Of a stretch of DNA of 64,000 bases, positions 1 to 64,000 are shown in pieces (position 1 is the stretch's first letter; each line of letters opens with the position of its first letter). Made by a program: the position numbers and the translations under genes. Location: NCBI RefSeq assembly GCF_036347135.1, contig NZ_CP108938.1, positions 2,914,001-2,978,000 of the forward strand, read 5' to 3'. The notes under the pieces were generated by a model that saw only the letters and a program-made list of their open reading frames with translations, made no database searches and had not been told where the DNA came from. This stretch comes from Streptomyces sp. NBC_00775. GTDB taxonomy: Bacteria; Actinomycetota; Actinomycetes; Streptomycetales; Streptomycetaceae.

Positions 1-112
1 TAGCGAGCCGCTGAGCGCCGTCGAGGTCGAGTGCGCCGTCCGCCGTGAAAGGCGTGACCATGGCGGTGAGGACCCGCCCGAAGGGGGTCTGCGGAGTGGA
101 GGTCGGAGCCAT
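1..112 (-). CDS. dapA: 4-hydroxy-tetrahydrodipicolinate synthase, N-terminal part (cut by window edge)
   Basis: Read on the minus strand, an ATG at 112-110 opens a frame that runs off the left edge: 37 codons beginning [20 protein letters not shown] and continuing [12 protein letters not shown]. The segment [21 protein letters not shown] is the classic start of the DapA TIM barrel, which condenses pyruvate with aspartate semialdehyde in lysine/diaminopimelate synthesis. The catalytic lysine and the rest of the barrel lie outside the window. It follows thyX in the same direction about 210 bp downstream, as in other streptomycetes. The ribosome-binding site is weak. The identity rests on only 37 residues plus context; dapB nearby supports it. 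Confidence 0.8.
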
Positions 113-185
113 GGGTAACACGCTACTCGCTGCTCAACACGTGGTCTGCCCTCGGGGGACACGACAAAGCACGACAAATGTGGAG

Positions 186-223
186 CCCGGCACTGCCTGC
201 TCGGGGGTTCAAGCAGTGCCGGG
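186..223 (-). terminator. Hairpin downstream of thyX
   Basis: Perfect 11-bp inverted repeat CCCGGCACTGC / GCAGTGCCGGG (186-196 and 213-223) with a 16-nt loop. It lies about 100 nt beyond the thyX stop and 74 nt before the dapA start, both on the minus strand. There is no U tract, which is usual for high-GC actinobacterial terminators. It could terminate thyX transcription or be an attenuator ahead of dapA; the sequence cannot distinguish these. Confidence 0.4.
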
Positions 224-322
224 TCCGTTTGATCAGGCTAGATGAACTTCTCGAAATGCCGCAATACGGACACTTCGCTCGGCTGATCCGTACATCAGTG
301 CCGGAAGGCGTGCGGAAGCGCG

Positions 323-1063
323 CTACGGCGCCACGCGCCCGTTGCCGTTGAAGGCGGCGTACGTGAGCGGCATGAGCTTGGCCCACTCCGCTTCCATCTT
401 CTCCCCGACCATCTCGATCTCGCGCTGCGGGAAGGACGGGACTTTGGCCAGCTCATGCTGGGTGCGCAGGCCCAGGAAGTGCATCAGCGAGCGGGCGTTG
501 CACGTGGCGTACATCGAGGAGAAGAGGCCGACCGGCAGGACCGCACGGGCGACCTCGCGGGCTACGCCGGCGGCGAGCATCTCCTGGTACGCCTCGTACG
601 CCTGCCGGTATGAGTCCTCCATCACACGGCCCGTGAGCTCCTGCTGGGCCTGGGTGCCCTCGACGAAGACGTACTTGCCGGGGCGGCCCTCCTGGACCAG
701 CTTGCGGGACTCGTCCGGGACGTAGAAGACGGGCTCGAGCTCCCTGTACCGACCCGATTCCTCGTTGTACGACCAGCCCACGCGGTGCCGCATGAACTCG
801 CGGAAGACGAAGATCGGGGCACTGATGAAGAACGTCATCGAGTTGTGCTCGAAGGGGCTGCCGTGCCGGTCCCGCATCAGGTAGTTGATCAGGCCCTTGG
901 ACCGCTCCGGGTCCTTCTTCAGCTCGTCCAGGGACTGCTCCCCGGCGGTGGAGACACGGGCGGCGAACAGCACATCGGCGTCGGACGCCGTGTGCTTGAT
1001 CAGCTCGACGGTGACATCGCTGCGGAAGCTGGGCTTGAGGTCGTCGGCGGGGGTGTCGGTCAC
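323..1063 (-). CDS. thyX: Flavin-dependent thymidylate synthase ThyX
   Basis: Makes dTMP from dUMP with methylene-tetrahydrofolate, FAD and NADPH. From the GTG at 1063-1061 the protein is 246 residues, the usual size in actinobacteria. The ThyX signature RHRVGWSYNEESGRY is at residues 92-106, holding the RHR that contacts FAD and dUMP. The frame stays open much further upstream, but the extra residues are low-complexity Arg/Pro-rich and unlike ThyX. The chosen GTG has GGAAGG just upstream on the minus strand and gives the expected N-terminus VTDTPADDLKPSFRSDVTVE. An ATG 21 nt upstream (MGRTLRT) is the main alternative. It sits between a small membrane-protein gene on the other strand and dapA. 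Confidence 0.95.
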   Translation of the reverse strand: MTDTPADDLKPSFRSDVTVELIKHTASDADVLFAARVSTAGEQSLDELKKDPERSKGLINYLMRDRHGSPFEHNSMTFFISAPIFVFREFMRHRVGWSYNEESGRYRELEPVFYVPDESRKLVQEGRPGKYVFVEGTQAQQELTGRVMEDSYRQAYEAYQEMLAAGVAREVARAVLPVGLFSSMYATCNARSLMHFLGLRTQHELAKVPSFPQREIEMVGEKMEAEWAKLMPLTYAAFNGNGRVAP

Positions 1064-1256
1064 GGTGCGCAGGGTCCTTCCCATCACAGGCTCGGGCGGC
1101 GCCCACTCTACGGCCCGGCACTGACAACGGGGCGTTCGGTACCTTGCCGCGACATTCGTCGGCGAACTTCTGCGAATTCGGTGATTCTGGGCACCTCTTG
1201 GGGCATTCGCTCGTCTGTATGGGTGACGGCGATTTCGTTCGAGTCGCTGGTCACCA

Positions 1257-1276
1257 GATCCATGGATCCATGGATC
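1257..1276. repeat. Perfect 20-bp palindrome in the thyX upstream region
   Basis: GATCCATGGATCCATGGATC is its own reverse complement and is built from iterated GATCCATG units, with a further partial unit running to 1280. It lies between the divergent thyX and the small gene at 1311, about 30 nt upstream of the latter's start codon. It could be a regulator site or a simple repeat expansion. No family-specific operator consensus is recognised. Confidence 0.5.
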
Positions 1277-1310
1277 CATCGCTACGAGTCTCCAGAGGAG
1301 AAGCAGCCCC

Positions 1311-1550
1311 ATGTTCCGTCGGCGCGAGCCCGTCCCGTTCGCCTTCATCGCCGAAGCCGACCAGTTCCGCAGCAATGTCTCACCGCCGCCCCGCGAGCGT
1401 GCGTCCGCCGGACAGATAGCCGGCCGGTGGCTCATTGGGCTCACCATGGTCGCCGGGCTCGCCGGATCCTTGATCCTCGGCATGCCCGCCCTGTCACAGG
1501 ATCAGTCACCTGCGAAGACACAGCATTCCGAGGCGTCGGACGGCCGCTGA
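1311..1550 (+). CDS. Small single-pass membrane protein, unknown function
   Basis: A 79-residue protein starting MFRRREPVPFAFIAEADQF, with an ATG preceded by GAGGAGAAGCAG, a good ribosome-binding site. Residues about 40-62 (GRWLIGLTMVAGLAGSLILG) form one hydrophobic segment. The basic N-terminus would lie inside and the short polar C-terminal tail (SQDQSPAKTQHSEASDGR) outside. I recognise no catalytic motif and no named family. It is divergent from thyX and is followed 90 bp later by another membrane-protein gene on the same strand, so the two may be co-transcribed. Coding is supported by the ribosome-binding site and the membrane segment, not by homology I can name. Confidence 0.7.
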   Translation: MFRRREPVPFAFIAEADQFRSNVSPPPRERASAGQIAGRWLIGLTMVAGLAGSLILGMPALSQDQSPAKTQHSEASDGR

Positions 1551-1640
1551 CTCTTCCGGACCCCCAAGGGTGGTGAGCAGACACACGTCTCGATAGCCTC
1601 ACCGGGCACAGCCCATGCATGGATTGAGTGAGGTTCAGTC

Positions 1641-2198
1641 GTGCCCCTGCCCTTCCTGACGGCGGACCGCGCCTTTGACGAGGCGGCGGACGGTCTCGCG
1701 CTGCCGTTCGACGACCGTGACCGCTGGCGGCGTCCCTACCGGCCCGGACCGTGGCGGGTGGGCGCGGCAGCGCTCGTCCTGCTGCTCGCGTCGTATGTGC
1801 TCGTCGCCGCGGTGGTCATCGCGCTCACCGGGACCCTGACCGCGGCGGCGTCCTGTCTGGCCGGGGCCCTGGCCGCCATACTGTGCGCTCTGCGGCTGCT
1901 GCGCGTGGGCGTGTGGGTGAGCGCGCGTGGGCTGCGCCGGGCGGGCTTCTTCCTCACCCGTACGACGCCGTGGGAGCAGGTCGTGGCGGTGCGGACGGTG
2001 CAGCAGCCGGTCCGCTGGCTGGGCCTGCCGCGCACCGTTCAGGGGCAGGCGCTGATCCTCGTACGCAAGGATCGTGCGCCCGACGCCGTGCCGCCGCTGC
2101 TGACCACGCACAACGCCGACTTCCTGGCCCGTATGGAGGCCTTCGACCGGGCCGCGGACGGCATCGAGGTGTGGGCGGACGAGTACCGGCGGAGCTGA
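1641..2198 (+). CDS. Two-TM membrane protein with PH-like domain
   Basis: A 185-residue protein from a GTG start preceded by GTGAGG. Two hydrophobic segments (about residues 36-62 and 65-88) follow a charged N-terminus. The C-terminal soluble half contains WVSARGLRRAGFFLTRTTPWEQV and a pattern of short strands typical of the bacterial PH domains found C-terminal to paired TM helices. The function of that family is not settled. It converges on the next gene across a strong hairpin at 2225-2261. The PH-domain assignment is an inference from pattern; the membrane segments are directly visible. Confidence 0.8.
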   Translation: MPLPFLTADRAFDEAADGLALPFDDRDRWRRPYRPGPWRVGAAALVLLLASYVLVAAVVIALTGTLTAAASCLAGALAAILCALRLLRVGVWVSARGLRRAGFFLTRTTPWEQVVAVRTVQQPVRWLGLPRTVQGQALILVRKDRAPDAVPPLLTTHNADFLARMEAFDRAADGIEVWADEYRRS

Positions 2199-2224
2199 GG
2201 CCCCGTACGCCTCCCGCGCGCAGG

Positions 2225-2261
2225 AAAGGGGCCGGTCCGCACCACGCGGACCGGCCCCTTT
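2225..2261. terminator. Bidirectional terminator hairpin
   Basis: A 16-bp perfect stem, AAAGGGGCCGGTCCGC (2225-2240) with GCGGACCGGCCCCTTT (2246-2261), and a 5-nt loop. It lies between two convergent genes, with A and T runs at the stem ends, so it can act in both directions. Confidence 0.8.
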
Positions 2262-2323
2262 CGTGTCACCGCCGGGCGCGTACGGCCTTCGGGTTCGTGT
2301 CACCGGTGAGGTGTGTTCGGCCC

Positions 2324-2776
2324 TCAGGCCTCCACCGGCCTGCCCTCGTGCAGGGCGATGGCCCGCTGCATCGCCTTGCGGGCGCGCGGGGTGTCGCGGG
2401 CGTCGTGATAGGCGATCGCGAGGCGGAACCAGCTGCGCCAGTCGTCCGGGGCGTCCTCGGTCTCGGCCTTGCGCTTGGCGAAGACCTCGTCGGCGGAGTC
2501 ACGGTCGATGCGGCCACCGGTGGTGCGCCTCAACTCGTCGACGGGCAGGCCGCCTTCGGCATCCAGCTCGGAGGCGAGCCGGTTGGCCTTCCGGACGAAC
2601 TGGGTGTTCTTCCAGAGAAACCAGATGCCGATGACCGGCAGGATCAGCACCGCGACACCGAAGGTGACAGTGATCAGGGTGCCGTTTTGGATGAGCATCA
2701 CGCCTCGGCTGCCGACCAGGACGAAGTAGACGACCAGGACGGCTGCCGTGACGGCATAGGTGATCTTCGCGCGCAT
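2324..2776 (-). CDS. Membrane protein with C-terminal TPR-like helices, unknown function
   Basis: A 150-residue protein (MRAKITYAVTAAVLVVYFVL...). Two hydrophobic stretches, about residues 7-24 and 34-54, anchor it. The C-terminal 60 residues (DDWRSWFRLAIAYHDARDTPRARKAMQRAIAL) look like one tetratricopeptide-type helical hairpin, which suggests a protein-binding role. It is transcribed in the same direction as dapB, 31 bp downstream of the dapB stop, so it probably shares that transcript. No enzymatic motif is visible. Confidence 0.8.
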   Translation of the reverse strand: MRAKITYAVTAAVLVVYFVLVGSRGVMLIQNGTLITVTFGVAVLILPVIGIWFLWKNTQFVRKANRLASELDAEGGLPVDELRRTTGGRIDRDSADEVFAKRKAETEDAPDDWRSWFRLAIAYHDARDTPRARKAMQRAIALHEGRPVEA

Positions 2777-2807
2777 GTCTGCCAGCTATCTGTGTCCGTG
2801 CCTCGGC

Positions 2808-4983
<2,176 letters not shown>

Positions 4984-4987
<4 letters not shown>

Positions 4988-7200
4988 TTGTCGGTGTCGT
5001 CCTTCTTGTCATCGCCCTCTTCGCCCTCGATCACGGGGATCAGGGAGAGCTTGCCGCGGGAGTCGATCTCGGCGATCTCGACCTGGACCTTGGAGCCCAC
5101 ACCGAGTACGTCCTCGACGTTCTCCACGCGCTTGCCGCCGGCGAGCTTGCGGATCTGCGAGATGTGCAGCAGACCGTCCTTGCCCGGGAGCAGCGACACG
5201 AACGCACCGAAGGTCGTCGTCTTCACGACGGTGCCCAGGTAGCGCTCGCCGACCTCCGGCATGGTCGGGTTGGCGATCGAGTTGATCGTGGCGCGCGCGG
5301 CCTCGGCCTGCGAACCCTGGGCGGCACCGATGTAGATGGTGCCGTCGTCCTCGATCGTGATGTCGGCGCCGGTGTCCTCCTGGATCTGGTTGATCATCTT
5401 GCCCTTGGGGCCGATGACCTCACCGATCTTGTCCACGGGGATCTTGACGGTGATGATCCGCGGGGCGTTGGGGGACATCTCGTCCGGCGTGTCGATCGCT
5501 TCCATCATCACGTCGAGGATGTGGAGGCGGGCGTCGCGGGCCTGCTTGAGGGCCGCGGCCAGGACGGAGGCCGGGATGCCGTCCAGCTTGGTGTCGAGCT
5601 GGAGCGCGGTCACGAACTCCTTGGTTCCGGCGACCTTGAAGTCCATGTCACCGAACGCGTCCTCCGCACCGAGGATGTCGGTGAGGGCGACGTAGTGCGT
5701 CTGGCCGTCGATCTCCTGGGAGATCAGACCCATGGCGATACCGGCGACGGGGGCCTTCAGCGGCACACCGGCGTTCAGCAGCGACATGGTGGAGGCGCAG
5801 ACCGAGCCCATGGACGTCGAGCCGTTGGAGCCGAGGGCCTCGGACACCTGACGGATCGCGTAGGGGAACTCCTCGCGGGTCGGCAGGACCGGCACGATCG
5901 CGCGCTCGGCGAGCGCGCCGTGGCCGATCTCGCGGCGCTTCGGGGAGCCGACGCGGCCGGTCTCACCGACGGAGTACGGCGGGAAGTTGTAGTTGTGCAT
6001 GTAGCGCTTGCGGGTCACCGGGGAAAGGGTGTCCAGCTGCTGCTCCATGCGGAGCATGTTGAGGGTGGTGACGCCCAGGATCTGGGTCTCGCCACGCTCG
6101 AACAGCGCCGAGCCGTGCACGCGCGGGATGGCCTCGACCTCGGCGGCCAGCGTACGGATGTCCGTGACGCCGCGGCCGTCGATGCGGACCTTGTCCTTGA
6201 TGACGCGCTCGCGGACCAGCTTCTTGGTCAGCGCGCGGTAGGCGGCGGAGATCTCCTTCTCGCGGCCCTCGAAGGCCGGGAGGAGCTTCTCGGCGGCGAT
6301 CTCCTTGACGCGGTCCAGCTCGGCCTCGCGGTCCTGCTTGCCGGCGATGGTGAGCGCCTGGGACAGCTCGCTCTTGACCGCGGCGGTCAGGGCCTCCAGG
6401 ACGTCGTCCTGGTAGTCGAGGAAGACCGGGAACTCGCCGGTCGGCTTGGCGGCCTTGGCGGCGAGGTCGGCCTGGGCCTTGCAGAGCACCTTGATGAAGG
6501 GCTTCGCGGCGTCCAGACCGGCGGCGACGACCTCCTCGGTCGGCGCCTCGGCGCCGCCCGCGACCAGCTGGATGGTCTTGTCGGTGGCCTCGGCCTCGAC
6601 CATCATGATCGCGACGTCGCCGTCCTCCAGGGCGCGGCCCGCGACGACCATGTCGAAGACGGCGTCCTCGAGCTCGGTGTGCGTCGGGAACGCGACCCAC
6701 TGGCCGTTGATCAGCGCGACGCGGACGCCGCCGACCGGGCCGGAGAAGGGCAGACCGGCCAGCTGCGTGGACGCGGACGCGGCGTTGATCGCCACGACGT
6801 CGTACAGGTGGTCGGGGTTGAGCGCCATGATCGTCGCGACGACCTGGATCTCGTTGCGCAGGCCCTTCTTGAAGGACGGGCGCAGCGGGCGGTCGATGAG
6901 GCGACAGGTGAGGATGGCGTCCTCGGAGGGACGGCCCTCGCGGCGGAAGAAGCTGCCGGGGATCTTGCCGGCGGCGTACATCCGCTCCTCGACGTCCACC
7001 GTGAGGGGGAAGAAGTCGAGCTGGTCCTTGGGCTTCTTGGAGGCGGTGGTGGCCGACAGCACCATGGTGTCGTCGTCCAGGTACGCCACGGCGGAACCGG
7101 CGGCCTGCTTGGCCAGGCGGCCCGTCTCGAAGCGGATGGTGCGGGTGCCGAAGGAACCGTTGTCGATAACGGCCTCGGCGTAGTGGGTCTCGTTCTCCAC
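4984..7200 (-). CDS. pnp: Polynucleotide phosphorylase
   Basis: A 738-residue 3'-to-5' phosphorolytic exoribonuclease that can also add 3' tails in actinomycetes; the Streptomyces enzyme was first described as guanosine pentaphosphate synthetase I (gpsI). The order is two RNase PH-like domains (about 15-230 and 335-550) joined by a helical linker, a KH domain near residues 580-640 with the GPKG loop near 595, and an S1 domain near 655-725, ending in an acidic tail. The start is GTG ([15 protein letters not shown]) with GAGGAG about 10 nt upstream. It follows rpsO and is coupled to the M16 protease gene by overlapping codons. Confidence 0.97.
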
Positions 7201-7563
7201 TAGCGTTTTCTCCTCGTCTTCGTCCCGTCCTGCCCGTGTGGCAGGGGGACGGTGGCGGAGAGGCGCTCCTTCTGGTGCGGGCCGGTCTTCGATCGAAGCA
7301 CCCGGGTTCGCAATCCCCCGGGGGCCACTACCGAGGACCGGCGGCGGCGAGGTGCGCGTCTCCTCGTTCGTTGTCGTGACGGTGCCCTACCCGGCGGGTA
7401 CGGCGTCGTCACGCTGTGTCGTACGTGCTGTGTCCTGCGTATTGCGTTGTGCTACCACAGTACAAAGCGTCAGTGACACTCCGCACGTACAGAGCACCGA
7501 CAGCAGCACGTACAGCAAAAGGAGCGGCTCCCAAGAAGTGGGAACCGCTCCCTTCACGGCGTC
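7201..7563 (-). promoter_or_regulatory. rpsO-pnp intergenic region
   Basis: 363 bp without a gene. From the rpsO side it holds a processing or terminator hairpin (7521-7551), a relatively AT-rich stretch near 7440-7500 where a pnp promoter is most likely, and GC-rich leader sequence up to the pnp ribosome-binding site. In S. coelicolor this intergenic region is known to carry pnp promoter activity and an RNase III-cleaved hairpin. No exact promoter hexamers are assigned here. Confidence 0.5.
7521..7551 (-). terminator. rpsO-pnp intergenic hairpin
   Basis: GGAGCGGCTCCC (7521-7532) pairs with GGGAACCGCTCC (7540-7551), 12 bp with one internal mismatch and a 7-nt loop. It starts 12 nt beyond the rpsO stop. 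By analogy with the characterised S. coelicolor rpsO-pnp region, it is a partial terminator and RNase III processing site through which pnp feeds back on its own mRNA; that role is inferred from homologous position. Confidence 0.65.
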
Positions 7564-7851
7564 TTACTTGGCGCCCGCCGCACCGCGGCGGATGCCCAGG
7601 CGGTCGACCAGCGCACGGAAGCGCTGGATGTCCTTCTTGGCCAGGTACTGCAGCAGCCGGCGGCGCTGACCGACCAGGATCAGCAGACCACGACGGGAGT
7701 GGTGGTCGTGCTTGTGGGTCTTGAGGTGCTCGGTCAGGTCCGAGATGCGGCGCGAGAGCATGGCGACCTGGACCTCGGGGGAGCCGGTGTCGCCCTCCTT
7801 CTGACCGAACTCGCCGATGATCTGCTTCTTCGTAGCGGCGTCGAGCGACAC
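7564..7851 (-). CDS. rpsO: 30S ribosomal protein S15
   Basis: A 95-residue S15 protein that binds 16S rRNA helices h20-h22 and starts assembly of the 30S platform. The body [20 protein letters not shown] and [17 protein letters not shown] are hallmark S15 sequences. The start is GTG at 7851-7849 ([11 protein letters not shown]), preceded by GAGGAG. An open frame continues 16 codons upstream, but these extra residues are not part of S15. It is the first gene of the rpsO-pnp-pepR group. Confidence 0.97.
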
Positions 7852-8116
7852 GCGTACTCCTCGTAGTCTCTGAGTAGCCACCGAGTGCCCCTGGTCCACA
7901 TCTCAGGGGAGCTTCCGTTACTCGGGAGGCGGGGATCCGCTGGGCGCGGCCTCCAGAGCGGTGAGCTCCAGGGGTGCGTACACAAACGGCCGTCACACAG
8001 CGTACCAGCCTGGACGGACGCGTCCGCCCGGGTCTCCGAACCTGCCGAAGGCCACCGACCTGGCCACTAGTGTGACCGCACAGGTCATTCGTACGTGGGG
8101 AAGGGGCCGCCGGAAC

Positions 8117-8413
8117 ATGGCCGAGGAAACGGACAAGGACGTCAAGGCGCGCAAGGAGCGGGAGAAGGACGAGCTCTACGCCCTCGACATCTCGGGCGTC
8201 GAATGGCACAGCGCGCCGGGCACGGAGGAGCACGAGGAGCGGGTCGAGATCGCGTATCTGCCCGAGGGCGCGGTGGCCATGCGTTCGTCCCTCGACCCGG
8301 ACACGGTCCTGCGGTACACGGAGGCCGAGTGGCGGGCCTTCGTGCTGGGGGCCCGGGACGGGGAGTTCGATCTGGAGCCGGCGCCGCACAATGGCGGGCT
8401 CGTGGCGGAGTAG
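8117..8413 (+). CDS. bldB: BldB-like DUF397 developmental regulator
   Basis: A 98-residue acidic protein of the actinomycete-specific DUF397 family, marked by WRAFVLGARDGEFDLE near the C-terminus and ISGVEWHSAPG near residue 30. Its length, the tyrosine at residue 21 (KDELYALD) and its place beside the rpsO/EspI-like region match what I recall of S. coelicolor BldB, which is needed for aerial growth and antibiotic production. Streptomyces genomes carry many DUF397 paralogues, but those usually sit next to an XRE regulator gene and none is present here. The ATG at 8117 was chosen because upstream residues are not family-like. It converges on the beta-propeller gene. Confidence 0.75.
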   Translation: MAEETDKDVKARKEREKDELYALDISGVEWHSAPGTEEHEERVEIAYLPEGAVAMRSSLDPDTVLRYTEAEWRAFVLGARDGEFDLEPAPHNGGLVAE

Positions 8414-8466
8414 GCACGACGGCGGCAGAGACGGCAGCAAAGACGGCAGCAGAGCGGGAACGGTGA

Positions 8467-8500
8467 AGGGCCGACGCGGAGAGTTCTCCGCGTCGGCCCT
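8467..8500. terminator. Bidirectional terminator hairpin
   Basis: A perfect 15-bp stem, AGGGCCGACGCGGAG with CTCCGCGTCGGCCCT, and loop AGTT, lies between the convergent bldB-like and beta-propeller genes. Just beyond it, TGTGTCGTGACATGTGTCGTG contains a short tandem repeat. Confidence 0.8.
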
Positions 8501-8528
8501 CATTACATGTGTCGTGACATGTGTCGTG

Positions 8529-10010
8529 TCAGTGGAAACTTCCGATGGCCACCGCGGCCAGTACCGGGTCGTCCGGGTGCCCGGAGGGCGCCGAGAGCTG
8601 GCGGGGCGAGAAGAACGCCGTGCCGTGTTCGACGAGGATGTCGGACCATTCGGGGGTTTCCATGCGGGTGGCGTCGTCCGGCAGGTTGAAGAAGAGGAAC
8701 GGCTTCTGCTTGCCCGTGGCGGGATCGATGCTCACGATGGCGGCCGGTCCGACGTTGTCGGAGCTCGGCCGGTAGGCCAGGAGCTTGCCCCCGCTCACCT
8801 TCACGGGCCAGAGCGGCTGCAGGGACCGTCCGTCGTACTTCCGCAGGGTCTTGCCCGTCTTCGCGTCGAACCCGGCGATCCAGTTCTCCGGCTGGCCGAT
8901 GTCGCCGTCCGCCTTGCTCGCGACGAAGATCTTGCCGTCCCCGACGACCATCGCGTAGCAGTTCTCCATCACCCCGAAGTACTCCGTGCCGTCGAACGAG
9001 CTGCCGCACATCGGGTCGAAGCGTCCGCCCTGCATGGAGATCGTGGTGGCGTACCGGCCCTGGCCGTCGAGGGTGATCAGGTCGGTCACGCCGTAGTCAC
9101 CGGCCCCGACGGCGAGCACCGGCGGGTCCGAGGAGGGCATGTAGACGCCGGTGAGCCCGTCCTTGAGCTTGTACGTCCATTGCGGCTTGCCGGTGGCGGG
9201 ATCGAGCTTCTGCACCCGGTACGCGTGCGTGGACTCCTCTCCGCAGCGGAGCAGGACGAGAAGGCTGCGGCCGCCCGCGAAGCCCGTGTCCTCGCAGGTG
9301 GATACGGTGGTGCTCTTCCACAGCTGCTTGCCGTCGCTCATGCCGTAGGCCACGGAACCGTTGCCCCACGCCACCGCGACCGTGCCGCGCGCCATCGTCA
9401 GGTTCGTGTTCGTCACGTACGCGGTCTTCGCGTCCGGCATCGTCGCCGTCCACAGTTTCTTGCCGGTGTCGAGGTCGACGAAGACCACCTCGTCACACAT
9501 GCTCTCGTCCTTGGTGCCCTTGCGCTTGGCGGGCTGGACGACGACGGCGGTGCGGCCGTCCGCGGTGACGTGCTTGGTGGTCGCGCAGATGTGGCCGTCC
9601 AGCTTGAGGGTCCACGCCGTCTCGCCGTCGGCCAGCTTGAAGCCCGTGAGGCGGTTCCTGATGCCCTTGGCGAAGATCTTGTCGGTCGCCCAGGTGCCGG
9701 GGGCGTACCGGGTCTCGTCCTCCGGCAGCTTGTCCTCGCTGTACTCGACGAGGAGTTCGCCCTCGGGCGAGCTCGGGAGCTTCTCGACCGTGTCCCTGAT
9801 CTCGTCGGGGGCTTGCGGAGCAGCCGTCGGCTTGCTGTTCGCCGGAGTGTTGTCACCGGTCCCGTACATCAGAAGCCACCCGCCCGCGCACAGCACCACG
9901 ACGAGTACGGCGGCCACGGCGCCGAACAGTCTCATGCGGCGCTGTCTTCGGTCGGTGTCCGCCGCCAACGCGGATTGGGTGTACGGAGAAGGAGGCGGGC
10001 CGAAGCTCAC
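8529..10010 (-). CDS. Membrane-anchored PQQ-type beta-propeller protein
   Basis: A 493-residue protein. A short cytoplasmic Pro-rich N-terminus is followed by one TM segment (about residues 27-48, LFGAVAAVLVVVLCAGGWLL); the rest is extracytoplasmic. Repeated blades of the type DLDTGKKLWTATM, LDPATGKPQWTYK, FDAKTGKTLRKYD and IDPATGKQKPF mark a PQQ-like beta-propeller, normally a binding scaffold when no PQQ ligands are present. Several paired cysteines fit an oxidising location. Similar proteins occur near type VII secretion loci in streptomycetes, which suits the EspI-like neighbour, but no catalytic role can be read from the sequence. It diverges from the EspI-like gene. Confidence 0.85.
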   Translation of the reverse strand: MSFGPPPSPYTQSALAADTDRRQRRMRLFGAVAAVLVVVLCAGGWLLMYGTGDNTPANSKPTAAPQAPDEIRDTVEKLPSSPEGELLVEYSEDKLPEDETRYAPGTWATDKIFAKGIRNRLTGFKLADGETAWTLKLDGHICATTKHVTADGRTAVVVQPAKRKGTKDESMCDEVVFVDLDTGKKLWTATMPDAKTAYVTNTNLTMARGTVAVAWGNGSVAYGMSDGKQLWKSTTVSTCEDTGFAGGRSLLVLLRCGEESTHAYRVQKLDPATGKPQWTYKLKDGLTGVYMPSSDPPVLAVGAGDYGVTDLITLDGQGRYATTISMQGGRFDPMCGSSFDGTEYFGVMENCYAMVVGDGKIFVASKADGDIGQPENWIAGFDAKTGKTLRKYDGRSLQPLWPVKVSGGKLLAYRPSSDNVGPAAIVSIDPATGKQKPFLFFNLPDDATRMETPEWSDILVEHGTAFFSPRQLSAPSGHPDDPVLAAVAIGSFH

Positions 10011-10412
10011 GCGCGGAAGTCCTCTCGGTGAAGGCAGTTCGGTCTTGGGGGAGCCCCCTACTATGCCCGCTCGTTGATCGTGTACATGCGGGGGGCAACG
10101 TCGCTGTCTCGATAGCTTCGTTTGTCCGCTTTGGTGGTCAATAGCGGGCGTGCGTACGCCACTTCTGGGCAGGGTGTGACGTAGCGGGCAGTCGCGGTGG
10201 GGTGGACAGGCCTGCCGCAGTGACAGTCATGGTGATTAGGCTGGGACCGGGCGCGACGCCAGAACCCGTGGACGGGTCGGCCGCGTTCCAGGGGGATCCG
10301 GGTCAATTCGGACGACCTCGAACGACTTCGGACGACTACGGGCGTCTACGGACGACAGAAGAACGGTCGCCCCGGCACGGCTTGAGGGTGCTCGACCACA
10401 TCAGGAGGAATT
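10011..10412. promoter_or_regulatory. Divergent intergenic region between beta-propeller and EspI-like genes
   Basis: 402 bp with no convincing gene; small open frames here lack ribosome-binding sites and family matches. It must hold promoters for both flanking genes. The segment 10307-10360 repeats the pattern GGACGAC/CGAACGAC/GGACGAC several times. A strong AGGAGGAATT ribosome-binding site at the right end serves the GTG at 10413. Confidence 0.5.
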
Positions 10413-13400
10413 GTGAACAGCGATCCGGACGGGATCCGCGGGGGCTGGGCCACACCCGGCGATGACCAGTCCGACGCGGAGTCCGCCGTCGAGACGACGG
10501 GCGAGTTCACCATCGACTACGCGCCGCCCGCCTGGTACACGCAGAACGCGTCGGGGAGTTCAGGGGATTCGGGGAACTCGGCGGATTCGGAAGTCGGGTC
10601 CCCGGAATCCGGGGCGGCGTCGGGGACTTCGGAAGCGGCTGCTCCTTCGGAGACCCCGGCTGCCTCGACTCCCTCGGCTTCGGAGACGCCAGCCGCTCCG
10701 GAGGCTTCGGTTCCGGTCAGCCCCGTGGCGCCTCCCGTATCTGCGGCCGGCAGTCCCGTCGCGGTGCCCAAGTTGCCGGTGGGCAGCGGGTTCGAACCGG
10801 TGGCGGCTACGCCGGACGTGACGGAGCCGGAGACTCCGGCCGTGGCGCCGGTCGTGGCGCCGGTCGTGGCGCCGGTCGTGGCGCCGGTCGTGGCGCCGGT
10901 CGCCGATGCGGGCAGTCCTACGGCTCTGCCGAACTTTCCCGTGAGCGGGTTTCAGGCTCAGTGGACCCCTCCGGCGGCGCCGGTCGCGCCGGTCGCCGCT
11001 TCCGGAGAGGCGGAGTCCGGGAACGGGGACCTGGAGAGTGGCGCGACCATGCGGATCTCCGCTGTCGCCCTGAAGCGTGAGGTCGCGGAGCGGGCGGCTG
11101 CGACCTCGGGGGTTTCGGAGGTTACGGAGGTTACGGAGGTTACGGAGGCGTCGGCTGAGCCTGAGGACGAAGCCATGGTCGAGTCCGAGGCCGAGTCTGC
11201 GGTCGAGGTCGAGGTCGAGTCTGTGGTCGAGGCCGGGGCGCAGTCGGTGGAGGCCTCCTCCGACGGTGATGACGTCGTAGCCGCGGAACAGGAAGAGACC
11301 GGGGCTGAAGTGACCTCCCCCGCCACGGATTCCGCCGATGAGTTGAGCGATGCCTCCGAGGAGGAGCACGTCGCCGACGTCGTGGAGCTGCGCCGCGCGG
11401 ACGACGTCGACGCGGCCGCCGAGGTCGGCGATGCCGAGCCGCAGGACGACGTCAGCGATGCGGTGCCGCCGCAGGCCGAGGTACACGACACGGAGCCGGA
11501 GGATGCCGAGCCCCAGGGCGACGAGCCTCAGGACGCGGTGCCCGAGGCCGGCTCGGACGAACCCGAGGCCGTCCAGGACGCACCCCCCGCCTGGGCTCCG
11601 CCGCCGCTGCCTCAGGGTGGGCTGCCGCCGTTGCCGCCCGCGTATCAGCCCGCGGCGCCCGCTCCCGCGGCCCAGTGGCCCGTCTCCACGGAGCCCGCGG
11701 CGGCCGAGCCCGTCCAGGCGCAGATTCCGGCACAGGCTCAGCCGCCGGTGGTGGCGCCGGGCCAGCCCTTCCAGCCGCCCGCGCCGCAACCGGGCCAGCC
11801 CTTCCAACTGTCCGCTCCGCAGCCCGGCCAGCCTTTCCAGCCGCCCGCGCCGCAGCCCGGCCAGCCCTTCCAGCCCCCCGCGCCTCCGGCATGGCCCTCC
11901 TCCCCCAGCGCGCCTGTCTCGACGGATCCGGCTCAGGGGCCCGTGGCATCGCCCCCGGCCGCCTTCGAGAACCCGGTTCCGGCTCCGCCCCAGGCGCCGC
12001 ACCCGGCACCTTCGGCCCCGACGGCCGGGGCTCCGGTTCCCGCCCCGCGCACCGACGCTCCGGCACCGGCACCGCAGGGGAGTTACGGCTTCCCGCAGCC
12101 TGGTGCTCCGGCTTCAGGCCCCACCGCGCAGGACGGCTATGGGTTCCCGCAGCCCGGCACGCCGACGCCGAGCCCCACCGCGCAGGGCGGCTACGGATTC
12201 CCGCAGCCCAGCACGCCGGCCCCGACGCAGGCCCCCGCTCCCGCCCCGCGCACCGACGCACCGGCACCGGCACCGCAGGGCAGCTATGGGTTCCCGCACC
12301 CCAGCACCCCGGCTCCGAGCCCCACCCCGCAGAGCAGCTACGGATTCCCGCAGGCCAACACTCCTGCACCGACTCCGACCCCTGCCCCTGCCCCGGTCAC
12401 CCCACCCGCGCAGGACTCCGGTTACGGCTTCCCCCAGCAGCAGAGCGCCCCGGCTCCGGCCCCCGCCCAGGCGCAGCCTTCACCCAACCCCTCTGCTCCA
12501 GGGCCCGGTTACGGCTTCCCCCAGCAAGCGACGCCGCCGGCGAACCCCGCGGCGCCGCAGCCCCCCGCCCCGCAGCAGGGATACGGATTCCCGCCGCAGG
12601 CGCCCAACGCCCCGGCACCGCAGCCGGGTTACGCGTTCCCCCAGCAGCCCCCGGCCCCCGCGCAGGTACCCCCGCCGTACCCGCAGCAGGCTCAGCCACA
12701 GCCGCAAGCGCAGCCGCAGCCGGGCCCCCAGCCCGTGCAGCAGCAGCCCGCGGCTCCCGTCGACCCCCGCACCGGGTCCGCCTGGCCGCAGCCCGTGCAG
12801 CACGACCAGCGCCAGCCCATCAACCCCGGTGCCGCCCCGCTCGGGTACACCGCCGCCGTGGAGCTGTCCTCCGACCGGCTGCTCAACAACAAGAAGCAGA
12901 AGGCGAAGAGCGGTCGGCCCGCGGCGGGCGGTGGCCGGTTCAAGCTCGGCGGGAAGAAGGAGGAGGCCGAGCGGCAGCGGAAGCTGGACCTGATCCGGAC
13001 GCCGGTGCTGTCGTGCTACCGGATCGCCGTGATCAGCCTCAAGGGCGGCGTGGGCAAGACGACCACCACCACCGCGCTCGGCGCGACGCTCGCCACCGAG
13101 CGGCAGGACAAGATCCTCGCGATCGACGCCAACCCGGACGCCGGTACGCTCGGCCGCCGTGTGCGCCGCGAGACCGGCGCCACCATCCGTGACCTCGTCC
13201 AGGCGATCCCGTACCTCAACTCGTACATGGACATCCGGCGATTCACCTCCCAGGCCCCCTCGGGTCTGGAGATCATCGCCAACGACGTCGACCCGGCCGT
13301 GTCCACGACCTTCAACGACGAGGACTACCGGCGCGCGATCGACGTACTGGGCAAGCAGTACCCGATCGTCCTGACCGACTCCGGTACGGGTCTGCTGTAC

Positions 13401-14072
13401 AGCGCCATGCGCGGTGTGCTCGACCTCGCCGACCAGCTGATCGTCATCTCGACGCCGTCCGTCGACGGTGCGAGCAGCGCCAGTACGACGCTGGACTGGC
13501 TGTCGGCGCACGGGTACGCGGATCTGGTCTCGCGGTCCATCACCGTCATCTCCGGAGTGCGCGAGACCGGCAAGATGATCAAGGTGGAGGACATCGTCAG
13601 CCACTTCGAGACCCGTTGCCGCGGTGTCGTGGTCGTGCCGTTCGACGAGCACCTGGCCGCGGGCGCCGAGGTCGACCTCGACATGATGCGGCCCAAGGTG
13701 CGGGAGGCGTACTTCAACCTCTCCGCGATGGTGGCCGAGGACATCGCACGGCACCAGCAGTCGCACGGGCTGTGGACGAACGACGGCAACCCGCCGCCGG
13801 TGGCCGCCCCGCCGATGCCTGGTCAGCAGTACATGCCGGGTCAGCCGGTTGCAGGGCAGCCCGTTCCTGACCAGGTCCCGCAGCAGCCGCAGCAGCCTCA
13901 GCCCGGACAGCCGTACGCCCAGCCGGGACAGCCCTACCCCCAGCCGGGACAGCCCTACCCCCAGCAGCCGCAGCCTCCGCAGGCGCAGCCCGGGCAGCCG
14001 TTCCAGCCGGGGCAGCCCTATCAGCCCCACCCGGGCCAGACTCCTCCCCCGCCGGCACCCCCTCAGCAGTAA
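10413..14072 (+). CDS. EspI-like protein: long disordered region plus ParA/MinD-type ATPase domain
   Basis: A 1,219-residue protein. Residues 1 to about 390 are acidic and Ala/Glu/Val-rich, including five exact VAPV-type repeats. About 390-800 is Pro/Gln-rich with [11 protein letters not shown] and nine or so GYGFPQ-type repeats. Then comes a basic stretch ([12 protein letters not shown]) and a ParA/MinD-type domain from about 865: deviant Walker [10 protein letters not shown] at 877-885, followed by [11 protein letters not shown] and [10 protein letters not shown] Pro/Gln tail (QPGQPY repeats) ends it. The layout matches mycobacterial EspI of ESX-1 and the MinD-like protein beside the S. coelicolor ESX locus. 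The GTG start has AGGAGGAATT upstream. No secretion core genes are nearby. Confidence 0.85.
10842..10901 (+). repeat. Five tandem copies of a 12-bp coding repeat
   Basis: GTGGCGCCGGTC is repeated five times without a mismatch, in frame, adding Val-Ala-Pro-Val each time inside the disordered region of the EspI-like protein. Perfect identity suggests recent slippage, and copy number probably varies between strains. Confidence 0.9.
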
Positions 14073-14108
14073 CCCGATCGGCCCAATCCGAGAGGCTGAT
14101 TCCCGCCG

Positions 14109-14140
14109 AGGCCCGCACCGTCCCGAGACGGTGCGGGCCT
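14109..14140 (+). terminator. Terminator after the EspI-like gene
   Basis: A perfect 14-bp stem, AGGCCCGCACCGTC with GACGGTGCGGGCCT, and loop CCGA, starts 36 nt after the stop codon. It should separate this gene from the peptide-transporter operon. Confidence 0.75.
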
Positions 14141-14379
14141 TCGCGCGTCCAGGTGCGTTTCGAGCCGTCAGGCCTTCACCTGGGGCGCTTCACCGGTATG
14201 GACCAATGAGCGAAAAATGGCCGTCAACTCGTTATTTCCGCAGGCCACATGGGGTGCATGCGCCGTTGACGTGCGGAGACCGCCGCTGATAGACACACAC
14301 ATCAACCCCGCCGGCGTCACCCGATCAAGTCGTTCAACCAGCCATCTCTGTGCAAGCGATGACGCGAGGTCACTGACCC
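14141..14379 (+). promoter_or_regulatory. Upstream region of the peptide-transporter operon
   Basis: Together with the preceding terminator this makes a 307-bp gap without a gene. It includes the most AT-rich stretch nearby (about 14200-14245), where a promoter is likely. Exact hexamers are not assigned. I see no riboswitch and no clear operator palindrome. Confidence 0.35.
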
Positions 14380-16233
14380 ATGAACACACAAGATCACCAC
14401 CACAGAGGGCGCCCGCGCCCCCGTCTTCCCCGGCTCATCGCCGCCGCGGGCGCTGCCGCGCTCACGCTCACCGCCGGTCTCGCGACCCCGCTCAACCCGG
14501 CGCCGCAGCAGGCCCAGGCCAAGGAGGGCAAGAAGGTCCTCACCGTCGCTGTCGCGCAGAGCGTCGACTCGCTGAGTCCGTTCCTGGCGTCGCGGCTGGT
14601 CAGTACGAGCATTCACCGGCTCATGTACGAGTACCTGACCAATTACGACCCGGCGGACAACCACGCGATCCCGGGCCTCGCCACCAAGTGGGAGCCCTCC
14701 GCCGACAAGCTGACCTGGACCTACACGATCCGCTCCAACTCCAAGTGGTCGGACGGTCAGCAGGCCACCGCCGAGGACGCGGCGTGGACGTTCAACAAGA
14801 TGATGACCGACGAGGGCGCGGCGACGGCCAACGGCAGCTTCGTCGCCAACTTCAAGAAGGTCTCGGCTCCCAGCGCCACGCAGCTCGTCATCGAGCTGAA
14901 GAAGCCGCAGGCCACGATGGCCGCGCTCGATGTGCCGATCGTGCCCAAGCATGTCTGGGAGAAGGTCGGGGACTTCACGAAGTTCAACAACGACAAGAGC
15001 TTCCCGGTCGTCGGCAACGGGCCGTTCATCCTGACGGGCTACAAGGCCGACAGCTATGTCCGCCTCAAGCCCAACAAGAGCTTCTGGCGCGGCGCCCCCA
15101 AGTTCGACGAGCTGCTCTTCAAGTACTACAAGGACGGTGACGCGGCCGTCGCGGCGCTGCAGAAGGGCGAGGTGTCCTTCGTCTCCGGTCTGACGCCGGC
15201 TCAGTCGGCCGCTCTCAAGACCGAGAAGAACATCAAGGTCAACGACGCCCCCGGCCGCCGCTTCTACGCCCTGGCCACCAACCCCGGCGCCCAGGCCAAG
15301 AACGGCAAGCACTTCGGTGACGGAGCCGAGTCGCTGCTGAACCAGAAGGTGCGCCAGGCGCTGTTCATGGCGATCGACCGGGAGACGCTGATCAACAAGG
15401 TCTTCCAGGGCCACGCCGTCGAGGGCGAGGGGTACATCCCGCCACGGTTCTCCACGTACTTCTGGAAGCCGTCGGCGAGCCAGACGCTGTCGTACGACCC
15501 GGCGAAGGCGGCCCAACTCCTCGACCAGGCGGGCTACAAGAAGAACGGTGACGGCAAGCGCGTCGAGAAGAACGGCAAGCCGATCAACTACCGGATCCTC
15601 TGCCACGCCACCGACCCGAACGACAAGGCGGTCGGACAGTACCTGAAGGAGTGGTTCGGCAAGCTCGGCATCGGTGTCACCCTCAACTGTCTGGACAACG
15701 TGACCGACCCCTGGCTGGCGGGCACGTACGACCTGGCGTTCGACGGCTGGTCCGTCAACCCGGACCCCGACTTCGTCCTGTCCATCCACACCTGCGCGGC
15801 CCTGCCGGCGACCCCCAAGGACACCGGCGCGACCGACAACTTCGTCTGCGACAAGAAGTACGACGAGCTGTACGACCAGCAGCTCGCCGAGTACGACACC
15901 GCCAAGCGGACGGACATCGTCAAACAGATGGAGTCGCGGCTGTACGACACCGGGTACATGAACGTCATGGCGTACCCGAACGCGGTCGAGGCCTACCGCA
16001 CCGACCAGATCAAGTCGATCGAGACGATGCCGAAGGCCGCGGGCAACATCTACGGCCAGGACGGTTACTGGAGCTGGTGGTCAGCGGTTCCGGCGGGGTC
16101 CTCCGGTGCGTCCTCCGACGGTTCGGGCTCGACGGGCGTCATCATCGGCATCGTCGCGGGCGTCGTCGTCCTCGCGGGCGCCGGGGTGTTCTTCACGATG
16201 CGCCGCCGCTCGACGGCCGAGGACCGCGAGTAG
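14380..16233 (+). CDS. Oligopeptide ABC transporter substrate-binding protein with C-terminal TM anchor
   Basis: A 617-residue SBP_bac_5 (OppA/DppA type) protein that captures peptides outside the membrane. An Arg-rich N-terminus and hydrophobic core (LIAAAGAAALTLTAGLA) form a Sec-type signal with AQA/K as the likely cleavage site; there is no lipobox cysteine. The mature domain holds family sequences such as FVSGLTPAQSAAL and VRQALFMAIDRETLINKVF. After a Gly/Ser linker, residues about 588-608 (TGVIIGIVAGVVVLAGAGVF) are a TM helix followed by MRRR, so it is held by its C-terminus rather than by lipid. First gene of the operon with two permeases and two ATPases. Confidence 0.93.
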   Translation: MNTQDHHHRGRPRPRLPRLIAAAGAAALTLTAGLATPLNPAPQQAQAKEGKKVLTVAVAQSVDSLSPFLASRLVSTSIHRLMYEYLTNYDPADNHAIPGLATKWEPSADKLTWTYTIRSNSKWSDGQQATAEDAAWTFNKMMTDEGAATANGSFVANFKKVSAPSATQLVIELKKPQATMAALDVPIVPKHVWEKVGDFTKFNNDKSFPVVGNGPFILTGYKADSYVRLKPNKSFWRGAPKFDELLFKYYKDGDAAVAALQKGEVSFVSGLTPAQSAALKTEKNIKVNDAPGRRFYALATNPGAQAKNGKHFGDGAESLLNQKVRQALFMAIDRETLINKVFQGHAVEGEGYIPPRFSTYFWKPSASQTLSYDPAKAAQLLDQAGYKKNGDGKRVEKNGKPINYRILCHATDPNDKAVGQYLKEWFGKLGIGVTLNCLDNVTDPWLAGTYDLAFDGWSVNPDPDFVLSIHTCAALPATPKDTGATDNFVCDKKYDELYDQQLAEYDTAKRTDIVKQMESRLYDTGYMNVMAYPNAVEAYRTDQIKSIETMPKAAGNIYGQDGYWSWWSAVPAGSSGASSDGSGSTGVIIGIVAGVVVLAGAGVFFTMRRRSTAEDRE

Positions 16234-16265
16234 CGCACGCCCACGCTCCCGCCAAGGGGAACCCC

Positions 16266-16289
16266 ATGAACGTACGAGCGAATGAGTAG
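16266..16289 (+). CDS. Possible seven-codon leader ORF (MNVRANE)
   Basis: An ATG at 16266, preceded by a good AAGGGG ribosome-binding site, reads seven codons to TAG at 16287-16289, then three bases (TTC) and the permease ATG at 16293 in the same frame. The permease ATG itself has no good ribosome-binding site. This may be a leader ORF that feeds ribosomes to the permease by reinitiation, or the old N-terminus of the permease cut by a nonsense codon. Too short to prove from sequence. Confidence 0.3.
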   Translation: MNVRANE

Positions 16290-16292
16290 TTC

Positions 16293-17360
16293 ATGACCGC
16301 TGAGGCAACACCCTCGCTGGTCGAGGCGACCGACGGTCCGGCCGAGGCCGGGCCGTCGGTCCGCGGGCCGCGGGCGCGCGGCCGGGCCGCGTATCCGCGC
16401 TATGTGGCGGGCAAGTTGGGCGGCGCGGCCGTCTCACTGCTCGCCGTCCTCGTCACCAGCTTCTTCCTCTTCCGTCTGATCCCCGGCGACCCGGTCAAGT
16501 ACATGACGGGCGGCCGCCAGGTGTCCGCCGAGCAACTCGCCAACTACCGCAAGGAGTTCGGGCTCGACCTGCCGATGTGGGAGCAGTTCACCGACTACTG
16601 CGGCAAGGCGCTCACCGGCGATCTCGGCACGTCGTACCAGTTCCGCGCCCCCGTCATCGACAAGATCACCGAGGCGCTGCCGAACACCCTGCTGCTCACC
16701 GGCACGGCGTTCGTGCTCTACACCGTGCTCGGCATCTTCATCGGCACGCGCTCCGCGTGGCGCAATGGCGGGCTGAGCGACCGGCTCAACACCGGTCTGG
16801 CCCTGACCCTTTACTCCATCCCGTCCTTCTGGCTGGGACTGCTGCTCATCATCGTCTTCTCGGTGGGTATGGGCCCGATCCCGGGCCTCTTCCCGACCGG
16901 CGGAATGGAGTCGGGGGGCAAGGAGGGCTTCGCGTACGTCCTCGATGTCGCCCACCATCTGATCCTTCCGGTGGTGACGCTGGTCGCCGTCGAGTACGGG
17001 CAGACCCTGCTCGTCACACGCTCGGCGCTGCTCGACGAGATGGGCAGCGACTATCTGACGACCGCGCGGGCGAAGGGCCTGCGGGACGATCTCGTGCGGC
17101 GGCGACATGCCGTCCCCAACGCGCTGCTGCCGACCGTCACGCTGATCTTCATCAACCTCGGCCGGACGGTGGCCGGCGTGATCCTCGTCGAGACCGTCTT
17201 CTCCTGGCCGGGTCTCGGCGGGCTCTTCTACCAGGCGCTGAGCGTGCCCGATCTGCCGCTGGTGCAGGGGCTGTTCTTCGTCTTCGCGGCGGCGGTGATC
17301 GTGATGAACACGCTGGCCGATCTGATCTATCCGCTGCTGGATCCACGGGTGGGCCGATGA
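16293..17360 (+). CDS. Peptide ABC transporter permease (OppB/DppB type)
   Basis: A 355-residue inner-membrane permease with six predicted TM helices, the first at about residues 46-68 after a long charged, Pro-rich N-terminus. The N-terminal motif FRLIPGDPVKYMTGG is typical of OppB/DppB. The EAA loop DYLTTARAKGLRDDLVRRRH contacts the ATPases. It ends in ATGA overlap with the second permease. The start has a weak ribosome-binding site and a seven-codon ORF directly upstream in the same frame, suggesting coupling. Confidence 0.94.
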   Translation: MTAEATPSLVEATDGPAEAGPSVRGPRARGRAAYPRYVAGKLGGAAVSLLAVLVTSFFLFRLIPGDPVKYMTGGRQVSAEQLANYRKEFGLDLPMWEQFTDYCGKALTGDLGTSYQFRAPVIDKITEALPNTLLLTGTAFVLYTVLGIFIGTRSAWRNGGLSDRLNTGLALTLYSIPSFWLGLLLIIVFSVGMGPIPGLFPTGGMESGGKEGFAYVLDVAHHLILPVVTLVAVEYGQTLLVTRSALLDEMGSDYLTTARAKGLRDDLVRRRHAVPNALLPTVTLIFINLGRTVAGVILVETVFSWPGLGGLFYQALSVPDLPLVQGLFFVFAAAVIVMNTLADLIYPLLDPRVGR

Positions 17361-18322
17361 CCACGACCGAGTCGGACGGGCCGATGACAACCGAATCCAC
17401 GGCGGCCGAGACAGCCGCACCGGCGACCGCGAAGGGCCCCCGTGCTCTCGCCTGGCAGCGTCGCCGCCACTCCGCCGCCCGCTTCTGGAAGCAGTACCGC
17501 ACCCACCGCGCGGGCGTCTTGGGGCTCGCCGCCCTCGGCCTCTTCGCGCTCATCGCGCTGACCGCGCCGCTGACCGTCGGCTCCGACGTGCAGAGCGTGA
17601 CGAACGCGCCGGGCGATCCGATGGAGAGCCCGAGTGCCGAGTTCCCGCTGGGGACGGATCAGTTCGGGCGCGATCTGCTCGGCCTGGTCGTGTGGGGCGC
17701 GCGGGTCTCCCTGCTCGTCGGGCTGCTGGCGGCCGTGCTGTCGGTCGCCATCGGGGCGCTCATCGGGATCACCGCGGGACACTTCCGCGGCTGGTACGCG
17801 ACCGTGATGATGCGGATCACGGACTGGTTCCTGGTCATGCCGACACTGGTCCTCGCCATCGCGCTGGCGACCGTGATGACCCGTTCGCTCGGCACGATCA
17901 TCCTGGCGATCGGCGTCACGACCTGGCCGACGACGGCCCGGCTGGTGCGCGCGCAGACCCTCGCCGTGGAGTCACGGCCGTACATCGAACGCGCGAAGGC
18001 GCTCGGCGGCGGGCACTGGCACATCATGTCCCGGCATGTCCTGCCCAATGTGATGCCGCTGGTGCTGGCGCAGACGACCCTGATCATCTCCTCCGCGATC
18101 CTCGCCGAGGCGACGCTCGCGTTCCTCGGGCTCGGTGATCCGACGGTCGTGTCGTGGGGCGGGTTGCTCCAGGACGCGCGGGAGGCGGGCGCGGTCAGCG
18201 CGGGCAAGTGGTGGTACCTGGTGCCGCCGGGTGTCGCGATCGCGGTGGTGGCGCTGGCGTTCACGCTGTGCGGGCGCGCGGTCGAATCGGTGCTCAACCC
18301 CAAGCTGGGGGTGGCCCGTTGA
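17357..18322 (+). CDS. Peptide ABC transporter permease (OppC/DppC type)
   Basis: A 321-residue permease. A hydrophilic N-terminus (about 55 residues) is followed by a first TM helix (HRAGVLGLAALGLFALIALT) and the OppC hallmark FPLGTDQFGRDLLGLVVWGAR. The EAA loop YIERAKALGGGHWHIMSRHV is present, with four further TM helices. The ATG at 17357 overlaps the stop of the first permease (ATGA). The open frame extends far upstream, but that overlaps permease 1. It pairs with permease 1 to form the channel. Confidence 0.94.
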   Translation: MTTTESDGPMTTESTAAETAAPATAKGPRALAWQRRRHSAARFWKQYRTHRAGVLGLAALGLFALIALTAPLTVGSDVQSVTNAPGDPMESPSAEFPLGTDQFGRDLLGLVVWGARVSLLVGLLAAVLSVAIGALIGITAGHFRGWYATVMMRITDWFLVMPTLVLAIALATVMTRSLGTIILAIGVTTWPTTARLVRAQTLAVESRPYIERAKALGGGHWHIMSRHVLPNVMPLVLAQTTLIISSAILAEATLAFLGLGDPTVVSWGGLLQDAREAGAVSAGKWWYLVPPGVAIAVVALAFTLCGRAVESVLNPKLGVAR

Positions 18323-19338
18323 GCACTCCGGCCAGGCAGCGGCTCCTGGAAGTCAGGAACCTCGAAGTGACGTACGCCGGAGGGGCCGCCGCCGTGCGCG
18401 GCGTGGACCTCTCGCTCGACGCGGGCCAGAAGCTCGGTATCGCGGGCGAGTCCGGCTGCGGCAAGTCCACGCTGGCACTCGCGCTGCTGCGACTGCTGCC
18501 CGCGGGCACGCGCACGAGCGGGGAGATCCTGCTCGACGGCGAGGACGTGCTGAAGATGAAGTGGGGCCGGGTACGCGCGGTCCGCTGGGCGGGCGCCTCG
18601 ATCGTCTTCCAGGGCGCGATGCACTCCCTGAACCCCGTGCACCGCATCGGTGACCAGATCGCCGAGCCGATCCTGCTGCACAAGAAGGCGACCCCGGCGG
18701 GCGCGCGGAAGAAGACGGGCGAGCTGCTCGAACACGTCGGCCTGCCCGCCGCCCGCGCGGACGCCTACCCGCACGAACTCTCCGGCGGCCAGCGCCAACG
18801 CGTCATGATCGCCATGGCGCTGGCGTGCGACCCCCAGCTCGTCATCGCCGACGAACCGACCACCGCGCTCGACGTGATGATCCAGGCACAGATCCTCCGC
18901 CTGATCGAACAGCTCGTCAGCGAAAAGGAGTTGGGCCTCGTCATGATCAGCCACGACCTGGCGGTCCTGGCCGACACCTGCGACCGGCTCGCGGTGATGT
19001 ACGCGGGGCGCGTGGTCGAGGAAGGGCCCGCCCAGCAGGTGTACGAGAACGCCCGGCACCCGTACGGCAAGGCCCTGTCGGCCGCCTTCCCGCGCATCGG
19101 CGACACGGCGTCGCGGTTCGCGCCGCGCGGGCTGCCGGGCGATCCGCCGGATCCGTCGGCGCTCCCGGCGGGCTGTACGTTCCATCCCCGGTGTCCCGTG
19201 TCGCTGGACGCCTGCGCGACGCAGGACCAGGCACTGCGAGAGGCGGGCGCGGGGCGGTGGGCGGCCTGTGTGCACGCCGGCGCCGCGGTCCCCGATCCGA
19301 GCACCCCGGCGGAAGAAGCCAGGAGCAGCACCCCATGA
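18319..19338 (+). CDS. Peptide ABC transporter ATPase (OppD/DppD type)
   Basis: A 339-residue ABC ATPase with Walker [10 protein letters not shown], signature LSGGQRQR and Walker [12 protein letters not shown]. The C-terminal OppD/F extension contains GCTFHPRCP and further cysteines, which in this subfamily can bind an Fe-S cluster. The start is taken as TTG at 18319, overlapping the permease stop (TTGA), with a GGGGGTGG stretch upstream. This gives an N-terminus [19 protein letters not shown] aligned to other OppD proteins; no ATG or GTG fits better. Confidence 0.93.
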
Positions 19339-20342
19339 CGACGACCACCCCCCTGACGACCGCCCCCCTCCTCAGCGCGCAGGGCCTGCACATCGCCTTT
19401 CCCGGACGCCACGGCGCCGCCAGGGCCCGGGCCGTCGACGGCGTCGACCTCGACATCCGGCCCGGCGAGATCGTCGCGCTGGTCGGCGAGTCGGGCTGCG
19501 GCAAGACGACGCTGGCCCGCTCCCTCCTCGGTCTCGTCCCACCGACCGGCGGCCACGTCACCTTCGACGGCAAGCCGCTCGACTACTCCACGCGTGCCCT
19601 CAAGGCCTACCGCAAGCGCGTCCAGCTCGTCCTCCAGGACCCCAGCGGCTCGCTCAACCCCCGGCACACGGTGTACGACGCGGTGGCCGAGGGACTGCGC
19701 ATCCACCGGTACGGCGGCGACGAGCGGGCGGCGGTCGCCGAAGCCCTCTCCCGGGCCGGGCTGCGCCCTCCGGAGCGGTTCTTCCTGCGCTACCCGCACG
19801 AACTGTCCGGCGGCCAGCGCCAGCGTGTCGTCATCGCGGGCGCGCTCGTCCTGGAGCCCGAACTCATCGTCGCCGACGAGCCGGTGGCCTCCCTCGACGC
19901 CTCGGTGCGCGGCGAGATCCTCGCGCTGCTCCTGCGGCTGCGCACCGAACTCGGCCTGTCCGCCCTGGTGGTGACCCACGATCTGGGCCTGGCCTGGAAC
20001 ATTGCGGACCGGGTCGCGGTGATGTACCTCGGCCGGATCGTGGAGACCGGCGAGGTCGAACAGGTCCTGACAGCCCCTCAACACCCGTACACCCAGGCCC
20101 TGTTGTCCGTCCTCCCGGAGGCACCGGGCGATCCTGTCGTGCTCACCGGCGAACCCCCGGACCCCTCCCGCATCCCGTCCGGCTGCCGCTTCCACGCGCG
20201 CTGTCAGATCCTCGCGAGCGGGGAGGCGGAGCGGGCGGGCGTGGCGGACGCGTGCCGGGGCCAGGACCTGGAGGTGCTCGGCGGGGGCGGCGGGACGCAG
20301 GTGGCGTGCCATTGGGCGCGGGCGACGGCCGCTCAGTCATGA
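19335..20342 (+). CDS. Peptide ABC transporter ATPase (OppF/DppF type)
   Basis: A 335-residue ABC ATPase with Walker [10 protein letters not shown], signature LSGGQRQR and Walker [14 protein letters not shown]. The C-terminal extension holds GCRFHARCQ. The ATG at 19335 overlaps the upstream stop (ATGA) and has AGGAG nearby. Last gene of the transporter operon: four of the five genes are joined by overlapping codons, so subunits should be made in step. A strong terminator follows. Confidence 0.94.
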
Positions 20343-20349
20343 CGGCGAT

Positions 20350-20385
20350 GGGGGCGGCCGGTGCCTTTCAGCACCGGCCGCCCCC
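20350..20385. terminator. Terminator between peptide-transporter operon and ribF
   Basis: A 15-bp perfect stem (20350-20364 with 20371-20385, core GGGCGGCCGGTGC) and loop CTTTCA lies 7 nt after the last transporter gene and 19 nt beyond the end of the convergent ribF. It can serve both. Confidence 0.8.
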
Positions 20386-20404
20386 CTTCACATAGCCGGG
20401 AGAA

Positions 20405-21358
20405 CTACTCCCCGTCGTACGCCTCGATCAGTTCCCGCGACCGCTTCACGTCGTCGGCGATGGCTTCCAGCAGCGCCTCGATGGAGTCGAACTTGGCCAT
20501 GCCGCGGACGTAGGCGAGGAAGTCGACGGCGACGTGCAGGCCGTACAGGTCGAGGCCGACGCGGTCGATGGCGTACGCCTCGACGGTGCGCTCGGTGCCG
20601 TCGAACTGCGGGTTCGTGCCGACGGAGATCGCCGCGGGCATCGCCTCGCCCTCGACGTGCAGCCAGCCGGCGTAGACGCCGTCCGCGGGGATGGCGGTGT
20701 GCGGGAGGGTTTCGACGTTGGCCGTCGGGAAGCCGAGTTCGCGGCCGCGCTGGGCGCCGCGTACGACGATGCCCTCGACACGGTGCGGACGCCCGAGGAT
20801 CTCGCGCGCGCCCTCGACATCGCCCTCGGCGACGAGCCGCCGGGTGAGGGTCGAGGAGAAGGGCTCGCCACCGCCGGCCTCGCCCGACACGTACAGGTCC
20901 ACGACCTCGACGTCGAAGTCGTAGGTCTCGCCCTGCTCACGCAGGAAGGCGACATTGCCCGCGGCCTTGTGGCCGAAGCGGAAGTTGGGGCCCTCGACGA
21001 CGGCCTTGGCGTGCAGCTTGTCGACCAGGACCTTCACGACGAAGTCGGCGGGCGACAGCTTCGAGAACTCGGTGGTGAAGGGGAGGATGAGCAGCGCGTC
21101 CACACCCAGGTCGGCACAGAGCTCGGCGCGGCGGTGGTGCGGGGCGAGCAGCGGAGGGTGGCTGCCGGGGCGCACGACCTCGCTCGGGTGCGGGTCGAAG
21201 GTGACGACCACGGAGGGCACGCCCAGTTCACGGGCGCGGTCCACGGCATGCTTGATGATCAGCTGGTGTCCGCGGTGCACCCCGTCGTAGGAACCGATGG
21301 TGACGACGCTGCGCCCCCAGTCCTCGGGGATGTCCTCCAAGCCACGCCAGCGCTGCAC
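20405..21358 (-). CDS. ribF: Bifunctional riboflavin kinase/FAD synthetase
   Basis: A 317-residue protein that phosphorylates riboflavin to FMN and adenylates it to FAD. The N-terminal nucleotidyltransferase domain has GSYDGVHRGHQLI. The C-terminal flavokinase domain has the PTAN motif in RGRELGFPTANVE and a conserved catalytic glutamate region (VEAYAID). The start is GTG with AAGGAGCGG upstream. Its cofactor products are needed by ThyX, the ApbE system and the acyl-CoA dehydrogenase in this window. It is followed downstream by a terminator hairpin. Confidence 0.96.
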   Translation of the reverse strand: MQRWRGLEDIPEDWGRSVVTIGSYDGVHRGHQLIIKHAVDRARELGVPSVVVTFDPHPSEVVRPGSHPPLLAPHHRRAELCADLGVDALLILPFTTEFSKLSPADFVVKVLVDKLHAKAVVEGPNFRFGHKAAGNVAFLREQGETYDFDVEVVDLYVSGEAGGGEPFSSTLTRRLVAEGDVEGAREILGRPHRVEGIVVRGAQRGRELGFPTANVETLPHTAIPADGVYAGWLHVEGEAMPAAISVGTNPQFDGTERTVEAYAIDRVGLDLYGLHVAVDFLAYVRGMAKFDSIEALLEAIADDVKRSRELIEAYDGE

Positions 21359-21528
21359 TGTGACCGCTCCTTGTCCGAATCCGAACTCGAACCCGTGTCC
21401 GTGATTGCCTCATTCGCAGCTCTAAGGGTGCCATGCCGCGTGCGCTCGGCCTGCATCGGCATCGTGGTGTGACGTATCGCGCAGTGCCTCGTCGGGCGAT
21501 GACGCGTCGCGCGGGGGCGAGGAGCAGG

Positions 21529-24500
21529 TCAGGCGGGCACCCGCACCCCGGCCAGGTTCTCGATCATGCGGCGGGTGCTCGGGCCGACCACCGCGGCCCA
21601 CTCCTCGGGCGCGCCGGTCAGCCAGCGGGCCACTAGGGCGGCGAAACCCGGGACTTGACGGGCCAGGTCGACGAGACCGCGGTCGAATCCGGTGGCTCCG
21701 GCCGGGGTGCGGACGAGGAGGAGGCCCGCTCGGTGCACCAGCTCGCGCGTGGCCTCCTCACCCCTGCGGTCCACGCCGGCCGCGGCGGCCTTGAGGAGGG
21801 TGTCGAGGACGACCGGGTCCCGCTCGTGCGCGAGCAGCAGATCCAGCAGCTCGCGCCGCAACTGCCGTGACGCGTGGCTGCCCGGCGCCGCGAGGACCGT
21901 CACGAGCGCCGCCCGCACGGACGCGGGGCAGCCCTCAAGCAGGCCGCTGACCAGCGGAAAGAGCACCGCGCGTGTGGTGGTCCCGTATTCCAGGCGCCGA
22001 TCCACATAGGCGGCCACGTGCGCGGCGGCCTCGGGGCGCAGTTCGACGGCCTCCCTCACCATCGCGGCGACGCTGCGGGCCAGGGCGGGCGTGGTGACGT
22101 CGGCGAGGGTGCGCAACAGCTGGCCCATGTCGGGGCCCGACTGCCGCAGCCGGGTGCGGAAGGCGGCGAGCACCGGGTCCGGGTGGGTGGTGAGCGCGGC
22201 GACCAGGGCGCTCGCGGGCAGCTGGGGGTCACCGGCCGTGAAGCGCTCCAGCGCCCCCGGCAGATACCGGGCGCGGGTGCGCGGATCCCGTACGAGGAGA
22301 CCGAGTGCTCCGCCGTGCAGCGTGCAGTCGGCGGGGCGGGCCAGCAGCGCGAGCGCCGCGTAACGCAGCAGCTCCCGGTCGGCCTCGGTCCGCACGAACG
22401 GCGCGGCCCGCAACCCGTAGGCCACCGCGGCCACCCGCCGCGCCGGCCGCTCGTCGTGCGCCCACCGGTCCACCGCCCGGCACACGGCCGACGGCTCCTC
22501 CTCGGCGAGCACGGCGAGCAACTCGTCGCCGCGCCGGTGCGCACTGGCCACCAGCGCCTCCGCGAGGTCGTCCAGCGCCCGCCGCCGATGCGCGTACAGC
22601 AAGGCCTGCGCGGCGGTCGCCACGGTCGCGTGCGGGGTCGCGGGAAGGGGCCGCTCGTCGTCGAACCACCGCGTGAGATGGGGTTGTACGGCGGCGGGGC
22701 GGGCGGCGAGGAGCCGGGCCACGGCGTCCAGGTAGCGGGGGACGGCGTCGGCGGCCTCGCTTGCCGCGTCCGCCGCGTGCCGTGCCCCGTCCGCGACCAC
22801 CAGACGCCTCAGCAGGTCGAACCGCTCCGTCTCCGGCAGCGGCAGCGCCTCCCAGAAGGGCGGCCCGAACTCCCCCGGTACGGCCCTGCCCCGCTCCCGC
22901 CACCTCACGATCCGCTCGGCGAGCAGCCGCAGCACACCGATGTACGGCGTCGCGTCGGGCACGCGCAGCAGGACGTCCGCGCAGAGGTGGGTGGCCCACC
23001 AGGCGGGGTCACCGAGCGGGCCCGGTGCCTTGGGCAGCAGGTCGTCGAGGGCATGGACCAGGTCCTCCAGACGGAGAGCCAGCTCGGCGGTGCCCTGTTG
23101 ACGGGCCAGGACGAGCAGGGTCTCGACGACGGGTCCGATGCGGTGCCGGGGGACGGGGAGGAGGTGCGCCGGGGAGGATGTGGCGGCGGACCGGGAGCGC
23201 CGGGCCCTTCCCCGCGGCGCCGGAGCCGGCCGCCCCCGGTGGACCAGGGCGTGCAGGGCCGGGTCCAGGTCCAGATGGGAGCCCTGGATCCAGTCGGCGA
23301 GTTCCTCGTGGGCGAAGCGGTAGCCGTTGCCGGCGGGCGCGAGGAGGCCCTCGGTGAGGACGGCGGAGGCCCAGCCGGTGGTACCGGCGAGGCAGTGACC
23401 CGGCGCGGGGCCCCACGGGAAGACGGCTTCGAAGGACGCGCGGTCGAGCTCACCCTGCCCGGGGCCCAGACAGCGTCGCGCGGCCTCGTGCACCTGACCG
23501 GAGACCTGGGCCGCGAGCCGCCGTACGACCGTGCCGCGCAGCCCTCCGGCGGCGGCGAGCCGGACCGCGATGCGCAGGCACATCAGGTCCAGGTACGCGG
23601 CGAAGACCTCGTCGCGGCCGAGCCGCTCGGCCGGGGCGTCCGGCAGCGCGGCCCGCACCTCGGAGAACAGCCGCAGCGTCAGCGGATGCCGTGCGTCGGC
23701 TTCCGCGAGCGCGTCCTCGGGGATCCCGGCGCGGAGCCGGGCCCGCCGGGCCTCCCCCTCGGTCAGATCTCCCAGCCACACGCAGGACGGGATCAACGGG
23801 TCCGATCCGGTCTCGGCCCGGTGCAGCGACTCCCCCGGGAACTCCGCCCCCGCCTGCTCCCAGTGCTCGGCCCGGCATCCGACGACGAGCCGCGCCCCGG
23901 TCTCGCGCAGCCAGGCGGCCGTCCCCTCGGTCCACTCGGGCAACCGGTGGGCGAGGGCGGGCGGCATCTCCTCGGGACCGTCGAGGAGGAGCAGCAGCGG
24001 CCGCCCCGCGTTCCGCGCCAGCCGGGCCAACCGCTCAGGACCGATGTCGCCCAGTTCACCGTCGTACCTGCCGGGAGGCAGCACATCCGCCTCCGCGGAC
24101 ACCCCGGAAGCCTCGCCCGAAGCCTTCCCCGAGGCCGCCACGATGCGCCCCGCCCGCTCCAACGCCCGTGTCGCCGCGTCCGCGACGGAGGTGTCGTCGG
24201 CGAGGAGGTCGGCGCCGCGCAGCCACAGCACGGGGGCCGGTTCCGCGCCCCGGGTGCGGCGGGCGGCGAGGGCCGCCAGTTCCGTCGTACGGCCGCTGCC
24301 GGGTGGGCCGACGAGCCCGAGGACGGCGGCCGGGCCGGTCTCGAAAGCGGTGAACTCCCTGACCACGTCGGCCCGTTCGACCGGTCCGCAGGGCGCGCCG
24401 CCGGACCCCACCGACGTGGCCGCGCCCGGCCCGTCCGAGCCGACCGAGGTCGCGGTGAGCTCCAGTACCCCCGCCAGATTGAGATCGGCTCCGTAGGCGG

Positions 24501-25149
24501 GCACCGTCGCCGCGTTACGGTCCAGCAGCTCGGCGAGCGGCCCCTCGACACCCCGCAGGGGGACGGCGAACCCCGCCGCCCGGTACCCGGTGTGCAGCGC
24601 GGTGCCGAGCACCCCCACCACCGCTCCGGTCGAGGCGTCGAGGACCGGTCCCCCGGCCGCCCCGCCGCCCAGCCGGAGCGCGTCCACGCCCGCTGTGCCG
24701 ATCGCCAGCTCCAGGGCGTCGTCCAGGAGATGGAAGCGGTCGGTCGCCGTGTACGTCACGGCGGACGAGCCGAGCACCCGCGCCTCGCGCCAGCCGCCCG
24801 CGGCGATCCGTACATACGTGCCGGTCGCGACTCGGTCCCGCACGGTGACGGGGAGCGGGTCGAGGCCGAGACCTTCGGTGCGTACGAGAGCCAGGTCGGC
24901 GTCGGGCAGCGGCGTGACGGCATCGGCGCTCACCACGCAGGTGCGGTCGCCGGGGGCGTGCAGGACGAGACAGGCCAGGCCGTCGACCGCCTCGTGGCTG
25001 GTGATCACCGTGCCGTGGTGGTCGGCGACGAAGCCCGTGCCGCGCGGGCGCCCCGCCAGGTCGCAGACGCGTACCAGGGCCTCGTCCCGTGTGTCCCGGG
25101 TATCGTCCGGTGTCTGTCGGCCCCCGGTCCGCGGGCCCCGTCCCGCCAT
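21529..25149 (-). CDS. Trypsin-like / NTPase / helical-repeat protein with substituted active sites
   Basis: A 1,206-residue protein. Residues 35-200 form a trypsin-like fold: His52 in TSHEAV, Asp85 in DADLALVR, but GAAGGP at 163-168 where GxSGGP is expected, so the catalytic serine is Ala165. An NTPase domain from about 275 has GPPGSGRTT (281-289), with Arg287 in place of the P-loop lysine, and a Walker B-like LLLLLDGPEE near 390. The C-terminal half is Leu/Ala/Arg-rich with HEAT/ARM-like helices. Trypsin-STAND fusions are known in multicellular bacteria and linked to conflict or cell-death signalling; this one looks catalytically dead at both sites. The ATG at 25149 has GGGAGG upstream. Confidence 0.85.
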   Translation of the reverse strand: MAGRGPRTGGRQTPDDTRDTRDEALVRVCDLAGRPRGTGFVADHHGTVITSHEAVDGLACLVLHAPGDRTCVVSADAVTPLPDADLALVRTEGLGLDPLPVTVRDRVATGTYVRIAAGGWREARVLGSSAVTYTATDRFHLLDDALELAIGTAGVDALRLGGGAAGGPVLDASTGAVVGVLGTALHTGYRAAGFAVPLRGVEGPLAELLDRNAATVPAYGADLNLAGVLELTATSVGSDGPGAATSVGSGGAPCGPVERADVVREFTAFETGPAAVLGLVGPPGSGRTTELAALAARRTRGAEPAPVLWLRGADLLADDTSVADAATRALERAGRIVAASGKASGEASGVSAEADVLPPGRYDGELGDIGPERLARLARNAGRPLLLLLDGPEEMPPALAHRLPEWTEGTAAWLRETGARLVVGCRAEHWEQAGAEFPGESLHRAETGSDPLIPSCVWLGDLTEGEARRARLRAGIPEDALAEADARHPLTLRLFSEVRAALPDAPAERLGRDEVFAAYLDLMCLRIAVRLAAAGGLRGTVVRRLAAQVSGQVHEAARRCLGPGQGELDRASFEAVFPWGPAPGHCLAGTTGWASAVLTEGLLAPAGNGYRFAHEELADWIQGSHLDLDPALHALVHRGRPAPAPRGRARRSRSAATSSPAHLLPVPRHRIGPVVETLLVLARQQGTAELALRLEDLVHALDDLLPKAPGPLGDPAWWATHLCADVLLRVPDATPYIGVLRLLAERIVRWRERGRAVPGEFGPPFWEALPLPETERFDLLRRLVVADGARHAADAASEAADAVPRYLDAVARLLAARPAAVQPHLTRWFDDERPLPATPHATVATAAQALLYAHRRRALDDLAEALVASAHRRGDELLAVLAEEEPSAVCRAVDRWAHDERPARRVAAVAYGLRAAPFVRTEADRELLRYAALALLARPADCTLHGGALGLLVRDPRTRARYLPGALERFTAGDPQLPASALVAALTTHPDPVLAAFRTRLRQSGPDMGQLLRTLADVTTPALARSVAAMVREAVELRPEAAAHVAAYVDRRLEYGTTTRAVLFPLVSGLLEGCPASVRAALVTVLAAPGSHASRQLRRELLDLLLAHERDPVVLDTLLKAAAAGVDRRGEEATRELVHRAGLLLVRTPAGATGFDRGLVDLARQVPGFAALVARWLTGAPEEWAAVVGPSTRRMIENLAGVRVPA

Positions 25150-25326
25150 GCTCGAACCTCCCCGCCGTGCTCCTGCTTCGACGGTAGGCGCGGGGTGATC
25201 AGCGGGAAAGATCGCGCGGCGAACGCGCCCCCTTCCGCTCCCTCGGTTCACTCCGAGCGCCTGCCCGAAGGGGTGAATAGCCGACGGCGGATGGATACAC
25301 CCTTGTGTGGGGGAACCGAGGGGGGA

Positions 25327-25370
25327 CCGTGGAGCGGCGGGCACGAAACCCCGTGATCGCCGCTCCACGG
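25327..25370 (-). terminator. Hairpin downstream of truB
   Basis: A perfect 13-bp inverted repeat, CCGTGGAGCGGCG (25327-25339) with CGCCGCTCCACGG (25358-25370), and an 18-nt loop. It lies 74 nt beyond the truB stop and is a good candidate for the end of the rimP-nusA-infB-truB transcript. Confidence 0.6.
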
Positions 25371-25443
25371 GCGGGGCCCCGCAGGACCACCGCACCGCCG
25401 TACGCGAGAGACGCGGCGGGAGGACGGAGAACGCCGAAGAACG

Positions 25444-26349
25444 TCAGCCGAACACGGCCAGGCTCTTCGCTTTCCCCTTCTGCTCCTCCACCAGCGCCAG
25501 GAACAATCCCTCGGGGTCGAACACGGCCACGGCGCCCTTGCCCGCGTACACGTCGGGCATCTCCAGGCGTACGCCGTTGAGCAGCAGCCGCGCCCGCTTG
25601 GCGTCCACGTCCCAGCGCGGGAACGCGGCCGCGGCGGCCTCCGCGATCGGCATCACGGTCAGCTCCTCCTGGAGCTGGTCGAGGGTGCGCGCGGAGTCGA
25701 GCTTGTAGGGGCCGACGCGGGTGCGGCGCAGGGCGGTGAGATGACCGCCGACGCCCAGGTCCGCGCCCAGGTCCCGGGCGAGCGCCCGGATGTAGGTGCC
25801 GGAGGAACAGACGACGGAGACGACCAGGTCGAGCACCGGCGTGCCGTCCTCGGCGACGGCGTCACGGATGTCGTACACCGCGAACGACGAGACGGTCACC
25901 GGGCGGGCCGGGATCTCGAACTCCTCGCCCTCGCGCGCCCGCTTGTACGAGCGCACGCCGTCGATCTTGATGGCGCTGACCTTGGACGGCACCTGCATGA
26001 TGCGGCCGGTCAGCTTGGCGATCCCGGCGTCGACGGCGTCCCGCTTGACGCCCGAGGCGTCGGTGGACGAGGTGATGTCACCCTCGGCGTCGTCCGTCAG
26101 GGTGTTCTGCCCCAGCCGGATGGTCCCCAGGTACTCCTTCTCGGTGAGCGCGAGGTGCCCGAGGAGCTTGGTCGCCTTCTCGACGCCGAGGACGAGCACG
26201 CCCGTCGCCATGGGGTCGAGGGTGCCGGCGTGTCCGACGCGGCGGGTCCTGGCGATCCCGCGCATCTTGGCGACCACGTCGTGCGAAGTGAAGCCCGACG
26301 GCTTGTCGACAATGACAAGCCCGTCGGGCGTCTGGTGCTTCTGGGTCAT
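25444..26349 (-). CDS. truB: tRNA pseudouridine-55 synthase
   Basis: A 301-residue enzyme converting U55 in the T-loop of tRNAs to pseudouridine. The catalytic aspartate lies in GHAGTLDPMATGVL near residue 45. The KIDGVRSYKRAREGE and SSGTYIRALARDLG motifs are also present, and a C-terminal PUA-like segment follows. The ATG at 26349 overlaps the rbfA stop (ATGA). Last gene of the translation-factor cluster. Confidence 0.96.
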   Translation of the reverse strand: MTQKHQTPDGLVIVDKPSGFTSHDVVAKMRGIARTRRVGHAGTLDPMATGVLVLGVEKATKLLGHLALTEKEYLGTIRLGQNTLTDDAEGDITSSTDASGVKRDAVDAGIAKLTGRIMQVPSKVSAIKIDGVRSYKRAREGEEFEIPARPVTVSSFAVYDIRDAVAEDGTPVLDLVVSVVCSSGTYIRALARDLGADLGVGGHLTALRRTRVGPYKLDSARTLDQLQEELTVMPIAEAAAAAFPRWDVDAKRARLLLNGVRLEMPDVYAGKGAVAVFDPEGLFLALVEEQKGKAKSLAVFG

Positions 26350-26801
26350 TCTGCGGCGTCGCCGTCCGTCTCGTCGTCGTCTTCCGGCTTCTTGTACGGG
26401 TCCGCGTCACCCGCGAAGGAAGCGCCGGCCGAGACCTCGCGCACCTTCGCGTCCGAGGCCCGCGCCTTGTCGAGCAGGTCCTCGATGGTCTTGGCGGTGT
26501 CCGGCAGGGCGTCCGCGACGAAGGTCAGCGTCGGCGTGAACTTCACGCCCGCCGCCGCGCCGACCGCCGAGCGGAGCACGCCCTTGGCGCTCTCCAGGCC
26601 CGCGGCGGCCGCCGCGCGCTCCTCGTCGTCCCCGTACACCGTGTAGAAGACGGTCGCCTCCCGGAGGTCCCCGGTGACCCGGGTGTCCGTGATGGTGACG
26701 TGTGTGCCGAGCCGCGGGTCCTTGATCCCGCGCTGCAGCTTCTGGGCCACCACCTCTCGGATGAGGTCCGCCAGCCTCTTCGCCCGCGCGTTGTCGGCCA
26801 C
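26346..26801 (-). CDS. rbfA: Ribosome-binding factor A
   Basis: A 151-residue cold-shock-type ribosome maturation factor that binds the 30S subunit and helps process the 16S 5' end. The KH-like core includes RLADLIREVVAQKLQ, ATVFYTVYG and the C-terminal KTIEDLLDKARASD. A typical acidic, disordered tail (EDDDETDGDAAE) follows. It is coupled to truB by overlapping codons and follows DUF503 in the operon. Confidence 0.95.
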   Translation of the reverse strand: MADNARAKRLADLIREVVAQKLQRGIKDPRLGTHVTITDTRVTGDLREATVFYTVYGDDEERAAAAAGLESAKGVLRSAVGAAAGVKFTPTLTFVADALPDTAKTIEDLLDKARASDAKVREVSAGASFAGDADPYKKPEDDDETDGDAAE

Positions 26802-26834
26802 TGGTCCGTCTCCTTCTTCGCCTTGCTTGTTTCG

Positions 26835-27128
26835 TCAGTCTTCGTCTTTGTGGAGCCTGCGCCGTACCGACAGCAGCTCCACCTCCGGTCGCGCCGCTAC
26901 GAACCGTTCGCACCGGTCCAGTACGTCGGTGAGGTGCTCGGTGTCTCCGGAGACCACCGCGAGGCCGATCTCGGCCCTGCGGTGAAGGTCCTGGTTGCCC
27001 GTCTCCGCCACGCTCACCGGGTACTTCCGCTGGAGTTCAGCGACGATCGGCCGGACGAGAGAGCGCTTCTCCTTGAGCGAGTGAACGTCGCCGAGGAGCA
27101 GATCGAAGGACAGTGTCCCCACATACAT
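26835..27128 (-). CDS. DUF503 (YlxP-like) protein
   Basis: A 97-residue protein of the DUF503/YlxP family, which sits between infB and rbfA in many Gram-positive bacteria. Start MYVGTLSFDLLLGDVHSLKEK, then KRSLVRPIVAELQRKYPVSV; this ferredoxin-like fold is of unsettled role, possibly in ribosome assembly or RNA binding. The ATG at 27128 is chosen because it starts at the family N-terminus; 25 extra upstream codons are not conserved. It is separated from infB by 330 bp carrying a palindromic repeat. Confidence 0.92.
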   Translation of the reverse strand: MYVGTLSFDLLLGDVHSLKEKRSLVRPIVAELQRKYPVSVAETGNQDLHRRAEIGLAVVSGDTEHLTDVLDRCERFVAARPEVELLSVRRRLHKDED

Positions 27129-27458
27129 GTGTAACCGGATGTCCCGCCGGTACGGGATAGATGGCCTGCCAATGCACTTGGCAGGGACATCAGAACCGTA
27201 CAACGAACCTCCGGCTCGCTCGACGGGGTTTTCGCCCCCGCCGCCCTACCCGTCCCATCCCCAGGGGCTCCGCCCCTTCGACCCCGTTCGGTTGTTTTTC
27301 GGCTGCGGGCCGGTGGGGGCCGTTCGCGCAGTTCCCCGCGCCCCTTTTAGGGGCGCGGGGAACTGCGCAATCTTTTGGGGGTCTGGGGGCGCAGCCCCCA
27401 GAGACGGCAAGCTGGCCGGCGGTGAGAACTCCACCGCCGGCCAGCTCAAACAACCGCC
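27129..27458 (-). other. 330-bp intergenic gap between infB and DUF503
   Basis: No gene. Most of the stretch (27231-27402) is copy A of the intergenic palindrome family. The remainder, nearest DUF503, should hold that gene's leader and perhaps a promoter, since the palindrome could reduce read-through from infB. Confidence 0.6.
27231..27402. repeat. Intergenic palindromic repeat, copy A
   Basis: 19-bp perfect arms GCGCAGTTCCCCGCGCCCC at 27326-27344 and their inverse at 27350-27368, loop TTTTA, followed by a second hairpin CTGGGGGC/GCCCCCAG (27383-27401). On the left it begins with TTCGCCCCCGCCGCCCTACC and a CAGGGGCTCCGCCCC element. The same modules recur near 32.8, 37.2, 42.4 and 64.0 kb. 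It lies inside the infB-to-truB operon. Confidence 0.9.
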
Positions 27459-30400
27459 TTACGACCGCGGCTTCTCGCGCATCTCGTACGTCGCGATGAC
27501 GTCGTCGACCTTGATGTCGTTGAAGTTTCCGAGGTTGATACCACCCTCGAAGCCTTCGCGGATCTCGGTGACGTCGTCCTTGAAGCGACGCAGACCGGAG
27601 ATGGTGAGGCTCTCCGCGATGACCTTGCCGTCGCGGACGAGTCGAGCCTTCGTGTTGCGCTTGACCTCGCCCGAGCGGACCAGGACACCGGCGATGTTGC
27701 CCAGCTTGGACGACTTGAAGACCTCGCGGATCTCCGCCGTGCCGAGCTCGACCTCCTCGTACTCCGGCTTGAGCATGCCCTTGAGGGCCGCCTCGATCTC
27801 CTCGATGGCCTGGTAGATCACCGAGTAGTACCGGACATCGACGCCTTCGCGCTCCGCCATCTGGGCCGCGCGGCCCGCAGCGCGGACGTTGAAGCCGATG
27901 ACGATCGCGTCGGAGCCGGTCGCCAGGTCGATGTCCGACTCGGTGACCGCACCCACGCCGCGGTGCAGGACGCGGATGTCGACCTCTTCGCCGACGTCGA
28001 GCTGGAGCAGCGAGGACTCGAGAGCCTCCACCGAACCGGACGCGTCGCCCTTGATGATGAGGTTGAGTTCCTGCACCAGACCGGCCTTGAGGGCCTCGTC
28101 CAGGTTCTCCAGGGAGAACCGGACACCCCGGCGGGCGAAGTTGGCGTTGCGCTCACGCGCCGCGCGCTTCTCGGCGATCTGACGCGCCGTGCGGTCCTCG
28201 TCGACAACCAGGAAGTTGTCGCCGGCGCCCGGGACGTTGGTGAGACCCAGGACCAGGACGGGGGTCGACGGACCCGCTTCCTCGACGTTGTTGCCGTTGT
28301 CGTCGAGCATCGCCCGGACACGGCCGTACGCGTCGCCGACAACCATCGTGTCGCCGATGCGCAGCGTGCCGCGCTGGACCAGGACCGTCGAGACGGCACC
28401 GCGGCCACGGTCGAGGTGGGACTCGATCGCAATACCCTGCGCGTCCTGCTCCGGGTTGGCCCGCAGGTCGAGCGAGGCATCCGCGGTGAGGACCACGGCC
28501 TCCAGCAGGGAGTCGATGTGCAGACCCTGCTTGGCGGAGATGTCGACGAACATCGTGTCGCCGCCGTACTCCTCGGCCACCAGACCGAACTCGGTCAGCT
28601 GACCGCGCACCTTGACCGGGTCCGCGCCCTCGACGTCGATCTTGTTGACCGCGACCACGATCGGCACACCGGCCGCCTTGGCGTGGTTCAGCGCCTCGAT
28701 CGTCTGGGGCATCACACCGTCGTTGGCCGCCACCACGAGGATCGCGATGTCGGTCGACTTCGCACCACGGGCACGCATGGCGGTGAACGCCTCGTGACCC
28801 GGGGTGTCGATGAAGGTGATCTTGCGCTCTTCGTCGTTGACCTGAGTCGCGACCTGGTACGCACCGATGTGCTGCGTGATACCGCCGGCCTCGCCCGCGA
28901 CGACGTTCGTCTTGCGGATGGTGTCGAGGAGGCGGGTCTTACCGTGGTCGACGTGACCCATGACGGTCACGACCGGCGGACGCGCGACGAGGAACTCCTC
29001 GCCACCCTCGTCCTCGCCGAACTCGATGTCGAAGGACTCGAGCAGCTCGCGGTCCTCCTCCTCGGGGCTGACGATCTCGAGGACGAAGTTCATCTCGTCC
29101 GCGAGGAGCTTCAGCGTCTCGTCGGAGACGGACTGCGTGGCAGTGACCATCTCGCCGAGGTTCATCATCACGCCGACGAGCGACGCCGGGTTGGCGCCGA
29201 TCTTCTCCGCGAAGTCGGTGAGGGACGCACCGCGCGACAGGCGGACGGACTGTCCGTTGCCGCGAGGCAGCATCACGCCGCCGACCGACGGGGCCTGCAT
29301 GGCCTCGTACTCCTGGCGCCTCTGCCGCTTCGACTTGCGACCACGACGCGCGGGACCGCCGGGACGGCCGAAGGCGCCCTGCGTGCCACCGCGGCCACCC
29401 GGACCACCGGGACGACCACCGAAGCCGGGACGGCCACCGCCGCCACCGCCCGGACCACCGGGACGACCGGCGAAACCGCCACCGCCGCCACCGGGACCGG
29501 CCGGACGACCGGCGAAGCCGCCACCGCCGCCACCGGGACGACCGGCGAAGCCGCCGCCACCGGGACGACCGCCGCCGCCACCACCGGGACCACCGGGACG
29601 ACCGCCGCCGCCACCGGGACCGCGGCCACCAGGGCCACCGCCGGGACGCGGGCTGCCCGCAGCGGGACGCTGCGGCATCATGCCGGGGTTCGGACGGTTA
29701 CCGCCGGGGCCGGGGGCCCCACCGGGACGCGGAGCCTGCGGACGAGGCATGCCGCCGGGGGTCGGACGGGCACCGCCCGGACCGCCCTGCGGACGCGGAG
29801 CGCCGCCGGGACCGCCCTGGGGACGGGGAGCACGGTCACCACGGTCCTGACCCGCGCCCTGCGGACGCGGACCGCCGGGGGCACCGGCGCCACCGGGACG
29901 CGGGGCACCGCCCGGACGGGGCGCCTGCGGGCGCGCCATGCCGGTGGAGCCACCAGAGGTGAACGGGTTGTTGCCCGGACGCGGGCCGGCCGGACGAGCG
30001 CCGGGACGCGGAGCCTGGCCGCCGGGACGCGGAGCGCCCTGACGGTCGCCGCCGCGCTCGGGACGGTCACCACGGCCCTGGCCACCCTGGCCGGGACCGG
30101 CCGGACGGGCACCGGGACGCGGAGCCTGGCCGCCGGGACGCGGAGCGGAGCCCGGACGGGGACCCGCGGCCGGAGCCGCAGGAGCCGACGGGGGCGCCGT
30201 GAACTCGGCCGCGACCGGAGCCGGAGCCGCCGGAGCGGGCTTCGGGGCGGGCTTGGGACCCGGACGCGGGCCCGGAGCGGCCGGAGTCACCGGGGTGACC
30301 GGAGCCGCCGCGGCGGGCGCCTCGGCCACGGCCGGCTTCGGGGCCGGCGGGCGCGGGGCAGCCGGACGGGCCGCCTGCGCCGGAGAGGGGGCGCCCGGCT

Positions 30401-30602
30401 TGGCCGGGGCGGCCTTGCGCGCGGGGGCGGGCTTGCCGCCGCTGCCCTGCTGGAGGGCGTCAGTCAGCTTGCGTACAACGGGCGCCTCGATCGTCGAGGA
30501 CGCCGAACGGACGAATTCACCGAGTTCTTGGAGCTTGGCCATGACGACCTTGCTCTCAACCCCGAACTCCTTGGCGAGTTCGTATACCCGGACCTTAGCC
30601 AC
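27459..30602 (-). CDS. infB: Translation initiation factor IF-2
   Basis: A 1,047-residue GTPase that brings initiator tRNA to the 30S subunit. The N-terminal IF2N domain reads [20 protein letters not shown]. About residues 60-440 are a Pro/Ala- then Gly/Arg/Pro-rich low-complexity linker. After a second IF2N-like region, the G domain carries GHVDHGKT near 548-555, then DTPGHEAF and NKID. Domains II-IV complete the C-terminus. The start is GTG with AAGGAG upstream. It follows ylxR and nusA. The linker makes it longer than the E. coli protein, as is usual in Streptomyces. Confidence 0.97.
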
Positions 30603-30750
30603 TTCGCTCCTTTTAGGTCCGGGATGCGTCCGGACCGTCGCTACTTCATGGGCGTACTCATCGCGTGCTCATCGAGTGCTCATCGCAATCTCGACCTACT
30701 TCCAACTCGCGGGGGTACCAGGGCCGCACGGAGGTTCCGTACGACGCTTC

Positions 30751-31029
30751 TTACGGTGTTGCCTGCTCGACGTAGAGGCGCAACGCCGCTGTGTCGAGCG
30801 CTCCCGGGGCACGCAGCGCCCTTGGGATCGCCCGGCGGCGGACCGCCAGGTCGAGACAGACCAGGGCGGGGTGCACGTAGGCACCCCGGCCGGGCAGCGT
30901 ACCGCGATGATCGGGGACACATTCACCCTCGACCGCCACGATGCGCAGCAGATCCTTCTTGGCCGCTCGCTCCCGGCACCCCACACAGGTGCGCTCAGGG
31001 CATGCGCGGGCTCGCGTCCGGCCAGACAC
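30751..31029 (-). CDS. YlxR-family RNA-binding protein
   Basis: A 92-residue DUF448/YlxR protein. The family motif RTCVGCRER is near residue 13, followed by LPGRGAYVHP; the fold is thought to bind RNA, and in some bacteria YlxR binds RnpA. The start is GTG at 31029, with a GAGG element upstream. It lies between nusA and infB, its conserved position across Gram-positive bacteria. Confidence 0.93.
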   Translation of the reverse strand: MSGRTRARACPERTCVGCRERAAKKDLLRIVAVEGECVPDHRGTLPGRGAYVHPALVCLDLAVRRRAIPRALRAPGALDTAALRLYVEQATP

Positions 31030-31131
31030 TCTTTAGTCTACCTCCCCGTACCGACCTCACCCCTTTGGGGCAAGAATCGAACGGTTGTTGTCGTGATCTA
31101 AGCCACCTGCGGCTCAGATCTATTCCCGCTG

Positions 31132-32142
31132 CTATTCCCCGGACCGCCGCGAGGTCTCCTCGGACGGCTGTTCGGTGTCCGGACGGATGTCGATCCGCCA
31201 GCCCGTGAGGCGGGCGGCGAGGCGGGCGTTCTGCCCTTCCTTGCCGATCGCCAGCGACAGCTGGTAGTCGGGGACCGTCACCCGCGCGGAGCGGGCCGCG
31301 AGGTCGACGACCTCGACCTTGGAGACACGTGCCGGGGAGAGCGCGTTCGCGACCATCTCGGCCGGGTCGTCCGACCAGTCGACGATGTCGATCTTCTCGC
31401 CGTTCAGCTCGGCCATGACCTGGCGCACGCGCCCGCCCATGGGACCGATGCAGGCGCCCTTGGCGTTCAGGCCGCTGCGGGTCGACCGGACGGCGATCTT
31501 CGTACGGTGGCCGGCCTCGCGCGCGATGGCGGCGATCTCGACGGAACCGTCGGCGATCTCCGGCACCTCGAGCGCGAAGAGCTTCTTCACCAGATTGGGG
31601 TGTGTACGGGAGAGGGTCACGGACGGACCGCGGACACCCTTGGCCACCCGAACGACGTACGAGCGCAGCCGGAGACCGTGCTCGTAGTTCTCACCCGGGA
31701 CCTGCTCCTGCACCGGCAGGATGGCCTCCAGCTTGCCGATGTCGACCAGCACGTTCTTGGGGTCGCGCCCCTGCTGGACCACACCGGTGACGATGTCGCC
31801 CTCACGTCCGGCGTACTCACCGAGCGTCGCGTCGTCCTCAGCGTCGCGCAGACGCTGCAGGATGACCTGCTTGGCGGTGGTGGCGGCGATCCGGCCGAAG
31901 TCCGACGGGGTGTCGTCGAACTCGCGTGCCTCCTGCCCCTCCTCCAGCTCCTGGGGGTCCTCCTTCGCCCACACGGTCACATGACCGGTCTCCCGGTCGA
32001 GCTTCACGCGCGCGTGGCGGCGGCTTCCCTCGGTGCGGTGGTAGGCGATGAGGAGGGCCGACTCGATCGCCTCGACCAGCAGGTCGAAGGAGATCTCCTT
32101 CTCCCGCACCAAGCCCCGCAGGGCACTCATGTCGATGTCCAC
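31132..32142 (-). CDS. nusA: Transcription termination/antitermination factor NusA
   Basis: A 336-residue protein that binds RNA polymerase and nascent RNA. It has the N-terminal RNAP-binding domain, an S1 domain ([13 protein letters not shown], about 110-180), then two KH domains containing [18 protein letters not shown] and [20 protein letters not shown]. It lacks the C-terminal acidic repeats of proteobacterial NusA, as usual outside that group. The GTG start has GAGGAGG within the end of rimP, so the two are closely coupled. Confidence 0.96.
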
Positions 32143-32144
32143 GG

Positions 32145-32651
32145 CTACGCCTCCTCTGCGTTCTCTTCGTTCTTGTTCTTGCGGCTGAACTCGACCTGGA
32201 CGCGCGCCTTGGCGATGTCCGCGAAGGCGAGTCGCTTGGCGGTGGGCTTGCGCCCCTTCACGCCCGGCACCTCGACGTCGATGCCGTCGTCCTCGACCGT
32301 CAGGATGCGTGCGACCAGTTCGCCGTCGTCCTCCAGCTGGAACTTCACCAGCCGGTCCGTGGCGCGTACGTAGTGACGGTGCTCCTTGAGCTCGCGCTCG
32401 GCACCGGGGGTTCCGACCTCGAGGGTGTACTCACCCGCGCCCATCGCGTCCGTCTCGTCGAGCTTCGCCGAGAGCGCGCGGCTCACATCGGCGATCGCGT
32501 CCAGGTCGGCACCCTCGTCCGAGTCGACGACGACGCGCAGCACGCGCTTGCGCCCGACCGAGTCCACCTCGATCTCCTCGAGATCGAGTCCCTGAGAGCT
32601 GACGAGCGGTTCCAGCAGTTCTCGCAGCCTCTCGCTCTGGGTGGTGCTCAT
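32145..32651 (-). CDS. rimP: Ribosome maturation factor RimP
   Basis: A 168-residue factor needed for maturation of the 30S subunit. The sequence [30 protein letters not shown] and the [12 protein letters not shown] motif are diagnostic. First gene of the minus-strand nusA-infB cluster; the stop is 2 nt before the nusA start codon. The upstream region carries the palindromic repeat copy B and must hold the cluster promoter. Confidence 0.95.
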
Positions 32652-33054
32652 CCGGGTGACTCCTCGGCCGCGTGTGCTGTTGTGGGTAGGTCGTGTGTCA
32701 GGTCAAAGGGTATCCGGTCGCGGGGGGTGTTGCCGTCCACCGTGACGGGGTGCGGGTGCGGCGGGTCCCTGGGGGCTCCGCCCCCAGACCCCAAAAGATT
32801 GCGCAGTTCCCCGCGCCCCCAAAAGGGGCGCGGGGAACTGCGCGATCTTTTGCACCAGCCCTCCCCCACCCGCACCCGACACACCACCCAACGGGGTCTG
32901 GGGCGGAGCCCCAGAAGGATGGGACGGGTAGGGGCGGCGGGGGCGAAACCCATGTCCCGGGAGAGGCGCTGGCGAGTGATCGGGTGGGGCGCGGGTACCG
33001 TGATCACGGGCGTATCGCCCTCCCTTTCGTACGAGCCCTCCGAGGACGTCTGCC
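32652..33054. promoter_or_regulatory. Divergent rimP / lipoprotein intergenic region
   Basis: 403 bp without a gene. Its middle (about 32769-32948) is repeat copy B. The roughly 110 bp on each side remain for the promoters of the rimP-truB cluster (left) and the lipoprotein group (right). An insulator role for the repeat between divergent promoters is possible but unproven. Confidence 0.5.
32769..32948. repeat. Intergenic palindromic repeat, copy B
   Basis: The most complete copy: CTGGGGGC/GCCCCCAG hairpin (32769-32787), 19-bp arms GCGCAGTTCCCCGCGCCCC at 32801-32819 and 32825-32843 with loop CAAAA, then CTGGGGC/GCCCCAG (32898-32914), ending in GATGGGACGGGTAGGGGC and GGCGGGGGCGAAA. It lies in a divergent intergenic region rather than after a gene. 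Confidence 0.9.
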
Positions 33055-33645
33055 GTGCCGTTCACCCTGCCGTCGCGCACCCCCCCGGGCCCGCGCCGAA
33101 GGAGCCTGCTCGCATCGGCCGCGGGCACCCTCGTCCTCGCGGGCTGCTCCACTCCCGAGCAGTCCACCGACACCACGGCCGGCAGCCCCTCGGCCGCGGA
33201 CCGGGCACGGGCCCGCGCGGCACGCGACAGCGAGACCCTGGCCGGGCGCTACACCGCCGTGATCGCCGTGCACCCGGCACTGGCGGAGCGGCTGGGCCCC
33301 CTGCACGCGGAGGTCGTACGGCACGCACAGGCGTTCGGGGGTACGGGGAGCAGCCCGTCGGCGTCCCCTTCGGTGACCGCCTCGCCCCCCGCGTCGCCCT
33401 CCGCATCTCCCTCCCCTTCGGATTCGGCGTCCGCGTCGGCCGCGTCGGCGCACCCGAGCGCCTCCCCCTCCGTACCGGTTCGTGAGAAGGACGCCCTCAG
33501 CGACCTCGCCTCCGCCGAGCGCACCCTTTCGGACGAGCGCACCAAGGCCTTGCTGGAGGTCCCGGGAGAGCTGGCCAGGCTGCTGGCCAGCGTTGCGGCG
33601 GCCGGGGCCGCACACGCGTTTTTGCTGACGGAGGGGGCCAAGTGA
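33055..33645 (+). CDS. Tat-type lipoprotein with Ser/Pro-rich linker, unknown function
   Basis: A 196-residue protein. RRRSLL at residues 14-19 followed by a hydrophobic stretch and lipobox LAGC (Cys31) indicates a twin-arginine-exported lipoprotein. A helical segment (about 47-95) and a C-terminal helical segment (about 145-195) flank a low-complexity Ser/Ala/Pro linker. Its stop overlaps the start of the DUF4439 gene (GTGA), suggesting the two proteins work together. The helical halves may be a split ferritin-like bundle, but no metal ligands are evident. The GTG start has GAGGA upstream. Confidence 0.82.
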   Translation: MPFTLPSRTPPGPRRRSLLASAAGTLVLAGCSTPEQSTDTTAGSPSAADRARARAARDSETLAGRYTAVIAVHPALAERLGPLHAEVVRHAQAFGGTGSSPSASPSVTASPPASPSASPSPSDSASASAASAHPSASPSVPVREKDALSDLASAERTLSDERTKALLEVPGELARLLASVAAAGAAHAFLLTEGAK

Positions 33646-34169
33646 GCGGTACCAGGGAAACCAAGGGCGCCGGGGGCACCCGGAGCACCGAGCAGGCCCA
33701 GAAGGCCGCCGCGGCCAGGGAAGCCGAGCTCAAGGCCCTGCAGGCCGCGCTGGGTGCCGAGCACGCCGTCGTCTACGGGTACGGCGTCGTCGGCGGCAAG
33801 ATCGGCGCGGGCAGGCGGGACGAGGCGCGGGCGGCGTACGACGCCCACCGGGCGCGCCGGGACGAGCTGGTGCGCGCCGTGCGGGACCTGGACGGCAAGC
33901 CCGAGGCCGCGGCGGCGGCGTACGCGTTGCCGTTCGCCGTGAAGGACTCCGGCACGGCCGTACGGTTCGCGGCAGAGCTGGAGGAACGTGTGGCCGATGT
34001 GTACTCCGACCTCGTACGCGCCTCCACGGGCGACCAGCGGCGCACGGCCGCCGAGGCGCTGCGGGAGGCGGCGGTGCGGGCGGTGCGCTGGCGCGGCGAG
34101 AGCGTAGCCTTCCCTGGGCTCGCCGAACGGGCGGCCACCCCCTCCGCGTCGGCACCCTCGCAGACGTAA
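33642..34169 (+). CDS. Ferritin-like DUF4439 protein
   Basis: A 175-residue helical protein of the DUF4439 ferritin-like family: LQAALGAEHAVVYGYGVVG in the first helix pair and AVRFAAELEERVADVYSDLV in the second. No full di-iron ligand set (ExxH pairs) is visible, so it may be non-catalytic. There is no signal peptide. The GTG start overlaps the lipoprotein stop and has GGAGGGGG upstream. 27 bp then separate it from the kinase-like gene. Confidence 0.85.
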   Translation: MSGTRETKGAGGTRSTEQAQKAAAAREAELKALQAALGAEHAVVYGYGVVGGKIGAGRRDEARAAYDAHRARRDELVRAVRDLDGKPEAAAAAYALPFAVKDSGTAVRFAAELEERVADVYSDLVRASTGDQRRTAAEALREAAVRAVRWRGESVAFPGLAERAATPSASAPSQT

Positions 34170-34196
34170 CGCGACCTGGAAGGAAACAACTCGCGC

Positions 34197-35108
34197 ATGG
34201 CTTTCGAACCGCCGCAGCGCCTCGTGCGGGCGCTCGGCGAGACGCAGCACAACGGAGGCGGCGGAGCCGGTGACTGGCTGGACAAGCTGCCCGAGCTGGC
34301 CCAAAAGGCCGTGGATCTACGCGAGTTGACCGTGGAGCGGGTGCAGGCGCCCGGCGGGCGCAGCAGCCTGGTCGTGCTGGTACGGCTGATCGACGGGACG
34401 CCCGCCGTGCTGAAGCTGGCGCCCGAGCGGGCCCGTCCGGAGAGCGAGCGGGCCGCGCTCGCCCACTGGGACGGACGGGGCGCGGTCCGGCTCCTCAATC
34501 CCGGCGACACCCACGGCGTACTGCTGCTGGAGCGGCTGCACCCGGACATGTCCGTGCGGTCGCTGCCCGAGGCGAAGGCGCTGCTGGAGGCGGCGGGCAC
34601 GCTGCGGCGGCTGTGGGTCGAGCCACCCGCCGCCCATGTGTTCGAGACCGTCGCCGAGCGGACCGGCCGGCAGGCCGAGGCGATGCGGGCGAGCGCCGGT
34701 GCCGACGCCGAGGTCGGCTCCCTGGTGGAGGCGGCGCTCGCGGCCCGCGACGCGCTGCTCGCCGATCCGCCCGAGGAGCGGCTGCTGCACGGCACCTTCC
34801 GGCAGAGCAAGGTGCTCGCCGCCGAGCGGATGCCCTGGCTGGCCGTGGGCCCCGATCCGGTGGTCGGTGAGTGTGCCTTCGACCTGGCCCGGCTGGTCCG
34901 CGACCGGGTGGAGGATCTGATCGCCTCGCCCTCGGGTTCGTCGATCACCCGGCGGCGGGTGAAGCGGCTCGCCGAGTCCCTGGAGGTGGACCAGGAGCGG
35001 CTGCGGGGCTGGACCCTGTTCCGGGCGGTCGAGTCCGGGGTCCGGGCGCGCCGGGTCGGACGTCCGCAGGACGCGGAGCTGCTGCTGGAGTTCGCGGGCT
35101 GGCTCTGA
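34197..35108 (+). CDS. Aminoglycoside phosphotransferase-fold protein with degenerate active site
   Basis: A 303-residue protein of the APH/streptomycin 6-kinase superfamily: an N-lobe with VLKLAPE (ATP lysine) and a C-lobe. Where active members have HGDLHxxN and a following Asp, this protein reads LLHGTFRQSKVLAAERMPWL and AVGPDPVVG. The catalytic Asp is Thr, the Asn is Lys, and the metal-binding Asp of the IDPKP-like motif is Gly. It is therefore probably a pseudokinase. It ends 15 bp from the convergent ferredoxin gene. A role in resistance is not supported. Confidence 0.8.
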   Translation: MAFEPPQRLVRALGETQHNGGGGAGDWLDKLPELAQKAVDLRELTVERVQAPGGRSSLVVLVRLIDGTPAVLKLAPERARPESERAALAHWDGRGAVRLLNPGDTHGVLLLERLHPDMSVRSLPEAKALLEAAGTLRRLWVEPPAAHVFETVAERTGRQAEAMRASAGADAEVGSLVEAALAARDALLADPPEERLLHGTFRQSKVLAAERMPWLAVGPDPVVGECAFDLARLVRDRVEDLIASPSGSSITRRRVKRLAESLEVDQERLRGWTLFRAVESGVRARRVGRPQDAELLLEFAGWL

Positions 35109-35123
35109 CGCCCCCTAACTGGC

Positions 35124-35363
35124 TCAACTCCCCTGCGTCGTCGTGAGCTTGAGGGCCAGCACCGGGCAGTCGGCCGCTGCTCTGCGGGCGCGCTTCAGGG
35201 CCGTACGAGGGACAGGGCCGCGGTCGAACACGGGGTAGCCCCACTCGTCGAGCGCGATGTGCTCGGGGAGGAGTTCGGCGCACAGGCCGTGGCCCTGGCA
35301 GGCGGTCCAGTCGATGTCGAGCCGCGGATCGGCGGCGGTGGCGGTGACGGTGGCGGCTTTCAT
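35124..35363 (-). CDS. Small [3Fe-4S]-type ferredoxin
   Basis: A 79-residue ferredoxin. The binding pattern is CQGHGLC near residue 20 plus a single Cys in ADCPVLALKL near the C-terminus: three cysteines with CP, typical of the [3Fe-4S] ferredoxins that serve cytochromes P450 and other actinobacterial oxidoreductases. The ATG at 35363 lies 1 nt beyond the stop of the NuoF-like gene. It is the last gene of the redox operon and would be the soluble electron carrier for the NuoF-like subunit. Confidence 0.9.
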   Translation of the reverse strand: MKAATVTATAADPRLDIDWTACQGHGLCAELLPEHIALDEWGYPVFDRGPVPRTALKRARRAAADCPVLALKLTTTQGS

Positions 35364-35364
35364 G

Positions 35365-36582
35365 TCAGCTCCGGCTTCCGGGGACGGGCAGCAGCGGGGT
35401 GCGGTCGGTCGCCGTGCAGTGACCGCAGGCATGGGCGTCCAGTTCGGCGGCGAACGTCGTGAGTGCGCTGCGGACCAGGCGGACCGTGCCGTCGGGGTGG
35501 TGGCAGGCGCCGCGGCCCTCCACGAGTCCGGCCCAGCGGGAGACGTCCTCGCGGGCGGTGCCGTGCGGTCCCGGGGACGCCAGGGTCTGGAAGGCGGCGG
35601 CGATCCGGGGCAGGCCGTTGAGGCAGGGGCCGCACTGGCCCGCCGATTCGAGGGCCAGATAGCGCAGGACGCGGGCGGTTTCGGCGAGGCCGCAGCGGTC
35701 GGCGGGCAGGGCCGCCAGGACGCCCGCGCCGAGATCGGCCATGCTGAGCGGGCGGGTCGCGGCCTCGGCGGCCGGGATCCACGTGCCGTGGTAGCCGCCG
35801 ATCAGGACCGCGCCGATGCCGTCCAGCGGCAGCAGCCGGTGCAGGGGCATTCCGAAGGGCGCCTCCACGACCCGTACCTCGCGGCCCGGCACATGCACCG
35901 TGCACAGTGCGCTGCCCGGTTCGGCCGGCGTGCCCGCGGAGCGGAACCAGTCGGCGCCGTAGCGGGCTATGAGAGCGAAGTGGGCGAGCGTCTCCACGTT
36001 CTGGACGAGGGTCGGCGCCCGGTGCACGCCCTGTTCGCGCACCGGGGGGCGCTGGTGCCGGGGCAGCGCGGCGTGCCCGGAGATGTACTGGGTGAGGGCC
36101 GAGGACTGGCCGGAGAGGAAGCGCTTCGGGACGCGTACCGTGCGCACCGGCAGGGGGTCCCGGCGCTCGGTGAGGGCCGTTTCGAGCGGCGTCGCGCCGT
36201 CCTCGACCGCGAGGTACGCCTCCCCCGCGCCGACCGCCTCGGCCGCCAGCTGGAGCCCGTCCAGGACGAGATGGGGAGACAGCCGCAGCAGCGTCCTGTC
36301 CTTCGCGCTGGCGGGCTCGCCCTCCGCGCCGTTCGCCACGACGACCGGGGCGCGGCCCGTGCGGCGACCGGTCTCCGCGACCGCGACCAGCTTGCGGTAC
36401 GTGGGGAACGCGGCGCCGCCGCGGCCGGTGAGCCCGGATTCGGCGAGCGTGCGCAGCAGGTGGGCCGGGTTGCCGTGGGACAGGGGGCCGTAGCGCTGCT
36501 GGTGGGTGGTGAAGCCGGCCGGGGTGCCGCCGGGGGCGAGCAGCCTCGGCGGCATGTAGATGTCCGTGAAGGTCATGGTCAT
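35365..36582 (-). CDS. NuoF/SLBB-like flavo-iron-sulfur oxidoreductase subunit
   Basis: A 405-residue protein resembling the 51-kDa subunit of complex I and related hydrogenase or formate dehydrogenase subunits. GRGGAAFPTYRKLV and NGAEGEPASAKDR are the FMN/NAD-binding segments. An SLBB-like region lies near 230-280, and SAGQCGPCLNGLPRI, with later Cys residues, forms the Fe-S site. There are no partner Nuo genes. The ATG at 36582 overlaps the stop of the membrane cytochrome gene (ATGA). In this operon it should pass electrons between the ferredoxin and the membrane components. Confidence 0.88.
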   Translation of the reverse strand: MTMTFTDIYMPPRLLAPGGTPAGFTTHQQRYGPLSHGNPAHLLRTLAESGLTGRGGAAFPTYRKLVAVAETGRRTGRAPVVVANGAEGEPASAKDRTLLRLSPHLVLDGLQLAAEAVGAGEAYLAVEDGATPLETALTERRDPLPVRTVRVPKRFLSGQSSALTQYISGHAALPRHQRPPVREQGVHRAPTLVQNVETLAHFALIARYGADWFRSAGTPAEPGSALCTVHVPGREVRVVEAPFGMPLHRLLPLDGIGAVLIGGYHGTWIPAAEAATRPLSMADLGAGVLAALPADRCGLAETARVLRYLALESAGQCGPCLNGLPRIAAAFQTLASPGPHGTAREDVSRWAGLVEGRGACHHPDGTVRLVRSALTTFAAELDAHACGHCTATDRTPLLPVPGSRS

Positions 36583-37163
36583 GAGCGGGCTCCCTCGGCG
36601 GTACGAAGCAGTGCGGACGGGGTTCGCCGGGAGGCGCGGGCCGCCTGGGTGACGCGGATGCCGGACGCCGTGAGGACGGCGGCCACGCAGGAGACCGTCA
36701 GCCAGAGCATCCAGGTGGTGCCGGCGTCCGTGCCGATACCGATGCCGTGGATCAGCGCGATCGGCCAGGAGGCGTACGCCAGCCAGTGCACCGCTCGCCA
36801 GGTGCGGTGGCCCAGGCGGGCGCGGAGCAGGCTGGTGATCAGGACCGCGAGCAGCAGGTCCAGGGCGACGGTGCCGAGGCCCAGCCAGAGGGGCTGGTAG
36901 TCGGAGACGAAGGGGACGACGGCGTCGCGGGTGGTGATGTTGACGTAGCCGTCGGCGATCGCCGCGGTGATGTGGAGGGCGAGGAAGGTGGTGGCGGAGA
37001 GGGAGAGGGTGCGGTGGAGGGTCACTGTGCCGAAGCGGGGGAGGCCGGGGAGACGGCCGCGAAGTCTTACCGCTGTGCCGAGCAGGACGACGACCGTGAA
37101 CAGGACGAGCGAGACCGCGCCGGTGGCTCTGTTGGCGTACCAGAGGATGGAGGAGTCCGTCAT
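36579..37163 (-). CDS. Ferric-reductase-like transmembrane cytochrome b
   Basis: A 194-residue membrane protein with about five or six TM helices. Histidines in the helices (TLHRTLSLSATTFLALHIT and AVHWLAYASWPIALIHGIG) fit the bis-His heme ligation of the ferric reductase/NADPH oxidase-like family (MsrQ, FRE, YedZ). It has no attached flavin domain, so it needs partner proteins. It overlaps the ApbE stop (ATGA) and the NuoF-like start (ATGA). Confidence 0.9.
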   Translation of the reverse strand: MTDSSILWYANRATGAVSLVLFTVVVLLGTAVRLRGRLPGLPRFGTVTLHRTLSLSATTFLALHITAAIADGYVNITTRDAVVPFVSDYQPLWLGLGTVALDLLLAVLITSLLRARLGHRTWRAVHWLAYASWPIALIHGIGIGTDAGTTWMLWLTVSCVAAVLTASGIRVTQAARASRRTPSALLRTAEGARS

Positions 37164-38386
37164 GCCGCGGCCCGTGCGGTTGTCGCGGTCGGCGCCTTCG
37201 GCGCTTGTTCGCCCCCGCCGCCCCTACCCGTCCCATCCCTGGGGGCTGCGCCCCCAGACCCCCCTTCGGCCTGAACGGCCTCGTCCTCGAACGCCGGACG
37301 GGCCGACGCGTACGGGGCGGGGCTGAGGGTGGAGGCAGGGTGGGCGGGAACACGGAGGGCGGGTGGGATGCGGCCCGCCGACTCGTCCTCGAACGCCGGA
37401 CGGGCCGAAAATGCCCGCGTCGGCCGGGAAGTGGGCCAGCTGGGCTCGGGCTGGGGCCAGCCCGGGGTCGTGAGGACCGTTCCGTCTCGCGCCACCAGCC
37501 TTGCCGGCAGGCCCAGCCTGGTCAGCCAGCGTGTCGCGTTCTTGCCCTTGACCAGGGCCGCTGTGCTCGCCGCGTTGGCGTCGGCGCAGGTGGCCGCCGC
37601 GACCGAGACCGTACGCCACGGCGTCTCGGCGGGCAGGCCCGTGTACGGGTCGATGATGTGGTGGAGGTCGTGGGTGCCGCAGCGCCAGCGGCGGGCCGTG
37701 GTGCCGGAGGTCGCGAGGCCGCCGCTGCGGACGCCGATCGTGGCGTACGGGCCCGGTGCCGGGGTCTCGTCGACCGGGCCCGTGGCGTCCTGGACGCGGA
37801 TGCGCCAGCCGCCCGCCGGTGGTTCGCCCGCGACGGCCGTGTCGCCGCCGAGGCTCACCAGGACTCCGCACCCCGCCGCCCGGGCGAGCATCGCGGCGGC
37901 CTTGTCGGCGGCCCACGCCTTGGCCGTGGCGCCCAGGTCGAGGCGGACCCCGGCCGGGACGGTGACCGTGCCGGTCGCGCGGTCCAGCCGTACCTGGCGC
38001 CAGCCGGGCACCGGGCGCACGGTGAGCCGTACGGGGCGGCCGTCCTCCTGGAGCAGCTGGAAGTCACGGTCGTAGCCGAGGGCGTTCATCGCCGAGCCGA
38101 CGGTCGGGTCGACGGCGCCGTCCGTCGCCTCGGCGGCGCGCAGCGCGACGGCCAGTGCCTCGGCCAGCAGCGGGCTGACCGTGACCGGTCGCCCTTCGGA
38201 GCTGTCGAGGGCCGCCAGTTCGGAGTCCGGGCGGAAACGGCTGCACGTGGCGTCGACCTCGGCCAGCTGCCGGGCGAGCAGCAGGTTGCAGGAGTCCAGC
38301 AGCGCCGGGTCGGTGACGACCAGCCGGACGCTCGTGCCGAGGGCACGCCAGTCGGCGGCGGCCGTGGGACGGAAAGCCGCGCTCAT
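37160..38386 (-). CDS. apbE: FAD:protein FMN transferase ApbE, with repeat-derived C-terminal tail
   Basis: Transfers FMN from FAD onto Thr/Ser of target proteins. The conserved parts are SRFRPDSELAALD, LGATAKAWAADKAA and HHIIDPYTGLP (FAD and metal binding). The family domain ends near residue 320 (RDGTVLTTPGWP). The last 85 or so residues are unlike ApbE: they contain SARPAFEDE twice and a GGAAPRDGTGRGGGGE stretch, all translated from intergenic repeats. Either ATG 38386 or GTG 38389 can start it; both abut the Ser-rich gene's stop. No signal peptide is evident, although many ApbE proteins are exported. Confidence 0.9.
   Translation of the reverse strand: MSAAFRPTAAADWRALGTSVRLVVTDPALLDSCNLLLARQLAEVDATCSRFRPDSELAALDSSEGRPVTVSPLLAEALAVALRAAEATDGAVDPTVGSAMNALGYDRDFQLLQEDGRPVRLTVRPVPGWRQVRLDRATGTVTVPAGVRLDLGATAKAWAADKAAAMLARAAGCGVLVSLGGDTAVAGEPPAGGWRIRVQDATGPVDETPAPGPYATIGVRSGGLATSGTTARRWRCGTHDLHHIIDPYTGLPAETPWRTVSVAAATCADANAASTAALVKGKNATRWLTRLGLPARLVARDGTVLTTPGWPQPEPSWPTSRPTRAFSARPAFEDESAGRIPPALRVPAHPASTLSPAPYASARPAFEDEAVQAEGGSGGAAPRDGTGRGGGGEQAPKAPTATTARAAA
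37193..37265. repeat. Intergenic palindromic repeat, copy C (partial, inside apbE)
   Basis: Only the left module of the family is present: TTCGCCCCCGCCGCCCC followed by TACCCGTCCCATCC and the hairpin CTGGGGGC/GCCCCCAG. The 19-bp arms are absent. It lies in frame within the 3' end of apbE. Confidence 0.8.
37280..37408. repeat. Two copies of a 27-bp repeat in the apbE tail
   Basis: The 27-bp sequence beginning CTCGTCCTCGAACGCC and ending GGACGGGCCGA occurs at 37280-37306 and 37382-37408. On the minus strand it encodes SARPAFEDE both times. This element is familiar as an intergenic repeat in Streptomyces genomes. Here it is translated. Confidence 0.85.
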
Positions 38387-38778
38387 CACGACGCCCCCGA
38401 AGTGGAGTCGGCCGAGCCGCTGCTGCCGGAGGAGGTCAGTCCGTCGGACGACGCCTGGAGCCCCGAGGAGGAGTTCGACGAGGAAGAGCCCTCTGGGCTC
38501 CCCGAGCTCCCCGAGCTCCCCGAGCTCCCCGAGGAGGACGAAGACGACGACGAGTCCGTGTCGCCGCTCGAACCAGAGCCCGTACTCGTGCTCGAACTCG
38601 AAGTCGACGAACCCGTGCTGCCGGACGCCGTCGTGTCGGCGTCCGAGGCCGCCTGCATCGAACCCACCAGCGCGAACACCCCGGCCGCCGCCGCCAGTGT
38701 CACCGCCGCTGCCGCGGCCGCCGTACGCCGTGCTCCTCTGCGGACCGCCGCGGCGGCCCCCCGCTCGCTGCCTGTCAT
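38386..38778 (-). CDS. Ser-rich membrane-anchored protein with C-terminal flavinylation-type motif
   Basis: A 130-residue protein: a basic N-terminus, one TM segment at about residues 20-42 (AAAAAAVTLAAAAGVFALVG), then almost only Ser, Gly, Thr and Asp. The last seven residues are DSTSGAS, fitting the ApbE target consensus Dxx[ST]GA[ST]. Related operons in other bacteria carry an FMN-binding-domain protein in this position; here that domain is missing, so this may be a minimal flavin-carrying arm or a truncated remnant. First gene of the redox operon; its stop overlaps the apbE start. The ATG at 38778 is chosen because upstream codons are not membrane-like. Confidence 0.75.
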   Translation of the reverse strand: MTGSERGAAAAVRRGARRTAAAAAAVTLAAAAGVFALVGSMQAASDADTTASGSTGSSTSSSSTSTGSGSSGDTDSSSSSSSSGSSGSSGSSGSPEGSSSSNSSSGLQASSDGLTSSGSSGSADSTSGAS

Positions 38779-38930
38779 GGCTGCTCCCCTCCCGAGTGAC
38801 GCTCTGTCACGTCCTACGGTCGGGGAGCAGCCTGAGAGAAGTCTGTGAGGCACCCATACGCCTCGGAAGAAGTCTCTGAGAGACGTCTTTAATTGCAGAC
38901 TTCAAGCACTTCGGTTACCGGAACCTACGA

Positions 38931-40628
38931 CTACTGGGCCGTCAGGCGGGCGACCGCCTCGTCGACGGTCAGCTCCTCGCGCTCACCGGTGCGGCGGTCC
39001 TTGAGCTCCAGGACGCCCTCCACCGAACGGCGGCCGGCCACCAGGATCTGCGGTACGCCGATGAGCTCGGCGTCGGTGAACTTCACGCCCGGGGAGACGC
39101 CGGCACGGTCGTCGACCAGGACCCGGACGCCGGCCGCGGCCAGCTTGTCGGAGACGTCGAGGGCCAGTTCGGTCTGGAGGGCCTTGCCCGCGGCGACCAC
39201 GTGGACGTCGGCGGGGGCGACCTCCTTGGTCCAGACCAGGCCCTGCTCGTCGGCGTGTTGCTCGGCGAGGGCGGCGACGGCGCGGGAGACGCCGATGCCG
39301 TAGGAGCCCATGGTCACGCGGACCGGCTTGCCCTGCTGGCCGAGGACGTCGAGGTTCAGGGCGTCGGCGTACTTGCGGCCGAGCTGGAAGATGTGGCCGA
39401 TCTCGATGGCGCGGTCCAGCTTGAGGCCGGTGCCGCAGGAGGGGCAGGGGTCGCCTTCCTGGACGACCACGGCGTCGACGTACTCGTCGACCTCGAAGTC
39501 ACGGCCCGCGACGACGTTCTTCGCGTGCAGGCCCTCCTTGTTGGCGCCGGTGATCCAGGCGGTGCCGGGGGCGATGCGCGGGTCGGCGAGGTAGCGGACC
39601 TTCTCCAGCCCCTGGGGGCCGACGTAGCCGCGGACCAGGTCGTCGCGGCCCACGAAGTCCGTGGCGGTGACGAGTTCGACGGTGGCCGGGGCGAAGTGCG
39701 CCTCGACCTTGCCCATGTCGACCTCGCGGTCGCCGGGGACGCCGATCGCGACGATCTCGCCGTCCACCTTGATGAGGAGGTTCTTGAGGGTCTCGGAGGC
39801 CTGCACGCCCAGGTGCGCGGCGAGCGTCTCGATGGTGGGGGTGTCGGGGGTCGGGATCTCTTCGAGGGCGGGCACACCGGCCGCGTCCACGGGCTGCAGC
39901 GGATACGTGATCGCCTCGGTGTTGGCGGCGTAGTCGCAGTTCGGGCAGTCGGCGAAGGTGTCCTCGCCGGCCGCGGCCGGGGCGAGGAACTCCTCGGACT
40001 TGGAGCCGCCCATGGCGCCGGCCGTGGCGGCGCAGATGCGGTAGTCCAGGCCGAGGCGCGCGAAGATCTTCTGGTACGCCTCGCGGTGCAGGGCGTACGA
40101 CTTCGCCAGGCCCTCGTCCTCCAGGTCGAAGGAGTACGAGTCCTTCATCAGGAACTCGCGGCCGCGCAGGATGCCGGCGCGGGGGCGGGCCTCGTCGCGG
40201 TACTTGTTCTGGATCTGGTAGAGGATCACGGGCAGGTCCTTGTAGGACGTGCACTGGTCCTTGACCAGGAGGGTGAAGATCTCCTCGTGGGTCGGGCCGA
40301 GAAGGTAGTCGCCACCCTTGCGGTCGTTGAGGCGGAACAGCTCGGGGCCGTACTCCTCCCAGCGGCCGGTCGCCTCGTAGGGCTCCTTCGGCAGCAGCGC
40401 GGGGAGCGAGACCTCCTGGGCGCCCATGGCGTCCATCTCCTCGCGGACGATCCGCTCGACATTGGCCAGGACCTTCTTGCCGAGCGGCAGCCAGGACCAC
40501 ACGCCGGCGGCGGTGCGGCGCACATAGCCGGCGCGCACCAGCAGCTTGTGGCTGAGTACCTCGGCGTCCGCCGGGTCGTCGCGCAGTGTCTTGACCATCA
40601 ACCGGGACATGCGCTGGACCTGGGCCAT
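38931..40628 (-). CDS. proS: Prolyl-tRNA synthetase (bacterial type)
   Basis: A 565-residue class II aminoacyl-tRNA synthetase. Motif 2/3-like segments [19 protein letters not shown] and the C-terminal anticodon-binding domain are present. The long insertion between motifs 2 and 3 (about 230-390, including [17 protein letters not shown]) is the bacterial INS editing domain that hydrolyses Ala-tRNA(Pro). The ATG start has AGGAG upstream. It is monocistronic or co-transcribed with the acetyltransferases upstream. Confidence 0.96.
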
Positions 40629-40699
40629 GATTCTTTACTCCTGCTGCTGAAGGGTGATGGCAGGAGGTTAGCCGGGCGGTACGGGACGGTGGAAATCGG

Positions 40700-41269
40700 T
40701 TAACGGTGGCGCAGGGGCAAAGGGGCGCCCATCACGGCGTACGGCTTGGGGGCGCTGGGGAACAGGACCTGTCGGGCCAGGTCCTCGTAGCCGAGGGAGT
40801 GGTAGAGGCCGCGGGCCGGGCTGTCCGTGTCGATCGCGGAGAGGATCGAGCGGGGTTCGGCGGCGCCGTCCGTGATGCCGGTGATCAGGGAGCGGCCGAT
40901 GCCACGGTTCTGGTAGCGCGGGTGGACATGCAGTTCGGTGATCACGAAGGAGTTGTCGAGCCAGCCGTCGTGGCCCCGGCCGCGCAGATACGGCTCGACG
41001 ACGGTGGACCACCAGTGCGTACGGTCGTTGGGCATGCCGTAGACGAACCCGACGAGCCGTCCGTCGGCCGTCGTCGCGCCGAGCGAGCGGGCGCCCGGGT
41101 AGGTGAGGTGACGCAGCACGATCTGCCGGCGTACGGCGATCTCTTCCGCCCCCAGCCCGAAGGCGATGGCCTGCACGGCGAGCGCCTCGTCGACGCGGGC
41201 GGTGAGATCCAGGGGGCCGATGAACACGTCGCCGGGGTTGCGGTGGCCCTGACCGGGGAAGCGCGGCAT
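40700..41269 (-). CDS. GNAT-family N-acetyltransferase
   Basis: A 189-residue GNAT protein. The acetyl-CoA-binding motif is YQNRGIGRSLI after the beta strand NSFVITELHVHP; a C-terminal Tyr/Leu segment (SPARGLYHSLGYEDL) completes the fold. The substrate is unknown. It ends 71 bp upstream of the proS start on the same strand and may share its transcript. Confidence 0.88.
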   Translation of the reverse strand: MPRFPGQGHRNPGDVFIGPLDLTARVDEALAVQAIAFGLGAEEIAVRRQIVLRHLTYPGARSLGATTADGRLVGFVYGMPNDRTHWWSTVVEPYLRGRGHDGWLDNSFVITELHVHPRYQNRGIGRSLITGITDGAAEPRSILSAIDTDSPARGLYHSLGYEDLARQVLFPSAPKPYAVMGAPLPLRHR

Positions 41270-41388
41270 GCGGGGACTCTACAGGGAGGGTGGGGGTTGT
41301 CGTTCTGGTGCGGGTCCGTTGTGGCTGATCGCGCCCACGCGGCGGAGCCGCACAGGTCACAGCCTCGCGCCCATTACAGGGGCGCGGT

Positions 41389-42237
41389 TCAGAACAGGAC
41401 GCTCATGAAGGCGCCGATCTCCTGGAAGCCGACCCTGCGATACGTCGACCTGGCCGCCGTGTTGAAGTCGTTGACGTAGAGGCTGACGACCGGGGCCACG
41501 TCGGCGAGGGCGTAGCGCAGTACGGCGGCCATGCCGGGGGCGGCCAGGCCTTGTCCCCGGTATTCGGGCGCGACCCAGACGCCCTGGATCTGGCAGGCCC
41601 GGGTGGTCGCGGCGCCGATCTCCGCCTTGAAGGCGACCTTGCCGTTCTGGTCGAGGCGGGCGAACGAGCGTCCGGAGCCGACGAGTTCGGCCACGCGTGC
41701 CTGGTAGAGCAGCCCGCCGTCACCGGCGAGCGGCGAGACGCCGACCTCCTCGGTGAACATGGCCACGCAGGCCGGCATGATCGTCTCCATCTCGTCCTTG
41801 CGGATGCGGCGGACGTACGGATCCGGGGCGATGTCGGCGGGCAGCCGGTCGGTGATCATCAGTGGCTGGTGGCCGCGGACCTCGCGGGCGGGGCCCCAGC
41901 TCGGTTCGAGCAGCCGCCAGAGCTGGGCGGTGGGCTCGGCGGGGCCGACGATCGAGGAGCAGCGGCGGCCGGCCCTTCTGGCCCGGTCGGCGAAGCCGCG
42001 CACGGCCCGCGGGGTGGCGCAGATCGGCACCAGGTTGGCGCCGGCGTAGCACAGGGACTGGAGCATGCCGTCCTCGTACCAGCCCCACATCTCGCCGCCG
42101 AGCCGCCATGGGTCGAGGCCCGCGATCTGCACCCGGGACGCGACGAACGCGTTCGCGACCGGCTCGCGGTCGAGGACGGCGAGCGCGGCGTCCAGGTCAC
42201 TCGGTTCGAGGACCCTGGTGGTGGTCTGGGTCAACAC
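41389..42237 (-). CDS. GNAT acetyltransferase with DUF4081 N-terminal domain
   Basis: A 282-residue protein. The N-terminal DUF4081 domain (LDAALAVLDREPVANAFVAS... GGEMWGWYEDGML) is joined to a GNAT domain with YRGQGLAAPGMAAVLRYAL and a closing VSLYVNDFNTAARSTYRRVGF. The start is taken as GTG 42237 (VLTQTTTRVLEP) with GTGAGG upstream; MVRPPHV at 42255 is the alternative. The frame continues through the upstream palindromic repeat, which is non-coding. The substrate is unknown. Confidence 0.88.
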   Translation of the reverse strand: MLTQTTTRVLEPSDLDAALAVLDREPVANAFVASRVQIAGLDPWRLGGEMWGWYEDGMLQSLCYAGANLVPICATPRAVRGFADRARRAGRRCSSIVGPAEPTAQLWRLLEPSWGPAREVRGHQPLMITDRLPADIAPDPYVRRIRKDEMETIMPACVAMFTEEVGVSPLAGDGGLLYQARVAELVGSGRSFARLDQNGKVAFKAEIGAATTRACQIQGVWVAPEYRGQGLAAPGMAAVLRYALADVAPVVSLYVNDFNTAARSTYRRVGFQEIGAFMSVLF

Positions 42238-42562
42238 GTGCGGGGGCCTCACCATACGGTCTGCTGATCTCCGCACTGTACCTGGCGAGATTGAGCCGCG
42301 CCGCCCGTTGTCCGGGGCGGTATTCGCCCCCGCCGCCCCTACCCGTCCCCTCCCGTTCCTGGGGGCTGCGCCCCCAGACCCCCCTAAAAGATTGCGCAGT
42401 TCCCCGCGCCCCTGAAATACGGGGGGCGGACGGGGGATCGCGGGGCGCAGCCCCGCTTTTAGGGGCGCGGGGAACTGCGCGACCAGCCCCCACCGGCCCG
42501 CAGCCGACACACAACCCCACGGGCTCTGGGGCGGAGCCAGTCGCGGCGAGGGCGAAAAACTC
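42238..42562 (-). other. 325-bp intergenic gap between ispG and the DUF4081 acetyltransferase
   Basis: No gene. It is almost filled by repeat copy D (42323-42558), leaving about 85 bp before the acetyltransferase for a promoter. Confidence 0.6.
42323..42558. repeat. Intergenic palindromic repeat, copy D (expanded loop)
   Basis: Left module ATTCGCCCCCGCCGCCCC with CTGGGGGC/GCCCCCAG hairpin, then 19-bp arms at 42394-42412 and 42462-42480. Here the arms are separated by 49 bp instead of 5; the insert contains GCGGGGC/GCCCCGC, itself a small hairpin. A right module with GCTCTGGGGCGGAGCCAG and a GGCGAGGGCGAAAAA end follows. Confidence 0.88.
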
Positions 42563-43720
42563 TCAGCCGGCCACCGACACCGACGGCTCGCCGGAGGCCA
42601 CCCCCGCGGCTTCCATCTGCTCGGCGAGCTTCATCGCTTCCTCGATCAGCGTCTCGACGATCTTCGACTCGGGCACGGTCTTGATGACCTCGCCCTTGAC
42701 GAAGATCTGCCCCTTGCCGTTGCCGGAGGCGACGCCGAGGTCGGCCTCACGCGCCTCGCCGGGACCGTTCACCACACAGCCCATGACGGCGACACGGAGC
42801 GGGACCTCCATGCCGTCGAGCCCGGCGGTGACCTCTTCGGCCAGCTTGTACACATCGACCTGGGCACGGCCGCACGACGGGCAGGAGACGATCTCCAGAC
42901 GCCGCTGCTTGAGGTTCAGCGACTCCAGGATCTGCATGCCGACCTTGACCTCCTCGGCCGGAGGTGCCGACAGGGAGACGCGGATCGTGTCGCCGATGCC
43001 CTCGGAGAGCAGCGCGCCGAAGGCGACGGCCGACTTGATCGTGCCCTGGAAGGCGGGGCCCGCCTCCGTCACACCGAGGTGCAGCGGGTAGTCGCACGCG
43101 GCCGCCAGCTGACGGTACGCGTTGACCATGACCACCGGGTCGTTGTGCTTGACCGAGATCTTGATGTCCCGGAAGTCGTGCTCCTCGAAGAGGGAGGCTT
43201 CCCAGAGGGCGGACTCGACGAGCGCCTCGGGGGTCGCCTTGCCGTACTTCTGGAGCAGCCGCCGGTCGAGCGAGCCGGCGTTCACGCCGATCCGGATCGG
43301 GGTGCCGGTGTCCTTCGCGGCCCGCGCGATCTCCTTGACCTGGTCGTCGAACTGCTTGATGTTGCCGGGGTTGACCCGGACGGCGGCACAGCCGGCCTTG
43401 ATCGCCGCGAAGACGTACTTCGGCTGGAAGTGGATGTCCGCGATGACGGGGATCTGGGACTTGCGGGCGATCGTCTCGAGCGCGTCCGCGTCGTCCTGCG
43501 TGGGGCACGCCACCCGCACGATCTGGCAGCCGGACGCGGTCAGCTCGGCGATCTGCTGGAGCGTGGCGCCGATGTCCGACGTACGCGTCGTCGTCATCGA
43601 CTGCACCGACACCGGTGCGTCTCCACCCACGGCCACGGTTCCGACCTGGATCTGCCGGCTCTTCCGGCGCTCGGCCAGCTTGGTCGGAACGGACGGCATG
43701 CCGAGAGAAATCGCAGTCAT
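42563..43720 (-). CDS. ispG: Flavodoxin/ferredoxin-dependent HMBPP synthase IspG
   Basis: A 385-residue [4Fe-4S] enzyme making 4-hydroxy-3-methylbut-2-enyl diphosphate in the MEP pathway. A TIM barrel ([32 protein letters not shown]) is followed by the cluster domain with SCPSCGR and [10 protein letters not shown]. The ATG at 43720 gives the usual start [19 protein letters not shown]; upstream residues in the open frame are not conserved. It is transcribed after rseP and dxr in the same direction. Confidence 0.96.
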
Positions 43721-43836
43721 CTGCTGTGCAACCCCAAGTTGTGGATCAAGGTCCCGGAATCGTGGGCTCCAGGCTTCGAGATTACGGCACGGGCGAACGC
43801 CCGAGCACATCACGCCTCTAAACCCACCCAATGGAT

Positions 43837-43867
43837 GGCGGCCGGACACCCAGGGTGCCCGGCCGCC
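43837..43867 (-). terminator. Hairpin after rseP
   Basis: GGCGGCCGGACAC pairs with GTGCCCGGCCGCC (one mismatch) across loop CCCAGGG, starting 16 nt beyond the rseP stop codon on the minus strand. Probably the end of the dxr-rseP transcript before ispG. Confidence 0.65.
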
Positions 43868-43882
43868 GCGAACAGTGCCTTG

Positions 43883-45187
43883 CTAGGAGATTTTCACCGG
43901 GTTAACCACGTCCGCGATGAGCACCAGAACCGTGAAGCAGACGAAGATTCCGGCCACCACGTACGCGACGGGCATCAGCTTCGCCACGTCGAAGGGGCCC
44001 GGGTCCGGCCGCTTCAGGACCTTCGCCATGTTGCGCCGCAGCGACTCCCACAGAGCGCCCGCGATGTGCCCGCCGTCGAGCGGGAGCAGCGGGAGCATGT
44101 TGAAGAGGAAGAGGGACAGGTTGAAGCCGGCCACCAGGAGCAGCATCATCGCGACCTGCTGGGAAGCGGGGATGTCCAGCGTGAAGACGTCACCGCCTAT
44201 GCGGGCCGCGCCGACCACGCCCATCGGGGAGTCGGCCTTGCGCGGGGCGTCCCCGAAGGTCGCGTTCCACAGGTCGGGGACCTTGCCGGGCAGCGCGACC
44301 AACGACTCGACGCCGTTCTGCATCATGTCGCCCATGCGGTTCACGGACTGCGAGAAGGACTGCTCGACGATGCCGGTGGCGGGCGTGAAGCCGAACCAGC
44401 CGGCGAAGACGTAGTCACCTTCGACATAGCCGCCGTTGCCGTCGGTCTTGCTGACCTGGTTCTTGACCAGGTGGGCGGTCAGGTCGACCTGCTCGCCCTT
44501 GCGCATCACGGTGACGGTGACGGCCTTGCCGGGGTTGGCGCGGATGTCGGACTGGAGGGTCGACCAGTCGGTGACCTTCTCGCCGTTGAACGCGATGATC
44601 TTGTCGCCGTTCTTGAGGCCGGCGGCCTCGGCGGGTGCGACCGGGTCGCTCTTCTTGCACTTGTCGCGGTTCTCGCTGGCCTGGATGACGCAGGGCGACA
44701 CCGCGCCGACCGTGGTGGTCTGCGTCTGGACGCCGAACGTCATCATCACGCCGAGGAAGATCGCGACGGCCAGGATGAGGTTCATGAAGGGGCCCGCGAA
44801 CATCACGATCACGCGCTTCCACGGCTTGCGCGTGTAGAAGAGGCGGGACTCGTCGCCGGGCTTGAGCTCCTCGAACGCGGCCGATCTGGCGTCCTCGATC
44901 ATGCCCCGGAAGGGGGAGGTCGAGCGGGCCTCGATACGGCCGTCCGGACCGGGCGGGAACATTCCGATCATGCGGATGTAGCCGCCGAGCGGGACCGCCT
45001 TCACCCCGTACTCGGTCTCACCCTTCTTGCGTGACCAGATGGTCGGGCCGAAGCCGACCATGTACTGCGGCACACGGATGCCGAAGAGCTTGGCCGTCGA
45101 CAGATGTCCCAGCTCGTGCCACGCGATCGACACGAGCAGGCCGATCACGAAGACGACTATGCCGAGGATCATCATCAGGGTCGTCAT
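43883..45187 (-). CDS. rseP: Site-2 intramembrane metalloprotease RseP/RasP type
   Basis: A 434-residue M50 protease that cleaves anti-sigma factors and signal-peptide remnants within the membrane. The zinc motif HELGH is at residues 24-28 inside the first TM helix. A PDZ domain ([20 protein letters not shown]) lies in mid-protein, and the third zinc ligand motif [16 protein letters not shown] is near the C-terminus. The ATG overlaps the dxr stop (ATGA). Confidence 0.95.
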
Positions 45188-46440
45188 GCACGAGCCTCCG
45201 CGGTTGTCGTCCGTACCGTCAGTTCACGGGCCCGGGCGCGCGCCCAGGTCTCCGCTTCGAGGACGTTCGCGACGGTCAGGGAAGTTCCCGTATCCGGTGT
45301 GCCGTGTTCCTCGACCACCCGTGTGACGGTCTCCATGATCCCGTTGAACGGCAGTGTGCCGTTCAGGAACGCGTCCACGCACTCCTCGTTTGCGGCATTG
45401 AACACCGCCGGGGCCGTACCCGCGAGCTGCCCGACATGCCGGGCGAGCCCGACCGACGGGAACGCGTCGTTGTCGAGCGGGAAGAACTCCCAGCTCGACG
45501 CCGTGGTCCAGTCGAACGCGGGGGCCGCGTCCGGGACGCGCTCGGGCCAGCCGAGCCCGATGGCGATCGGCCCGCCCATGTCGGGGGGCGTCGCCTGGGC
45601 GATCGTCGATCCGTCCGTGAATTCCACCATCGAGTGGACATACGACTGGGGATGCACGACCACCTCAATGCGGTCGAAGGGAATGTCGTAGAGGAGGTGC
45701 GCCTCGATGACTTCCAGTCCCTTGTTGACCAGGGTCGCGGAGTTGATCGTGATGACCGGGCCCATGGCCCAGGTGGGGTGCGCGAGGGCGTCGGTGGGGG
45801 TGACGTCCGCCAGCTCCGCCTTCGTACGACCGCGGAAGGGGCCGCCGGAGGCGGTCACGACCAGCTTGCGCACATCGGCGCGGGTGCCGGAGGCCAGCGC
45901 CTGGAACAGGGCGGCGTGCTCGGAGTCCACGGGGATGATCTGGCCGGGCTTGGCCAGCGCCTTCACCAGCGGGCCGCCGACGATGAGCGACTCCTTGTTG
46001 GCGAGCGCGAGGGTGCGGCCCGCCTCCAGGGCGGCGAGGGTCGGGGCGAGACCGATCGAGCCGGTGATGCCGTTGAGCACGGTGTGGCAGTCGGAGGCGG
46101 CGAGCTGGGTGGCGGCGTCCGCTCCGGCCAGTATCTCGGGAAGCGTCTCGCCGGGAGCGTACTGCGCCGCGAGGGCCTCGCGCAGCGCCGGTACGACGTC
46201 CTCGCGGGCGACGGCGACGGTCCGCACGCGCAGCCGGTGGGCCTGCTCGGCGAGGAGTCCGACCCTGCCGCCGGCGGCGGAGAGCGCGGTGACCCGGAAC
46301 CGGTCGGGGTTGCGCAGCACGAGGTCGATGGCCTGGGTGCCGATCGAGCCGGTGGAGCCGAGGATCACGACATCCCGGACTCCGTCCACGGGGTCGAAGA
46401 CAAGATGCGGATCAGCGAGGGGGGCTGGACTGTCGCTCAT
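45184..46440 (-). CDS. dxr: 1-deoxy-D-xylulose 5-phosphate reductoisomerase
   Basis: A 418-residue NADPH- and metal-dependent enzyme, the first committed step of the MEP isoprenoid pathway. The NADPH fold starts [14 protein letters not shown] near residue 28. The active site holds [13 protein letters not shown] and [13 protein letters not shown], and a flexible loop lies in HPTWAMGP. The ATG at 46440 has GGAGGG directly upstream. The longer open frame upstream is not conserved. It is coupled to rseP. Confidence 0.96.
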
Positions 46441-46628
46441 CCCTCCATTGTGGCCGCAACGCGTCCCCGGCAGGACAGCGCGCCCCCACTTCCTGCCGCA
46501 ATACCACTTCGGCATCCTCGGTGGGCCAGAACCCCCCTTCGTGAACCTTCCGTGAAGATCACGTGATAGCACTTCACCACTGGCCGGTGGACGACCGGCC
46601 GGGGAACGACACCCTGGGGGGTTTCTTC

Positions 46629-47074
46629 ATGCGGATACGCGCTGCCCTGCCCGCGCTCGCGGGCGCCGTGGTTCTCACGGGCACGTTTCTCAGCACTCCG
46701 GCTCAGGCCGCCGGCGGTGTGACGATCTACCATGTCTGGTTCGACAGCCCGGGCTCGGACAACCGCTCCAACACGAGCCTGAACGGCGAGTGGGTGCAGA
46801 TCAAGAACACCAGTTCGTCGGCGATCTCGGTCAAGGGCTGGATCCTGAAGGACGCCTCGAACCACAAGTACACCTTCCCCAATGTGAAGATCGGGGCGGG
46901 CAAGACGATGAAGGTGCACACCGGCAAGGGCACCGACACCACGTCGAACAAGTACCAGGACCGCGGCGCCTACGTCTGGAACAACACCAGCGACACCGCC
47001 ACCCTCACCAAGTCGAGCGGCTCCAAGGTCGACTCGTGCTCGTGGACGACGCACGATCCCAGCGACAAGTACTG

Positions 47075-47078
<4 letters not shown>
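46629..47078 (+). CDS. Secreted lamin-tail-domain protein
   Basis: A 149-residue secreted protein. A signal peptide [20 protein letters not shown], ending TPAQA/A, is followed by a lamin-tail (LTD, immunoglobulin-like) domain: [35 protein letters not shown] and [16 protein letters not shown]. Bacterial LTDs occur in exported nucleases and surface proteins; here the domain stands alone. The ATG at 46629 is preferred over one 66 nt upstream because it starts the signal peptide. It is divergent from dxr. Its TAA shares bases with the convergent secA TAG in the four-base string CTAA. Confidence 0.88.
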
Positions 47079-49831
<2,753 letters not shown>

Positions 49832-50159
49832 GGGAATTCCCCCAGAACCGATATCCATCGATTGGCCCGCTGGAGAATCCGGACGCTCTGTTGATCCGCC
49901 GGATCCGTGCGGCGTCGAAGGAGGCCACGGGCGGCCTGGGCACCTCGTCGACAAGGGACAACGCGCAGTCGTTCAGCTGCCGCCACGCCTCCCCGCGGGC
50001 GCGCGTCAACTGTACGGAAATACCGTGACTGTTTTCTTCCCCGACTCCTTGGCGCATCCGCTGTCCCCGTTCGCCATTCCGTTCATTGTTGACGCACAAC
50101 TTCCGTGCGGCAAGCGGCAGAATGGCGAACGGGACTGCGGTGAATTCCTGGGGAAAGGG
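49832..50159. promoter_or_regulatory. Region between acyl-CoA dehydrogenase and secA
   Basis: 328 bp. It holds the secA leader and probable promoter (an AT-rich segment near 50009-50040). Also present is an inverted repeat of 13 bp, CCGTTCGCCATTC at 50067-50079 and its exact inverse at 50120-50132, 40 bp apart. A 92-codon open frame here begins with TTG, has no ribosome-binding site and no family match, and is not counted as a gene. Confidence 0.4.
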
Positions 50160-52091
50160 TCAGCGAATGGGTCGGTGGACGTTCTCCTTCGTGGCCGGCC
50201 CCGGCGTCGCGTCGGCGATCCAGGGTCCCTCGCCGGAGGGGTCGATGACGCCCTGCTCCAGCCATTCGTAGGTGCCCGACAGGACGCCCTTGACCACGTT
50301 GCGGTCGACGCCGTCGGTGTTGGTCCACAGGCGATTGAAGAGCTCGTCGACGCGGATGCGGGACTGACGGCAGAAGGCGTCGGCGAGCTGGTAGGCCTCG
50401 CGGCCGTACTCCTCGGTGGTGCGCAGGTGTTCGGCGCGGACGCAGGCCGCGCTCATCGCGAAGAGTTCGGCGCCGATGTCGACGATCCGGCCGAGGAAGC
50501 CCTGCTTGGTCTCCATGCGGCCCTGCCACCGGGACATGGCGTAGAAGGTGGAGCGGGCGAGCTTGCGGGCGCTGCGTTCGACGTACCGCAGATGCGGGGA
50601 CAGGTCCACCTGCTGGTTGAACTCGCCGTACGAGCGCGGGAGCTGGCCGGGGCCCGTCACCAGCTTGGGCAGCCACTTGGCGTAGAAGACACCGGCGTTC
50701 GCGCCCGCCTTCGCCTTGTCCGAGAGGGACTTGTCCGGGTCGATCAGGTCGCCCGCCACCGACAGGTGGGCGTCGACGGCCTCACGGGCGATCAGCAGGT
50801 GCATGATCTCCGTGGAGCCCTCGAAGATGCGGTTGATGCGCAGGTCGCGCAGGATCTGCTCGGCGGGGACCGCCCGCTCCCCGCGGGCCGCGAGCGACTC
50901 GGCGGTCTCGAAGCCTCGGCCGCCGCGGATCTGGACCAGCTCGTCGGCCATCAGCCAGGCCATCTCGGAGCCGTACAGCTTGGCGAGGGCGGCCTCGATG
51001 CGGATGTCGTTGCGGTTCTCGTCGGCCATCTGGGAGGACAGGTCGAGGACGGCCTCCAGGGCGAACGTCGTGGCCGCGATGAAGGAGATCTTCGCGCCGA
51101 CCGCCTCGTGGAAGGCGACCGGCTTGCCCCACTGCTCGCGCGCCGCCGACCATTCGCGGGCGATCTTCAGACACCACTTGCCCGCGCCCACGCACATGGC
51201 GGGCAGCGAGAGACGGCCGGTGTTGAGGGTGGTCAGGGCGATCTTGAGGCCCGCGCCCTCGGGGCCGATACGGTTCGCGGCCGGTACGCGCACCTGATGG
51301 AAGCGGGTGACGCCGTTCTCCAGCCCGCGCAGGCCCATGAAGGCGTTGCGGTTCTCGACGGTGACGCCCTCGGAGCCGGCCTCCACCACGAACGCCGTGA
51401 TGCCGCCCTTGTGGCCCTCGGACTTCGGGACGCGCGCCATGACGACGAGGAGGTCCGCGACGACGCCGTTGGTCGTCCAGAGTTTCACTCCATCGAGGAC
51501 GTAGTCGTCGCCGTCCGGTACGGCGGCCGTGGCCAGCCGCGCCGGGTCGGAGCCGACGTCCGGCTCGGTCAGCAGGAAGGCGGAGATGTCGGTGCGGGCG
51601 CAGCGGGGCAGGAAGGTGTCCTTCTGCTCCTGGGTGCCGAAGAGCTTCAGCGGCTGCGGTACGCCGATCGACTGATGCGCGGACAGGAGCGCGCCGATCG
51701 CGGGGCTCGCGGAGCCGACGAGGGCGAGCGCCTTGTTGTAGTACACCTGCGTCAGACCGAGGCCGCCGTACTTGGTGTCGATCTTCATGCCGAAGGCGCC
51801 GAGCTCCTTGAGCCCGGTGATGACCTCGTCGGGGATCAGGGCCTCGCGCTCGATACGGGCGGAGTCGATCTTCGTCTCGCAGAAGTCGCGCAGCTTGGCG
51901 AGGAACTCCTCGCCGCGCTGCGCGTCCTCGTCGGGCGGGAGCGGGTGCGGGTGGATCAGGTCGAGCCGGAAGCGGCCGAGGAACAGTTCCTTGGCGAAGC
52001 TGGGCTTGCGCCAGTCCTGTTCGCGCGCGGCCTCGGCGACCTGTCGGGCCTCACGTTCTGTGACTGTGGGCTGGTGGGGTGTTGCGGACAT
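50160..52091 (-). CDS. Acyl-CoA dehydrogenase, long (VLCAD/ACAD9-like) form
   Basis: A 643-residue FAD enzyme for the first step of beta-oxidation. The usual three-part dehydrogenase fold covers residues 60-440: FLLTEPDVGSDPARL and the FAD/acyl motif RINRIFEGSTEIMHLL. It is followed by a 190-residue helical extension like that of the mammalian very-long-chain enzymes. The ATG at 52091 has GAGGTGAGC upstream. It seems to be a single-gene unit between secA and the GH12 gene, not part of the xyloglucan regulon. Confidence 0.92.
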   Translation of the reverse strand: MSATPHQPTVTEREARQVAEAAREQDWRKPSFAKELFLGRFRLDLIHPHPLPPDEDAQRGEEFLAKLRDFCETKIDSARIEREALIPDEVITGLKELGAFGMKIDTKYGGLGLTQVYYNKALALVGSASPAIGALLSAHQSIGVPQPLKLFGTQEQKDTFLPRCARTDISAFLLTEPDVGSDPARLATAAVPDGDDYVLDGVKLWTTNGVVADLLVVMARVPKSEGHKGGITAFVVEAGSEGVTVENRNAFMGLRGLENGVTRFHQVRVPAANRIGPEGAGLKIALTTLNTGRLSLPAMCVGAGKWCLKIAREWSAAREQWGKPVAFHEAVGAKISFIAATTFALEAVLDLSSQMADENRNDIRIEAALAKLYGSEMAWLMADELVQIRGGRGFETAESLAARGERAVPAEQILRDLRINRIFEGSTEIMHLLIAREAVDAHLSVAGDLIDPDKSLSDKAKAGANAGVFYAKWLPKLVTGPGQLPRSYGEFNQQVDLSPHLRYVERSARKLARSTFYAMSRWQGRMETKQGFLGRIVDIGAELFAMSAACVRAEHLRTTEEYGREAYQLADAFCRQSRIRVDELFNRLWTNTDGVDRNVVKGVLSGTYEWLEQGVIDPSGEGPWIADATPGPATKENVHRPIR

Positions 52092-52244
52092 GAGGCTCAC
52101 CTCGCCGCGAATAGGGATCTTGGGCTCGTACACCGTTCTTCGGAGCGATCGTTACTGACCGGTGCTACTCGATCGTATTTACCTGATTCCGGAAGACCCC
52201 ACCAGTCCTCGCGCAGCGTTCGGCCCAATGCGCCCCCCCTGGGG

Positions 52245-53051
52245 TCAGCCGATGTCCACCGAGTACGACTTCGTGTCGAGCCGGCCGGAGCCCCGGAAGA
52301 CCTCGCTGCCCGACTCGATGCCGGAGAGGTACTTGTCGTTGCTCAGCAGCTTGCGGCGGACCAGCGCCTGGGTGAAGTCGTTCAGGTCGAGGGAGGTCTT
52401 CGTGGTGTTCGTGCGGCGGACGAAGGAGTACACCTTCCAGCCGATGTCGCCCTGGTAGATGTCCCACATGGCGCCGTCGAGGCTGACGCTGCCGTACTTG
52501 GTGCCGAGCGGACCCGCGCCGCCCTGCCGGTTCAGCCAGACCATGATTTCGTCGGTGGGCTGGTCCTGCCAGTCCGCGTTGTTCTTGGCGTGCAGCCACA
52601 GGTCGTACGCGACGTTCATGGTGCCCGGGCCGGAGCTGACCGAGAAGTCCCAGCTGGTCTTGACCGGCTTGCGGTCGCCGACCCGGATGGGCAGCTCGGT
52701 GGCCGCCTTGTCCGCCTTCCAGCCCCAGTGCCAGCCGAGGACCGTACTGGCGTACGACTTGACGTTGTTCTCCTTGCCGGCCTTGCTGGACCAGGTGTAG
52801 CTCGTACCCCAGCCGATGGTGTCACCGGACTGCGAGGTGTCCCAGACGCACTGGGTACCCGTGCCGTCGTCCTGCCCCCAGAGGTTGTTGTTGACGTAGT
52901 ACTTGCCCATCGTGACGGTGTCGAAGGCGCCGCACTTCTTGCTGTCCTCGCCCGCCTGAGCGATCGTGACGGACGCGGCGGCCGCGAGCGCCACCGAGCT
53001 CGCGAGGAGCGTCTTCGCCTTCTTGGACAGGCGCGGTCGACGGTGTTGCAT
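52245..53051 (-). CDS. Secreted GH12 endoglucanase/xyloglucanase
   Basis: A 268-residue family 12 glycoside hydrolase. A signal peptide (KTLLASSVALAAAASVTIAQA) leads into a single catalytic domain. The nucleophile is in TDEIMVWLNRQGG and the acid/base in GIESGSEVFRGSG; aromatic sub-site residues include NNNLWGQDDG and WHWGWKADK. There is no carbohydrate-binding module. The context (GH74, alpha-xylosidase, alpha-fucosidase) suggests xyloglucan or mixed beta-glucan as substrate. It diverges from the LacI gene; an exact operator palindrome lies about 90 bp upstream of its start. Confidence 0.9.
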   Translation of the reverse strand: MQHRRPRLSKKAKTLLASSVALAAAASVTIAQAGEDSKKCGAFDTVTMGKYYVNNNLWGQDDGTGTQCVWDTSQSGDTIGWGTSYTWSSKAGKENNVKSYASTVLGWHWGWKADKAATELPIRVGDRKPVKTSWDFSVSSGPGTMNVAYDLWLHAKNNADWQDQPTDEIMVWLNRQGGAGPLGTKYGSVSLDGAMWDIYQGDIGWKVYSFVRRTNTTKTSLDLNDFTQALVRRKLLSNDKYLSGIESGSEVFRGSGRLDTKSYSVDIG

Positions 53052-53132
53052 CGGGGGTCCTTCCGGGGGACGGTCTGGGTACGCCCCTCAGTGGTCACCG
53101 CAGACCCGAGAGGTTGCCGTGACGCACTCAAG

Positions 53133-53160
53133 AATTTAGTTGTCGAAGCGCTTCGACAAC
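53133..53160 (-). promoter_or_regulatory. Candidate GH12 promoter with operator in its spacer
   Basis: On the minus strand TTGTCG (53159-53154) and TAAATT (53138-53133) are spaced 15 nt, close to -35/-10 elements, and the LacI-type palindrome overlaps the first hexamer and fills the spacer. Repressor binding would block RNA polymerase. The 15-nt spacing is short, so this is tentative. Confidence 0.3.
53139..53160. promoter_or_regulatory. LacI-family operator O1 (perfect 22-bp palindrome)
   Basis: GTTGTCGAAGC followed directly by its exact reverse complement, with the central GAAGCGCTTC typical of LacI/CebR-type operators in actinobacteria. It lies between the divergent GH12 and regulator genes. 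Confidence 0.85.
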
Positions 53161-53230
53161 CTATGGACACGGATTCTCCACCGGGCTAGTGTCAAGCCAC
53201 CCTCACTCGCCCTATCCGCAATACGCGCAC

Positions 53231-53247
53231 TGTCGAAGCGCTTCACA
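53231..53247. promoter_or_regulatory. LacI-family operator O2
   Basis: TGTCGAAGCGCTTCACA: same core as O1, but one base is missing from the right half. It lies 17 nt upstream of the regulator's start codon, suggesting autorepression. Centre-to-centre spacing to O1 is about 90 bp. Confidence 0.8.
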
Positions 53248-53263
53248 AAGCTTGGAGAGCTGG

Positions 53264-54277
53264 ATGGTCACCCTCGCCGAGGTCGCCCAGCACGCCGGAG
53301 TCTCGGCGAGCACGGTGAGCTATGTCCTCAGCGGCAAGCGGTCCATCTCCGCGGGCACCCGGCAGCGGGTCGAGCGGAGCATCCAGGAGCTCGGCTACCA
53401 CCCGAACGCGGGCGCCCGGGCCCTGGCGAGCAGCCGGTCCAACATCATCGCGCTGATGATTCCGCTCCGCACCGACATGTACGTCCCCGTGATGATGGAG
53501 ATCGCCATCGCGGTGGCGACCAACGCCCGCACCCATGGGTACGACGTGCTGCTGCTCACCGGCGAGGAGGGTCCCGACGCGGTACGCCGGGTCACCGGCA
53601 GCGGGCTCGCCGACGCGATGATCCTGATGGACGTCGAACTCGACGACGAGCGGCTGCCGTTGCTGCGCGGAACGGACCAGCCGTCCGTACTCATCGGCCT
53701 GCCCGCCGACACCTCCGGACTGACCTGCGTCGACCTCGACTTCGGCGCGACGGGGGCGCTGTGTGCCGAGCATCTCGCGCTCCTCGGCCACCGTGACATC
53801 GCTGTCATCGGCGAGGCGCCCGCGGTCTACGAACGGCACACCGGTTTCGCCGAGCGCACCCTCGACGGACTGCGGTCCCGCTCAAGGGAGTTGGGCCTGC
53901 GCGTGCTGCACCGCCCCTGCGAGGGCGGCTTCGACGCGATGTCCCTGACCCTGGCCCGGGTGTTCGACGAGCGCCCGAGCACCACGGGCTTCGTCGTGCA
54001 GAACGAGTCCGCGGTCGAACCGCTGCTCGCACTCCTGCGCCAGCAGGGCCGCGCCGTCCCCGAGGACGTGTCGGTGATCGCGATCTGCCCGGACCAGGTC
54101 GCCACGCAGGCCTCGGTGCGGCTGACCTCGGTCGCCATCCCCGCGCAGGAGATGGGCCGGCACGCCGTGGAACACCTGATCGCCAAGCTCGAAGGGCACG
54201 GCAAGGACGAAGTCGTGCTCATCGCACCCGAGTTGACGGTACGGGCGAGCACGGGCCCGGCGCCGACCGCTTCCTGA
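53264..54277 (+). CDS. LacI-family transcriptional regulator of the xyloglucan locus
   Basis: A 337-residue repressor. The N-terminal helix-turn-helix and hinge are TLAEVAQHAGVSASTVSYVL and GYHPNAGARALASSRS. The C-terminal periplasmic-binding-like sensor domain would bind the inducer sugar. The ATG at 53264 has GGAGAGC upstream; an alternative start 75 nt upstream would put the second operator inside the gene and is rejected. The operators in its own upstream region match its family. Target genes are inferred from position: GH12 and, downstream in the same direction, GH31. Confidence 0.92.
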   Translation: MVTLAEVAQHAGVSASTVSYVLSGKRSISAGTRQRVERSIQELGYHPNAGARALASSRSNIIALMIPLRTDMYVPVMMEIAIAVATNARTHGYDVLLLTGEEGPDAVRRVTGSGLADAMILMDVELDDERLPLLRGTDQPSVLIGLPADTSGLTCVDLDFGATGALCAEHLALLGHRDIAVIGEAPAVYERHTGFAERTLDGLRSRSRELGLRVLHRPCEGGFDAMSLTLARVFDERPSTTGFVVQNESAVEPLLALLRQQGRAVPEDVSVIAICPDQVATQASVRLTSVAIPAQEMGRHAVEHLIAKLEGHGKDEVVLIAPELTVRASTGPAPTAS

Positions 54278-54438
54278 CTCCCCACCCGCTCGCCCGTCAC
54301 TTCCCCTTCCCCTCCTTCCCCTCCCTCTTCCTCTTCCTCACGCCGTACGCCATCAGGGCGCCCGGCACCCCAACCTGCCCCGGCACTGTCAGAGCCGCGC
54401 CGGGTCTGTCGCCACTCCTTCCTTCAGGAGCACCCCAC

Positions 54439-56490
54439 GTGAATCAGCCTGCCGAAAACCAGACCAGTCACAGCACGGTCAGCCTCGCGCAGTCCTCCCC
54501 GACCGTCGGCACGTTCCGCGAGCGGGACGGCGCGCTGGAGTGGAGCGGCCGCCAGGAGACCGTCCGTATCGAGCCGTGGGGCCCGGACGCGGTCCGCGTG
54601 CGCGCGCGGCTCGGGGGCCCGGTCGTCGAGGACCTCCCCGGCGCGCTTCTCGACGAGCCCCAGGCCACCGAGAGCACCGTCAAACTCCAGGACGGCGAAG
54701 GCCAGTTGACGGTCGGCGCGCTGACCGTCGAAGTCAGCGCCGAGGGACTCATCCGCTTCCTGAGGACGAGCGACGGGAGTGAACTGCTCGCCGAGGAGCG
54801 CGCCCACTTCTGGTGGCCCGGCTCGCGCCTCTACACCCCGGCCGGCAACGGCCACCACCGCCTGGAGCAGCGATTCGCCGCGTACGAGGGCGAGAAGCTG
54901 TACGGCCTCGGGCAGCACCAGCACGGGCTCCTCGACCAGAAGGGCGCGGTCCTGGACCTGGTCCAGCGCAACGCCGAGGTCACCGTCCCGGTGCTCACCT
55001 CCAGCCGCGGCTACACCTTCCTGTGGAACAGCCCGGCCATCGGCCGCGTCGAGCTCGCGGGCAACGGCACCCGCTGGGTGGCCGACTCGGCCCGCCAGCT
55101 CGACTACTGGATCACGGCCGGCACCCCGGCCGACGCCCAGCGCCGCTACAGCGCCGCCACCGGCCGTACGCCGATGCTGCCCGAGTGGGCGGCCGGCTTC
55201 TGGCAGTGCAAGCTGCGCTACCGCACCCAGGACGAACTCCTCGAAGTGGCAAGGGAGTACAAGCGCCGCGACCTCCCGCTGTCCGTCATCGTCTGCGACT
55301 TCTTCCACTGGACCCACCTGGGCGAGTGGAAGTTCGACCCGGCGGAGTGGCCCGACCCGGCGGCCATGCAGCGGGAGCTCACGGAACTCGGCGTCAAGCT
55401 GGTCGTGTCCGTGTGGCCGTCGGTCTCGCCGCTCTCCGAGAACCACCAGCTCATGGAGCAGCGCGGCTACTTCATCGGCACCGAGTACGGTCCGATGGCG
55501 CACGCCGACTGGCCCGACAAGGGGGTCGCGTCCACCGTCCAGGTGGCCTTCTACGACGCGACGAACCCCGAGGCACGCGACTTCCTGTGGTCACGGGTGA
55601 AGGACAACTACCTCGACGCGTACGGCATCACGGCCTTCTGGCTGGACGCCTGCGAGCCGGAACTGAAGCCCGGCTTCCAGGAGAACCTGCGCTATCACGC
55701 GGGCCCCGGACTCGAAGTCGGCAACATGTACCCGCGCGAGAACGCCCGCACCTTCTACGAGGGCATGCTGGCCGCCGGTGAGACCGAGGTCGTCACCCTC
55801 AACCGCTCGGCGTGGGCGGGCAGTCAGCGCTACGGCGCCGCCCTGTGGTCCGGCGACATCGGCACGGACTTCGCGAGCCTGCGCCGCCAGATCGCCGCCG
55901 GCCTCAACACCGCGCTGTCCGGCATCCCCTGGTGGAACACCGACATCGGCGGCTTCCACGGCGGCGACCCGACCGACCCCGCGTACCAGGAGGTCATGGT
56001 CCGCTGGTTCCAGTTCGGCGCGCTGTCCCCGCTGATGCGTCTGCACGGCTTCCGCGACCCGGGCATGCCGCTCGGCCCCGACATGACCGGCGGCCCGAAC
56101 GAGGTCTGGTCCTACGGCGAGAAGGCCGGCGCGATCCTGGAGAAGTACCTGCGGCTGCGCGAGCGCCTGAAGCCCTACGTACTGGACGTCATGCGGGAGG
56201 CCCACGAGGAGGGGCTGCCGGTGATGCGCCCGCTGTTCCTGGAGTTCCCGGACGACCAGGCCACCTGGTCGGTGGACGACGCGTACCTCTTCGGCCCGGA
56301 CCTGCTGGTCGCGCCGGTGCTGACGGCGGGCGCGACGGCCCGTACGGCGTACCTCCCGGCCGGCGCGTACTGGACGGACGCGTGGACCGGTGAGACGTAC
56401 GAAGGGGGCGCGTCCGTGACCGTCGACGCCCCGCTGGACCGCATCCCGCTGTTCCTGCGGGACGGGGCGCGGCTGCCCGTAGCGGAGTAG
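54439..56490 (+). CDS. GH31 alpha-xylosidase
   Basis: A 683-residue intracellular glycoside hydrolase (no signal peptide). The nucleophile is Asp403 in FWLDACEPELKPG and the acid/base candidate is Asp473 in ALWSGDIGTDF. The segment RSAWAGSQRYGAALWSGD is typical of the YicI/XylS-type alpha-xylosidases. It would release xylose from the non-reducing end of xyloglucan oligosaccharides. The GTG start has CAGGAG upstream. It follows the regulator by 161 bp without a strong terminator, so may share its transcript; a terminator follows. Confidence 0.9.
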   Translation: MNQPAENQTSHSTVSLAQSSPTVGTFRERDGALEWSGRQETVRIEPWGPDAVRVRARLGGPVVEDLPGALLDEPQATESTVKLQDGEGQLTVGALTVEVSAEGLIRFLRTSDGSELLAEERAHFWWPGSRLYTPAGNGHHRLEQRFAAYEGEKLYGLGQHQHGLLDQKGAVLDLVQRNAEVTVPVLTSSRGYTFLWNSPAIGRVELAGNGTRWVADSARQLDYWITAGTPADAQRRYSAATGRTPMLPEWAAGFWQCKLRYRTQDELLEVAREYKRRDLPLSVIVCDFFHWTHLGEWKFDPAEWPDPAAMQRELTELGVKLVVSVWPSVSPLSENHQLMEQRGYFIGTEYGPMAHADWPDKGVASTVQVAFYDATNPEARDFLWSRVKDNYLDAYGITAFWLDACEPELKPGFQENLRYHAGPGLEVGNMYPRENARTFYEGMLAAGETEVVTLNRSAWAGSQRYGAALWSGDIGTDFASLRRQIAAGLNTALSGIPWWNTDIGGFHGGDPTDPAYQEVMVRWFQFGALSPLMRLHGFRDPGMPLGPDMTGGPNEVWSYGEKAGAILEKYLRLRERLKPYVLDVMREAHEEGLPVMRPLFLEFPDDQATWSVDDAYLFGPDLLVAPVLTAGATARTAYLPAGAYWTDAWTGETYEGGASVTVDAPLDRIPLFLRDGARLPVAE

Positions 56491-56505
56491 CCGCGCGGAA
56501 AGGGA

Positions 56506-56541
56506 AGTGCGGCCGGTCCCGGGGGAGGGACCGGCCGCACT
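56506..56541. terminator. Bidirectional terminator hairpin
   Basis: A 15-bp perfect stem, AGTGCGGCCGGTCCC with GGGACCGGCCGCACT, and loop GGGGGA lies between the convergent GH31 and second GH12 genes. Confidence 0.82.
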
Positions 56542-56563
56542 CTCATGCGCGGCTACCGTTCGG

Positions 56564-57280
56564 TCAACTGCTGCTGACCGTCAGGTTGTTGGTGGTGAAG
56601 TCGAGACCGCCCGAGGACGAGGTGATCTCGAAGCCGAACTGCACGTCGCCGATGGTCTCGCTGCTCGACATCCAGCCCTTGGTGTTCGCGATCCACTTCA
56701 GGATCGGCAGGATGTTGATGGTGCCGGACGTGGAGTCCGAGGAGCGCAGGAACGAGAAGACGTCGTTCGAGCCGTTGTTGCCCTTGTAGACGGTCCACGT
56801 GTTGCCGTTGAGCGTGAGGGTGCCCTGGGAGGTGCCGAGCGCGCCGACGTTCCCGTTGTAGTTGACCCAGAGCATGGTCTCGTAGTCGTAGTCGGTGTCC
56901 CAGATGTCGTACGACGTGTTGTAGTCGCCGGTCGACGGAACGGTCACGTTGTACGTGCTGGTGAGGGACGACAGCGACGCGATCGTCTTGCCGACGACCT
57001 TCTTGGAGTTGGGGTACGACTTGATGCCGCTCGTGACCGGGTGGTTGGCCCAAACTCCCCAGTTGGTACCGGAGTTGGCCCAGATGCACTGGCTGCCGGC
57101 GCCGGAGCCCCAGATGTTGTTGTAGAGCGTGTACCCGTTGAGGGTGGTGTTGCCCCACTGGTCGCAGGAGCTCCAGACGGCTGCCTGGGCGGGGGCGGAG
57201 GCGAGGCCGACGGTCGCACCGAGCGCGAGCGCGGGGGCGATGAGGGCCTTGGTGATCCTGTTCAGAGTGCGACGTGCCAT
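56564..57280 (-). CDS. Second secreted GH12 endoglucanase/xyloglucanase
   Basis: A 238-residue family 12 enzyme, clearly different in sequence from the one at 52245. Signal peptide ...TVGLASAPAQA/A, nucleophile in YDYETMLWVNYNG, acid/base in VQFGFEITSSSGG, and two cysteines near the N-terminus (SSCDQWG, SQCIWAN) that may form a disulfide. There is no binding module. It starts 34 nt after the GH95 stop, with GGAAGGGA before the ATG, so it probably ends the GH74-GH42-GH95-GH12 operon. Confidence 0.9.
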   Translation of the reverse strand: MARRTLNRITKALIAPALALGATVGLASAPAQAAVWSSCDQWGNTTLNGYTLYNNIWGSGAGSQCIWANSGTNWGVWANHPVTSGIKSYPNSKKVVGKTIASLSSLTSTYNVTVPSTGDYNTSYDIWDTDYDYETMLWVNYNGNVGALGTSQGTLTLNGNTWTVYKGNNGSNDVFSFLRSSDSTSGTINILPILKWIANTKGWMSSSETIGDVQFGFEITSSSGGLDFTTNNLTVSSS

Positions 57281-57314
57281 GGTGTCCCTTCCATGGATGG
57301 GGGGTCGGGGAGTG

Positions 57315-59654
57315 TTACCGCGGCCCCAGGGTGAGGACGCGGTCTTCGCCGGCGCTCAGGGAGAGCGGTCGCGCGCCGGTGGAAGTCCTGAGTTCGATGC
57401 GGTGGGTGCGGCCCGGCCGGACCACGGCCGTGGCACCGTCCGGGCTCCACGTGAGGTCGACCTCGGCACCGAACCTCGTGCGGATACCGCGGAGTTCGCC
57501 GCTCGGGTACGCGGCGGGAAGCGCGGGCAGGAGTACGAGCCGGTCCGGGGTGGACTGGATCAGCATCTCGATGAGCACGGCCGGGAGCGTGTGGGCGGCG
57601 TCCGCGTTGTAGACGTGCCGGTTCGGGTAGTGCCCGCTCATCAGGGAGACGTGGAAGAAGTCCCCGGCCAGGACGTTGTCCAGGGCTCCCGCGACCCGCT
57701 CTCCGTCCCTCAGCCGGGCCGCCACCAGTGCGTGGTGGAGGTGACCGTGCGCGGAGTCGTTCTCGGCGCCGCGCAGTTCGAGCGCGCGATGGGCGGCCGA
57801 GGCCAGTTCCGGGGTGTCGTACGGATTGATCTCGTCGAGCGGCCAGACGCCGTAGAGGTGGCTGAGGTGGCGGTGGTCGTAGGTGTCGTCGAGGCCTGGC
57901 CAGGCCCACTCGGCCAGCGCGCCCTCGGCGTTGACGCGGTGCGGCGGCAGCCGGTCGGCGAGCGCGCGCCAGCGCTCGGCGTCGGGTCCGGGGTGGTAGT
58001 CGGCTGCCGTGCGCAGGGCGTGGCGGGCCGCGGAGAGGTCCATGGCGGCGTTGAGGGTGATCCAGCTCGCGTGGGCGGGACGGTTCTCCGGGGAGTACGA
58101 CGGCACGATCACGAGGTGTCCGGCGTCGTCGGTCCGGGTGAGGAAGTCCTTGTAGAAGTAGGCCACTTCGGCGAGCGCGGCGGCCAGCCGCGGGTCGCGT
58201 GCGCCGCGGGTCTCGTCGTGGTCCACGAGCGGTTTCAGGAGCCAGTCGGCGCCGGCGGTCCACGCGTGCAGGGGGTATTCGCGGCTGAGGTGGTAGATGT
58301 GGCCGGACTCGCCGTCGGTGTGCGCGGGGGCGACGACTCCCCGTGTGCCGAAGATCGCGCGGGCGTTGTCGCGCCAGTGGGGCAACTGGCCGTGGATCAG
58401 GGCGGCATGGGCCTCGGTGACCTCGGGGAGCGCCGCCGCGGCGGCCGACGCGGTCTGGAGGTTGAGGTTGGCGTCGGTGGTGAACGCCCCGGACCAGGCG
58501 GTGTCCCAGTCGCCGGTCCACAGTCCGGTGAGCCGCGGTGGCAGCGTCCCGGCGGCGGACAGCAGGTGGTAGCGGCCGGCCGCGAAGAGCCGCTCCAGGA
58601 GCGCCGGGCTCTTGGGCAGCTGGACCAACTCCGAGCCGGGGAGCGCTCGTTCGGTGCCGTCGGCGTGCAGATCGAGGGCGGTTCGGAGGTAGGCGGGGCG
58701 GTGAAGGGCGGTGTGGCGGGCGAGGAGGTGGGCGTACGCGGCCTCGGCGGCGTCGGCCTCGGCGGAGGCGTCCGCCTCGAAGGGGGCGCCGGCCTCGGTA
58801 GGGGCGTCGGGCAGCAGGGCCCTCAGCTCACGGGCCTCGGCGAGGGTGTCCAGTTCGCCCGGGTGCCGCCGTACGCGGGTGAGCAGGAGCAGCGAGCGAG
58901 CGCCTTCGACCTGTACTCCGGAGAGCGCGGTCCGGGTCCGGCCGCCGGTGACCACGGCGAGGGTGACTCCGGTGTACGCCAGGTCGCTGTCCGGGTAGCG
59001 GGCGCGCAGGGTCAGCACGGCGCCCTCGGCGGTGAGCACGGCACTGTGTCCCACCGCCAAGTCGCCGGGCGCGCCCGGCAGTCGGTGGTCGAGCGTCACG
59101 TCGACGGTGAGGCCTGGTTCGGTGACGTACTGGACCACGACGTCGTCGGCGCGTGAGACGAAGACCTCGCTGCGCCACCCACCGTGCTCGGCGCCGACGA
59201 CTCCGGTGGAGAAGTCGACCTCCCGCCGGTACGCGCGCCACTCCGTGGCCGCGCGGCACAGCCGCACCTGGAACGCCGGGTGGAAGGGCTGCACCCACAG
59301 CAGCGGCCGCCCGTCGGTGAACTCCTCCCCCGCCGTGACGTCCCCGGCCAGCAACCGGTCCTGTATCTCCGGCAGCCGGTGGGCGAGCGCGGGCGGACGG
59401 GCGTTCGCGCTGCCGTTCGGGCGGACCAGGCTGTGATGGTTGACGACAACCCGGTCGTCGTTCGGATCACCGAACACCATGGCGCCGTGCGTGCCGTTCC
59501 CGCTCAGGAAGGCGTCCTCCCAGCGGGCGGCGGGCATCGACTCCCAGGTGCCGTGAACAGGCTCAGGGATGGACTCGCGGACGGGCTCACGGATGGGCTC
59601 GTGCGTGGGCTCGTGCGTGGGCTCGTGAACAGGCTCGTGGGCGGGCTCGCTCAT
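57315..59654 (-). CDS. GH95-type alpha-L-fucosidase (or alpha-L-galactosidase)
   Basis: A 779-residue family 95-like enzyme. The N-terminal domain begins MPAARWEDAFLSGNGTHGAM, and the catalytic (alpha/alpha)6 barrel carries DHRHLSHLYGVWPLDEINP and NLNLQ. It lacks a signal peptide. The first 35 residues are a degenerate EPxHEP repeat from a slipped repeat in the DNA (about 59555-59654). The ATG at 59654 overlaps the GH42 stop (ATGA). Its likely job is removing fucose from xyloglucan side chains; specificity cannot be read from sequence. Confidence 0.85.
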   Translation of the reverse strand: MSEPAHEPVHEPTHEPTHEPIREPVRESIPEPVHGTWESMPAARWEDAFLSGNGTHGAMVFGDPNDDRVVVNHHSLVRPNGSANARPPALAHRLPEIQDRLLAGDVTAGEEFTDGRPLLWVQPFHPAFQVRLCRAATEWRAYRREVDFSTGVVGAEHGGWRSEVFVSRADDVVVQYVTEPGLTVDVTLDHRLPGAPGDLAVGHSAVLTAEGAVLTLRARYPDSDLAYTGVTLAVVTGGRTRTALSGVQVEGARSLLLLTRVRRHPGELDTLAEARELRALLPDAPTEAGAPFEADASAEADAAEAAYAHLLARHTALHRPAYLRTALDLHADGTERALPGSELVQLPKSPALLERLFAAGRYHLLSAAGTLPPRLTGLWTGDWDTAWSGAFTTDANLNLQTASAAAAALPEVTEAHAALIHGQLPHWRDNARAIFGTRGVVAPAHTDGESGHIYHLSREYPLHAWTAGADWLLKPLVDHDETRGARDPRLAAALAEVAYFYKDFLTRTDDAGHLVIVPSYSPENRPAHASWITLNAAMDLSAARHALRTAADYHPGPDAERWRALADRLPPHRVNAEGALAEWAWPGLDDTYDHRHLSHLYGVWPLDEINPYDTPELASAAHRALELRGAENDSAHGHLHHALVAARLRDGERVAGALDNVLAGDFFHVSLMSGHYPNRHVYNADAAHTLPAVLIEMLIQSTPDRLVLLPALPAAYPSGELRGIRTRFGAEVDLTWSPDGATAVVRPGRTHRIELRTSTGARPLSLSAGEDRVLTLGPR

Positions 59655-61687
59655 GGAGCCGCCTCCAGCACAGCCACCCCGTACCGCCCGAGCTCCACGC
59701 CTCCGGTGACGTCCTCGCCGGTCAGCAGGTCGCGATGGCGGCCGGGCACGGGCACGGTGACCGTGTCCCGCCCATGATGGAGCAGGAACAGCAGATCACC
59801 GCGGCTTACGGCCTCCACGCCCGCCGGAAGGCCGTCGAGCGGCGGCCGGACGCCCGCGCCCTCGGCGATCGAGGCGATCAGCGTCCGGAGCGCTTCGGGC
59901 TCGGGCAGCGTGGAGAGGTACCAGGCCCGTCCCTTGCGCAGCACCGCGGGCAGACCGTCGAGCTCGCCGCCCTTGTACGGGACGACGGAGTCGACGTCGT
60001 CCGCCGCCTCGATCTCCTCGGACCACAGCGTGCCGCGGAAGCCCTCGACGTCGGCTTTCTCGTCGGCGTCGAGCGGCCACCACTCGTGGAGGGTACGGAT
60101 GCCGAAGAGTTCACGGAGCCGCTCGTCCATGCCGCCGGGCCGCACCCGGTCGTCCTCGTCGGCGACACCGGTGAGGAAGCCGGAGACGAGGGTGCCGCCA
60201 CCTCGTACGTACGCCACGAGGTTGTCGATCGCCGCGTCGGTCAGGAGATACGACTGCGGTACGACGACGAGCTTGTACGCGGACAGGTCGTGCTCGGGGT
60301 GGGCGAAGGACGCGGTGGTGTTCGCCTCCCACAGGGCGCGGTGCCAGGCGCGTACGACGGCCGGGTAGTCGATCTCGGAGGAGAGCCGGCCGGCCTGCTG
60401 GCTCGCCCACCAGGCGTTCCAGTCGAGCAGTACGGCGACATCGTCCCGGCGCACCTGACTGTCCGCCACTCGGGGGCTCAGCAGGGCGAGTTCGGCGCCG
60501 ATCCGCTTGACCTCCTGGAAGGTCCGGCCCCGCTCCCCCGCATGACTGACCATGCCGGAGTGGAACTTCTCCGCGCCCTGCCGGGACTGGCGCCACTGGA
60601 AGTAGCAGACGGCGTCGGCGCCGCGGGCCACGGCCTGGAGGGACCAGAGACGGTTGAGGCCCTGCGGCTTGGGGTGGTTGACGCCGCGCCAGTTGACCGG
60701 CCCCGCCGCCTGTTCCATGATCATCCAGGGGCCGCCGCGGGCCTGGGAGCGGGTCATGTCGTGGATCAGCGCGGAGTGCTGGCCGCCGAACGGATCGCGC
60801 GGGTCCGGATAGATGTCGACCGAGACGACATCCTCCCGCTCGGCCCACTCCCAGGCGTCCTGGCCCTGCCAGAACGGCATGAAGTTGCTGGTCACCGGTA
60901 TGTGCGGGGTGTGCCGGGCGACGATGTCCCGCTCGGCGACGAAGCACTCCATGAGCGCGTCGGAGGTGAAGCGCTTGAAGTCGAGCACCTGGGTGGGGTT
61001 GTTCATGTAGTGGGCGTGGCGCGGCGGGAGGACGCCCTCCCAGATGTCGTAGCCCTGGCTCCAGAAGGCCGTGCCCCAGGCGGTGTTGAGGGCGTCGAGC
61101 GTCTCGTACCTGTCCTGGAGCCAGCGGCGGAAGGCGGCGGCCGCCGTGTCGCTCCAGTCGAAGGTGCAGTACTCGTTGTTGATGTGCCACATCGTGAGGG
61201 CGGGGTGGCTGCCGTAGCGGGCGGCGAGGTCCTCGGTGATGGCGGCGGCGTATCGCCGGTAGACGGCGCTGGAGTGGGCGAAGTGCTGGCGGCCGCCCCA
61301 CCACTCGATCCGGCCGTCCTCGTCGCGGGGCAGCGTCTCCGGATGGAGCCGGCCCATCCACGGCGGGGGCGAGGAGGTGGGGGTGGCCAGGACGACGCCG
61401 ATGCCGTTGTCGTGCAGCAGGTCCATCAGCCGGTCGAGCCAGCCGAACTCCCTTGCCCCTGGGGTGGGTTCGAGCTTGGCCCAGGAGAAGACGCCGACGG
61501 TGACGGAGTTGACGCCCGCCTCCTTCATGAGGCGTACGTCCTCGTGCCAGGTCTCCTCGGGCCACTGCTCGGGGTTGTAGTCGCCGCCGAAGAGGATGCG
61601 GCCGCGGGTGGCGTCGCTCATGCTCGGCCCCTTGTGCGGGGGCGACGATTCCTCGTCCGTGGAGGCCAGTTCCTTGTCCGTGGGCAT
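59651..61687 (-). CDS. GH42 beta-galactosidase
   Basis: A 678-residue intracellular family 42 enzyme. GGDYNPEQWPEETWHEDVRL is the family start. The acid/base glutamate is in MWHINNEYCTFDW and the nucleophile in WMIMEQAAGPVNWRG; a trimerisation domain and C-terminal beta domain follow. The ATG at 61687 touches the GH74 stop (TGATG); an ATG at 61621 with AAGGGG is a good alternative and would remove 22 unconserved residues. It probably removes galactose from xyloglucan side chains. It is coupled to GH95 by overlapping codons. Confidence 0.9.
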   Translation of the reverse strand: MPTDKELASTDEESSPPHKGPSMSDATRGRILFGGDYNPEQWPEETWHEDVRLMKEAGVNSVTVGVFSWAKLEPTPGAREFGWLDRLMDLLHDNGIGVVLATPTSSPPPWMGRLHPETLPRDEDGRIEWWGGRQHFAHSSAVYRRYAAAITEDLAARYGSHPALTMWHINNEYCTFDWSDTAAAAFRRWLQDRYETLDALNTAWGTAFWSQGYDIWEGVLPPRHAHYMNNPTQVLDFKRFTSDALMECFVAERDIVARHTPHIPVTSNFMPFWQGQDAWEWAEREDVVSVDIYPDPRDPFGGQHSALIHDMTRSQARGGPWMIMEQAAGPVNWRGVNHPKPQGLNRLWSLQAVARGADAVCYFQWRQSRQGAEKFHSGMVSHAGERGRTFQEVKRIGAELALLSPRVADSQVRRDDVAVLLDWNAWWASQQAGRLSSEIDYPAVVRAWHRALWEANTTASFAHPEHDLSAYKLVVVPQSYLLTDAAIDNLVAYVRGGGTLVSGFLTGVADEDDRVRPGGMDERLRELFGIRTLHEWWPLDADEKADVEGFRGTLWSEEIEAADDVDSVVPYKGGELDGLPAVLRKGRAWYLSTLPEPEALRTLIASIAEGAGVRPPLDGLPAGVEAVSRGDLLFLLHHGRDTVTVPVPGRHRDLLTGEDVTGGVELGRYGVAVLEAAP

Positions 61688-63906
61688 CAGACAGGCTCCC
61701 CGTACTGAATGCCGCGCCCGTTCGTGCCGAGGTACACCCGGCCGTACACGCGCGGGTCGCCGGTGATGACCTCGCCGATCCAGCCCCACTGGTGGGCATC
61801 GTCGTTGATGCGGACCCAGGTCTTGGCCGCGTCGTCGGAGCGGTAGACGGCGGTGAGGGTCTCCGTCGCGCCGACCTGGTAGATCGCCGGGTAGTCCGCG
61901 CCGTCGGCCGCCTTGCCGAAGCCGAGGGTGTACGAGGCCCAGCAGCTGGCGACCTTGCCGAAGCTCGCGCCACCGTCGGTGGACCGGTAGAGCCCGTTCC
62001 ACTTGACGGAAAGCCACAGGTCACCGGAGCGCCCTGGCGCCGCGACCAGCTTGAACTGGCTGTCGCCGGACGGCAGTCCCTCCGCACGCTCGGTGAAGGA
62101 GAGGCCACTGTCAGTGCTGGCGTATAGCGTTCCTGTGTCGGTGTCGTATGCGTAGAAGAGCGTCGGGTCGGCCGGGTCGGCGACCGGCGTGGCGCCCTTC
62201 GGGAAGGAGGAGACCTCGGACCAGGTCGCGCCGTTGTCCGTCGAGCGGTGAGCCGCGTACTTCGTGCCGTCCCAGTGCACGAAGGACCACAGCAGCGTAC
62301 CGCCGTCGGCACTGGTGGCGATCGGCCCCGGTGCGCTCTTGGCGATGTCGGGCTGTCCCGCGAAGGGCGCCCAGGTCTGCCCGCCGTCGTGGGAGTACGC
62401 GCCGTTGCCGTTGTCGCCCCAGCCCGCCCGGACGACGTACGACGGCTTGGCCGCGGCCTGCGCGAGTCCCGTCGCCGACCCGAACACGGGGTTCGCCGCC
62501 ATGCCGCGCGACGGAGACGCCGTGAGCCGCTCGTGGTACATCACGCCGATGTCCCCGAGCCCGCTGAGCAGATGCGCCTCCCCGGCCGGGGGCGAGATCA
62601 GCTGGCGCACGGCCGTCTCCTCCAGGCCGCGGATCTGCGGTGCCCAGTTCTTGAGGTCACGGGTGCCGTAGAGGGTCGCGCCGGTCCCGTACACGATGTG
62701 CTTCGAGTCGTACGGGTCGGCGGCGACCGCCTGGATCCACCAGCCGAACTTGGGCTTGTCGCCACCCCAGTTGAGGAAAGGAGTCTCGGATACGTCGAAC
62801 ACGGCCGCGTCCTTGAGGGACGCCCAGGTACGGCCGCCGTCGGTGGACCGGAAGACGGTGTCACCGTCGGCCCATCGGTTGTTGGTCGAGACGACGACGG
62901 TGCCCGCACGGCAGGCGTCGGTCGCCACGCCCCCGTAGGCGAAGGTGTCCGCCGACCCGTCGGACGTGGTGCCGCCCGGCTTCACGGGGCTCACATCGGT
63001 CCACGTGCCGGTGGCGGTGCGCAGCTTGTGCACGCTTCCGTCGGACTGGCCGTTGGGCCCGGGCGCGTTGCCGTACGTCACGTACAGCTCGCGGGTGTGC
63101 GTGTCGTACGCGGCGCGGAGCGGGACCTTGGCGGAGGTGCCGGACGGCTGCCCGGGTACGGCCTCCCAGGTCGTGCCGTCGGCCGTGCGGTACAGGTTCG
63201 CCGTGCCCGAGGTGCCGTCGCCGTCGCCCCAGCCGGCGTAGACGGCGCGCCCGGTCGCGACCAGGAAGGTGACGCCCTGCCCGGAGGAGCTCGCGGTCGC
63301 CGGGAAACCGCTGACGGCCGCCCACGTGGCACCGCGGTCGGTTGACTTGAGCAGCCCGTCGTGGCGGGTGCCCAGCCACAGGGTGTCGCTGTCGCGCGGG
63401 TCGACGAGGAGCCGCTCCCCGGCCCCACGCCCGTCCTCGTTGGCGCCGAGCTTCACCGACAGGTCGGTACGCGTCCAGGTGGCCCCGCGGTCGTCGGAGC
63501 GCAGGACCGCGCCGTTGCTCGCCCACGACTGGGCATAGGTGCCGACGGCGAGGTACAGCCGGTCGGGGTGCACGGGGTCGACGGCGAGCGCCTCGACGCC
63601 GAGGAGGTTCCAGTCGTCCCAGCCCAGGTGGTCGATGAGCGGGGTCCACTGGGCGGTGGCGTTGTCCCAGCGGAAGGCGCCGCCGATGTCGGTGCGGGCG
63701 TAGGCGAGCCCACGTACGGCCGGGTGGAACAGCACACCGGTGACGAAGCCGGTTCCGCCGATGACGGCGTTGCGCCAGCGGTACGAAGGGGCATCGGCGG
63801 CTTCGGCGGCCTGCGCCTGGGACCCCAGCGCGGGGAGACCGGCGACCGCGGCGACGGCCGCACTCCCGGCAAGGACGGCTCGTCTGCTCAGGCGGGGCGT
63901 GCGCAT
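61687..63906 (-). CDS. Secreted GH74 xyloglucanase, Tat-exported
   Basis: A 739-residue enzyme made of two seven-bladed propellers built from sialidase/BNR-type repeats (STDRGATW, STDGGRTW, SHDGGQTW, STDNGATW). The signal peptide has a twin-arginine start, LSRRAVLAGSAAVAAVAGLP, so it should be exported folded by Tat. The first catalytic Asp is in ARTDIGGAFRWD. Family 74 is specific for xyloglucan backbones. There is no binding module. The ATG at 63906 has GAGG upstream. First gene of the operon with GH42 and GH95. Confidence 0.92.
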   Translation of the reverse strand: MRTPRLSRRAVLAGSAAVAAVAGLPALGSQAQAAEAADAPSYRWRNAVIGGTGFVTGVLFHPAVRGLAYARTDIGGAFRWDNATAQWTPLIDHLGWDDWNLLGVEALAVDPVHPDRLYLAVGTYAQSWASNGAVLRSDDRGATWTRTDLSVKLGANEDGRGAGERLLVDPRDSDTLWLGTRHDGLLKSTDRGATWAAVSGFPATASSSGQGVTFLVATGRAVYAGWGDGDGTSGTANLYRTADGTTWEAVPGQPSGTSAKVPLRAAYDTHTRELYVTYGNAPGPNGQSDGSVHKLRTATGTWTDVSPVKPGGTTSDGSADTFAYGGVATDACRAGTVVVSTNNRWADGDTVFRSTDGGRTWASLKDAAVFDVSETPFLNWGGDKPKFGWWIQAVAADPYDSKHIVYGTGATLYGTRDLKNWAPQIRGLEETAVRQLISPPAGEAHLLSGLGDIGVMYHERLTASPSRGMAANPVFGSATGLAQAAAKPSYVVRAGWGDNGNGAYSHDGGQTWAPFAGQPDIAKSAPGPIATSADGGTLLWSFVHWDGTKYAAHRSTDNGATWSEVSSFPKGATPVADPADPTLFYAYDTDTGTLYASTDSGLSFTERAEGLPSGDSQFKLVAAPGRSGDLWLSVKWNGLYRSTDGGASFGKVASCWASYTLGFGKAADGADYPAIYQVGATETLTAVYRSDDAAKTWVRINDDAHQWGWIGEVITGDPRVYGRVYLGTNGRGIQYGEPV

Positions 63907-64000
63907 GACATACCTCGTTCTAGGAGAGGGGGGAGGAGGGGAGCGGCGCCCCATAACGAGCGGCGGGGGACAGCGCCCCTTTTAGGGGCGCGGGGAACTG
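63907..64000 (-). other. Upstream region of the GH74 operon, to window edge
   Basis: 94 bp upstream of GH74. No GAAGCGCTTC-type operator is visible here; the operon promoter and any operator may lie beyond the right edge. Its outer end is a repeat copy (below). Confidence 0.4.
63974..64000. repeat. Intergenic palindromic repeat, copy E (cut by window edge)
   Basis: Begins GCGCCCCTTTTAGGGGCGCG and continues GGGAACTG to the edge: loop TTTTA and the right arm as in copy A. Only part of the left arm is present here. Confidence 0.75.

Follow-up and report, generated by a model that had tools for sequence, protein, structure and literature searches.

The gene between truB and ribF

The window, the whole stretch of 64,000 nucleotides of Streptomyces sp. 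NBC_00775 that was analysed, carries between truB and ribF a long gene transcribed from the minus strand (Table 1). Read from 25149 to 21529, its translation starts with ATG and comprises 1,206 codons plus a stop, and His52, Asp85, Ala165 and Arg287 lie exactly where a preliminary description of this DNA had placed them. The open frame extends further 5', with a GTG at 25395; the ATG at 25149 is favoured over this GTG because of the ribosome-binding site GGGGAGG in the leader and of the conserved N-terminus (an alignment of 17 sequences shows Met1, Arg4 and Arg7 without variation). The leader also contains a stem-loop at about 25328-25369, and its RNA fold has a z of -2.4. Compared with Rfam it gave chance-level matches only, none of them convincing, and neither a consensus promoter nor a terminator was found for the gene. 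The long frame is real, as supported by 2,524 homologues among 7,985 scored candidates, by the GC content by codon position (82/57/91%) and by the dN/dS values given below. The protein is present as a single copy in the genome.

Table 1 Features of the locus, in coordinates of the window
Feature	Position	Strand	Remarks
ribF	20405..21358	minus	downstream neighbour, same strand
CDS, 1,206 aa	21529..25149	minus	trypsin-fold domain, NACHT/NLR-type NTPase with winged helix, helical solenoid
C-terminal helical solenoid, residues about 665-1206	21532..23157	minus	structure model
NACHT/NLR-type NTPase with winged helix, residues about 252-640	23230..24396	minus	models and structural matches
Walker B LLLLLDGPEEM (385-395)	23965..23997	minus	Asp390, Glu393 in 341/341
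P-loop GPPGSGRTT (281-289)	24283..24309	minus	Arg287 (CGT) at 24289-24291, invariant
Trypsin-fold (pseudoprotease) domain, residues about 25-215	24505..25077	minus	Pfam Trypsin_2 and model matches
Ala165 (GCC) in GAAGGP, catalytic Ser position	24655-24657	minus	Ser in 18/341
Asp85, catalytic Asp position	24895-24897	minus	Asp in 154/341
His52, catalytic His position	24994-24996	minus	His in 332/341
Upstream leader	25150..25375	minus	conserved across 75 sequences
truB	25444..26349	minus	upstream neighbour, same strand

The structure model of the protein is confident and presents a three-part architecture, which bears out the trypsin fold, the P-loop and the C-terminal helical repeats first proposed from the letters. 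In the numbering of the model (residue number minus 7), the predicted trypsin-fold barrel occupies positions 18-190, the P-loop lies between a strand (269-273) and a helix (280-292), Walker B stands at the end of strand 379-383, and a winged helix is followed by helices at 661-1193. The residues before the trypsin domain, about 24 in number, are variable and mostly of low confidence in the model.

The chymotrypsin fold is present according to both Pfam Trypsin_2, which matched residues 37-180 with 37.4 bits (cut-off 27.6), and structural matches, which include HtrA/Deg1 and the pseudoprotease MamO; two of seven diverse family members scanned missed the Trypsin_2 cut-off. No Pfam NTPase model exceeded its cut-off in the target or in these seven members, and Pfam NACHT (PF05729) reached 13.3 bits against a cut-off of 26.7 (E 0.075) in one of the eight scanned proteins, being unlisted for the other seven. 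The NTPase part has the NBD, helical and winged-helix fold of NLRs, as judged by a structural match over about 300 residues. The NLRs of animals, which are immune sensors, are its best structural matches, yet NLRP3 comes only fourth in Foldseek's own order, whose first hits are archaeal ATPases and Cdc6/Orc1. Avs4 also matches this part, ranked lower than the NLRs.

Substitutions in the protease site and in the P-loop

The catalytic positions were compared across 341 aligned sequences, of which 241 came from two protein searches and 80 and 20 from loci; some species are represented more than once. At position 165, Ala is found in 259 sequences, Val in 20, Ile in 19, Thr in 18 and Ser in 18, with Cys (2), Gly (1), Arg (1) and a gap (3) as rarer states, while position 85 is Asp in 154, Gly in 154, Asn in 19, Ala in 12 and a gap in 2. 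The full His-Asp-Ser triad is found in 4 of the 341. Among 20 relatives from other genera, 18 are readable at the catalytic sites, and their residues at 52/85/165 are HGA in five, HGS in five, HDS in four and HGP, RGP, LNA and YGA in one each. Ser codons of both kinds were seen at position 165 (AGC 2, TCC 1).

These counts establish that the protease site can vary freely and that the target protein is without a nucleophile. The preliminary description was thus right in reporting the GxSGGP nucleophile as absent; it had also described His52 and Asp85 as kept, and both are indeed present here, but Asp85 is no conserved feature of the family. Across the sequences aligned, the lack of a protease is likewise not the defining state of the family, since a few members carry the triad. 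Of the 120 homologues listed (out of 2,524), most that bear a name are annotated as trypsin-like peptidase or serine protease, which is probably misleading where the triad is lacking.

Any trypsin fold must descend from one with a catalytic triad. The four intact triads of the other-genus relatives occur in two distinct branches of a tree rooted at its midpoint, which had suggested an ancestral protease lost many times. This reading was set aside, as the parsimony root state is Gly85 with Ala165 in both midpoint-rooted trees (329 tips and 32 tips) and retention and regain are not told apart; with such a root the intact triads would have been regained, midpoint roots being weak evidence. The many states of the site form a natural series for the passage from a protease to a binding domain.

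The P-loop behaves differently. Arg287, reported earlier in place of the P-loop lysine, was confirmed and is found in 341/341 sequences and in 18/18 readable relatives from other genera, and the three P-loop glycines, Asp390 and Glu393 are invariant in the same two sets. The lysine of the P-loop is among the best-kept residues known, and the NACHT/NLR STAND NTPases have a Walker A of the form GxxxxGK[ST] and a Walker B in which the Asp is followed by a small residue and then by acidic residues. The target follows this Walker B pattern (DGPEE) and departs from the Walker A pattern, as do all 341 aligned sequences and all 18 readable distant ones, by its Arg. No lysine appears to be supplied from elsewhere, as no column of residues 245-640 that is filled in over half of the sequences exceeds 23% Lys.

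The codons at position 287 vary among loci, and of 542 conserved sites this one departs furthest from the usual choice of codons: CGT is used in 68 of 80 loci, compared to 8% of Arg in these genes, a difference inflated by shared descent, and the next most CGT-rich of 71 Arg sites has 24%. Simple GC drift at the P-loop was rejected, because 19 of the 20 GxxGxG[KR][ST] motifs in the sampled genes of the genome keep Lys, the only Arg being that of the target (counted from the listing). Over the sequences aligned, the Arg P-loop is a fixed trait of the family and no sign of decay. The two substitutions, treated at first as two equivalent dead sites, have different histories, a drifting protease site on one side and a fixed Arg P-loop on the other.

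Pfam Trypsin_2 occurs at 26 places in the genome, the target included. Ten other trypsin-domain frames (nine stretches), chosen mostly for a long open frame, were inspected; a P-loop is present in four of them, with Lys kept in 4/4 and Ser in 3/3 where the nucleophile is visible. These four, two trypsin-nSTAND1-WD40 proteins (L179, L180), one trypsin-NACHT (L183) and one trypsin-nSTAND5-KAP (L184), share with the target the order of a trypsin domain followed by a P-loop NTPase, but differ from it by their P-loop Lys, their Ser and an ordinary Lys content, and no homology of their NTPase or repeats to those of the target rose above threshold. The suggestion that the target regulates an active homologue finds no evidence of pairing in this single-copy gene and these four proteins.

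Distribution and inheritance of the locus

The organism-named entries among the 120 listed homologues are Streptomyces, the closest listed being 98% identical (S. lutosisoli). In a survey of 61 genomes the gene is present in 31, that is in 31/37 of the same genus and 0/24 of the others. In a draw from the same family (Streptomycetaceae by inference), 35 of 51 genomes matched; two of them (G061, G088) match weakly and in or near the trypsin region only, which leaves 33 genomes in 9 of 17 genera. The gene lies beside truB or ribF in 30/30 loci of the 61-genome survey, its own genome included. In 80 loci taken from named genomes, the best of 501 relatives, truB is upstream and ribF downstream in 78/80, the contigs of the other two being too short, and among 20 relatives belonging to eight further genera truB is on the expected side in 20/20 and ribF in 19/20. 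The locus is therefore old, its position between truB and ribF being common to several genera, and the placement in this housekeeping block is not the oddity it was first taken for.

The gene is absent from 5 of the 37 same-genus genomes in such a way that truB lies beside ribF, 181-636 bases apart; a sixth without the gene (G032) gave no ribF match. In outgroups this distance is 230 and 125 bases in two and 863-1,533 bases in three further ones. In one of the five, G028, part of the leader of the gene is still present; it aligns with two relatives with scores of 68 and 72 (best of 200 shuffles, 26 and 27) and with the window's own leader with a score of 33 only (shuffles up to 32). Local alignment detected no such remnant in the other four. 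The scar in G028 indicates that a deletion accounts for at least one of the absences. A first reading of the tree as a gain within Streptomyces was abandoned on account of the family-level relatives at the same locus, and the absences more likely represent losses. A tblastn search of 72,556 plasmid and 50,697 phage records at E 1e-5 gave no match, and a mobile element was discarded on this ground. Vertical inheritance of an NLR-like protein in Streptomyces and neighbouring genera of the family is the best explanation of these data, and an NLR-like protein has here settled at one locus of the core chromosome.

A single open frame holds the match in 122/130 loci; in 8/130, two of the same genus (G013, G027) and six of other genera (G062, G086, G096, G101, G104, G109), it is split into two or more frames; three of the eight split stretches contain N. 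The dN/dS ratios (NG86, five pairs) are 0.18-0.36 for the trypsin domain, 0.27-0.33 for the NTPase and 0.22-0.31 for the repeats, compared to 0.07-0.24 for truB and ribF in the same pairs, so that the gene is under constraint, looser than that on its neighbours. This purifying selection, together with the invariant NTPase residues, contradicts for this copy the idea of a system losing function, yet some relatives have lost the gene or carry it split. Nothing was found in the literature under SCO5710, which may be a locus tag of this gene, nor was a paper on the family among the matches listed, in a search that took in few subscription papers.

A putative NLR-like switch and its alternatives

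We propose, with a probability of about one half, that the protein is a nucleotide-gated NLR-like scaffold or sensor with an Arg P-loop switch and a non-catalytic trypsin-fold binding domain. The C-terminal solenoid would bind a partner or a signal, and the NACHT module would still bind ATP or ADP through the Arg P-loop, hydrolyse little and act as a switch of conformation or oligomerisation; the trypsin-fold domain at the N-terminus, which is no protease here, may serve as a peptide- or protein-binding output. Of the roles given in the preliminary description, that of a sensor or scaffold is the likeliest. Several points count against our proposal: a structural role could also fix the Arg, known NLR-like NTPases usually need the P-loop Lys, no Pfam NTPase model is above cut-off, the first Foldseek hits are archaeal ATPases and Cdc6/Orc1, and a few members keep the full triad. 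As the Arg is fixed and the other nucleotide-site residues tested are kept, the ability of an NLR switch to work on Arg would become directly testable.

The target resembles the NACHT/NLR proteins (NLRP3, NLRC4, NOD2; bNACHT, Avs) in its NTPase with winged-helix fold, in the small residue after the Walker B Asp and in having C-terminal repeats; it differs from them by the Arg, the trypsin-fold N-terminus, the helical nature of the solenoid, its chromosomal and vertical transmission and the poor Pfam NACHT score. LypABC, a CARD-NLR system of Caulobacter, has a trypsin domain joined to a divergent ATPase, as in the target; that ATPase is without conserved Walker residues, yet thought to bind ATP, and a Walker A K230A variant of LypB did not complement (PMC13236601). 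LypA needs its Ser and the system has three genes and a CARD, whereas the target is one gene; it has no CARD ahead of its trypsin domain and no NLR gene as a partner, the neighbours being truB and ribF. MamO also has a trypsin fold without a working nucleophile and keeps a non-catalytic function, but is a magnetosome factor without NTPase (PMC4794232). The iSTAND of MoxR-vWA systems is an inactive STAND, sometimes with a trypsin-like N-terminus, and is reported to be almost wholly absent from actinobacteria (PMC7159879); no MoxR or vWA gene is an immediate neighbour of the target, that place being held by truB and ribF in 78/80 loci.

The protein contains 3 Lys (342, 707 and 1120) against 131 Arg. 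The 341 family members have a median of 2 Lys (range 0-8) and a median K/(K+R) of 0.012, and the 20 distant relatives have 0-10 Lys each, compared with a median K/(K+R) of 0.205-0.208 in a gene sample of the same genome (449 putative genes from 864,000 bases, crude frame-based caller), 0.20 for RibF, 0.35 for TruB and 0.13-0.19 for the four other trypsin-NTPases. In this sample the target is lowest among the 24 genes of at least 800 codons and among the 101 of at least 500. A looser caller gave in the window a second lysine-poor frame of 538 codons, whose K/(K+R) of 0.013 is lower than that of the target; this frame is located opposite transporter genes, drops out under a stricter caller and was rejected as a gene.

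This poverty makes it possible, if tentatively so, that the family was purged of lysine, perhaps escaping Pup tagging, and that the P-loop Lys was lost along with the others, a view compatible with our proposal. Lysine deserts are reported to be frequent in actinobacteria with pupylation, at 35.4% of the S. coelicolor sequences analysed (PMC10665810). Being so common in such proteomes, however, they may follow GC pressure, and another lysine-poor long P-loop protein of the genome (6 Lys, 123 Arg) has retained the Lys of its P-loop. The family would also allow a direct test of whether lysine can be selected against even within an active site. The fullest combination, an NLR-type switch on an old invariant Arg P-loop, with lysine purged against Pup-proteasome tagging and a trypsin-fold output turned non-catalytic binder, is rather improbable.

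It is doubtful that the protein is a pseudo-NLR throughout, a scaffold whose two domains are devoid of catalysis and of nucleotide binding and whose Arg has a structural role, for instance in a salt bridge to Walker B. The catalytic Ser is indeed absent and a K to R change in the P-loop usually impairs NTP use, but the invariance of the P-loop glycines and of the Walker B Asp and Glu goes beyond the need of a structural Arg.

It is unlikely that the protein works in the manner of bacterial NLRs as an active system of phage defence or cell death, the effector being either its trypsin-fold domain or a partner. The architecture is like that of bacterial NLR defence proteins, with NLR and, lower, Avs4 matches, and trypsin-NLR links are described in two papers (PMC7159879, PMC13236601). 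Against it stand the single copy at one locus, the tblastn result on plasmids and phages, and the best PADLOC match, OloA, which is weak and partial (E 0.0054) and covers residues 858-1107, in the repeats only. That the gene is decaying and merely happens to be still open is very improbable: the absences, one of them with a deletion scar, and the split frames, three with N, would fit it, but the single open frame in most loci speaks against it, and for this copy the dN/dS ratios and the invariant residues contradict it.

Codon choice at the P-loop arginine

The codon of Arg287, the residue at the usual lysine position of the P-loop in the trypsin-NTPase protein encoded between truB and ribF, is CGT in 68 of the 80 loci compared (the best 80 of 501 relatives). 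When the 542 conserved sites of the gene were ranked by codon anomaly, this CGT came top and, with codons 290 (GAA, rank 8) and 288 (ACG, rank 12), it forms a small cluster of anomalous codons. On the plus strand, an open frame of 1,160 codons (21874-25356) lies antisense to the gene; long antisense open frames are usual in high-GC genomes.

Conserved leader and gene loss

Across 75 sequences (the window and 74 loci), a leader of some 200 bases upstream of the gene shows strong conservation. It has a stem of 12 base pairs, and blocks of conserved sequence lie around GGCGCTCGGAGTGAA and TGATCA. An Rfam search of this leader gave no convincing match. In the congeneric genome G028 the gene is absent and a leader remnant is kept between truB and ribF. 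The gene is split into more than one open frame in 8 of 130 loci (G013, G027, G062, G086, G096, G101, G104 and G109); three of these eight stretches contain N, and some splits may therefore be assembly faults.

Coordinates of the features
Feature	Location	Strand	Basis or description
Anomalous-codon site, P-loop	24283-24291		codon ranking over 542 conserved sites
Upstream leader	25150-25375	minus	counterpart region in L031-L110 (the 80 loci)
Deletion scar	L170 (G028), 3863-4210		between truB and ribF
L179	own genome, near 6.89 Mb		trypsin-nSTAND1-WD40
L180	own genome, near 0.05 Mb		trypsin-nSTAND1-WD40
L182	own genome, near 3.53 Mb		trypsin-VMAP-C

Other trypsin-domain proteins of the genome

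The two proteins encoded at L179 and L180 are similar, and both present the nucleophilic serine and the P-loop lysine. The domain composition of the L182 protein suggests a conflict system of the MoxR-vWA type; this protein is lysine-poor (4 of 762 residues).
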